A stretch of 26,132 nt of DNA, taken from a virus. Below are positions 1 to 26,132 of the stretch, piece after piece. Made by a program: the position numbers and the translations under genes. How positions within the stretch are numbered: the stretch's first letter is position 1; the number at the start of each line of letters is the position of its first letter. The DNA is taken from IMG/VR virus record IMGVR_UViG_3300045945_000195, positions 1-26,132 of that record, one strand, 5' to 3'. Below the pieces are notes generated by a model. It did no database searches. It worked only from the letters and a program-made list of their open reading frames with translations, and had not been told where the DNA came from.

Positions 1-109
1 CGATCTCGGTGTTTTTCATTTGTTGATACCAGCACTCCAGATCCTTGCAGTCGCACCATTCGGCATCGGCGTCGATCGTATGATGCGCAGTGCGTCGACA
101 GCGCAGCAT
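1..109 (-). CDS. partial hypothetical protein (start of gene, runs off window)
   Basis: The first 36 codons of a minus-strand gene begin at an ATG at 109-107, one base after the stop of the upstream gene (113-111). That tight spacing is typical of this operon. The readable part is polar and contains a short cysteine cluster (WCDCKDLECW), which may bind metal. No family is recognised. The rest of the gene lies outside the window. Confidence 0.5.
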   Translation of the reverse strand, partial: MLRCRRTAHHTIDADAEWCDCKDLECWYQQMKNTEI

Positions 110-110
110 C

Positions 111-572
111 TCAGATCATCTCATCGACAATGCTGTCGGCGATGGCATCGAGATCCGGCCGCGGCTGCGGCCACTGCCACTTGAGCTTGCCCATGACCCG
201 GATGCTCGGCCGCGCGATCTCGTTCTCGGCGATCGCCCGTTCGATGGCGCCGACCGAGCGATAGAACACCGGCACCGGCACATCCTGCGGCCGCACGTCG
301 ATCGTGCTGCCTTCACCGTCGAAGGCGTAGAGCGCGGCATTGCCGGCATAGAGCCCGCGCAGCAGGCTGAAGTAGTGCTGCTGTTGCGGCGGCACGAACA
401 AGCCGAACTCCGCCACCACGATGGCGAGGCCGCGATCGGCATCACGCCAGATGCCGGCATGATCGACGTGGGCCACGCGCAAGCCGATCATCCGCAACGC
501 CGCATCGAGATCGGCGGCCTCAACCTGATTGCGCAGCATCCCCTGCGCCGGCTCGATCAGGGCAAACCGCAT
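111..572 (-). CDS. hypothetical phage protein, about 153 aa
   Basis: This leftward early-operon gene has no recognised family. An ATG at 584 is also in frame, but the ATG at 572 is better placed because GGAGGGG lies a few bases before it. The protein is of mixed composition with no clear membrane segment. The middle has an aromatic stretch (FGLFVPPQQQHYFSLLRGLY) and the C-terminus is acidic. Its start overlaps the end of the DnaA-like gene by about 50 bases, which suggests translational coupling. The next gene begins one base after its stop. Function is unknown. Confidence 0.65.
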   Translation of the reverse strand: MRFALIEPAQGMLRNQVEAADLDAALRMIGLRVAHVDHAGIWRDADRGLAIVVAEFGLFVPPQQQHYFSLLRGLYAGNAALYAFDGEGSTIDVRPQDVPVPVFYRSVGAIERAIAENEIARPSIRVMGKLKWQWPQPRPDLDAIADSIVDEMI

Positions 573-909
573 CGGCCCCTCCATGCTTCGATATTTCCAC
601 TTGCGCCCGGATCGCCGCCACCGCTTTGACCGTCGCCGGGTCTCCGCGATCGAGGCGCCGACGCGCGCTCAACAACGCATGCCGCACGGTGGCGCGATCG
701 CGATTGAACAGGTTGCCGAGCCAGGTCGTCGACAATCGGCGCGACGGGCGGTCGCCGTTGAGCATCACCTCGATCAGGTGCAGCGCGATCATGCGCGCAG
801 TGACCGCCTTGGCGATGCGCCGCTTGCTCATGATCGTCGCGCGATCGATGCCGTGATAGGCGCAGCTCGCATCGATGATCTGGCTGCTCAGCGGCTTGTG
901 GTAGATCAT
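520..909 (-). CDS. small protein resembling DnaA domain IV (DNA-binding)
   Basis: The 129-residue protein looks like a free-standing C-terminal DNA-binding domain of the DnaA initiator. Residues 22-85 carry the pattern of that domain: an 'MSKRR' element near 28, a helix rich in A and R, and 'NRDRATVRHAL' at 69-79, matching the DnaA signature G-R-D-H-S/T-T-V-x-H-A. The AAA+ ATPase part of DnaA is absent. Known DnaA domain IV binds DnaA boxes, so this protein may bind origin DNA or compete with host DnaA; that role is inference. Its start overlaps the upstream stop (ATGA at 909-906). The last 20 or so residues overlap the next gene and look less constrained. Confidence 0.62.
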   Translation of the reverse strand: MIYHKPLSSQIIDASCAYHGIDRATIMSKRRIAKAVTARMIALHLIEVMLNGDRPSRRLSTTWLGNLFNRDRATVRHALLSARRRLDRGDPATVKAVAAIRAQVEISKHGGADAVCPDRAGAGDAAQSG

Positions 910-1241
910 TCGAAAACCTCATGCCGCTCGCTGATCTTCGGCGCTTGCGTCTCGCCGAGAATGAATTCGACGTCGATCACGTCGCCGTCGCTCAGCGTGT
1001 GCCAATAGCGCGCGATGAAGTTGTGCGCGACGGGTTTGGTGCGGCCGCCCCAGTCATAGGGGTCGTAGGCTGCACCGCGACATTGCGCGTCGATCAGGAT
1101 GATGCATTCCTCGGTCTCGTCGGCGCGATAGCCGTCGCGGCGCAGCAGCCAGCGCTGCGCCTCGTTGTCGGCCACCGGCCGGATGCAGATCACCGGAATG
1201 AAGGTGCCGCAGTCGCGGATTTCCAGGCACTTGATCTCCAT
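906..1241 (-). CDS. conserved hypothetical phage protein, 111 aa
   Basis: The protein begins 'MEIKCLEIRDCGTFIPVICI' and ends with an acidic stretch (DGDVIDVEFILGE). I recognise this pattern from small conserved proteins of unknown function in early operons of proteobacterial phages. It contains 'QRWLLRRDGY' and 'DPYDWG' motifs. No signal peptide or membrane segment is visible. It sits three bases after the zinc-ribbon gene and overlaps the next start by four bases (ATGA), so it belongs to the leftward operon. No enzymatic role can be given. Confidence 0.7.
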   Translation of the reverse strand: MEIKCLEIRDCGTFIPVICIRPVADNEAQRWLLRRDGYRADETEECIILIDAQCRGAAYDPYDWGGRTKPVAHNFIARYWHTLSDGDVIDVEFILGETQAPKISERHEVFE

Positions 1242-1244
1242 GGT

Positions 1245-1442
1245 TCAGTAATCCCCGCCGCGCTCGATCTGCTCGCAGCACGAATTGCAGATGCCGTAGC
1301 TCGGCGCGAGCTTCACCTTGCGGCCGCAGCGCTGGCACTTCTTGCGCACGCTGCGCTTCTGCATCTCGTGATAAAACTCGACATCCTCCTCGTCGCGTAT
1401 GTCGTAGAAGCCGAAGTTGTCGTCGTAGTAGCTGCGCGGCAT
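1245..1442 (-). CDS. small zinc-ribbon protein, 65 aa
   Basis: I chose the start at 1442 (MPRSYYDDNF) because GGAGGG lies just before it; a longer frame reaches 1496. The N-terminal half is acidic and tyrosine-rich. The C-terminal half has 'CQRCG' followed by 'CNSCC', two CxxC-type knuckles 14-15 residues apart, which predicts one bound zinc. Such tiny zinc proteins are common in phage early operons, usually without known function. It is 13 bases from the preceding gene and 3 bases from the next, so it is probably co-transcribed with both. Confidence 0.65.
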   Translation of the reverse strand: MPRSYYDDNFGFYDIRDEEDVEFYHEMQKRSVRKKCQRCGRKVKLAPSYGICNSCCEQIERGGDY

Positions 1443-1455
1443 TCGTTGCCCTCCT

Positions 1456-2106
1456 TCACGCTGCGTGCTCGTCGAACAGCGGCAGGTCGGCGGCATCGCC
1501 GTCGTAGACGCTGCCCTGATGATCCTTGTCGTCGTCGGGCACGATCACCGGCGTGATGTTTCGCTGTGCCAGGTCGGCCATCAGCTCGGCGTCTTCGCTC
1601 ATCGTCTGCGTGATGATCTTCTCGATGCGCGACGGCATGAACATGCGGAAGATGCCGGGCAGCCACTTGCCTTCGCTGCCGTTCGTCGCGTCGAACACCA
1701 GCTTGACCTTGGGATGGGCGAAGAACATCCAGGTCTCGCCGACCTTGAATTTGCGCGGCACTGCGATGATGCGGCGGCTCACGCCCATGGCCTGCGCCTC
1801 GGCCTGGAAGGCTTGCGGTGTCGGATAGAATTGCGCACCGATCCAGAGGAGCCCGACGCGCTCGCCGAGCGCCTCCGCGCATGCGGCGGGGCAGTTGATG
1901 CGATACTCATCGGCGCATGGACCCTTGAGCCACGGCCGCGGATCGATCCAGGTCCAGCCGCGCGTCTGCTTGATGCCGCCGCCGCAGCTCGGACAGATCC
2001 CGAGCATGATCGGCAGCTTGCAGCACGGCACGCCATGCCCTTCGCCCACCAGGTAGAGCCCGCCCGTTTTTCGATAACCACAAGCCCTCCGCGCCTCGAC
2101 TGCCAT
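1456..2106 (-). CDS. cysteine-rich phage protein of unknown function, 216 aa
   Basis: The start at 2106 (MAVEARRACGYRK) is supported by GGGAAAG about 6 bases upstream and by the two-base gap to the preceding stop; an upstream frame reaching 2301 would run into other genes. Residues 18-65 hold several cysteines (PCC, CPSCGGG, C, NCPAAC), which suggests a structural zinc site. They are followed by 'VGLLWIGAQFYPTPQAF' and 'RKFKVGETWMFFAHPKVKL'. The latter half is acidic at the end. I have a sense of having seen this pattern in rhizobial and pseudomonad phages, always without a function. A nucleic-acid-binding role would be a guess. Confidence 0.68.
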   Translation of the reverse strand: MAVEARRACGYRKTGGLYLVGEGHGVPCCKLPIMLGICPSCGGGIKQTRGWTWIDPRPWLKGPCADEYRINCPAACAEALGERVGLLWIGAQFYPTPQAFQAEAQAMGVSRRIIAVPRKFKVGETWMFFAHPKVKLVFDATNGSEGKWLPGIFRMFMPSRIEKIITQTMSEDAELMADLAQRNITPVIVPDDDKDHQGSVYDGDAADLPLFDEHAA

Positions 2107-2108
2107 GG

Positions 2109-2381
2109 CTACTTTCCCTTCTCGAAATATTTGCAGCTGTCGGTCGACAGCGGGATCTGCCGCTGCGGATGCGTCTTCATGTGCTTCCAGAACAGCGCAC
2201 AGGCATGCTGTTTCACGTAGTCGCGCTTGGCGGTCGCATACCGGTATCCGTAGTGCGCGCACTGCCCGCAGGTCGTGCCGGCGGGACCGGTGCCGCTCCA
2301 ATGCATCATGCCGTGCGGCGTCTGCGCGATCAGCTTGGCCAGCTCCGGGTTGGGCTCAGTCAGGTGCTTGTCGGCGCTCAT
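2109..2381 (-). CDS. hypothetical protein with putative zinc-binding cysteines, 90 aa
   Basis: The gene overlaps the end of the NrdR-like gene by 26 bases and ends two bases before the next start. Residues 38-83 contain 'CGQCAHYGY', then a single C ('HACALFW'), several histidines, then 'DSCKYFE'. This C-x2-C ... C ... C layout with basic residues suggests one metal site. No known family is assigned. Confidence 0.62.
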   Translation of the reverse strand: MSADKHLTEPNPELAKLIAQTPHGMMHWSGTGPAGTTCGQCAHYGYRYATAKRDYVKQHACALFWKHMKTHPQRQIPLSTDSCKYFEKGK

Positions 2382-2664
2382 CGTCGGGATCCGGGGCAGT
2401 GAGCTGGATGATCTCCTCGCGCAGGTTTTCGAGCGCGCCGATGGCGGCGTGGATGGCGCGCGCTGCCGAGCCCATGTGCTGCTCCAGGCGGCCGCCGCCG
2501 AGCGAGGTCTCCCAGGTCGTCCAGCGCCAGCCGCAGGCGAGGCACATGCGGCGCCGGCGCACCGCCGAGCTGCCCCCGAGCCCGGCGGGGCGGCTGTCCT
2601 TCACCATGGAGCTGCCGCCGCATTGCGGGCATGGATAGTTGGGCGTCTGTCGGTGTGCGGTCAT
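2356..2664 (-). CDS. NrdR-like zinc-ribbon protein without ATP-cone, 102 aa
   Basis: Residues 12-50 closely follow the zinc ribbon of NrdR, the repressor of ribonucleotide reductase genes: C12-x2-C15, 'VKDSRP' at 21-26, a basic stretch (RRRR) and C41-x2-C44, followed by 'GWRWTTWE' where NrdR has a G-x-R-F-T-T-x-E motif. NrdR continues with an ATP-cone of about 100 residues. Here the remaining 50 residues are short, helical and acidic, with no sign of an ATP-cone. The DNA-binding half is therefore kept and the nucleotide sensor lost. It might bind NrdR boxes in the host and affect dNTP supply, or simply be a zinc-ribbon DNA binder; both are inference. The start overlaps the HNH stop (TCATG at 2661-2665). 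Confidence 0.62.
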   Translation of the reverse strand: MTAHRQTPNYPCPQCGGSSMVKDSRPAGLGGSSAVRRRRMCLACGWRWTTWETSLGGGRLEQHMGSAARAIHAAIGALENLREEIIQLTAPDPDDERRQAPD

Positions 2665-3026
2665 GTCTGCAGGCGCCTCCCTTGCGGCCATCGATTGCGG
2701 CGCCGCTTGCTGCCGAGCTTGCGCGGCAAGCCGAGCAGCTTCGCTGCCATCCTCAATTGATGCTCGGCTTCGCCGAGCTGGATCCGGCGGCTCTTCGCCA
2801 GCGCCGGCATGTCGATCGTGTTGGTCTTCGTGCGGTGCGCCGCGCGCAGCATCGGCCGTAGGTTCCAGGGCGCATCGGGCCCGCCGTCGGCTTTGCGCAC
2901 CGGATAATGATCGAATTGGTAGAGCGAGATGATCTGCGCCGCAGTCATGCGCTTCGCATCCTCGTAGGGGATGTGGCCGAGCGCGAGCAGCGCCGAGGCG
3001 AGCTTGGTGGTGAGGGGCACGGTCAT
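2661..3026 (-). CDS. HNH endonuclease-like protein, 121 aa
   Basis: The central segment fits an HNH (His-Asn-His) nuclease fold: 'QFDHYPV' with D39-H40, 'DAPWNLRPM' with N55, 'RAAHRTKT' with H64 and K67, then D72 and 'AKSRR'. The C-terminus is strongly basic. Small HNH proteins of this size occur in phages as nicking or double-strand nucleases. The ATG at 3026 lies only 4 bases from the outer edge of the hairpin array at 3030-3283, so its leader would contain that array. A longer frame to 3104 would run through two hairpins and is unlikely. A functional link to the hairpins and the IS110-like protein upstream is inference from position. Confidence 0.68.
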   Translation of the reverse strand: MTVPLTTKLASALLALGHIPYEDAKRMTAAQIISLYQFDHYPVRKADGGPDAPWNLRPMLRAAHRTKTNTIDMPALAKSRRIQLGEAEHQLRMAAKLLGLPRKLGSKRRRNRWPQGRRLQT

Positions 3027-3029
3027 AGG

Positions 3030-3283
3030 TGGCCGGGCAGACCATAAGTGGATGTCAAGGGGCGGCTGGCCCGGCCGCGGGAGCACAGCGTCTTTGGATG
3101 ACACACGTATACTGGCTCCCAGGTTGATAAGCGGCCGGGCAGGCAGTCATTGGTTGTCACAGTGGATTTGGCCCGGCCGTGGGAGCAATGCTGCAGTGGA
3201 TGACACATGGACACTGGCTCCCATTAGGTTGATAGGTGGCCGGGCAATCCCACTGCGGGTATCACCACTACCCCGGCCCGGCC
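3030..3283. repeat. paired-hairpin array 1: five hairpins with 30-nt loops
   Basis: Five hairpins: A 3031-3076 (8-bp stem), B 3079-3120 (6 bp), C 3132-3179 (9 bp), D 3180-3223 (7 bp), E 3238-3283 (8 bp). The loops are 3039-3068, 3085-3114, 3141-3170, 3187-3216 and 3246-3275, each exactly 30 nt. Loop positions 11-20 read TGGATGTCAA, TGGATGACAC, TGGTTGTCAC, TGGATGACAC and CGGGTATCAC. A, C and E share the stem GGCCGGGC; B and D share GGGAGC, so pairs A-B and C-D repeat with E as a lone first member. Each A/C/E hairpin follows a similar leader (GGTTGATAGGT-like). The repeat period is 102-105 bases. E lies inside the last codons of the IS110-like gene. The transcribed strand, if any, is not known. 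Confidence 0.92.
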
Positions 3284-4102
3284 TCGCCGCTTGCGCGGCA
3301 TCTCGTGCTCATCGCTGATCGGCAACTTGCGCCACGCCTGCCACAGATGTTTCAGGTAGCGCTTCATCACGTAGCGGACGGCATCCTGGCGCGCGTGCAT
3401 CGGCGTCCAGTCGGGATGCGTCACCGCCGTGTGCTTGCGCCGGCTGACATAGGCTTCGCCGTAGGGGCCCTTCGGGCGGCCGTAGTCGGTGCCGGATTTT
3501 TCCTTGCCTTCGACCTGCGCATTGACCAGCCACAATCCGATCTGGAACATCAGCGCATAGCGCGAAGCATTGAACGGGTGTGCGATCCATTCTTCCTTGG
3601 TGAGCGAACGCGGCCGCCAGGTCTCACGCTTCCAGCTCGATCCGGCGAGGCCGTCGTAGGGTGCGAAGCCGAGGCGGCTCCAGACCTTGCCGGGATTGGC
3701 GTAATTGGCGAGGTCGCCGGTCTCGGCGATGATGGTCCCGAGCCCGAGCGCGGCGGCGCCATGCACGCTCTCGACATAGGCATAGACCGGCAGCGCTGCG
3801 GCAGCCTGCGTCATCTGCCGCTCCATCTCGGTACGTTCTAAATCAATCGGCTCTCGCACCAGTTCGGTGCGGGTGACGATGCGGATCAACTCGGGATCGC
3901 CCTCGCCTTTGCGCGCAGCCGTCAGCAAGGCGAGCGCCTTCTTGTTCTCTGCTGCACGTTGCTTCTCATCGAGATCGGGCGACCAGGCAGTGAAGTTGAT
4001 GCGGACGTAGCTCTCCAGCGCGCGATCGATCTTCTGCTGCAGCTTCATCCAATATCGGCGCTTGCGATGCAGCGCCTTCAGGGTGTCGACGGTGGCAGTC
4101 AT
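3224..4102 (-). CDS. IS110-family (Transposase_20 domain) recombinase-like protein lacking the DEDD/RuvC domain, 292 aa
   Basis: Residues 105-260 match the Transposase_20 (PF02371-type) C-terminal half of IS110 transposases: 'VHGAAALGLGTIIAETGDL' at 113-131 corresponds to the PGxGxxTAxxLxAExGDL helix-hairpin-helix, 'LGFAPYDG' to AGLAP, 'GSS' at 154-156 to the region of the catalytic serine, 'NASRYALMFQIGL' to GNRYLRRAL, and 'AVRYVMKRYLKHLWQAW' to the terminal ARKLL helix. Residues 1-104 are charged and helical (coiled-coil-like) and show no DEDD/RuvC motifs, so it is not a complete transposase. It may act as a partner-dependent or nuclease-inactive RNA/DNA-binding protein. The last 20 residues are encoded by hairpin E. 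Hairpin arrays lie immediately upstream (4124-4435) and downstream. No IS ends are visible; it looks like a resident operon gene. Confidence 0.72.
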   Translation of the reverse strand: MTATVDTLKALHRKRRYWMKLQQKIDRALESYVRINFTAWSPDLDEKQRAAENKKALALLTAARKGEGDPELIRIVTRTELVREPIDLERTEMERQMTQAAAALPVYAYVESVHGAAALGLGTIIAETGDLANYANPGKVWSRLGFAPYDGLAGSSWKRETWRPRSLTKEEWIAHPFNASRYALMFQIGLWLVNAQVEGKEKSGTDYGRPKGPYGEAYVSRRKHTAVTHPDWTPMHARQDAVRYVMKRYLKHLWQAWRKLPISDEHEMPRKRRGRAGVVVIPAVGLPGHLST

Positions 4103-4123
4103 CGGTTGCTCATGGGAAAGAGT

Positions 4124-4435
4124 GCGGAGCGGGCAATGCAGCTTGGGGCTTCAACGTACGGCTGGCCCGCTCCGCTGGCGGCAACGGGTGTGTGGACGTC
4201 AGCGCAGCTCTGGCCGCCGAAAAGAATGCGGGCGAGACGAGCAAGGGCGCTTTGGAGATCACAATTCGATAGGCTCGTCTCGCTGGCGGCAGCGGGTGTA
4301 CTGGGTGTCACGCCGTCAACGGCCGCCAATTCTGAATGGATGGGACGAGCACCGGAAGATTGGAGACCACAGTCCGACGGGCTCGTCCCGCTGGCGGCAA
4401 ATGTCGTCTGGATGTCACGAGAGGACAGGCCGCCA
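4124..4435. repeat. paired-hairpin array 2: six hairpins with 30-nt loops
   Basis: Three pairs: F 4124-4175 (11-bp stem) with G 4176-4219; H 4232-4283 (11 bp) with I 4284-4328; J 4342-4389 (9 bp) with K 4392-4435. G, I and K share the stem (T)GGCGGC; F, H and J have different but fully paired stems (GCGGAGCGGGC, GCGAGACGAGC, GGGACGAGC). Loops are 4135-4164, 4183-4212, 4243-4272, 4291-4321 (31 nt), 4351-4380 and 4399-4428. Cores are GGGGCTTCAA, TGGACGTCAG, TGGAGATCAC, TGGGTGTCAC, TGGAGACCAC and TGGATGTCAC. The period is 108-110 bases; spacers of 12-13 bases share GAATG. It fills the 343-base gap between two operon genes, directly upstream of the IS110-like gene. Confidence 0.94.
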
Positions 4436-4445
4436 ATTCGCATGA

Positions 4446-5159
4446 TCACGCCTCCAGCTGCGGCTGCACTGCACCGCGCCGCATCTGCAAGGCGACGTTC
4501 TCCGCCGCCTTGCGCAGTACGTCGGGCGCTTGCTTGGTTGCGAGCGCGGCGTACTTGCGCAGCTGCGGTTCGGCAATCCACTTGCGCAGCATGATGGTGT
4601 CGTCGCTGATGACGCCATGCTGCAGGCACATCTCCAGGAAGCCGACATTGCGGGCCTCGTTGAGATTGCGCAGGAAGCCGCGCTGCAGCCGGTCCATTCC
4701 CTCCTGCTGCAATGCTCTGATCTCACGCATGCGGATGTTCTTGCCGAAGCCGAAGTCATCGAGCACGCTGGCTTCGATGCGCGCGACCGACTTCGCAGCT
4801 TCGCGTTCGCCTTCGGTGCGCGGACGCTGAACAGGTGCGGGGCGGGCACCTGTGGCTTGGGTTTCAACACTACTTTGGTCCGCCCCGCTGGCGACGACGG
4901 CAATACCTTTCTGGGCTTCACGGCTACGTTGGCCGTCGTCGATCGTACCGCGCATATCCGCCGCGGCGATCTGCAAGCAGTTCATCGCCACCGCGCGCAA
5001 CAATGCGCTGTTCTTTTCCATGTCGCGCACCAGCCAGGCGCAAGCGCGGTCCATGTTGCCCTTGGCCTTTTGCAGGTGCCCGACCGCAGTCGTGTAGGCT
5101 TGCGCCGTCTCGCCGGTTGCCTTGAAGGCATCGCCGAAGGTCTTGTGGGGTTTGCTCAT
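4446..5159 (-). CDS. hypothetical protein with an in-frame hairpin-pair insertion, 237 aa
   Basis: The start at 5159 has a strong ribosome site (AGGAGGA) about 3 bases upstream. No family is recognised. Residues 1-70 and 110-235 are helix-rich and charged. Between them, residues 73-107 are a low-complexity linker (A, S, Q, T, G, P) encoded by the two hairpins at 4837-4941. That insertion is 105 bases, exactly 35 codons, so the frame is kept. A phylogenetic comparison should show homologues lacking the linker if this is a true insertion. It is the gene just upstream of the array 2 / IS110-like pair and may be part of that system; this is inference. Confidence 0.65.
   Translation of the reverse strand: MSKPHKTFGDAFKATGETAQAYTTAVGHLQKAKGNMDRACAWLVRDMEKNSALLRAVAMNCLQIAAADMRGTIDDGQRSREAQKGIAVVASGADQSSVETQATGARPAPVQRPRTEGEREAAKSVARIEASVLDDFGFGKNIRMREIRALQQEGMDRLQRGFLRNLNEARNVGFLEMCLQHGVISDDTIMLRKWIAEPQLRKYAALATKQAPDVLRKAAENVALQMRRGAVQPQLEA
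4837..4941. repeat. paired hairpin 3 (two hairpins) inside a coding sequence
   Basis: Hairpin L1 covers 4837-4888 with an 11-bp stem (one G-T pair at 4846/4879) and a loop at 4848-4877. L2 covers 4892-4941 with a 10-bp stem (CGACGACGGC) and a loop at 4902-4931. Both loops are exactly 30 nt, with cores TGGGTTTCAA and TGGGCTTCAC at loop positions 11-20, starting with A and ending with G as in the other eleven. The pair is 105 bases long, a multiple of three, and lies in frame within the gene at 4446-5159. Confidence 0.9.
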
Positions 5160-5167
5160 GTATCCTC

Positions 5168-5686
5168 CTATGCCGCCGTCCCGGCATTGCTCTTCAGATC
5201 CTCGACGGTGACGCCGAGCTTGGCGGCGAGCACGTCGATCACGGCTTGCTTGCTCAATTGGAATTCGCGGCCGGACATCGCCGACACTGCCTGTGAGCGC
5301 GGGATGTACTGGCGCACGATGCGCGGATCGTCCGCGTCGAACTCGATGCGCGAATAGTCGTGGCCGTCGCGCAGATAGCGCGCGACGCGCATCGCCTCCT
5401 GGCGGTTGGTGGCGCGGTACTCGCGCGTGTCACGAAAGGCGGTGTGCGTCAGCGCCCAGGCGCGCAGCTCCTCCGGCGACTGGAATTGCGGACCGTCTTC
5501 CGGCAAGTTCTGCCAGGCCTCGTGGATGATGGCGAAGAAGTGGCGGTGACTGTCCCAGCTGCGCGGCTCGACAGCCTCCAGGCGATAGACGCGACCGATC
5601 TGAAATTGCTTCTCCGCCAGGCGGCGATAGTAGGGTGTCGGCTCGAAACCTTCGCCGTTCCAGATGTACAACAACGGCGCGCTCAT
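5168..5686 (-). CDS. hypothetical phage protein, 172 aa
   Basis: The ATG at 5686 overlaps the end of the exonuclease gene by four bases (TCAT). Residues 35-85 contain 'PRSWDSHRHFFAIIHEAWQNLPED' followed by a predicted helix (PEELRAWALTH). This pattern resembles small phage proteins found beside recombination genes (NinB or DUF1367-like layouts). I cannot assign the family with certainty. The middle has 'RYLRDGHDYSRIEFD', and the C-terminus carries a putative helix-turn-helix-like segment (KQAVIDVLAAKLGVTVEDL). Position next to YqaJ and ERF suggests a role in recombination or replication. Confidence 0.6.
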   Translation of the reverse strand: MSAPLLYIWNGEGFEPTPYYRRLAEKQFQIGRVYRLEAVEPRSWDSHRHFFAIIHEAWQNLPEDGPQFQSPEELRAWALTHTAFRDTREYRATNRQEAMRVARYLRDGHDYSRIEFDADDPRIVRQYIPRSQAVSAMSGREFQLSKQAVIDVLAAKLGVTVEDLKSNAGTAA

Positions 5687-6315
5687 GCTGCAGCCTGCTG
5701 ATCCATGGCTTCGAACGCAGCGACGTCACGAGCCACGTCGTCGAGAAAATCACGGGCTTGCTTTTCCATCGTTGCAATCAGCGCATCGTCGCGATGGAAG
5801 CGCTTGATGTAGAGCTGCGCCCGCGCCGGCAAGCGATCGTCGAAGCTGACAAAGTCGCACCATTGCCGGCCGGTGCAGGCGATCTGCCACAGCATTTGCA
5901 GTGCGTACTCATTCGGCACCTTGGCGCGGCCGCGCAGCCACTTGAGATGAACGTGCGTGTCGGGACATTTGAATTCGACGAGGCCGTCATCGCCGACAAG
6001 ACCGTCCGGCGAGCATCCCGACATTTCGATCGTCGGGTGTGGGATGAAACCGACTTCGACGACATCGACGTCGCAGCGGAAGGCATAGGCGGCGCGGGCG
6101 CGCGCTTCCAGCATCGAGCCGCGCTCCATCGCGGCGGAGCGATATTGCTCGTAGGGCAGACCGGTGAGCCGCTCGGCGACGAGTTCTCCCCAGTAGCGCT
6201 CGCGCGATGCGCCCCAGCCGCCGCCCTTCACCGTGGCGACGGCATCGGCGAAGCGCGAGGCGGTGAGCTTGCCGACGCGCGCGAGCAGCCATTCCTGCGT
6301 GCGCTGTTCACTCAT
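5683..6315 (-). CDS. YqaJ-like viral recombinase / alkaline exonuclease, 210 aa
   Basis: The protein matches the YqaJ/lambda-Exo nuclease family. It begins with the typical 'RTQEWLLARVGKLTASRFADAV' region (residues 5-26), has E70 in 'RGSMLEARAR', and carries the nuclease core 'SPDGLVGDDGLVEFKCP' with D104, E114 and K116 as likely metal and catalytic residues. A Q140 helix follows (YALQMLWQIACTG). Length is normal for the family. It would degrade one strand of double-stranded ends so that the ERF protein can anneal the exposed strand. It lies three genes downstream of ERF in the same overlapping operon. Confidence 0.88.
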   Translation of the reverse strand: MSEQRTQEWLLARVGKLTASRFADAVATVKGGGWGASRERYWGELVAERLTGLPYEQYRSAAMERGSMLEARARAAYAFRCDVDVVEVGFIPHPTIEMSGCSPDGLVGDDGLVEFKCPDTHVHLKWLRGRAKVPNEYALQMLWQIACTGRQWCDFVSFDDRLPARAQLYIKRFHRDDALIATMEKQARDFLDDVARDVAAFEAMDQQAAA

Positions 6316-6490
6316 CGTCGATCGGCTCGTCGGCGTCGTAGCGTTGCATGATGTCGGCGCGAAATTTGCGCAGCTGCTTTTGCTCGCAGCGGTCGCAAGC
6401 GTAGGTGAGAAAAATGCCGTAGCCGTCGTAGAGCGGATAACGGTCGTGGCCGGATCCGCACGCGCACGAGGTGAGCAGCAGATAGCTCAT
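6308..6490 (-). CDS. small zinc-ribbon protein, 60 aa
   Basis: The ATG at 6490 overlaps the stop of the preceding gene by four bases, and its own end overlaps the exonuclease start by 8 bases, so translation is probably coupled. It begins 'MSYLLLTSCACGSGHDRY' and then has 'ACDRCEQKQ', giving two CxC/CxxC pairs that could bind one zinc. No family is assigned. Confidence 0.58.
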   Translation of the reverse strand: MSYLLLTSCACGSGHDRYPLYDGYGIFLTYACDRCEQKQLRKFRADIMQRYDADEPIDDE

Positions 6491-6741
6491 GATGAATTGC
6501 CCTCTGCCTTGGCGATGGCGGCAGTGATTGCTTCCGCCGCATCTTGCCGCTGTTGCGGCGTTGCGCTTGATCCAAAGCCAAAGGCAAACTGCGCCGCTTT
6601 CAGCGCCTCCAGCATCTCCGGTGCGGCGGCGATCAGGCGGGCATCTTCTGGATTGGTGAGGAAACCCGTCCATCCATCCTTGTGAGGGATGCCGATGCTA
6701 AACTTGCCGTCGTATTCCCATGGTCCGGGTGTGTGCTTCAT
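6487..6741 (-). CDS. conserved phage protein of the 'HTPGPW' type, 84 aa
   Basis: The start 'MKHTPGPWEYDG' and the later 'NPEDARLIAAAPEMLEALK' form a pattern I recognise from many small phage and prophage proteins of unknown function near recombination genes. The second half is helical and alanine-rich. The ATG overlaps the ERF stop by four bases (6741-6738). Confidence 0.75.
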   Translation of the reverse strand: MKHTPGPWEYDGKFSIGIPHKDGWTGFLTNPEDARLIAAAPEMLEALKAAQFAFGFGSSATPQQRQDAAEAITAAIAKAEGNSS

Positions 6742-7529
6742 GCTTCTTTCTTCGATGGGTTCTTCTTGAGTTCGAGGTTGTATTTTGCGTCGGCGAAATC
6801 GCTGGCGCGCAGGTCGGCGACCTTGTCGATGCCGAAGTAGGCGCAGAATTTTCCGATGTCCTGGCCGACGTGGGCGATGAGCTGCTGCAGCTCGTCGAGC
6901 TGCTCGGGATTGATCGCTGCGGTGTCGGCGCTGGTCGCCTGCGCGTCATCGTCATCGGCGGCGGCGAGCCCGAGCGCAGCCTTGAGCGTATAGCGCGACA
7001 GGTAGGTCACCGCGGAGCCGATCGCCTGGTGCTTGTTCTTGGCGCCGCTGTCGTCGGGCGGGCCGGAGAGGCTGTTCTCCTCGCTGTGGCCCTCGCGATG
7101 GGAGATGATGCAGGTGACCGTGATCGGCTCGCCCGGCGGGTTGTGGGTGCGGAAGCGATAGGAGAGACCGTGACGGCCGAGCGGCTCGTCGATGGCGGAG
7201 GCGATCGCCGCCATATCCTCGTGCCGGTAGGTGGTGCGGGCGGCGCCGGGTTTGCGGCTGTCGAAGCCGACCTTCTTCGACTTCAGGATGGTCGGCAGGT
7301 CGGCCTTGGCGGCGGCGATGGCGGCATCGTAGGCACGCCGCGCGGCGTTTCTTTCGAAGCGCTCCTGCAGACCCATCAGCCGTTCGAGAATGTCGATGGA
7401 GGCGCCGCCGGCGACTGCCTGTTGCAGTAGCGCCAGCGGCGTGAGCGACGTCTCGGTCATCACCGGTTGCAGTGTGTTGGTCGGCTTGCGTCGCTTTCCT
7501 GGGGTCGACGCGACCTCGATGTCACTCAT
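6738..7529 (-). CDS. erf: ERF-family single-strand annealing protein, 263 aa
   Basis: ERF proteins (first known from phage P22) anneal complementary single strands during phage recombination. The family signature is clear: a helical N-terminal part with 'LQERFERNAARRAYDAAIAAAKADLP' (55-79), 'GAARTTYRHEDMAAIASAIDEPLGRHGLSY' around 95-124, and 'AIGSAVTYLSRYTLKAALGL' (169-188) followed by an acidic DDDD stretch. The C-terminal tail is more variable. Length is usual for the family. The gene overlaps both neighbours by four bases and pairs functionally with the YqaJ exonuclease. Confidence 0.92.
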   Translation of the reverse strand: MSDIEVASTPGKRRKPTNTLQPVMTETSLTPLALLQQAVAGGASIDILERLMGLQERFERNAARRAYDAAIAAAKADLPTILKSKKVGFDSRKPGAARTTYRHEDMAAIASAIDEPLGRHGLSYRFRTHNPPGEPITVTCIISHREGHSEENSLSGPPDDSGAKNKHQAIGSAVTYLSRYTLKAALGLAAADDDDAQATSADTAAINPEQLDELQQLIAHVGQDIGKFCAYFGIDKVADLRASDFADAKYNLELKKNPSKKEA

Positions 7530-7939
7530 TCACTGGTTTCCTTCGGGGGCAGTGCCGGCAGGTCGAGCTTGTCCAGCTCGGCGCATTGCTGGCGCAGCGT
7601 CTTCATGGTCTGCATGGAGAGGCGCACCTCCTCCTGCAGGCGCTGAATGTCGGCGGCGATGCGGGAGGTGTGCTTGGTGTAGAGGTCGCGCACCGCCTGG
7701 GCGTCGTTCTTGAGTTCGGCCAGTTCGGCCTCGACGCGGGAGAGCAGCTCGTCGATCTCGCGGGTCGGCAGCTCGCCGAAACTGAGGATCTGCTTGAAGC
7801 TCGTGTCGGCGCGCACCTCCGGCGGGCCATAGTCGGAGGGCGCCGAGGAAGTTGCCGCCAGGTCGGAGATTTCGCGGGCGAGGCTGCCCATGTCGACGAC
7901 GGGATCGTGGCGTGGCTTGAAGTCGAAGCTCTTGCGCAT
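7526..7939 (-). CDS. coiled-coil protein, first gene of the leftward operon, 137 aa
   Basis: The ATG at 7939 is the first start after the leader hairpin (7963-8010). Residues 60-125 form a long charged helix with heptad-like spacing (EIDELLSRVEAELAEL ... IQRLQEEVRLSMQTMKTLRQQ), so a coiled coil is likely. The N-terminus is polar. No family is recognised. In lambda-type phages this position is held by antiterminator N, but there is no arginine-rich RNA-binding motif here, so that role is not supported. Confidence 0.7.
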   Translation of the reverse strand: MRKSFDFKPRHDPVVDMGSLAREISDLAATSSAPSDYGPPEVRADTSFKQILSFGELPTREIDELLSRVEAELAELKNDAQAVRDLYTKHTSRIAADIQRLQEEVRLSMQTMKTLRQQCAELDKLDLPALPPKETSE

Positions 7940-7962
7940 TCAATGCTCCGCGGGTTGGAAAA

Positions 7963-8010
7963 GCCCCAGCCGTTGGGGTGCATGACGCGAGACGCAGCAA
8001 CGGCTGGGGC
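7963..8010 (-). terminator. leader hairpin / possible attenuator of the left operon
   Basis: A perfect 13-bp inverted repeat (7963-7975 with 7998-8010, GCCCCAGCCGTTG) encloses 22 bases. Read leftward, it is followed by CTTTTCC, a weak U-run. Within the same bases, CCCCA/TGGGG at 7964-7978 can form a smaller competing hairpin. It sits between the leftward promoter and the first ATG at 7939, so it could terminate transcripts early or act as an antitermination or regulatory element. It does not share the loop core of the paired-hairpin family. Confidence 0.6.
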
Positions 8011-8141
8011 ACGCTACGCAACAGGGACAAGAACGATGATCCGTGCCGCTCGCGCTGGGGGCGAGCCGGGAACGCAACATGATGGGAACGGCCTCCTGGG
8101 CGACAGACTGGGTTGATTTGCCGCGCCTGACAATGCCAATA

Positions 8142-8185
8142 ATTTTAGGAAAACTAAAATATTATAGAAAACCTTAATCTCTCAA
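8142..8185 (-). promoter_or_regulatory. leftward early promoter with operator-like dyads
   Basis: A 46-base AT-rich island in GC-rich DNA holds a perfect TATAAT box on the minus strand (8166-8161). A TTGAGA lies at 8185-8180, but only 13 bases away, so the -35 is uncertain. Overlapping it are the 19-bp dyad ATTTTAG-GAAAA-CTAAAAT (8142-8160) and a second, weaker dyad ATTA-N10-TAAT (8161-8178), centred about 18.5 bp apart. The sequence TAGGAAAA in the first dyad recurs in the dyad upstream of the repressor. Position between repressor and left operon matches lambda pL/oL. Confidence 0.6.
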
Positions 8186-8209
8186 CCCGGTTGCTCCCGA
8201 TTTCACATT

Positions 8210-8812
8210 TTATTTCAGCGGCCCTGGGCAGGCGGAGAACAGGCCGGGCCCGAGCGGGATGAGCTGGCGGGCGCGGAAGTGGCAGCAGATTTCGCCGAGC
8301 CAGGTCACCTCGGCATCGAGGTAGTCGGGCGAGCCGAGCTGCTGCAGCCGCATCAGCCTGGCATGCCCCTGGAGCGGGCTGAGCAGGCCCAGCATGCGGC
8401 GATCCGGGTTGCGGGTGGCCACCAGCACCTCCTCCCCGAAATAGCTCACCAGCGGCCGCCGCTGCGCCTCCCAGTAGATCACCACGTCGCCGTCGCCGTA
8501 GCGCGGCCACAGGTGATGGCCATTGAGGCGCACCGCGGCGAGCGGGGCGGAGGGCACGAACGGGAGCTGCACCTCGGCACGGTGGGCGGCCGGCAGCGAC
8601 ACGATCTCGCCGCCGGGCTCGATGATGCCGACGAGCGGCACCCGGTCGAGGCCGAGGAACTCGATCAGCTTCGGCAGCTCCGTGACGGTGATGCGGCGGC
8701 GGCCGGCGAGGAGGGCGGAAAGCGTCGCCTGGGACACGCCAAGGGCTTGAGCCAGCGCGGTTTTGCTCAACCGACGCTCGGCGATGCGGGCACGGATGAG
8801 GCCCGGTTCCAT
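8210..8812 (-). CDS. phage repressor (CI-like) with HTH and S24-like C-domain lacking the catalytic serine, 200 aa
   Basis: Residues 16-38 form a canonical helix-turn-helix (KTALAQALGVSQATLSALLAG). Residues 80-200 resemble the LexA/CI S24 peptidase-like domain: 'LNGHHLWPRYGDGDVVIYW' aligns with the G-x-S-M-x-P-x-x-x-x-G-D motif, but the catalytic serine position is histidine and no matching lysine is clear ('ARLMRL'). Such a protein should dimerise but not self-cleave. The start at 8812 was chosen because the HTH begins here; a longer frame to 9034 would cross the rightward promoter and cro. It is transcribed away from cro and between two operator-like regions, the arrangement of a lysogeny repressor. 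Confidence 0.85.
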   Translation of the reverse strand: MEPGLIRARIAERRLSKTALAQALGVSQATLSALLAGRRRITVTELPKLIEFLGLDRVPLVGIIEPGGEIVSLPAAHRAEVQLPFVPSAPLAAVRLNGHHLWPRYGDGDVVIYWEAQRRPLVSYFGEEVLVATRNPDRRMLGLLSPLQGHARLMRLQQLGSPDYLDAEVTWLGEICCHFRARQLIPLGPGLFSACPGPLK

Positions 8813-8832
8813 GATACGCGGTACCAAGTTCT

Positions 8833-8847
8833 GTAGGTTTTTCCTAC
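8833..8847. promoter_or_regulatory. operator-like dyad upstream of the repressor
   Basis: GTAGG-TTTTT-CCTAC is a perfect 5-bp dyad with a 5-base AT centre, 21 bases before the repressor ATG. On the minus strand it contains TAGGAAAA, the same eight bases as the dyad at 8142-8160. That supports binding by one regulator at both control regions. A second inverted repeat nearby, CTTTG-N7-CAAAG (8860-8876), is less certain. Confidence 0.5.
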
Positions 8848-8881
8848 TCCGACAGCAGACTTTGTCTAAACCAAAGAGCGC

Positions 8882-8912
8882 TTGACGAGAACGAAAGAAG
8901 TAAAGCTTAAAT
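8882..8912 (+). promoter_or_regulatory. candidate rightward early promoter
   Basis: TTGACG (8882-8887) is followed 19 bases later by TTAAAT (8907-8912). The spacing is long but the position, 31 bases before the cro-like ATG and close to the operator-like dyad, is right for pR. The sequences TTGTCTAAACC (8862-8872) and TTGTCTGACC (8921-8930) form a near direct repeat around it and may be further regulator sites. Confidence 0.42.
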
Positions 8913-8942
8913 ACGTCACATTGTCTGACCGACTTTGCCGTC

Positions 8943-9188
8943 ATGCCCAACCGCCGCCGCCGCCAGCACCTCGATCCGGCCACCCGCATCATCGCCCTCT
9001 TCGGCGGCGCCAGGCGGGTGTCGGCCATGATCAACGTCTCCTCCGCCGCACCCTATCTGTGGCGCTACGGCCGCGAGTACGGCGGCACTGGCGGCGCCAT
9101 CCCGGCGAAGCATCATCGCGCCCTGTTGGCCTGGGCGAGAGCCGAAGGCATCCCGCTCACCGCCGACGACCTGTTGCCGCCGGACTGA
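8943..9188 (+). CDS. Cro/CII-like DNA-binding protein, 81 aa
   Basis: This is the first rightward gene after the control region, divergent from the repressor. It is small and basic at the N-terminus. Residues 15-45 (RIIALFGGARRVSAMINVSSAAPYLWRYG) resemble the YdaS/Cro type of helix-turn-helix, where 'GG' starts helix one and 'V..S...P..W' marks the recognition helix. It is followed by 'IPAKHHRALLAWARAEGI', the usual 'IP..H...LL..A...GI' ending of such regulators. The expected role is repression of the lysogeny promoter and tuning of early transcription. Confidence 0.72.
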   Translation: MPNRRRRQHLDPATRIIALFGGARRVSAMINVSSAAPYLWRYGREYGGTGGAIPAKHHRALLAWARAEGIPLTADDLLPPD

Positions 9189-9192
9189 CCTC

Positions 9193-9693
9193 GTGCCCGG
9201 CCCAGGGGGCAATGATTACTGGACATCGCAACGGGTAGCAGCGTTGCGGAGCATGGTCGGCGAGGGGCTGTCCGCCGGCAAGATCGCCGCCGCGCTCAAT
9301 GCCGTGGCGCAAGTGCACGTCACCCGCTGTGCGGTGATCGGCAAGATCCACCGCCTGCATCTGCGCGACGCTTGGCGCCGCACCGTGCGGTCGCTGCCGA
9401 AGCCGCCTCGACGCCCACGCCAGCGCCCACGCAAGGTGGTGGCCGCGAACGGTGCGCAGCAGGCCGTCGTGAAGGTCCGCTCCAAGGTGAGGCTGCCGCC
9501 GACGCCGGAGCCGGTGCCGCCACCGCCTGACCACATGCAGGCGCGGCATGGCCTGCTCGCGCTCGGCCATGGCGACTGCCGCTGGCCGTACAGCGATCCG
9601 CGTGCGGCGGACTTTCGCTTCTGCGGCAAGCCGGCACTGCCGGACCGGCCCTATTGCGCGGCGCACGAGCGGCGCGCGCATGCGCGGGGGTGA
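9193..9693 (+). CDS. GcrA-family cell-cycle regulator homologue, 166 aa
   Basis: GcrA is an alphaproteobacterial transcription factor that works with sigma-70 RNA polymerase at CcrM-methylated promoters. Residues 8-55 match its N-terminal helix-turn-helix (YWTSQRVAALRSMVGEGLSAGKIAAALN ... TRCAVIGKIHRLHL), and residues 129-158 match its C-terminal zinc module (CRWPYSDP ... FCGKPALPDRPYCAAH; C129, C144, C155, H158). A proline- and arginine-rich linker lies between. It uses a GTG start at 9193, five bases after cro. A phage copy could redirect host cell-cycle promoters or control late phage promoters; both are inference. Confidence 0.88.
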   Translation: MPGPGGNDYWTSQRVAALRSMVGEGLSAGKIAAALNAVAQVHVTRCAVIGKIHRLHLRDAWRRTVRSLPKPPRRPRQRPRKVVAANGAQQAVVKVRSKVRLPPTPEPVPPPPDHMQARHGLLALGHGDCRWPYSDPRAADFRFCGKPALPDRPYCAAHERRAHARG

Positions 9694-9694
9694 G

Positions 9695-9985
9695 ATGGCC
9701 GAGCAGCTGCACCTGTTCGAGCAACCACCGCCGCCGTTGTCGGAGCAGGAGCAGCATCTGCGCCGCGTCGCCGGCAAGATCGGGCCGGCGGTGATGCGTT
9801 TCCTGCGCCTGCGCGGCGTACGTGCGACGTTCCATGCCGCCGAATTGCACGCCTATGTCGGACCCTCGGTGGCGCCGGCCAGCGCCGACCGCATCCTGCG
9901 CGAGCTGCGCCGGCAAGGCAGCGTCGACTACCTGGTCGAGAACCGTCGGGCATCGCTCTATCGCATCACGGAGCTGGCGCCATGA
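9695..9985 (+). CDS. small winged-helix-like protein, 96 aa
   Basis: The start at 9695 has GGGGGTGAG directly upstream and follows the GcrA stop by one base; an in-frame ATG at 9680 is also possible. Residues 23-92 look like a winged-helix domain: helices around 'KIGPAVMRFLRLRG' and 'TFHAAELHAYVG ... ASADRILRELRRQGSVDYLVENRRASLYRITE', the typical helix-turn-helix plus beta wing of phage DNA-binding proteins. It overlaps the replication gene start by four bases. It may help replication initiation or transcription; not proven. Confidence 0.65.
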   Translation: MAEQLHLFEQPPPPLSEQEQHLRRVAGKIGPAVMRFLRLRGVRATFHAAELHAYVGPSVAPASADRILRELRRQGSVDYLVENRRASLYRITELAP

Positions 9986-10863
9986 AATGGTTTCGTTGGT
10001 ATCGGGGGACTGTCGAGCGAGCCAAGTTTCGCATCATTGCCGATCGCGCGTCGTCTCCCGGCCCAGGTGGCGGCTCGGTGCATATGGAACGTGTCGATGG
10101 GGCAGTCTTCACCACCGATGTTCTGGCTGTATGGGTAACGGTTCTCGAAGACGCCGGTAACGCGTCTCATTGGGGTTACGTAACGCGTTACGCGCGTGAC
10201 ATTGCCACGATGCTTGATCTCGGTGTGTCGGAGGTCGAGGCAATTTTGGCCGGCATGGTCGCCGAGGAGATGATCGAAAGCGGCGGCAAGCGTGGTCATT
10301 ATCACATCGTAAATTGGGAGAAATATCAATTCACTAGCGACACCGATCCAACGCGAGCAGAACGGCAAAAACGGTTCAGGCAGCGACGGACGCGTAACGC
10401 GTTACGCGACGGGCCTGTAACGCGTACAGATACAGATCTAGATCCTGTAGATCCTAGCGGATCTACAGCCGACGCAGGCGTCGGCGCTGCCGCCCTCTTC
10501 GACAATGTCGAGGTCATCGACGAAGACCCGCAAGCCAAGCTGTTCCGGGTTGGCAAAACCATCCTGGTGAGCTTCGGCGTCGCCGAGAAACGCACCGGCG
10601 CGCTGCTCGGCATGTGGCTCAAGTCCCGCAACGATCCAGTCGGGCTCCTCGCCGCCATCAAGTTTGCCCGCGACCAGAACGTCGTCGACCCGGTGGCGTA
10701 CGTTTCCGCAATGCTGAAGGAAGGGAAGGCAAATGGACAAAAATCTGCCGGCGATCGGGCACACGAGCTTGCCGAAGAGTGGCGACGACGGGAGCGTGAC
10801 GCGCAGGTTTCAGGAACGGCTGACAATGCCCGAGGCACTCGACCTGGTCGGCAAGCTGATTAA
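9982..10863 (+). CDS. phage replication initiator-like protein (winged-helix N-terminus), 293 aa
   Basis: Residues 1-120 match the N-terminal half of phage replisome organisers: 'MKWFRWYRGT', then 'VTRYARDIATMLDLGVSEVEAILAGMVAEEMIE' (winged helix) and 'YHIVNWEKYQFTSDTDPTRAERQKRFRQRR', the usual W-E-K-x-Q-x-x-S-D segment. A low-complexity linker (about 135-170) follows, then a charged helical C-terminal domain of unknown fold. The gene contains iteron-like palindromes and a perfect hairpin (10135-10468), so it probably carries its own origin, as lambda O does. It overlaps its neighbours on both sides. Confidence 0.72.
   Translation: MKWFRWYRGTVERAKFRIIADRASSPGPGGGSVHMERVDGAVFTTDVLAVWVTVLEDAGNASHWGYVTRYARDIATMLDLGVSEVEAILAGMVAEEMIESGGKRGHYHIVNWEKYQFTSDTDPTRAERQKRFRQRRTRNALRDGPVTRTDTDLDPVDPSGSTADAGVGAAALFDNVEVIDEDPQAKLFRVGKTILVSFGVAEKRTGALLGMWLKSRNDPVGLLAAIKFARDQNVVDPVAYVSAMLKEGKANGQKSAGDRAHELAEEWRRRERDAQVSGTADNARGTRPGRQAD
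10135..10468. other. candidate replication origin inside the initiator gene
   Basis: GTAACGCG-type repeats occur in two clusters: 10157-10164 and the 12-bp palindrome GTAACGCGTTAC at 10180-10191, then the same palindrome at 10394-10405 and GTAACGCGTAC at 10417-10427. A GGTAACGG half-match lies at 10135. Just after the second cluster, CTGTAGATCC-TAGC-GGATCTACAG (10445-10468) is a perfect 10-bp hairpin with a 4-base loop in a locally AT-richer stretch. Repeats plus a dyad within an initiator gene is the lambda ori layout. Confidence 0.55.
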
Positions 10864-11341
10864 CGCTACCTATCCCAATTCCAAGCTGCCCAACAGCTAC
10901 ATCGGCAACACCGCTGCGCTGATGCTCGATTATCCGAAATCGATCGCGGTTGCTTGCCTTCACCCCACGCGCGGCATCGCGCGTGACTGCAAGTTTCCGC
11001 CGAGCGTGGCGGAGATTGTCAAGTGGTGCGAGAGCGACTTTGGTCACTTGAAGCGGGCATACGAATACGATCAGCGCAGTGCCGAGCAGCTGCGCGAGCG
11101 CGAACGCATCGACCGCGAGAACGCCGCCGACAGTCCCGCGCATCGCGCCGCCGTGATCGAGCGCATCCGGGCGCAGATGGCGGCCGCCGGCATGCCGTTC
11201 GAGGCCGATCGCAAGCACGCGCACGGCGAGACGCCGGAGACCGTCAAGGCAAAACTGCAGCTGTCGGATGCAGATTGGGATGCGCTGCCGGATGCGCCAC
11301 GTCGTGGTGACTTCTGGCACGGCGTGCGGTGGCCGAAGTGA
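10733..11341 (+). CDS. hypothetical protein, likely replication accessory, 202 aa
   Basis: The gene starts within the end of the replication gene (131-base overlap), using ATG at 10733 with AAGGGAAGG just upstream. Residues 30-110 contain 'MPEALDLVGKLINATYPNSKLPNSYIGN' and 'FPPSVAEIVKWCES', and the latter half is a long charged helix (EQLRERERIDREN). It resembles small helical partners encoded after phage initiators (helicase loaders or DnaT-like), but no signature allows assignment. Confidence 0.6.
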   Translation: MDKNLPAIGHTSLPKSGDDGSVTRRFQERLTMPEALDLVGKLINATYPNSKLPNSYIGNTAALMLDYPKSIAVACLHPTRGIARDCKFPPSVAEIVKWCESDFGHLKRAYEYDQRSAEQLRERERIDRENAADSPAHRAAVIERIRAQMAAAGMPFEADRKHAHGETPETVKAKLQLSDADWDALPDAPRRGDFWHGVRWPK

Positions 11342-12069
11342 AGGCGATCGACATCGAGCTGCTGTTGCGGTGGGCCTATCGCGACGAGCTGGCCAAGCGG
11401 GTGACGTCGAGCGCCGAGGGGGTGTGGGATCGCATGGTCGCGGTCGGCCGCTACGGCGTGGTGGTCGACAGCGCACCGCGGGCGCAGCGCTACGACCTGG
11501 GCGAGCCGCACGAGGATGCGCTCATCCTGGAAAGAGGGGTCGCATCGCTGCCTGATGCCGTCATAGATTGGCAGCGCGAGGCGGTGAGCGTGTTGGGCGA
11601 CTTGATGGCTGTCCTGGAGCCTGGCAGCCTCGAAAACGCACCAGCGAGCTTCCCTGGCCGTTTTCGCCCCACCGCCTCCTGGACCACCAAGGCCGGCGAG
11701 CGCGTGTGCGTGCAGCTCGATCCGCCGCGCGAGGTTGCCTCGGTGCGGACGCTGCGCACCAGCGCATTGGTGACCATGCACGCCTCGATGGGCACGCGAC
11801 CGGATTGGCGCGAGGAGCATCCGCAGCCGCTACCGGTGCCGGCGGTGCGCGGACCTAACCCCATGGTTATGGGCAAATGTTTGCGCAAGGGCATCTACAG
11901 CGAGGGGTCATACTGCCCATTGCGTTGGTGGCCGTCACCGACCGCAGTGGCTGCGGCGCGTGCCGACTACCTGGTGTGGTGGCGTGGCCTACGAGAATTG
12001 ACAAAGATCAATTTCGTGGCGCATCGGGCGCTGCTGCCTGGGGTGCCGGAGATGCCTTGGTTGGCTTGA
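11329..12069 (+). CDS. conserved hypothetical phage protein, 246 aa
   Basis: The frame opens with GTG at 11329; a second GTG at 11338 (VKAIDIELLLRWAYRDEL) overlaps the upstream stop and is an equally good start. The N-terminal part is helical, the middle has 'ERVCVQLDPPREVASVRTLRT', and the end has repeated tryptophans (CPLRWWPSP, YLVWWRGL). I believe similar proteins occur in rhizobial phages near replication genes, without known function. It is the last gene of the right early operon; hairpins at 12153-12237 follow. Confidence 0.6.
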   Translation: MAEVKAIDIELLLRWAYRDELAKRVTSSAEGVWDRMVAVGRYGVVVDSAPRAQRYDLGEPHEDALILERGVASLPDAVIDWQREAVSVLGDLMAVLEPGSLENAPASFPGRFRPTASWTTKAGERVCVQLDPPREVASVRTLRTSALVTMHASMGTRPDWREEHPQPLPVPAVRGPNPMVMGKCLRKGIYSEGSYCPLRWWPSPTAVAAARADYLVWWRGLRELTKINFVAHRALLPGVPEMPWLA

Positions 12070-12245
12070 CAAATGCGGCCAAATCATTGACGTATCGCCC
12101 TTGCTCCGAGCTGCGGGTGCGGTCGGACAGCCCTCCAACCCTCCCAAAATGTACGCGACCACGCATCGTCGCAGCGTGGTCGCGTGCCTTGCCGGGCTCG
12201 GAACAGGGAGGCGGGAGCCACGGGTTGGCCGGCTCCCCCTCCCTT
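12070..12245. terminator. hairpins between converging operons
   Basis: This gap between a plus gene ending at 12069 and a minus gene ending at 12246 holds two hairpins. One is a perfect 12-bp stem, ACGCGACCACGC (12153-12164) with 12174-12185, around a 9-base loop. It has no U-run rightward; leftward a short ATTTT lies nearby. The other is GGGAGCC (12213-12219) with GGCTCCC (12231-12237), followed rightward by CCTCCCTTT. Placement suggests they end both transcripts. The loops are 9 and 11 bases, so they do not belong to the 30-nt-loop family. Confidence 0.6.
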
Positions 12246-12422
12246 TCAGTTCCTCCTCCAGGGATCATCCTCCCAAGGCTGCCGCGGCTTGAGCAGCAGG
12301 TAGAGCACCGTGCCGGCGATGAAGATCCCGGCGACGCCAACTGGTCCCGCGATGGCGAAGCCGATTGCGGCCATGAAAATGCCGGCAAAAGCGGCGGCGA
12401 AGCAGCTGCCAATGTCGTTCAT
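12246..12422 (-). CDS. small membrane protein, 58 aa
   Basis: The frame encodes a hydrophobic protein with about two membrane segments: residues 9-24 (AAAFAGIFMAAIGFAI) and 28-44 (VGVAGIFIAGTVLYLLL), ending in a charged tail (WEDDPWRRN). Its ATG overlaps the stop of the HTH gene by four bases (ATGA), which supports expression. Holin-like or superinfection-exclusion roles are possible, but no family is recognised. Confidence 0.6.
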   Translation of the reverse strand: MNDIGSCFAAAFAGIFMAAIGFAIAGPVGVAGIFIAGTVLYLLLKPRQPWEDDPWRRN

Positions 12423-12733
12423 TGCTTGCTCCTCTTGGTTTTCGGTTTTGGCTTGAGCCCGCGGGCATTCATGGCCAGCTGGTAACGCAGCTCGTGGGCG
12501 TCCTCGATGCGGATCGGGCCGGCTCTTCGTTCCGGGTGTGCGGCCTCGATGCGGGCAATGCCGATCGTCTTCTCGTGCAGCAAGCGCAGCAGGATTGCCG
12601 CCGGCCCATCGGTGATGCCCTCACGGCTCCAGCGCCGGCTGGTGCCGTCGCTCACCCCGATCAGCTTGGCCAGGCCGACCTGGGTGATGCCGAGATCGGC
12701 CAGCATGGTGTGGAACTGCTCGGCGGTGATCAT
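12419..12733 (-). CDS. HTH (XRE-like) transcriptional regulator, 104 aa
   Basis: The start at 12733 overlaps the preceding stop by four bases. Residues 1-45 form a helix-turn-helix: 'TAEQFHTMLADLGITQVGLAKLIGVSDGTSRRWSREG', with the Q-x-x-L-A-x-x-x-G-V-S turn and 'RRWSREG' as recognition helix end. The rest is helical and basic (ending KPKPKTKRSKQ). It may regulate this side module, which has its own divergent control region. Confidence 0.75.
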   Translation of the reverse strand: MITAEQFHTMLADLGITQVGLAKLIGVSDGTSRRWSREGITDGPAAILLRLLHEKTIGIARIEAAHPERRAGPIRIEDAHELRYQLAMNARGLKPKPKTKRSKQ

Positions 12734-12987
12734 GAGAGGATCCCTGCTTCGATGAGGATGCCGCGCGCTCCGAGCGAACCTGGAATGCGACCTGACCACA
12801 GGCATCGACCGTTCGCGTAGACCGAGCCGTGCCATTGCCATCCGCGGTTCTGGCCGCGCGGCTTGTACCGGATGCGAACCGACTTGCCGCGCGACACGAC
12901 CACGGAGTACAGCGTGCCATCGACACTGCAGGTCCGCGTCCAGCCGCTGATGCTCTCGTGCTTGGGTCCAATCAATTCGTACTTCAT
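12730..12987 (-). CDS. hypothetical protein, 85 aa
   Basis: Third gene of the minus-strand side module, joined to its neighbours by four-base overlaps on both ends. It is predicted to be beta-rich (YSVVVSRGKSVRIRYKP, WQWHGSVYANGRCLWSG), which fits a small beta-barrel or SH3-like fold. No family is recognised and no membrane segment is present. Confidence 0.55.
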   Translation of the reverse strand: MKYELIGPKHESISGWTRTCSVDGTLYSVVVSRGKSVRIRYKPRGQNRGWQWHGSVYANGRCLWSGRIPGSLGARGILIEAGILS

Positions 12988-13511
12988 GCTGCGGTCTCCT
13001 CTGCCGGCTTCCAGCTGGCGAGCCGGCGCTCGAACTCGGCGAGATCGGCGCGGGCGTTCTTGATGCCGGCGGCCAGTTCTTTGCGGTGCTGCCGGTAGAG
13101 CGACACGTAGGTCTGCCGCATGAAGCCGTCGCGGTCCCGATCGATGTCGCGATCGGCAAAGTCGGCAGGGCGCTCGACCGTGCCCTTGTTGCCGTGCTTC
13201 CAGCGGAAGGCCGGATTGATCTCGTATTCCAGCGTCGCCGGCGGGTTGGCCAGGAAGTCGGCCAGCAGCGCCTCGGTGCGGGCGATGTAGCCGACCAGGT
13301 GCTCGATCACGATCGGCAGCGCATCGCAGGCGACCTCGATGGGACGAAACTTGGCGCCCATGCAGCTCGCCGTCTGCCAGCCCTGGTGGCGTGGCCGCCG
13401 GTAGCCGTGGTGGGCGATGATGGCGTCGCAGATGTCGCCGCAGGTGTCGTTCTTGGGATAACCGCGCACCGTCTTGATGACGCGCATGCAGATCTGGCAG
13501 TGGGTGGTCAT
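12984..13511 (-). CDS. hypothetical protein with a CxxC motif, 175 aa
   Basis: The start at 13511 (MTTHCQICMRVIK) is preceded by GGAGGGCAACCGA; a longer frame adds six residues up to 13529. It has 'CQIC' at 5-8 and 'DTCGDICDAIIAHHGY' near 28-43, so a zinc site is likely. The C-terminal 60 residues are a charged helix (YRQHRKELAAGIKNARADLAEFERRL). First gene of the side module; promoter expected in 13512-13578. Confidence 0.6.
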   Translation of the reverse strand: MTTHCQICMRVIKTVRGYPKNDTCGDICDAIIAHHGYRRPRHQGWQTASCMGAKFRPIEVACDALPIVIEHLVGYIARTEALLADFLANPPATLEYEINPAFRWKHGNKGTVERPADFADRDIDRDRDGFMRQTYVSLYRQHRKELAAGIKNARADLAEFERRLASWKPAEETAA

Positions 13512-13578
13512 TCGGTTGCCCTCCTTCATGGCCTCCTCAGATAGGCAAAAACGTCCTACCGGTCAAGGATGCCTGGCC
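13512..13578. promoter_or_regulatory. divergent intergenic region with operator-like dyad
   Basis: The 67 bases between the minus side module and the plus late genes contain TAGG (13542-13545) and CCTA (13555-13558) flanking AT-rich CAAAAACGT. TAGG...CCTA is the arm sequence of the dyad at 8833-8847, but the centre is 9 bases instead of 5, so common recognition is uncertain. No convincing -35/-10 pair is visible on either strand. Confidence 0.35.
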
Positions 13579-13755
13579 ATGGTCACGGAGCTCGCACCGG
13601 ATGACGAGGCCTTCTCGGTCATCCTCGCCCGCCTCACCGCCATCGAGCAGCGCCTGGTGAGCATCGAGCGCCTGATGATCGGCATCAGCTACTGGGCATT
13701 GCGGCCGGTCGGCCACGTCGACAGCACCGGCAAGGTGCATTTGGATGAGCAATGA
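13579..13755 (+). CDS. small hypothetical protein, 58 aa
   Basis: The start at 13579 (MVTELAPDDEAF) was chosen because the upstream part of the frame overlaps the divergent gene. Residues 10-33 form an amphipathic helix with heptad spacing (FSVILARLTAIEQRLVSIERLMIG). A short hydrophobic stretch follows, then an acidic tail. Its stop overlaps the next start (ATGA). It may partner the membrane protein that follows. Confidence 0.6.
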   Translation: MVTELAPDDEAFSVILARLTAIEQRLVSIERLMIGISYWALRPVGHVDSTGKVHLDEQ

Positions 13756-13988
13756 ACCCAGGACCGCTGGAAGAAGGCGTCAAGGTCGCCGGTCATGTGA
13801 CCGAGGCGCTCAAGTCCTCCCCGATCCTGCTCGCCCTCGTGCTGCTCAATGCCGCCATCGTCGGCTTCTTGTTCTGGTCCGAATACCAGGCCAGCAACCG
13901 CGCCTCGGAAACCCGCGAGCTGTTCAAGGCCATGTTCAATCAATGCCTGCAACGCTCCCAAGCAGGCCAAGATCAGGCCAGCTCTTGA
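13752..13988 (+). CDS. single-span membrane protein, holin-like candidate, 78 aa
   Basis: Residues 23-43 (SPILLALVLLNAAIVGFLFW) are one clear membrane span, preceded by a short acidic/basic head and followed by a charged helix (EYQASNRASETRELFKAMFNQ). Similar small proteins are encoded before terminase genes in alphaproteobacterial phages and are sometimes called holin-like. No endolysin is seen nearby, so lysis function is only a suggestion. Translationally coupled to the preceding gene. Confidence 0.6.
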   Translation: MNPGPLEEGVKVAGHVTEALKSSPILLALVLLNAAIVGFLFWSEYQASNRASETRELFKAMFNQCLQRSQAGQDQASS

Positions 13989-14022
13989 CCACAAGCACAG
14001 CATCAGTAAGCCTGCCGGCCTC

Positions 14023-14532
14023 ATGAGCAGGCAAGAGCACACAGAGCCCAAACGTAAGGCCCCCAGAACCGCCTGGCAGCCAGGTCAGTCCGGTAATCCA
14101 GCCGGACGCAAGAAGCGATCATGGGGTGACAACGACGTCACCAAGATCGCCCGCGAATGGTCCCCACAAGCCATGAATACTCTCGTCGAGATATTCATGG
14201 ACAAGTCAGTTACACCAGGTGTCAGAGCTACTTGCGCCGAGAAGATCATCGAACGAGCCTACGGCAAAGCTCCCCAAATCTCCGCCCACATCCACGCCAG
14301 AGCTAAGCCCCAAGACCTAAGCGATGATCAACTGTTGAGGATCATAGCAGGTGAACCACTGACTTCAGTTCTCGCTGATCCGCTAACCATCGAACACGAA
14401 CCAATCGCCGCTGATCCGCAGCCAATCACTGCAGATGTGCAACATTCATCGGAGGAATTGGCGCGAGATCACGATGTGATCTCTGCTCTACCGGGCGAGC
14501 CTGAGCCCGGTACCACTGACCGCTCGTGCTGA
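14023..14532 (+). CDS. DUF5681-like protein, possible small terminase subunit, 169 aa
   Basis: The N-terminus carries 'WQPGQSGNPAGRKKRSW' (residues 18-34), the PGQSGNPxGR motif of DUF5681-type proteins, which are commonly encoded beside large terminase genes. A helical segment follows (MNTLVEIFMDKSVTPGVRATCAEKIIERAYGK), reminiscent of small terminase subunits that bind packaging sites. The C-terminal 60 residues are acidic and low-complexity. The gene is visibly less G+C-rich than its neighbours, with many A-ending codons, which suggests a different origin. The large terminase is about 0.8 kb downstream. Confidence 0.6.
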   Translation: MSRQEHTEPKRKAPRTAWQPGQSGNPAGRKKRSWGDNDVTKIAREWSPQAMNTLVEIFMDKSVTPGVRATCAEKIIERAYGKAPQISAHIHARAKPQDLSDDQLLRIIAGEPLTSVLADPLTIEHEPIAADPQPITADVQHSSEELARDHDVISALPGEPEPGTTDRSC

Positions 14533-14807
14533 CCTGCCGATCGCTATGGGTCTAGACATGGGTAGGCTTGCGATCGAGCGAGAATACTCAGTAATATCAA
14601 TGAGCTTGCGCGGATTATACCTCCGCACGCTGAGGGGGTGGGCCTCGGTTGCCTCGACCCCCCCTCCCCGGATAGCATTCGGACGAGGCTCATCGGCTGT
14701 CAAAGTCTTGGGGCCCCTCATCCGAAGCTCTGACCCCCTTTGTGCTGTTAACGCGCGAGACGTTTTGCTGTTAACGCGAGACGAAATGGACGTAGGGATG
14801 AGACGAA
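14533..14807. repeat. intergenic region with direct repeats (packaging-site candidate)
   Basis: This 275-base stretch between the putative small terminase and the next gene has no convincing gene. It holds two copies of GCTGTTAACGCG...AGACG (14744-14762 and 14767-14783), each with GTTAAC, followed by three copies of GACGAAAT (14780, 14802 and 14814 approximately) that run into the next gene start. A C/G-rich tract (14655-14671) and an imperfect hairpin (14680-14724) lie before them. Repeats beside terminase genes are typical of pac or cos recognition sites; that role is inference. Confidence 0.45.
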
Positions 14808-15122
14808 ATGGCGGGACGAAATAGACGGTACGGGAGTGATGCGGAGCGGAAGGCTGCCTGGCGTGCGCGGCAGCGTGAGGAAGGAACTGTTGTGGAGCTT
14901 CCTGGTAGTGAGGATGCGTGGGTGAGACGGCAGCAGGCGCATCCGACCGTGCATGATGCGCGGGTGAAGTTGGTGCGGCAGTATGTTGCGGCGCCTGGGA
15001 AGTGGCCGGACGGGATTGACTGGCCTGGGTGGGATGAGCCGCACGAGCTTTGGTACACGGGGCACGAGGGTTATTGGGCGGGTGCGCGGTTGTTGCTGGA
15101 GCGGGATCATGAGGGGGCCTGA
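14808..15122 (+). CDS. hypothetical protein, 104 aa
   Basis: The protein starts 'MAGRNRRYGSDAERKAAWRARQREEG', a basic helical stretch typical of small DNA-binding phage proteins, followed by an aromatic C-terminal half (WPGWDEPHELWYTGHEGYWAGARLLL). GGGATGAG lies just upstream of the ATG. The gene overlaps the next one by 14 bases. No family is assigned; position suggests packaging or an HNH-like accessory, without motif support. Confidence 0.58.
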   Translation: MAGRNRRYGSDAERKAAWRARQREEGTVVELPGSEDAWVRRQQAHPTVHDARVKLVRQYVAAPGKWPDGIDWPGWDEPHELWYTGHEGYWAGARLLLERDHEGA

Positions 15123-15273
15123 GCGGCCGGTGGTTGTGGAGCCGTTGGGTTATGGGCGGAGCCGGGTGAGGGATGTTCCGCGGCGGCGGGCTTACATGAA
15201 GGATTACATGCGGCGCTGGCGGCGGAAGGCTCAGGATAAGGTTGTGGTGAAGCGAGGATTGTCGGGCCCGTGA
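15109..15273 (+). CDS. small basic protein, 54 aa
   Basis: The frame begins with ATG at 15109 inside the end of the previous gene. It is short and strongly basic, with 'RRRAYMKDYMRRWRRK', a YM-x-x-YM-type helix seen in small phage proteins near terminase. It could bind DNA. Function is unknown. Confidence 0.5.
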   Translation: MRGPERPVVVEPLGYGRSRVRDVPRRRAYMKDYMRRWRRKAQDKVVVKRGLSGP

Positions 15274-15287
15274 GGCCTGATGACGCG

Positions 15288-15335
15288 GGCCGGCGCTGGC
15301 GTGTTTGCCCTCACAAGCCTGTCCAAGCGCCGGCC
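15288..15335. other. 10-bp inverted repeat before the large terminase gene
   Basis: GGCCGGCGCT (15288-15297) pairs perfectly with 15326-15335 around a 28-base loop. No U-run follows. The loop includes TTGCCCTCACAAG, faintly like the core of the 30-nt-loop hairpins, but the invariant GG, A1 and G30 positions are not met. It could be a packaging or regulatory structure ahead of the terminase start at 15354. Confidence 0.45.
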
Positions 15336-15353
15336 TGACGTTTGGGGGTTTTC

Positions 15354-16820
15354 ATGGACGAGTTGACGAAGGAGCGCTGCGCCGAGGTGGTGCGGCAAAG
15401 ACGGTTGCTGCGTGCGGATCTGGTGGGGTGGTGCAGGCATTGCGGGTTCGAGCCGGCGCGGCATCACCGGTTTCTGTTGGGGAAGCTGGAGGAGCTGGCA
15501 AGAGGGAAGGGCGGTCGGCTGGCGATCTTCATGCCGCCGGGGAGTGCGAAGAGCACTTACGGGTCGATCCTGTTCCTGCCGTGGTATTTTGCGCTCTATC
15601 CCAAGCACCAGGTGATCACTGCCTCGCACACGGCCGAACTGGCGGAGAAATGGGGCAGGCGGGTGCGGAACCTGATTGCCGAGCATCATCGCGTGCTCGA
15701 CTACAACCTTTCCGGCACCAACCAGGCGGCCGGGCGCTGGGAGACCAACCAGGGCGGCGAGTATTTCGCCGCGGGGGTCGGTGGTGCGATCGCCGGCTGG
15801 CGCGGCGATCTCGTGGTCATCGACGACCCGGTAAGGTCACGCGAGGATGCGCAGAGCAAGCCCCTGCGCGACAAGACCTGGAACTGGTACCGCACCGACG
15901 TCTATCCCAGGCTCAAGCCAGGCGGCCGTATCGCGTTGATCCAGACGCGGTGGCACGAGGATGATTTGGCGGGAAAGATCCTCGCCGATCGCGAGTTCGG
16001 CGGTGACCAGTGGGAAGTGATATCATTGCCTGCACTCGCCGAGAAGGACGATGCGCTCGGCAGAAAGCCGGGCGAGGCGCTCTGGCCGGAATGGGAGCCA
16101 TTGGCCGAGCTGGAGCGCAAGCGCAAGGCAATGACGGCCTCCGACTGGAATGCGCTGTTCATGCAGCGGCCGGCGCCGGAGGAGGGCGGCTACTTCCAGG
16201 CCCACTGGCTCAAGCCCTATGACGTGCTGCCGAAGAAGGACACGCTGCGCGTCTATGGCGCCTCCGACTATGCCGTGACCGGCGACGGTGGTGACTACAC
16301 CGTGCATATGGTGGTCGGCCTCGATCCCGATGGGAGGATGTACCTGCTCGACGTCTGGCGGCAGCAGGCGACGCCGGACCGCTGGGTCGAGGCCTTCTGC
16401 GATCTGGTCAAGCTGTGGAAGCCGATGGCCTGGGCGGAGGAGCAGGGCCACATCAGGAGCGGCATCGGCCCGTTCCTGGAGCGACGGCAGCGCGAGCGCA
16501 GCGCCTACGTCGCCAGAGAGCAGTTCCCCACGCGGGGCGACAAGGAAATCCGCGCACAGTCGATCCGCGGCCGCATCGCCATGGATGGATTGTACGTGCC
16601 CGAGCGCGCGCAATGGTACCCGGCGCTGCAGCACGAGCTGCTCACCTTTCCCGACGGCAAGCACGACGACCAGGTCGATGCATTGGGCCTCGTCGGGCAA
16701 TTGCTCGACCAGATGCTCGAAGGCATGCGCCCGGCAGCCGCGACCAAGCGCGATCAGGGCAGCGGCTATCGGCCCACGCGCCCGCGCCTGCCACAGGCAG
16801 GCGACTGGATGGCGTATTAG
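15354..16820 (+). CDS. terL: terminase large subunit, 488 aa
   Basis: The packaging motor has a clear ATPase half and nuclease half. Walker A is 'MPPGSAKST' at 60-68, Walker B 'GDLVVIDDP' at 151-159, and 'TRWHEDDLAGKIL' at 198-210 is the usual segment after the ATPase core. The RNase H-like nuclease has 'ASDYAVTGDGGDYTVHM' at 303-319 (D305 and D311/D314) and 'GKHDDQVDALG' near 441-451, supplying the last acidic residues. Length is normal. It translocates DNA into the prohead through the portal encoded next. The start at 15354 (MDELTKERC) was chosen over upstream TTG codons. Confidence 0.95.
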   Translation: MDELTKERCAEVVRQRRLLRADLVGWCRHCGFEPARHHRFLLGKLEELARGKGGRLAIFMPPGSAKSTYGSILFLPWYFALYPKHQVITASHTAELAEKWGRRVRNLIAEHHRVLDYNLSGTNQAAGRWETNQGGEYFAAGVGGAIAGWRGDLVVIDDPVRSREDAQSKPLRDKTWNWYRTDVYPRLKPGGRIALIQTRWHEDDLAGKILADREFGGDQWEVISLPALAEKDDALGRKPGEALWPEWEPLAELERKRKAMTASDWNALFMQRPAPEEGGYFQAHWLKPYDVLPKKDTLRVYGASDYAVTGDGGDYTVHMVVGLDPDGRMYLLDVWRQQATPDRWVEAFCDLVKLWKPMAWAEEQGHIRSGIGPFLERRQRERSAYVAREQFPTRGDKEIRAQSIRGRIAMDGLYVPERAQWYPALQHELLTFPDGKHDDQVDALGLVGQLLDQMLEGMRPAAATKRDQGSGYRPTRPRLPQAGDWMAY

Positions 16821-16888
16821 GTATCTAATACCTTTTCGAATAGGGTATCTCGAATAGGTATCTAATACCTTTCTGCAAAAGGGTATCG
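16819..16888. repeat. short palindromic repeats between terminase and portal
   Basis: The 69-base gap consists almost wholly of repeats: AGGTAT-CTA-ATACCT at 16819-16833 (overlapping the terminase stop) and again at 16856-16870, plus GGGTATC at 16843 and 16881. Each unit runs into CGAAT-like bases. Both palindromes can form 6-bp hairpins. The last GGGTATC unit, with AAAAGG before it, also serves as the ribosome site of the portal gene, so the repeats may control portal translation or be a protein-binding site. Confidence 0.7.
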
Positions 16889-16889
16889 A

Positions 16890-18980
16890 ATGGCTATCAA
16901 CGGCGCGTCGTCGTCGACATCCGGGTATAGCGCCGATACGCCGCGCGCCGTCGGCGGCGGCTTCACCGGCGACCTCGCCACGCAAACGAGCGATGTCGAC
17001 TACTGGTCGCTGTCACGCTGCAAGCGCGGCTACACCGACTACCTCGGCTCCAAGCGCAACGAGATCCAGGAGCAGCAGGAGGCACGACGCTATCGCCACG
17101 GCGCCCACTGGACCGCGGCGCAGATAAAGACCTTCAACGACCGCAAGCAGCCGGTCGTCACCTTCAACCGCATCGGCCGCAAGCTCGACGGCATCGTCGG
17201 CGTCGCCGAAAGCCTGCGCGCCGACCCGAAAGCCTATCCCACCTCGCCCAAGCACCAGCAAGGCGCCGATCTCGCCACCGCGGCGCTGCGCTCGGCGCTC
17301 GAAGCAAACAAGTTCAAGCAGCGAACCCCCTTCATCGCCGGCGAATGCGCCATCGACGGCTTCGGCGGCATCGAGCTGCAGCTGATGCAACAGGCAAACG
17401 GCTATGAGATCGCCCTCGAAGAGGTCGACAATGAAGGCTTCTTCTACGATCCGCGCAGCAAAAAAGCCGACTTCTCCGATGCCCGCTACATGGGCATGGG
17501 GAAATGGGTCGACGTCGACGTCGCCAAGGACATGCTGCCGGACCACGCCCAGGAACTCGACGACAGCGTCGGCGACGGCGCCGACCTCACCACCAATTCA
17601 GACGGCGACGCCATCTGGTTCATGCCCGCCGGTGACCTCAAATCGGTCCGCCTCGTCTACATCTGCTACCGCCACCGCGGCGGGTGGTGCTGGGCGCTGT
17701 TCACCGGCGCGCACAAGCTCATGGAAGGCAAATCCTACTTCAGCGATCGCCACGGCAAGCCGATCTGCAGCTTCATCATGTTCTGCGCCGCCGTCGATCA
17801 CGACTACGACCGCTACGGCTTTCCGCGCAACCTGAAATCGGCGCAGGACGAGATCAACCAGCGCCGCTCCAAAGGCCTGCACGAGCTGAACACCCGACGC
17901 ATCATCGCCGAGAAAGGTGCCTTCGACGACGTCGAGAAAGCCCGCCAGGAGGCCGTGCGCCCCGATGGCGTCGTCGAGCGCAACAAAGGCTACGAAGCCG
18001 AGTTCGACGACGCCAAGAAGCAGCAGGACATCATGGGCCAGCTGCGCTTCCTCGAGGACGCCAAGGCCGAAATCGAAAACTTCGGCCCCAACCCGGCACT
18101 CATGGGCGACCAGGGCATCGCCAACCGCTCGGGAAGAGCCATCGCGCTGATGCAGAAAGCCGGCATCGCCGAGCTCGGCCCCTACACCATCGAATATCGC
18201 AACTGGAAGCTGCGCGTCTACGAGGCGGTCTTCCACGCCATCAAGAAATACTGGACCAACGAACGCTGGATCCGCGTCACCGACGACGACGGCATCATGC
18301 AGTTCGTCCAGATCAATGCCCTGCAGATGGGCCCCATGGGCATGCCGCAGATGGTCAACGTCATCGGCCAGCTCGACGTCGATATCGTGCTCGATGAAGG
18401 CCCCGACACCGTCACCATGATGGCCGACATGTACGAAACGCTCGCCCAGATCGTCCCGGCGATCGCCCCCATGCTCAAGCCGCCGGAAGTGCAAGCCGTC
18501 GTCACCATGCTGATCGAAACCTCGCCGCTCTCGGCACAGCACAAACGAAATTTCCGGCAGGCGCAGATGCAATCGCAACAGCCGGATCCGCTCCAAGCCC
18601 AAGCCGCGCAGATCCAGCTCGCGCAAGGCCAGGCCGAGGTCGGCGAGACGCAGAGCAAGACCATCCTCAACATGGCCAAGGCGCAAGCCGAAGGCATGCC
18701 CGATGCGCCGGCAGCACCGCAGATGGCCGAGTTCGAGGTGCCGCCGATCGTGCAGATCGAAAAGGCCCTCGCCGACATCGACAAAACTCGCGCCGATGCC
18801 GAGCACAAGCGAAGCCAATCCGTCGGCGAAGCCCAGGTCGCGCGCCTGGCGCCGATCGACTACGTGCAGAAGGCGATGGAAGCAGCACACTCGCGCGCCT
18901 ACGACGTCGCCGATCTGCGCTTGCGCAAGTACGAGGCCGACAGCGCACGGCAAGCACAAGCGCGTTCACGCGCGTCTTAA
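16890..18980 (+). CDS. portal protein, P22 gp1-like, 696 aa
   Basis: Size, position after terminase and sequence pattern fit the P22-type portal that forms the dodecameric DNA gate. Typical segments are 'PVVTFNRIGRKLDGIVGVAESLRADPKAYP' near 88-117, 'FGGIELQ', 'FYDPRSKKADFSDARYM', 'FGFPRNLKSAQDEIN'-like 'YGFPRNLKSAQDEINQRRS' near 310-328, and 'PNPALMGD' / 'NRSGRAIALMQKAG'. The last 150 residues are Q- and A-rich helices, matching the barrel helix of P22 portal. The last codons overlap a 20-base repeat (18959-18978) found again after the coat gene. Confidence 0.9.
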   Translation: MAINGASSSTSGYSADTPRAVGGGFTGDLATQTSDVDYWSLSRCKRGYTDYLGSKRNEIQEQQEARRYRHGAHWTAAQIKTFNDRKQPVVTFNRIGRKLDGIVGVAESLRADPKAYPTSPKHQQGADLATAALRSALEANKFKQRTPFIAGECAIDGFGGIELQLMQQANGYEIALEEVDNEGFFYDPRSKKADFSDARYMGMGKWVDVDVAKDMLPDHAQELDDSVGDGADLTTNSDGDAIWFMPAGDLKSVRLVYICYRHRGGWCWALFTGAHKLMEGKSYFSDRHGKPICSFIMFCAAVDHDYDRYGFPRNLKSAQDEINQRRSKGLHELNTRRIIAEKGAFDDVEKARQEAVRPDGVVERNKGYEAEFDDAKKQQDIMGQLRFLEDAKAEIENFGPNPALMGDQGIANRSGRAIALMQKAGIAELGPYTIEYRNWKLRVYEAVFHAIKKYWTNERWIRVTDDDGIMQFVQINALQMGPMGMPQMVNVIGQLDVDIVLDEGPDTVTMMADMYETLAQIVPAIAPMLKPPEVQAVVTMLIETSPLSAQHKRNFRQAQMQSQQPDPLQAQAAQIQLAQGQAEVGETQSKTILNMAKAQAEGMPDAPAAPQMAEFEVPPIVQIEKALADIDKTRADAEHKRSQSVGEAQVARLAPIDYVQKAMEAAHSRAYDVADLRLRKYEADSARQAQARSRAS
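18959..18978. repeat. 20-bp hairpin repeat, copy 1 (end of portal gene)
   Basis: AGCGCGTTCACGCGCGTCTT is repeated exactly at 22081-22100. GCGCG-TTCA-CGCGC makes a compact hairpin. Here it spans the final portal codons just before the stop. It may act as an RNA-stability or weak termination element. Confidence 0.7.
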
Positions 18981-18999
18981 CGCAAAGTGAGATCGCAGA

Positions 19000-19431
19000 A
19001 TGCCGCCCGCCAGTAAACGCAAACGACGCAGCAGCAACCCCCGGATCAAGTCCGGGGGCAGCAGCGTCACCCCGCAGGTCACCACCACGCTGCTCACCGT
19101 CTCGATCGCCGCCGGACAGTCGGTCTCCGCCGCCGGCGACTGCCGCACCGCCACCCCCGTCCGCCTGCGCATGCCAGCAACCTGGAACGCCGACTACAAA
19201 GCAGAGGTGGTGACCTTCCTCGGCTCCACCGACAACATCAAGTTCTGGAACCTGCATCGCACCGACGGCAGCGAAATCTCGGTGGTCGTGCTGCCAGGCG
19301 ACAACTCCGTCATCCTGCCCACCGACCTCGGGCTCAAGGGCGGCCAGTGGATCAAGATCCGCGCCGGCACCAGGGACAATCCAGTGACGCAGGAAGCGCA
19401 GAGAGATTTCGTGTTCGTGCTGGAGGCCTGA
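19000..19431 (+). CDS. hypothetical structural protein, 143 aa
   Basis: The protein has a basic N-terminus ([19 protein letters not shown]) followed by a beta-rich body ([47 protein letters not shown]), the look of a head fibre, decoration or spike-like virion protein. Part of the N-terminus is encoded by an 8-bp palindrome (19038-19058) that looks like an inserted repeat. It lies between portal and scaffold, a place for small head genes in this phage group. No family is assigned. Confidence 0.62.
19038..19058. repeat. GC-rich palindrome inside a gene
   Basis: CCCCCGGA-TCAAG-TCCGGGGG is a perfect 8-bp stem with a 5-base loop. Palindromes with a CCGG...CCGG core and this centre are common dispersed intergenic repeats in alphaproteobacterial chromosomes. 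Here it adds the residues NPRIKSGG in frame, like the palindromic elements known to insert into rickettsial and rhizobial genes. Confidence 0.6.
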
Positions 19432-19435
19432 AAGC

Positions 19436-19636
19436 ATGCCGCCCGTCAGTGAACGCCAGCGCCGCGCCATGCAAGCTGCAGCTCACGGCAAATCCACGCT
19501 CGGCATCCCCAAAAAAGTTGGCCAAGAATTCAGCGAGAGCGATCCCGGCGGCAAGTTGCCGGAGAAGAAGAAGCAAACGCGCAGCGCCACCAACTACGGC
19601 AAGATGGTCAGCAGCGCGCGCAACTACGCGAAATAG
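19436..19636 (+). CDS. DUF3008-like small protein, 66 aa
   Basis: The sequence '[30 protein letters not shown]' is very like small conserved proteins of the DUF3008 kind found in phages and bacteria ([14 protein letters not shown] motif). It is basic and lysine-rich at the C-terminus. Function is unknown; in phages it lies among head genes. Spacing to its neighbours is 4 and 9 bases. Confidence 0.68.
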
Positions 19637-19645
19637 GAGAGCGCC

Positions 19646-19822
19646 ATGACGCTCGGTCTCATCTTCTGGATCCTGATGCTGCTCTGGTTCATCTTCGGCC
19701 TGTACTGGAACTACACCCCAGGACAGCCGCCGAACCTCGGGCCGCTCGGCTCCCACATCCTCCTGTTCATCCTCTTCCTGCTGCTCGGCTGGGCCGAATT
19801 CGGACCGCCGATCCGCAGCTGA
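19646..19822 (+). CDS. small two-span membrane protein, 58 aa
   Basis: The frame, preceded by AGGAGAGCGCC, encodes two hydrophobic segments (LGLIFWILMLLWFIFGLYW and SHILLFILFLLLGWAEF) joined by a proline-rich loop. Small hydrophobic proteins of this shape between portal and scaffold genes occur in other alphaproteobacterial podoviruses. Function is unknown. Confidence 0.68.
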   Translation: MTLGLIFWILMLLWFIFGLYWNYTPGQPPNLGPLGSHILLFILFLLLGWAEFGPPIRS

Positions 19823-19939
19823 CCCTTCCGCAAATTTCGATTTCGTAGCTCGCCGACGAAACAGGCGAGAACGCCCGCGATCGGCGAGACGATCGCGCAC
19901 GCACGGACCCAGCGAGACCGGTCCAGGACGAGAGCCACC
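19823..19939. other. short intergenic region with hairpin
   Basis: The 117 bases before the scaffold gene contain CGCGATC (19876-19882) and GATCGCG (19891-19897), a 7-bp stem with an 8-base loop, without a U-run. ACGAGAG near 19927 is a weak ribosome site for the next gene. No gene or clear promoter is seen. Confidence 0.45.
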
Positions 19940-20875
19940 ATGACGCAAGAAAACCAGAACCAGATGCCGAGCGATGCCGAGCTGTTCCGCGACGCCATGG
20001 CCGAAACGCCACCGCCGCAAGCAGAGCAGCCCACATCGCCAGCGGAGACCACACCAGCCAGCGCGCCCGAAGCCACGCCACCGCGTGGACCCGACGGCCG
20101 CTTCCTGTCCCGCGATCAGGCAACCCAAGCGCCCGCTGCAGCGATATCGCAGCCGCCCGACGCGCAAGCAACGCCACAGCCCGCAGCCGAAGAAGGAGGC
20201 CCCGTGCCTTCCTGGCGGCACCGCGAGCTGCGCGAACAACGCGACGCCATCGAGCAGCGCTCACGCCTCCTAGAGCAGGCGCTGATCGATCAGCAACGCC
20301 AGTTCGCTGTTCTGCAGGAGCACATCCGGCAGGCGCAGGCGCAAGCACAACCTCCGCAAATCCCCGACATCATCTCGGACCCCGCCGCCTATCACCAGCA
20401 CATCACGCAGCAGCACCAGCAATCGATGCGCAACCTGGAAGCCAACTTCTCCTTCCGCATGGCGCACCGCGAGCACGGGGAACTGTTCGAGCGTGCCTAC
20501 GTCGAGATGATCGGCCGCGCCGAACGCGGCGATCCATCGGTGGTGCAGGCGGTCATGGGATCACCCGATCCCGGCGTCTCGATGATCAACTGGTTCCAGC
20601 GCGAGCAAACCCTCGCCCAAGTCGGCAACGATCCCAACGCCTGGTTCGACAAGCAGCTCGAAGAGCGGCTCAAGGACCAGAAGTTCGCCGGCTCGCTGCT
20701 CGAACGCATGCGCGGCACCGCTCCCGCCGCCGCGCCCAACGGTGCTCCCAACGTCCAGCTACCACCGTCGCTCAATCGCATCGCCAGCTCGGCACCAAAC
20801 ATGCCCGCCAGCGGCGACATGAGCAGCGCAGCCATGTTCGACTACGCCTTCCGGCAAGACCGCGAACGGCGCTAG
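19940..20875 (+). CDS. scaffolding protein, 311 aa
   Basis: Between portal and coat, this gene has the composition of a P22 gp8-like scaffold: a disordered, proline- and alanine-rich N-terminal third, a long Q/E/R-rich helical core (REQRDAIEQRSRLLEQALIDQQRQFAVL ... HQQSMRNLEANF), and a short basic C-terminus (YAFRQDRERR) of the kind that binds coat protein. Such proteins direct prohead assembly and leave before or during packaging. Length agrees with P22 gp8 (about 300). Confidence 0.82.
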   Translation: MTQENQNQMPSDAELFRDAMAETPPPQAEQPTSPAETTPASAPEATPPRGPDGRFLSRDQATQAPAAAISQPPDAQATPQPAAEEGGPVPSWRHRELREQRDAIEQRSRLLEQALIDQQRQFAVLQEHIRQAQAQAQPPQIPDIISDPAAYHQHITQQHQQSMRNLEANFSFRMAHREHGELFERAYVEMIGRAERGDPSVVQAVMGSPDPGVSMINWFQREQTLAQVGNDPNAWFDKQLEERLKDQKFAGSLLERMRGTAPAAAPNGAPNVQLPPSLNRIASSAPNMPASGDMSSAAMFDYAFRQDRERR

Positions 20876-20903
20876 TCGCATTTTCACGAAAGGATAGAGG
20901 GCC

Positions 20904-22067
20904 ATGGCTCTCACCGTGATCCAGGACAACAACAAGCTTGTCCGCTACGTTCGCGAGATCAATCGCGAATTCTGCCGCGAGAACATGTTCTCGCCCTACA
21001 TGGGCGAGGAGATGAACGCGATCATCCGCGTCCGCAACGAACTCAAGAGCGGCGGCGAGATCATCAATCTGCCGATCGTCGCACGCCTCACCGGCGCCGG
21101 TGTCACCACCGGCACGCTGGTCGGCAACGAGGAGAAGATCGACAACTACGGCCAGCGCATCCGCGTCGACTGGGCGCGTCATGCGGTGGTCACCAACAAG
21201 GCGGAAATCCAGAAGGACAGCGCCGACATCTTCGGCGAAGCCAAGCCCCTGCTCAGCGACTGGGGCAAGGAGCTGCAGCGCGACGAGATCATCGCCGCCC
21301 TGATGGCGCTGCCGAGCGAAACGCTGCCCACCGACGGTCGCGTGCACGGCATCCAATTCGATCTGGCATCGGCCGCCCAGCTCAACACCTGGCTGAGCGA
21401 CAACAGCGATCGCGTGCTCTATGGCGCCTCCACCGCCAACCACGTCTCGCTGGTGCACGAGACGGCGCTCGATACCCTCGATGTCGCCGGCGACAGCCTC
21501 ACCGCCGCGCGCCTGAGCCTGCTCAAGCGGGTGGCGATGAACGCCAACCCGAAGATACGCCCGTTCAAGACGCGCAACGGATACGAGTATTTCGTCGCCT
21601 TCATGGGCACCAACCTGTTCCGCGACCTCAAGGACAACCTCAACTCGCTCGGCGGCACCGCAGTCAACCTGCATGCGCGCCCGCGCGAGACCATGGGGCC
21701 AAATGGAGCACCGGATAATCCGCTGTTCCAGGACGGCGACCAACTCTACGACGGGATCATCGCCCGCCAGGTGCCGGAAATCTCCAGCTTCGTCACCAGC
21801 ATCTGGACCGACTTGCTGGCGGCAGGCTCCGGCGACAACGTGCGCGCCGAGCCGGTGTTCCTCTGCGGCCAGCAGGCGGCAACGATCTGCTGGGGGCAGA
21901 TGGCGAAGCCCACCGAACGCGCCGAGAACGACTATCAGTTCGTTCGCGGCGTCGGCATCGACATGTGCTACGGCATCTCGAAAATCTGGAAGAAGCATCC
22001 GATGACCGGCACTGCCCTCAAGCAATGGGGCATGGCCACCGGCTTCTTCGCCACCACCACCGACTGA
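20904..22067 (+). CDS. major capsid protein, 387 aa
   Basis: GAAAGGATAGAGG precedes the ATG. The sequence fits the N4-gp56/P22-type coat families of HK97 fold: 'GEIINLPIVARLTGAGVTTGTLVGNEEKIDNYGQRIRVDWARHAVV' (about 50-95), a helical 'DWGKELQRDEIIAALMALPSE' spine, and 'RNGYEYFVAFMGTNLFRDLK'. It is the usual next gene after scaffold. This should be the main virion protein. Confidence 0.9.
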   Translation: MALTVIQDNNKLVRYVREINREFCRENMFSPYMGEEMNAIIRVRNELKSGGEIINLPIVARLTGAGVTTGTLVGNEEKIDNYGQRIRVDWARHAVVTNKAEIQKDSADIFGEAKPLLSDWGKELQRDEIIAALMALPSETLPTDGRVHGIQFDLASAAQLNTWLSDNSDRVLYGASTANHVSLVHETALDTLDVAGDSLTAARLSLLKRVAMNANPKIRPFKTRNGYEYFVAFMGTNLFRDLKDNLNSLGGTAVNLHARPRETMGPNGAPDNPLFQDGDQLYDGIIARQVPEISSFVTSIWTDLLAAGSGDNVRAEPVFLCGQQAATICWGQMAKPTERAENDYQFVRGVGIDMCYGISKIWKKHPMTGTALKQWGMATGFFATTTD

Positions 22068-22080
22068 CCCCGCAAGCATC

Positions 22081-22100
22081 AGCGCGTTCACGCGCGTCTT
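22081..22100. repeat. 20-bp hairpin repeat, copy 2 (after coat gene)
   Basis: Identical to 18959-18978. This copy is intergenic, 14 bases after the coat stop. Identical elements after portal and after coat suggest a role at mRNA ends within the late transcript. The TCTT after the stem is too short for a standard terminator. Confidence 0.7.
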
Positions 22101-22129
22101 CATGTAAAGCAGGCAAAGGACAAAGAGAC

Positions 22130-22549
22130 ATGGCTACTTCGCTCAACAGAGCCGTTCCCGCCCGCGATGCGGGCTATCAAGGCGTGCAGTATCTGCGCAA
22201 GGCGATCTCGCCAGGCGTGTTCACCGCGCAGACGATCGGCGTGCTGCCGGCAAATGCGCAGATCGTTCCCGGCAGCGTGCTATCGATCAGCACGCTGTTC
22301 AACGGCACCACGCCGAACCTGGACATCGGCTACGCCGCCGACAGCCTCGGCGTCGCCGATCCCAATGCCTACGGGTCGGCGATCGTGCTCACCGCCACCG
22401 GCGTGCTCGCCCTCGACGAGGTGGCAGCTGCCACCTCGTTGCCGCGCAGCGTCGATACCACGGTGACCGCCACCGTCACCGGCGCCGGCAACACCACCGG
22501 CGCCGCCGAGGTGATCCTCGGTTACGTCACCAAGAACCCGCCGTCCTGA
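22130..22549 (+). CDS. putative capsid decoration protein, 139 aa
   Basis: AAAGGACAAAGAGAC lies before the ATG at 22130. The protein is rich in A, T, V and G with many beta-strand segments (TAQTIGVLPANAQIVPGSVLSI, TTVTATVTGAGNTTGAAEVILGYVT) and resembles small head-decoration or stabilisation proteins encoded directly after coat genes. No specific family is recognised. Confidence 0.65.
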   Translation: MATSLNRAVPARDAGYQGVQYLRKAISPGVFTAQTIGVLPANAQIVPGSVLSISTLFNGTTPNLDIGYAADSLGVADPNAYGSAIVLTATGVLALDEVAAATSLPRSVDTTVTATVTGAGNTTGAAEVILGYVTKNPPS

Positions 22550-22620
22550 CGAAACATCGGGGGAGGCAAACCGCCTCCCCCGCCTGCGCGTTGTCATGCC
22601 GGTGAAGCAGGAGATCGCCC

Positions 22621-22971
22621 ATGGCATCACGCAGGAAACGAAAGCCGATCACGCGCAAGCAGGAGGTGAAGGTGGCCAAGCGAACCAAGCAATACGACGA
22701 CGACGACGACGACGACGACGAGATCGAGAGCAGGAAAGAGCAGCGGAAGGGCCGGGAGGTCATCGAGCCGCCGCCGACCGAGATCGCCTGCCCGCGCATG
22801 ACCTGGAAGGGCAAGCAGCAGGTCAAGCGCTGGCGTGACGCAGGCGTCTGCATCGACTTCGCCAAGGGCGAGCCGGTGTCGCTGGCGCACCTGTCGCCGT
22901 ACACCGTCGAAGGCATGCGGCGCAACGTCGAAGGCCGCGACGAGTGGATGCTGGAGCTGCGGCCGGAATAA
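22621..22971 (+). CDS. hypothetical protein with poly-aspartate tract, 116 aa
   Basis: CAGGAG 7 bases upstream supports the ATG at 22621; another ATG in frame lies at 22596. The N-terminus is basic, followed by eight aspartates encoded by eight identical GAC codons (22696-22719), a basic region, and a folded part (MTWKGKQQVKRWRDAGVCIDF ... YTVEGMRRNVEGRDEWMLEL). The repeat tract can change length by slippage without shifting the frame. Function is unknown; it sits among head-completion genes. Confidence 0.65.
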   Translation: MASRRKRKPITRKQEVKVAKRTKQYDDDDDDDDEIESRKEQRKGREVIEPPPTEIACPRMTWKGKQQVKRWRDAGVCIDFAKGEPVSLAHLSPYTVEGMRRNVEGRDEWMLELRPE

Positions 22972-22986
22972 CCGGGGGGCAGACCC

Positions 22987-23328
22987 ATGGCCGACTACAC
23001 CCGACGCGAGCTGGTCGACATGGCCGCAGTCAAGCTCGGCGCCCTCGGCGCCGGGCAGACGCTCTCGGCCGAAGACCTCGACACCATCGACACCATGGTG
23101 CCGGCCCTCTTCGACCAGCTCGCCGAGGACGACATCCTCGCCATCGGCGACGAGGAAGCCATCCCCGCCTCCTGGTGCCCCTACCTGGCCACGCTCCTCG
23201 CCAACCTGGTAGGGCCCGACTTCGGAGCCCCCTTCGATCCCGCCATCAAGCAGGGCTCCGAAGCCATCCTGCGCAAGCTCGTCCGCGGCAAGGAAACCTA
23301 CGAGCCGCAGACGCCGGACTATTTCTGA
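22987..23328 (+). CDS. head-tail adaptor, P22 gp4-like, 113 aa
   Basis: The protein begins 'TRRELVDMAAVKLGALGAGQTLSAEDLDTIDTMVPALFDQLAEDDIL', the helical pattern of P22 gp4-type tail accessory factors (x-R-x-x-L-V-x-x-A-x-x-x-L-G ... L-x-A-E-D). It is followed by 'PYLATLLANLVGPDFG' and a short tail. P22 gp4 binds below the portal and begins tail assembly. It is shorter than P22 gp4, and there is no sign of the peptidoglycan-cutting activity reported for that protein. Confidence 0.7.
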   Translation: MADYTRRELVDMAAVKLGALGAGQTLSAEDLDTIDTMVPALFDQLAEDDILAIGDEEAIPASWCPYLATLLANLVGPDFGAPFDPAIKQGSEAILRKLVRGKETYEPQTPDYF

Positions 23329-23331
23329 AAG

Positions 23332-23625
23332 ATGCCAGATCCGCTCGACTATCGCGCCATGGTGGACCAGGCCAACCGGGCGGCAAAACCGGTCGGCGAC
23401 TTCCTGCAGCGCTACGATCCGCTCACCATGATCAATCAATTGGCGCGGCACACCACCGGCGATCTCTTCTTCCCCAAGGACCGCCTGCTGCGCTTCCGCA
23501 AAATGCGCGCCGAGCAGGAGCAAGCCGCGCGCGACGTGCAGCCGATGCTGCGCCAGATGCAACAGAACCAGCCGCTGCCACCGGAAATCTTCTTCATGCC
23601 CGAGCGCCTGGGCACGAGACCGTGA
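23332..23625 (+). CDS. hypothetical virion-region protein, 97 aa
   Basis: The protein begins 'MPDPLDYRAMVDQANRAAKPVGDFLQRYDP', a start related in style to the proteins at 23627 and 24503 (M-x-(N/D)-Y-x-x-M-V-x-x-A). That shared N-terminal pattern suggests a common signal, perhaps for packing into the virion. The rest is helical and Q-rich. It ends two bases before the next gene. Confidence 0.58.
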   Translation: MPDPLDYRAMVDQANRAAKPVGDFLQRYDPLTMINQLARHTTGDLFFPKDRLLRFRKMRAEQEQAARDVQPMLRQMQQNQPLPPEIFFMPERLGTRP

Positions 23626-23626
23626 G

Positions 23627-24502
23627 ATGGCCAACTACGCCCGCATGGTGAAACGCGCGCTCAGCGCCGCCGGTCTCGCCGGCGCCGGCACCGCCGCGAC
23701 CACCGACGAGGCCGAAGCTCTCTTCCTCGGGCGCCTCGCCCGCACCGCCAACAAGAAGGCCCTGGCGCAGGCGCAAACCCTGGAACACCGCGGGCTCGAC
23801 CGCAGCGCCATCTACCGCGAGACCGGCTGGTTCCGCGGCACCGACGACAAGTGGCGCTTCGAAATCCCCGACGCCCAGTCGATCCTGCGCACGCGCCCAA
23901 GCGACTTCCCGCCGCCGCAAAGGTTCGACATCCGCAAGCCGCCGGAAGAGCTGGCCAGCACCATGCTGAGCGAGCGCCTGTCGCACCCGCGGCTCTACAT
24001 GGCTTACCCGGAGCTGCGCGAAGCCGGCTTCTTCGGCTTCCCCGCCGAGGTGCTGCCCGGCGTCCGCGGTGGCATCTTCGAAACCCCGACCCCCCGCGGC
24101 TCGGTCATCGGGCTTTCCAGCGACCTGGCGCGCGATCCCATGGAGACGCGCTCGACCATGCTGCACGAGCTGCAGCACATGATCCAGTCGATCGAGGGTT
24201 TTGCGCCAGGCGGCAGCACGACTAATCCGGCGGTCGTGGAGGCCGCCGCCCGCGAGCTGGGCATGCCGGGGGCCTCCCTCGCCCTGCTCGAAAGGATGCC
24301 AGCCGGGCGCGACGCGCTCTACAACGCCTACCGCCGCCTCGCCGGCGAGGCGGAGGCGCGAAACGTCCAGGCGCGCATCAACAACAACCTCTCCCCGCCA
24401 TGGGCCACCATGGACGTGCCGGCGCAACAGCAGATCCCGCTTCCGCCCATCGAGCACCAGCCGTGGCTGCCGTTCCGGCGGCTGCCGATCGGACGCCGAT
24501 AG
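23627..24502 (+). CDS. HELQH zinc-metallopeptidase-like protein, 291 aa
   Basis: Residues 180-184 read HELQH inside 'TMLHELQHMIQSIEGFAPGG', a HExxH zincin motif. Ahead of it, 'ETGWFRGTDDKWRFEIPD' (65-82) matches the W-x-R-G-x-D-x-K-W-R-F-E-I motif of domains that travel with phage polyvalent proteins, which are carried in virions and delivered to the host. The N-terminus shares the 'NYARMVKRA' pattern of its neighbours. It lies between adaptor and tail genes, where P22-type phages encode ejected or internal virion proteins. A role as an injected peptidase is inference; zinc binding is likely from the motif. Confidence 0.68.
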   Translation: MANYARMVKRALSAAGLAGAGTAATTDEAEALFLGRLARTANKKALAQAQTLEHRGLDRSAIYRETGWFRGTDDKWRFEIPDAQSILRTRPSDFPPPQRFDIRKPPEELASTMLSERLSHPRLYMAYPELREAGFFGFPAEVLPGVRGGIFETPTPRGSVIGLSSDLARDPMETRSTMLHELQHMIQSIEGFAPGGSTTNPAVVEAAARELGMPGASLALLERMPAGRDALYNAYRRLAGEAEARNVQARINNNLSPPWATMDVPAQQQIPLPPIEHQPWLPFRRLPIGRR

Positions 24503-25741
24503 ATGCCCGAGACCGACTACCGCCGCATGGTGGAGGAAGCCCGCGAGGCAGCAGCATTGCGCTTGCGCCGGGGCCAGCGCCCGCCAGGCGGCGTCGCGCG
24601 CGCACCAGGCCGCCAGGAGGGGCAGCTCTCGCAGCTGATCGAGGACACTTTCATCCCCAAGACGCCGCTGGATTGGGCCACCTTCGCCCTCCCCGGCGGC
24701 ATCCCCATGCGTACCGGCCTGCGCGCAGCAGCGCTCGGGCTCGGTGCCGCTCTCACCCCCAGCGAGGCCAAGGGCGGCCCGCTCACCGCCGCGCGGCGGG
24801 CGCTGGCAAAGCCCGCGGTGCAACCCTCCGCATTCGATCGCCCGCTGTTCGACTACTCGCGCATGCGCGAGGTGCCGAATGTGCCGCAGTTCGATCTGTC
24901 CAGAGCTGTCCCGGCCCGCGGCGTGCCCGAGCGCACGACGTCGATCGACACGCCGGAGAACGTCGCCCGCGTCAACGCGATCGTGCGGCGCGGCATGGAG
25001 AAGGGCGGCCCCGAATGGTACTACACCGTGCCGCTGCGCGAAGGCTTCGTCGGCGAAGTCGGCGAGCGCGGCGTGCCGTACTACAACAAGTTTCTCGACT
25101 ATGCCGGCGCCGTCAGCCCGCGCTCCAAGGTGCCGCAGAACGTACGCACCGCATCCTACTATCAGATGCTCGACGAACTCGGCTTGCCATTTCCACAGCC
25201 GGTCAAGGTCGGCAGCAACTGGTCATTGCCGGAGGGCCTGCTGCCGGAAGGCTACGGCGGCCTGGCGCAAGCGCTGCACGCGCAGAATGCAGGGCTCGTC
25301 CGCGAGGCAGGTTGGCCGGCCTCCGTGATCCCGCAGAAGCCCAAGCCTCCAAGTTTCACGGAAAACCTGCGCGGCAACTACCAGCCGGTGACGATCGACT
25401 ATCTCGACACCTTGATGCTCGGCCTGCGCGATACCAAGGGAAAGCCCGTCATCAAGCCGCCCGAAGGATCGTATGGCTTCCTGGAGAAGCTGCAGCAGCG
25501 CGAGGCCCCCAAGCTCGGCCTGGCGCCGGCACAGTATCAAGCCTCGGGCTGGATCGAGCAGGCCGGCGGCGGCGAGTACAGCAAGCCGTTCCTGCAAGTG
25601 GTCGAGGACCGGGTGAAGGCTACCGCGCGCGAGACCGGATTGACACCGGAGCAGACGCTGCGCCTGTTCTATCGTCGTCAGATCCCGATCGCGCTCGCCG
25701 GCGGCGTCGCCCTGCCGGCGGTATCGGGTCGGTCGGAATGA
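24503..25741 (+). CDS. hypothetical virion protein, 412 aa
   Basis: It starts directly after the metallopeptidase stop. The N-terminus (ETDYRRMVEEAREAAALRLRRG) repeats the charged YRRMV pattern of the two upstream genes. Residues 55-85 hold a moderately hydrophobic stretch (DWATFALPGGIPMRTGLRAAALGLGAAL). The middle (100-330) is globular without a known signature. The C-terminus is hydrophobic (PIALAGGVALPAVSG). It could be an ejection protein. The last 122 bases overlap the reversed gene at 25620-25907. Confidence 0.6.
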   Translation: MPETDYRRMVEEAREAAALRLRRGQRPPGGVARAPGRQEGQLSQLIEDTFIPKTPLDWATFALPGGIPMRTGLRAAALGLGAALTPSEAKGGPLTAARRALAKPAVQPSAFDRPLFDYSRMREVPNVPQFDLSRAVPARGVPERTTSIDTPENVARVNAIVRRGMEKGGPEWYYTVPLREGFVGEVGERGVPYYNKFLDYAGAVSPRSKVPQNVRTASYYQMLDELGLPFPQPVKVGSNWSLPEGLLPEGYGGLAQALHAQNAGLVREAGWPASVIPQKPKPPSFTENLRGNYQPVTIDYLDTLMLGLRDTKGKPVIKPPEGSYGFLEKLQQREAPKLGLAPAQYQASGWIEQAGGGEYSKPFLQVVEDRVKATARETGLTPEQTLRLFYRRQIPIALAGGVALPAVSGRSE

Positions 25742-25907
25742 CGAGAACCTCGACATCGCTCATGTCGGGGCGCGGCAACATTCCGACGCACTCCATCGTC
25801 GCGTAGTGCCCGGCATAGCCGAAACGCGCCAGCAGCTTGCGATACCGGTAAACCTTGCCATGCGCCTTGCCGCAGATTGCACATTTGATCGATCTTCGGC
25901 CGGTCAT
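25620..25907 (-). CDS. moron-like small gene, reversed in the late region, 95 aa
   Basis: The ATG at 25907 has GAGGAAC 8 bases upstream. The first 60 residues look like a real protein: 'CAICGKAHGKVYRYRKLLARFGYAGHYATMECVG' gives a CxxC and later cysteine, perhaps a small zinc module. The last 35 residues overlap the end of the plus-strand gene and are arginine-rich low-complexity, so the native end may be poorly constrained. It is the only minus-strand gene in the late block and has its own candidate promoter, the classic sign of a moron. Confidence 0.55.
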   Translation of the reverse strand: MTGRRSIKCAICGKAHGKVYRYRKLLARFGYAGHYATMECVGMLPRPDMSDVEVLVIPTDPIPPAGRRRRRARSGSDDDRTGAASAPVSIRSRAR

Positions 25908-25937
25908 GGCTTGCGTTCCTCGTGAAACCAACCGTGA

Positions 25938-25966
25938 ACCGTAGAACATTTCGATAGGGTGGTCAA
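25938..25966 (-). promoter_or_regulatory. candidate promoter of the reversed gene
   Basis: On the minus strand TTGACC (25966-25961) and TACGGT (25943-25938) are separated by 17 bases, 31 bases before the ATG at 25907. The -35 is near consensus; the -10 is weak. Confidence 0.4.
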
Positions 25967-26132
25967 TGGTCGCAATCCCGCTGCCGCTGGCATCCTCGCC
26001 AGGCCGCCACAACCACGCCGAAAGCGGCGGCCGCCTGGTCAACCTGTTCTGCGAGCCGCTCGCCGACAAGCGCTTCAAGCGCATCCGCACGCCGGGCCTC
26101 ACGCAGTTTCTGACGTCATCAGAAACCGGCTT
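25966..26132 (+). CDS. P22 gp10-like packaged-DNA stabilisation protein (partial, runs off window)
   Basis: The first 55 residues follow the N-terminal pattern of gp10-type tail hub proteins, which seal the portal after packaging: a short hydrophobic start, then 'SGGRLVNLFCEPLAD', corresponding to the (R/G)-x-V-N-x-Y/F-x-E-P motif, and 'RIRTPGLTQFLTS', matching R-x-(T/F)-P-G-(L/I)-x-x-F. TAGGGTGG precedes the ATG. Gene order (portal, scaffold, coat, gp4-like, gp10-like) agrees with P22. The rest lies beyond the window. Confidence 0.72.
   Translation, partial: MVAIPLPLASSPGRHNHAESGGRLVNLFCEPLADKRFKRIRTPGLTQFLTSSETG

Follow-up and report, generated by a model that had tools for sequence, protein, structure and literature searches.

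The window, by which we mean the whole 26,132-nt stretch of DNA analysed, is part of a P22-like phage, a fragment of 26 kb with portal, terminase, and capsid genes. Among the matches listed, the portal relatives in sequenced phages are distant, with at most ~32% identity. Recombination genes (ERF, YqaJ, and NinB-like) adjoin the locus described here, which holds three clusters of hairpins, a gene for a Nop-domain protein, and a second conserved gene (Table 1). The Nop-domain gene, tasA, lies beside the array, between clusters 1 and 2, while cluster 3 is in frame within ORF 4446-5159. The genes that surround the hairpins are encoded on the minus strand. An earlier sequence-only reading, which described the hairpins, had overlooked tasA.

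Table 1. Features of the locus, very probably a stem-loop TIGR-TasA system (positions are those of the window; 5' and 3' mates are given in the sense of the minus strand)
Feature	Position	Strand	Stem	Spacers	Remarks
Stem-loop tigRNA	3031..3076	-	8 bp	GCCGCCCCT, CTTATGGTC	30-nt loop; 3' mate, doublet 1
Stem-loop tigRNA	3079..3120	-	6 bp	GTATACGTG, AAGACGCTG	5' mate, doublet 1
Stem-loop tigRNA	3132..3179	-	9 bp	AATCCACTG, ATGACTGCC	3' mate, doublet 2
Stem-loop tigRNA	3180..3223	-	7 bp	GTGTCCATG, CTGCAGCAT	5' mate, doublet 2
Stem-loop tigRNA, single	3238..3283	-	8 bp	GGGTAGTGG, CAGTGGGAT	overlaps 3' end of tasA ORF
Stem-loop tigRNA	4124..4175	-	11 bp	GCCGTACGT, AAGCTGCAT	3' mate, doublet 3
Stem-loop tigRNA	4177..4218	-	6 bp	GAGCTGCGC, CACACCCGT	5' mate, doublet 3
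Stem-loop tigRNA	4232..4283	-	11 bp	ATCGAATTG, AAGCGCCCT	3' mate, doublet 4
Stem-loop tigRNA	4284..4328	-	7 bp		sole 31-nt loop; 5' mate, doublet 4
Stem-loop tigRNA	4342..4389	-	9 bp	GTCGGACTG, ATCTTCCGG	3' mate, doublet 5
Stem-loop tigRNA	4392..4435	-	7 bp	GTCCTCTCG, GACGACATT	5' mate, doublet 5
Stem-loop tigRNA	4837..4888	-	11 bp, one A-C mismatch in sense	AAGTAGTGT, AGCCACAGG	3' mate, doublet 6
Stem-loop tigRNA	4892..4941	-	10 bp	ACGTAGCCG, GAAAGGTAT	5' mate, doublet 6; in frame in ORF 4446-5159
tasA, Nop-domain TIGR-associated protein, no nuclease domain, 292 aa	3224..4102	-			profile, model, and fold matches
Conserved partner ORF, 237 aa, family unnamed	4446..5159	-			family profile E 1.2e-9; residues 73-108 encoded by doublet 6

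Hairpins were counted with a strict scan that required a stem of at least 6 Watson-Crick pairs and a loop of the form A...GG....CA...G. The scan found 12 hairpins in the window. In 200 shuffles that preserved dinucleotide composition, it found 0.22 on average and never more than 2. With the 13th (4837-4888), which has one G-T pair on the plus strand, these are the 13 hairpins of the sequence-only reading at the places it had claimed. That reading was also correct about the loop lengths (30 nt in 12 hairpins and 31 nt in one) and about the A, GG, CA, and G, which are present in all 13. TGGnnnTCAC, which it gave for loop positions 11-20, is the majority pattern but is not universal. The hairpins do stand in adjacent pairs with gaps of 0-3 nt, except for the fifth (3238-3283), which is single. 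The spacing between pairs is 11-14 nt rather than the claimed 12-14 nt, and tandem copies occur every 102-108 nt in the window.

The claim that the stems covary held up in a pairing test that left the stems free, with none chosen beforehand. Using 164 loop motifs from 18 loci, the flanks of the loop motif were found to pair far more often than shuffled partners (85-93% compared to 33-72% at stem positions 2-8). The array regions of the minus strand fold better than shuffles, with z-scores of -5.0 for 4120-4440 and -4.0 for 3026-3288. Minimum-energy folds of the naked RNA leave not every 30-nt loop open. No Rfam family accounts for the hairpins, either at the gathering threshold or with E up to 10, and a scan for promoters and terminators around the locus found nothing above shuffles. 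The idea of a “skipping-rope” motif gave no result.

The hairpins almost certainly function on the minus strand. Across the loci, all 144 hairpins with stems of at least 7 bp share the strand of tasA. A weak further sign is that G-U cells outnumber A-C cells in the sense (36 compared to 20, p = 0.04). The minus-strand sequence of each loop is CA-N9-TG-N4-CCA-N9-T, and the closing stem ends in GC. The sense consensus of 163 distinct loops is CA-N9-TG-A-A-R-Y-CCA-N9-T, with near-random spacers. With minus almost certainly the functional strand, what was described as a GG....CA core corresponds to UG-N4-CCA in the RNA, and the earlier reading of this core had the RNA strand reversed.

TIGR-Tas, first described in 2025, is an RNA-guided DNA-targeting system (Faure et al., PMC12045711). 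According to that paper, edge and loop repeats alternate in TIGR arrays, begin with UG, and end with CCA, with 9-nt spacers between them. A second type consists of tandem stem-loops in which box C and box D flank two spacers of 8-12 nt and the palindromic stems vary in sequence (PMC12045711). For one stem-loop array with its TasA, the only one bench-studied there, both expression and processing were demonstrated (PMC12045711). The window units and the 163 distinct loops have this TIGR anatomy, and variable palindromic stems are present in place of edge repeats. At dual-repeat loci, the same pairing test found no comparable stem. We conclude that the locus is very probably a phage-borne TIGR-TasA system of the stem-loop type. 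The hairpins are not the new family without a described counterpart that had been proposed; they match the stem-loop arrays as published in PMC12045711. The further proposal, that the constant loop frame and its two variable arms look as expected of a guide or recognition element, is supported for the guide, as the arms are the two 9-nt tigRNA spacers.

By itself, the window's TasA gave weak matches to TasR (9mty, E = 0.1) and Transposase_20 (E = 0.13). A TasA family profile was made from 45 aligned relatives taken from the fetched loci described below. Searched against the PDB, this profile matched TasR (9mty, E = 2.6e-61), TasH (2.8e-32), IS621 (1e-3), and ISCro4 (4e-3). The AlphaFold2 model of TasA (pLDDT 90, pTM 0.84) was compared to known structures with Foldseek and VIA-align, which placed TasH and TasR first, then the IS110 recombinases, and then Nop5. 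The VIA-align Z-scores were 16.6 for TasH and 16.3 for TasR (over ~190-200 residues), 14.0 for ISCro4, and 8.2 for Nop5. Middling VIA-align rows (dynein, ABC transporters, and 14-3-3) were discounted because they match through long helices, as do many of the lower rows. Residues 1-273 align with only the Nop part of TasH and TasR, and no nuclease family was found in Pfam, with no RuvC or HNH domain. Since the protein holds the Nop part only, it is a TasA. Its start corresponds to position 124 of ISCro4 and IS621, and structure alignment with these two showed that the N-terminal DEDD domain is absent.

IMG/VR was searched with the loop motif alone, GCA N9 TGGRTTYCA N9 TGGC, and many contigs were among the matches listed. 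The sequence-only reading had named a lack of examples outside this phage as a point that would count against it, and many were found. Some of the fetched contigs carry hairpins like those of the window, and others have arrays that repeat in tandem every 36 nt exactly. In the sense, the 36-nt arrays read TGAAACCCA-N9-TGCGAGCCA-N9 and fit the published definition of a TIGR array. Among the matches listed, the TasA family is encoded in the fetched stretch at 32 of the 42 multi-motif loci (at least two motifs or hairpins) and in the whole record at 37; at the other 5, it was detectable in neither the stretch nor the record. Single-motif loci had TasA in 8 of 77 cases among the matches listed. Some of these 8 have dual-repeat arrays in which only one unit fits the exact pattern. 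The TasA family also adjoins classic 36-nt dual-repeat arrays. In bacteria and archaea, TasA was found at none of 119 motif matches among those listed. Because these matches, at least 119 in number, have a single motif each and no TasA, they are taken as chance. Since the loci were collected by a DNA motif, without the protein, the linkage of the motif and tasA is independent. A first pattern with the wrong spacer length (N10) gave 77 chance matches, whose fetched stretches had no hairpins and no TasA, and was used as a control. Record L017, which was among the matches to the N10 pattern, is a true array record that the right pattern also matched. In 397 genomes from the order that includes Alsobacter, a Tas-type profile gave one match, without arrays of the window's type.

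Three other kinds of system were rejected for the window. A CRISPR array has near-identical repeats and unrelated spacers, whereas the stems here differ from unit to unit and what is conserved are short box motifs. The dual-repeat TIGR type, in which two repeats of 8-12 nt alternate in a 36-nt unit, does not fit because the window units are stemmed, 42-52 nt long, and without a 36-nt period. An IS110 bridge RNA system calls for a DEDD catalytic domain, which the window protein does not have.

The TIGR-TasA array on a Peromyscus leucopus gut contig (PMC12045711, Fig. 7) likewise has a nuclease-free TasA, variable palindromic stems, and several hairpin subarrays, 13 hairpins in total, as in the window. 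For that array, the main text of PMC12045711 gives single-hairpin units from RNA-seq and does not speak of pairs, whereas the window has asymmetric doublets. Compared to the same main-text account, the window also has a loop linker that is fixed in length and patterned, and a second conserved gene beside tasA. Dual-repeat TIGR arrays (36-nt tigRNA; TasR, TasH, and TasA) share with the window a homologous Tas protein and 9-nt spacers, and at four such loci (L098, L106, L127, and L137) the loop repeat also begins with UG and ends with CCA. In the window, however, a 6-11 bp stem replaces the edge repeat, and the unit is ~42-52 nt rather than 36 nt. The IS110 elements IS621 and ISCro4 have a related Nop-type RNA-binding fold (Z 14), and the two guide loops in one bridge RNA resemble the window doublet. 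In contrast to IS110, the window has no DEDD recombinase domain, many guides instead of one RNA, and no transposon ends that could be seen. Box C/D sRNPs (Nop5, fibrillarin, and L7Ae) share the Nop fold (Z 8.2) and C/D boxes that flank two guides, but the window RNA has no K-turn and its target would be DNA.

Doublets, meaning pairs of hairpins, are present in the window and seven other loci. After deduplication, 47 of 48 neighbour pairs follow an alternation of short gaps (at most 4 nt) with long ones (7-18 nt). The longer stem is on the 3' hairpin, in the sense, in 45 of 50 doublets. The eight doublet loci are one clade in the TasA tree (support 100/100), nested in a larger group with single stem-loops. 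TasA proteins of the other doublet loci are 46-54% identical to that of the window. The spacers of doublet mates were compared, and no relation to each other was found.

A gene of ~230 aa is found on the strand of tasA in the doublet clade and at some single stem-loop loci. This partner gene is upstream of tasA, except at L102, where it is downstream. The member in the window was recognized by the family profile among 13,019 ORFs. Searches of Pfam, PHROGs, and PDB sequences and folds gave no standout match for the partner ORF and its relatives, and two members of the family have a weak match to DUF6195. In the main text of PMC12045711, no clear protein associations are given for TasA except a ParB-like gene, reported with dual-repeat arrays. 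No match to ParB was found for ORF 4446-5159 and its relatives in Pfam, PHROGs, and PDB sequences and folds, the latter with a low-confidence model. In the model of the partner protein, a segment predicted to be disordered (73-109), located between two helical parts, coincides with the residues encoded by doublet 6. Hairpins also lie inside the partner ORF in L199 and L010. Both the doublet architecture and the partner gene go beyond the main text of PMC12045711, and each may stand in its supplement. The kind of system is known, and the paired hairpins with the partner gene are a clade-specific variant of it.

The doublet could have arisen as a by-product of array growth, in which recombination at conserved stems copies two hairpins at a time, the spacers diverge, and the hairpins act singly. 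We lean slightly towards this explanation. Doublets of one phage have stems in common and different spacers, and the regular tandem copies in the window point the same way. However, the strict order and the stem asymmetry are kept over eight diverged loci, which is not expected from neutral duplication. The gap alternation, the longer stem of the 3' mate, and the confinement of the trait to one well-supported clade suggest instead a functional unit, that is, one processed RNA with two guide loops and two TasA dimers, like the IS110 bridge RNA. Such a reading concerns the level of the unit and lies within the TIGR-TasA identity, and the bridge RNA has been likened to a fusion of two tigRNAs (PMC12045711). 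We consider it rather unlikely, as the sole studied stem-loop array yielded single-hairpin RNAs (PMC12045711), TasA does not have the DEDD catalytic domain of IS110, the spacers of mates are unrelated, and single hairpins occur too. Should the doublet be one RNA, this would have a bearing on the origin of the two-loop bridge RNAs of transposases. It is more doubtful still that an ordered two-hairpin RNA, with its four spacers and a pair of TasA dimers, joins two 18-bp DNA sites, possibly with the partner protein. If true, this would be nuclease-free, bridge-RNA-like tethering of DNA and a natural intermediate form that links tigRNAs to the bridge RNAs of IS110.

As a TIGR-TasA system, the locus would most likely work as follows. 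The arrays would be transcribed on the minus strand together with tasA and the partner gene, and the transcript would be cut in the linkers between hairpins, as shown for a related array (PMC12045711). Each hairpin would be one tigRNA consisting of a clamp stem, box C (CCA), 9-nt spacer A, box D (UG), a 4-nt turn, box C, 9-nt spacer B, and box D. In the doublet clade, the unit would have grown to an ordered pair, with the shorter-stemmed hairpin followed by the longer-stemmed one. Judging from the structures of TasR and TasH, a TasA dimer would hold the two C/D pairs. From the work on these proteins, spacers A and B may pair with opposite strands of one 18-bp dsDNA site, with unwinding and sharp bending. 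Published cut positions and 3' overhangs suggest that the target reads as spacer A and then spacer B in reverse complement, which predicts ACGTAGCCGATACCTTTC as the 18-bp target of hairpin 4892-4941. RNA-guided DNA binding by TasA is probable. Since TasA has no nuclease, the target DNA would likely be blocked or bent, not cut, which could occlude the transcription or replication of a competitor or remodel DNA for a partner protein. We propose the occlusion of competitor DNA as a role only tentatively.

Searches for DNA targets found none. The predicted 18-bp sites of 377 tigRNAs showed no excess over shuffled spacer pairs in 2.7 Mb of self, relative, and local sequence. In IMG/VR, the targets of three window tigRNAs had 5, 4, and 1 matches, about the chance level. 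The five matches of the one tigRNA target are in one gene of one phage family. This lack of excess, together with a TasA that has no nuclease, would suit hairpins that serve a phage RNA-binding protein as cis-acting regulatory or decoy RNA and not as DNA guides. We consider that very unlikely, because two hypervariable 9-nt segments in a fixed register are unexpected for protein-binding sites, and TasR and TasH pair with DNA in the same register. The variability of the spacers also argues against palindromic mobile elements (REP, RPE, or MITE-like) without guide function in the intergenic regions and one gene of the phage. The clusters are dispersed, as such elements would be, and an in-frame doublet in ORF 4446-5159 with its residues in a disordered linker also agrees with insertion. 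Mobile elements would not be expected to keep a fixed length of 30 nt and the box motifs while the spacers are hypervariable, nor to be always co-oriented with tasA and linked to a Nop-domain protein, and this explanation is the least probable of all.

TIGR-Tas systems were described recently, and their targets and biological roles are still an open question for the field. In the defined doublet clade, the two-hairpin unit and the partner gene are both conserved and testable. A relative of TasA is also carried by a cultured phage, Rhizobium phage RHph_X2_25. It is the one sequenced isolate with a detectable relative, which is annotated as hypothetical, and hairpins with 30- and 33-nt loops are found near the gene.

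In stem-loop TIGR loci, tasA, which encodes the Nop-domain TIGR-associated protein, is adjoined by a conserved family of helical proteins encoded on the same strand (see table). The ORF of this partner family contains tigRNA hairpins in the window and in the comparison records L199 and L010. Immediately downstream of hairpin cluster 1 lies another gene co-directional with tasA, and its protein carries an NrdR-like zinc ribbon.

Features of the window and of comparison records (L-numbers)
Feature	Record	Position	Strand or remark
Gene downstream of cluster 1	window	2356-3026	(-)
Partner-family ORF	window	4446-5159	(-)
Partner-family ORF	L004	4840-5478	
Partner-family ORF	L102	6943-7593	
Partner-family ORF	L125	3293-3895	
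Partner-family ORF	L152	3866-4570	
Partner-family ORF	L162	1888-2607	
Partner-family ORF	L199	2997-3761	
Partner-family ORF	L010	5271-5912	
Partner-family ORF	L011	4990-5502	
Partner-family ORF	L012	4697-5278	
Paired stem-loop tigRNAs, partial partner gene	L096	6178-6653	
TasA-like protein	L338	G175:C12:282616-283461	468-aa ORF
TasA relative	L339 (MW960032.1)	7545-8600	
Hairpins near TasA relative	L339	6451-6503 and 8609-8656	loops 33 and 30 nt
tmRNA match	L005	4142-4251	(+), 110 nt

In L096, paired tigRNAs accompany a partial partner gene, and a search of the whole record (73,103 bases) found no TasA. Either this TasA is very divergent, the record is incomplete, or the array acts in trans. 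A TasA-like protein, that of L338, was detected in one of 397 bacterial genomes from the order of Alsobacter, with no window-type array alongside it.

A TasA relative, annotated as hypothetical, is present in a cultured Sinorhizobium phage, Rhizobium phage RHph_X2_25 (L339). Hairpins lie near this gene; their box motifs are not the same as those in the window.

Adjoining the stem-loop TIGR locus of L005, a viral contig, is a tmRNA match below threshold (34.9 bits against a gathering cutoff of 47), at which ARAGORN called no gene. The match is possibly a remnant of a tmRNA end or an attachment site.

Searching by loop motif alone, we found dual-repeat TIGR arrays, TGAAACCCA-N9-TGCGAGCCA-N9, in many IMG/VR contigs. 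Carriers include at least the matches listed, among them L098, L106, L127, L137, L139, L142, L124/L091, L166 and L167, and more exist.

What the first reader, a model, noticed from the sequence alone, without database searches (positions are those of the whole stretch)
4837..4941. A hairpin pair embedded in frame inside a coding sequence
The third pair is 105 bases (35 codons) long and encodes a low-complexity linker at residues 73-107 of the protein at 4446-5159. Hairpin E likewise encodes the last residues of the IS110-like protein. The elements therefore spread or persist inside genes without breaking frame, so they may be mobile or the coding region may double as a guide source.
Basis: partly seen in the sequence, partly recalled or inferred. 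Interest (0 to 1): 0.72.

Follow-up and report, generated by a model that had tools for sequence, protein, structure and literature searches.

The report
Guide RNAs hidden inside phage genes
A phage stores pairs of short guide-RNA hairpins of a recently described RNA-guided system (TIGR-Tas) in frame inside its own protein-coding genes, so the same stretch of message spells a floppy protein linker and changeable guides; the same thing recurs in about twenty related viruses.

Summary
The two hairpins at 4837-4941 lie in frame in a genuine gene (ORF237, 4446-5159, minus strand). They are two of 13 units of one plan around 3031-4941: a GC-rich stem and a 30-nt loop (31 in one) reading CA, 9 variable nt, UG-N4-CCA, 9 variable nt, U. 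This is the box C/box D, two-spacer plan of TIGR-Tas stem-loop arrays. The neighbouring "IS110-like" protein is a nuclease-less Tas protein (TasA): its family profile hits TasR (E 2e-16) and TasH (E 8e-9), fold Z about 16.

In relatives the plan holds: 537 strict units on the tas strand against 14 on the other. ORF237 belongs to an undescribed family encoded just upstream of tasA in 77 loci. In about 20 its disordered linker contains 1-5 units, 35 of 37 in one codon phase. Some tasA genes carry internal units too. Among four close relatives spacers are 24-25% identical (random), flanking codons 78-79%; third codon positions are better conserved in stems and boxes than in flanks. So these sequences look like both message and guide array.

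Unknown: targets, processing, companion function. TIGR-Tas is known; in-gene arrays and this companion are the new part.

The parts
4837..4888 (-). TIGR stem-loop unit L, inside ORF237; minus-strand spacer A AAGTAGTGT, spacer B AGCCACAGG; one A-C mismatch at the second stem pair
   Evidence: box D at codon position 3 of ORF237
4892..4941 (-). TIGR stem-loop unit M, inside ORF237; spacer A ACGTAGCCG, spacer B GAAAGGTAT; 10-bp perfect stem
4446..5159 (-). ORF237: member of a conserved two-domain helical protein family encoded directly upstream of tasA; disordered linker (about residues 73-107) encoded by units M and L
3224..4102 (-). tasA: 292-aa nuclease-less Nop-domain Tas protein (coiled coil + Nop-like RNA-binding domain)
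4124..4175 (-). unit F, array between ORF237 and tasA
4177..4218 (-). unit G
4232..4283 (-). unit H
4284..4328 (-). unit I (loop of 31 nt)
4342..4389 (-). unit J
4392..4435 (-). unit K
3238..3283 (-). unit E, overlaps the 3' end of tasA and encodes its disordered C-terminal tail
3180..3223 (-). unit D, array downstream of tasA
3132..3179 (-). unit C
3079..3120 (-). unit B
3031..3076 (-). unit A

Best explanation
The hairpin pair is two guide-RNA units of a phage-borne TIGR-Tas system of the stem-loop type. Shown here: the system consists of a nuclease-less TasA (3224-4102), a conserved companion gene just upstream (ORF237), and 13 stem-loop units on the same strand as both genes. Each unit carries two 9-nt spacers set between box C (CCA) and box D (UG). 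Two units sit in frame in the companion's disordered linker and one overlaps the tasA 3' end. In relatives, embedded units keep RNA boxes and stems fixed, let the spacers turn over freely, and are held in one codon phase that yields a polar linker (Gln/His, Asp/Glu/Gly, Gln/His, Ala/Gly). The DNA is therefore read in two ways, as protein linker and as guide array. Inferred: one polycistronic early transcript is both message and pre-tigRNA. A TasA dimer binds the loop and edge boxes of a processed stem-loop. Spacers A and B pair with opposite strands of an 18-bp target, and TasA, having no nuclease, binds, bends or blocks the target. Also inferred: releasing an embedded unit destroys that copy of the companion message, so guide and protein output from one transcript are traded off. 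New units arrive in linkers because arrays duplicate and exchange units by recombination, and linkers tolerate them.
For: Tas membership: the family profile matches TasR 9mty E 2.2e-16 and TasH 21kl E 7.7e-9; fold TasH/TasR Z 15-16, IS621/ISCro4 13-14, Nop proteins 7-9. Unit plan: unbiased set (stem>=9, loop 30, no motif asked, n=250) shows CA-N9-UG-N4-CCA-N9-U at 79-98% per box position and flat spacers. Box C co-varies between edge and loop (C/C 489, G/G 44, discordant 4). RNA strand is the tas strand (537 vs 14 units; G-U 74 vs A-C 10). Architecture matches the published stem-loop arrays: TasA, 8-12-nt dual spacers, palindromic stems (PMC12045711). Dual coding: codon bias on both sides of the pair but not in it; companion family upstream of tas in 77 loci; units in about 20 companion linkers, 35 of 37 in one phase though two phases are about equally open (85% and 88%); spacer identity 0.24-0.25 vs flank 0.78-0.79; third-position identity box 1.00 and stem 0.80 vs flank 0.58.
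Against: No RNA or protein data: neither processing of the embedded units nor translation of the linker is shown. No targets found: true spacer pairs match no better than shuffled pairs within the loci, and two viral-collection scans gave only unrelated matches. Unit L has a stem mismatch on the message strand. Box D covaries only loosely between loop and edge (U/U 468, C/C 13, discordant 56). The companion profile was iterated from two sequences, though its hits fall just upstream of tas without position being used. Third-position statistics rest on four related loci whose pairs are not independent. The window itself has only one near-identical relative (L002), so spacer turnover was measured in relatives, not at this exact pair.
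Confidence: 0.85

Rival explanations
1. Array units land in linkers and gene ends simply because these tolerate insertion; the units are genuine TIGR units but dual coding has no function beyond avoiding damage. (This rivals the functional reading of the embedding, not the identity of the units.)
For: Units occupy disordered linkers and protein tails; embedding is scattered on the tree (15 changes, at least 8 on well-supported branches); most units (415 of 526) lie in neither gene.
Against: 35 of 37 companion units share one codon phase although a second is about equally free of stops; internal units also sit inside tasA. Both could still reflect selection on the protein linker alone.
Confidence: 0.5
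2. The embedded hairpins are regulatory: TasA binds them in the message and represses translation of the companion (and of itself), without making guides.
For: TIGR box C/D are the Nop-domain binding sites (PMC12045711), and units overlap both genes.
Against: A pure operator needs no variable spacers; spacers in embedded units are at random identity, as in free units.
Confidence: 0.2
3. The variable linker is the point: a hypervariable protein segment is selected and the hairpins are its vehicle.
For: Spacer turnover changes amino acids freely.
Against: Stem and box positions are conserved at third codon positions (0.80 and 1.00 vs 0.58), and most companions have no unit.
Confidence: 0.05
4. 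IS110-type transposon with bridge RNAs; the pair is a target-binding plus donor-binding loop.
For: Weak Transposase_20 and phrog 'transposase' matches; two-loop arrangement; fold similarity to IS621.
Against: No DEDD nuclease domain; 13 units; closer to TasR/TasH in sequence and fold; no element ends seen.
Confidence: 0.03

Closest known systems
TIGR-Tas stem-loop arrays with TasA (Faure et al. 2025, PMC12045711; example from the Peromyscus leucopus gut)
   Same: Nuclease-less Tas protein, stem-loop units with two spacers between box C and box D, palindromic stems, several sub-arrays around tas, mobile-element location
   Different: Here units also lie in frame inside a conserved upstream gene and, in relatives, inside tasA; neither this companion nor in-gene units are described in the parts of that paper's main text that were read (its supplement could not be read). 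Loop length is fixed at 30 nt with 9-nt spacers
TIGR-Tas dual-repeat arrays (TasR, TasH, TasA with tasParB)
   Same: Same UG/CCA boxes at edge and loop, 9-nt spacers, homologous Tas protein
   Different: Edge repeats replaced by variable stems; companion shows no ParB match in Pfam
IS110/IS621 with bridge RNA
   Same: Related Nop-like RNA-binding domain and split guides
   Different: No DEDD domain, many units, no element ends
Archaeal and eukaryotic box C/D snoRNA with Nop5/56/58
   Same: Fold of the binding domain, box C/D plan
   Different: No fibrillarin or L7Ae partner seen, no k-turn looked for

Membership tests
TIGR-Tas, TasA stem-loop type | Tas (Nop-domain) protein | tested here: met
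   Profile vs TasR E 2.2e-16 and TasH E 7.7e-9; Z about 16
TIGR-Tas, TasA stem-loop type | No nuclease domain (TasA) | tested here: met
   The 292-aa model is covered from residue 1 by coiled coil and Nop-like domain; it aligns to TasR from residue 112 and TasH from 64-66
TIGR-Tas, TasA stem-loop type | Array of units next to tas | tested here: met
   13 units in the window; 537 strict units over the relatives
[quoted passage not shown]
   9 + 9 nt, CCA and UG
TIGR-Tas, TasA stem-loop type | Box C and box D covary between edge and loop | tested here: met
   Box C 489 / 44 / 4 discordant; box D looser, 468 / 13 / 56; RHph_X2_25 uses CG as box D in both places
TIGR-Tas, TasA stem-loop type | Palindromic stems in place of edge repeats | tested here: met
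   6-14-bp stems, G-U tolerated on the tas strand
TIGR-Tas, TasA stem-loop type | Array expressed and processed, bound by Tas | not testable with these tools
   Needs RNA-seq or pull-down
TIGR-Tas, TasA stem-loop type | Spacers A and B match opposite strands of a DNA target | tested here: inconclusive
   No excess over shuffled spacer pairs; scans uninformative
IS110 / bridge-RNA transposon | N-terminal DEDD RuvC-like nuclease | tested here: not met
   Protein starts at the coiled coil; only a weak Transposase_20 match below the cut-off
IS110 / bridge-RNA transposon | One bridge RNA at the end of a mobile element | tested here: not met
   13 units in three clusters in a phage early region
Box C/D snoRNA | K-turn and L7Ae partner | not tested
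   Only the Nop-domain fold was compared

The most novel reading that the evidence does not exclude
Guide arrays embedded in translated genes are a selected device: the message is either translated into companion/TasA protein or cut into guide RNAs, giving a built-in switch, and the companion is a previously undescribed functional partner of stem-loop TasA.
Probability: 0.3. Interest if true: 0.9.

Novelty: new variant of a known kind. Interest (0 to 1): 0.78.

Why it matters
Guide RNAs of RNA-guided systems are normally stored in non-coding arrays. Here the same bases appear to encode a protein linker and changeable guides, in many phage lineages and in two genes. That gives a direct handle on three questions left open in the TIGR-Tas paper: how spacers are replaced, how units are processed, and what nuclease-less TasA does. 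It also supplies a conserved partner gene to test and a sequenced isolate phage with a similar layout (Rhizobium phage RHph_X2_25, host Sinorhizobium americanum). Gene callers and array finders that assume arrays are non-coding will miss such units.

Tried and rejected
Rfam: no family. Pfam and PHROGs for ORF237 and 59 relatives: nothing consistent; weak scattered hits only. Companion fold: best Z 7 to Cdc37, not above helical background. Direct BLASTP of ORF237 with L003 ORF213 failed, although the iterated profile later joined them. tblastn of ORF237 in the phage collection: none. Spacer targets among the loci: no excess; viral-collection scans gave five matches for unit M, all in one unrelated phage group, and one for unit L. 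Synonymous recoding of ORF237 as a null: weak test. First unit scan was too lenient (1715 vs 1432) and was replaced by the strict one. L003 'unit' 5202-5243 inside its companion is weak (6-bp stem, off-phase) and discounted. Genome collection: only two relatives, a Hyphomicrobium MAG and Phycocomes zhengii; none in plasmids. Bridge-RNA reading rejected for lack of the DEDD domain.

Full report
What is there. The window is a 26-kb virus record with phage early genes on the minus strand (RecE-like exonuclease, NinB-like and Erf-like proteins) and head genes on the plus strand. Between 3031 and 4941 lie 13 hairpins with one plan. Read on the minus strand each is a GC-rich stem closing a 30-nt loop (31 in one): C A, nine variable bases, U G, four bases, C C A, nine variable bases, U. 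Five lie downstream of or overlapping the end of the 292-aa gene, six between that gene and ORF237, and two inside ORF237. These last two are the pair in the finding.

The protein. It has weak transposase matches but lacks the DEDD domain. An alignment of 64 relatives gives a model of mean pLDDT 92. As a profile it matches TasR (9mty, E 2.2e-16) and TasH (21kl, E 7.7e-9) among solved structures. The fold ranks TasH and TasR first (Z 15-16), then IS621/ISCro4 (13-14), then Nop proteins (7-9). It is a nuclease-less Tas protein, TasA. Faure et al. 2025 (PMC12045711; [quoted passage not shown] The window fits every feature of anatomy that could be tested here; the target test was inconclusive.

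Family-wide test of the units. Eighty viral contigs, two cellular genomes and one isolate phage carry relatives of tasA. In 81 loci, perfect hairpins with a loop of exactly 30 nt number 391, against about 25 at neighbouring lengths and 16 in shuffled sequence. Selected by stem and loop length alone, 250 hairpins show the boxes at 79-98% and flat nine-base spacers. Strict units number 537 on the tas strand and 14 on the other; single non-Watson-Crick pairs are G-U 74 times and A-C 10 times. The tas strand is thus the RNA strand, and it is the coding strand of ORF237 too. The second base of box C covaries between stem edge and loop (C/C 489, G/G 44, 4 discordant).

The host gene. ORF237 shows phage-like codon use before and after the pair but not within it. 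A relative in L021, in the same place, aligns on both sides and lacks most of residues 73-107. An iterated profile built from these two finds a relative directly upstream of tasA in 77 loci, without position being used in the search. No Pfam or PHROG family covers it. The model has two helical domains joined by a disordered linker, residues 75-98 mostly under pLDDT 50, and no convincing fold match. It is a conserved companion of unknown function.

In-gene units are general. About 20 companions contain one to five units, all but one weak case in the central linker and all in frame. Of 37 such units, 35 have box D at the same codon position. Free units would be open in that frame 85% of the time and in a second frame 88% of the time, so lack of stops does not explain the preference; the chosen phase gives Gln/His, Asp/Glu/Gly and Ala/Gly, a polar linker (inference). 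Units also lie inside tasA in several loci, and in the isolate Rhizobium phage RHph_X2_25 three lie within the 5' part of the deposited CDS QWY83253.1 (one of them fits the plan loosely). On a tasA tree the trait changes about 15 times, at least 8 on well-supported branches.

Dual constraint. L049, L052, L053 and L058 carry units in the companion and in the middle of tasA. Pairwise identity is 0.78-0.79 in flanking codons, 0.86-0.89 in stems, 0.89-0.91 in boxes and 0.24-0.25 in spacers, the random level. At third codon positions identity is 0.58 in flanks, 0.80 in stems and 1.00 in boxes; these pairs are not independent, so the direction matters more than the P value. The RNA plan is kept and the guides are replaced inside coding sequence. 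In L018 and L019, whose tasA genes are 96% identical, most aligned units share stems and boxes but not spacers, while three neighbouring units are the same apart from one base. This points to exchange of whole units, for which homologous recombination is the simplest cause (inference).

Mechanism. Shown: TasA membership, unit plan, strand, conserved companion, in-frame embedding, phase preference, spacer turnover in relatives. Inferred from the published system: processing into stem-loop guides, a TasA dimer on the boxes, pairing of the two spacers with opposite strands of an 18-bp site, and binding or bending without cutting. Inferred only: cutting out an embedded guide consumes the message. 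Targets were sought and not found.

Verdict. TIGR-Tas is known; a guide array written into translated linkers, and the companion family, were not found in the parts of the defining paper's main text that were read, and make this a new variant of a known kind.

Noticed in passing
L018 and L019, around tas: tasA genes 96% identical, yet most aligned units share stems and boxes but not spacers, while three neighbouring units are the same (one spacer base differs): whole-unit exchange or replacement.
   Followed up: partly
L003:9062-9643: A third, unrelated ORF carries one intact unit (9398-9445), in the same codon phase, and a degenerate one; further pairs sit between other genes at 8943-9039 and 10017-10114.
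   Followed up: partly
L018:5925-5976 and 6994-7045: Two units with identical spacers on either side of tasA: a recent unit duplication.
   Followed up: no
L013 (RHph_X2_25, MW960032.1:24258-25776): Isolate Rhizobium phage with a similar layout, but box D reads CG in both loop and edge instead of UG.
   Followed up: partly
window:3031-3223 and 4124-4435: Units come in alternating pairs with two stem families (period about 102-108 nt), as if the pair is the unit of duplication.
   Followed up: no
window:7963-8010: Isolated 13-bp hairpin (GCCCCAGCCGTTG...CAACGGCTGGGGC) without the box plan, just upstream of the early gene block.
   Followed up: no
L088-L092: The exact 18-nt target predicted for unit M occurs at one conserved site in a group of related, high-GC phage contigs; not separable from chance.
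   Followed up: partly
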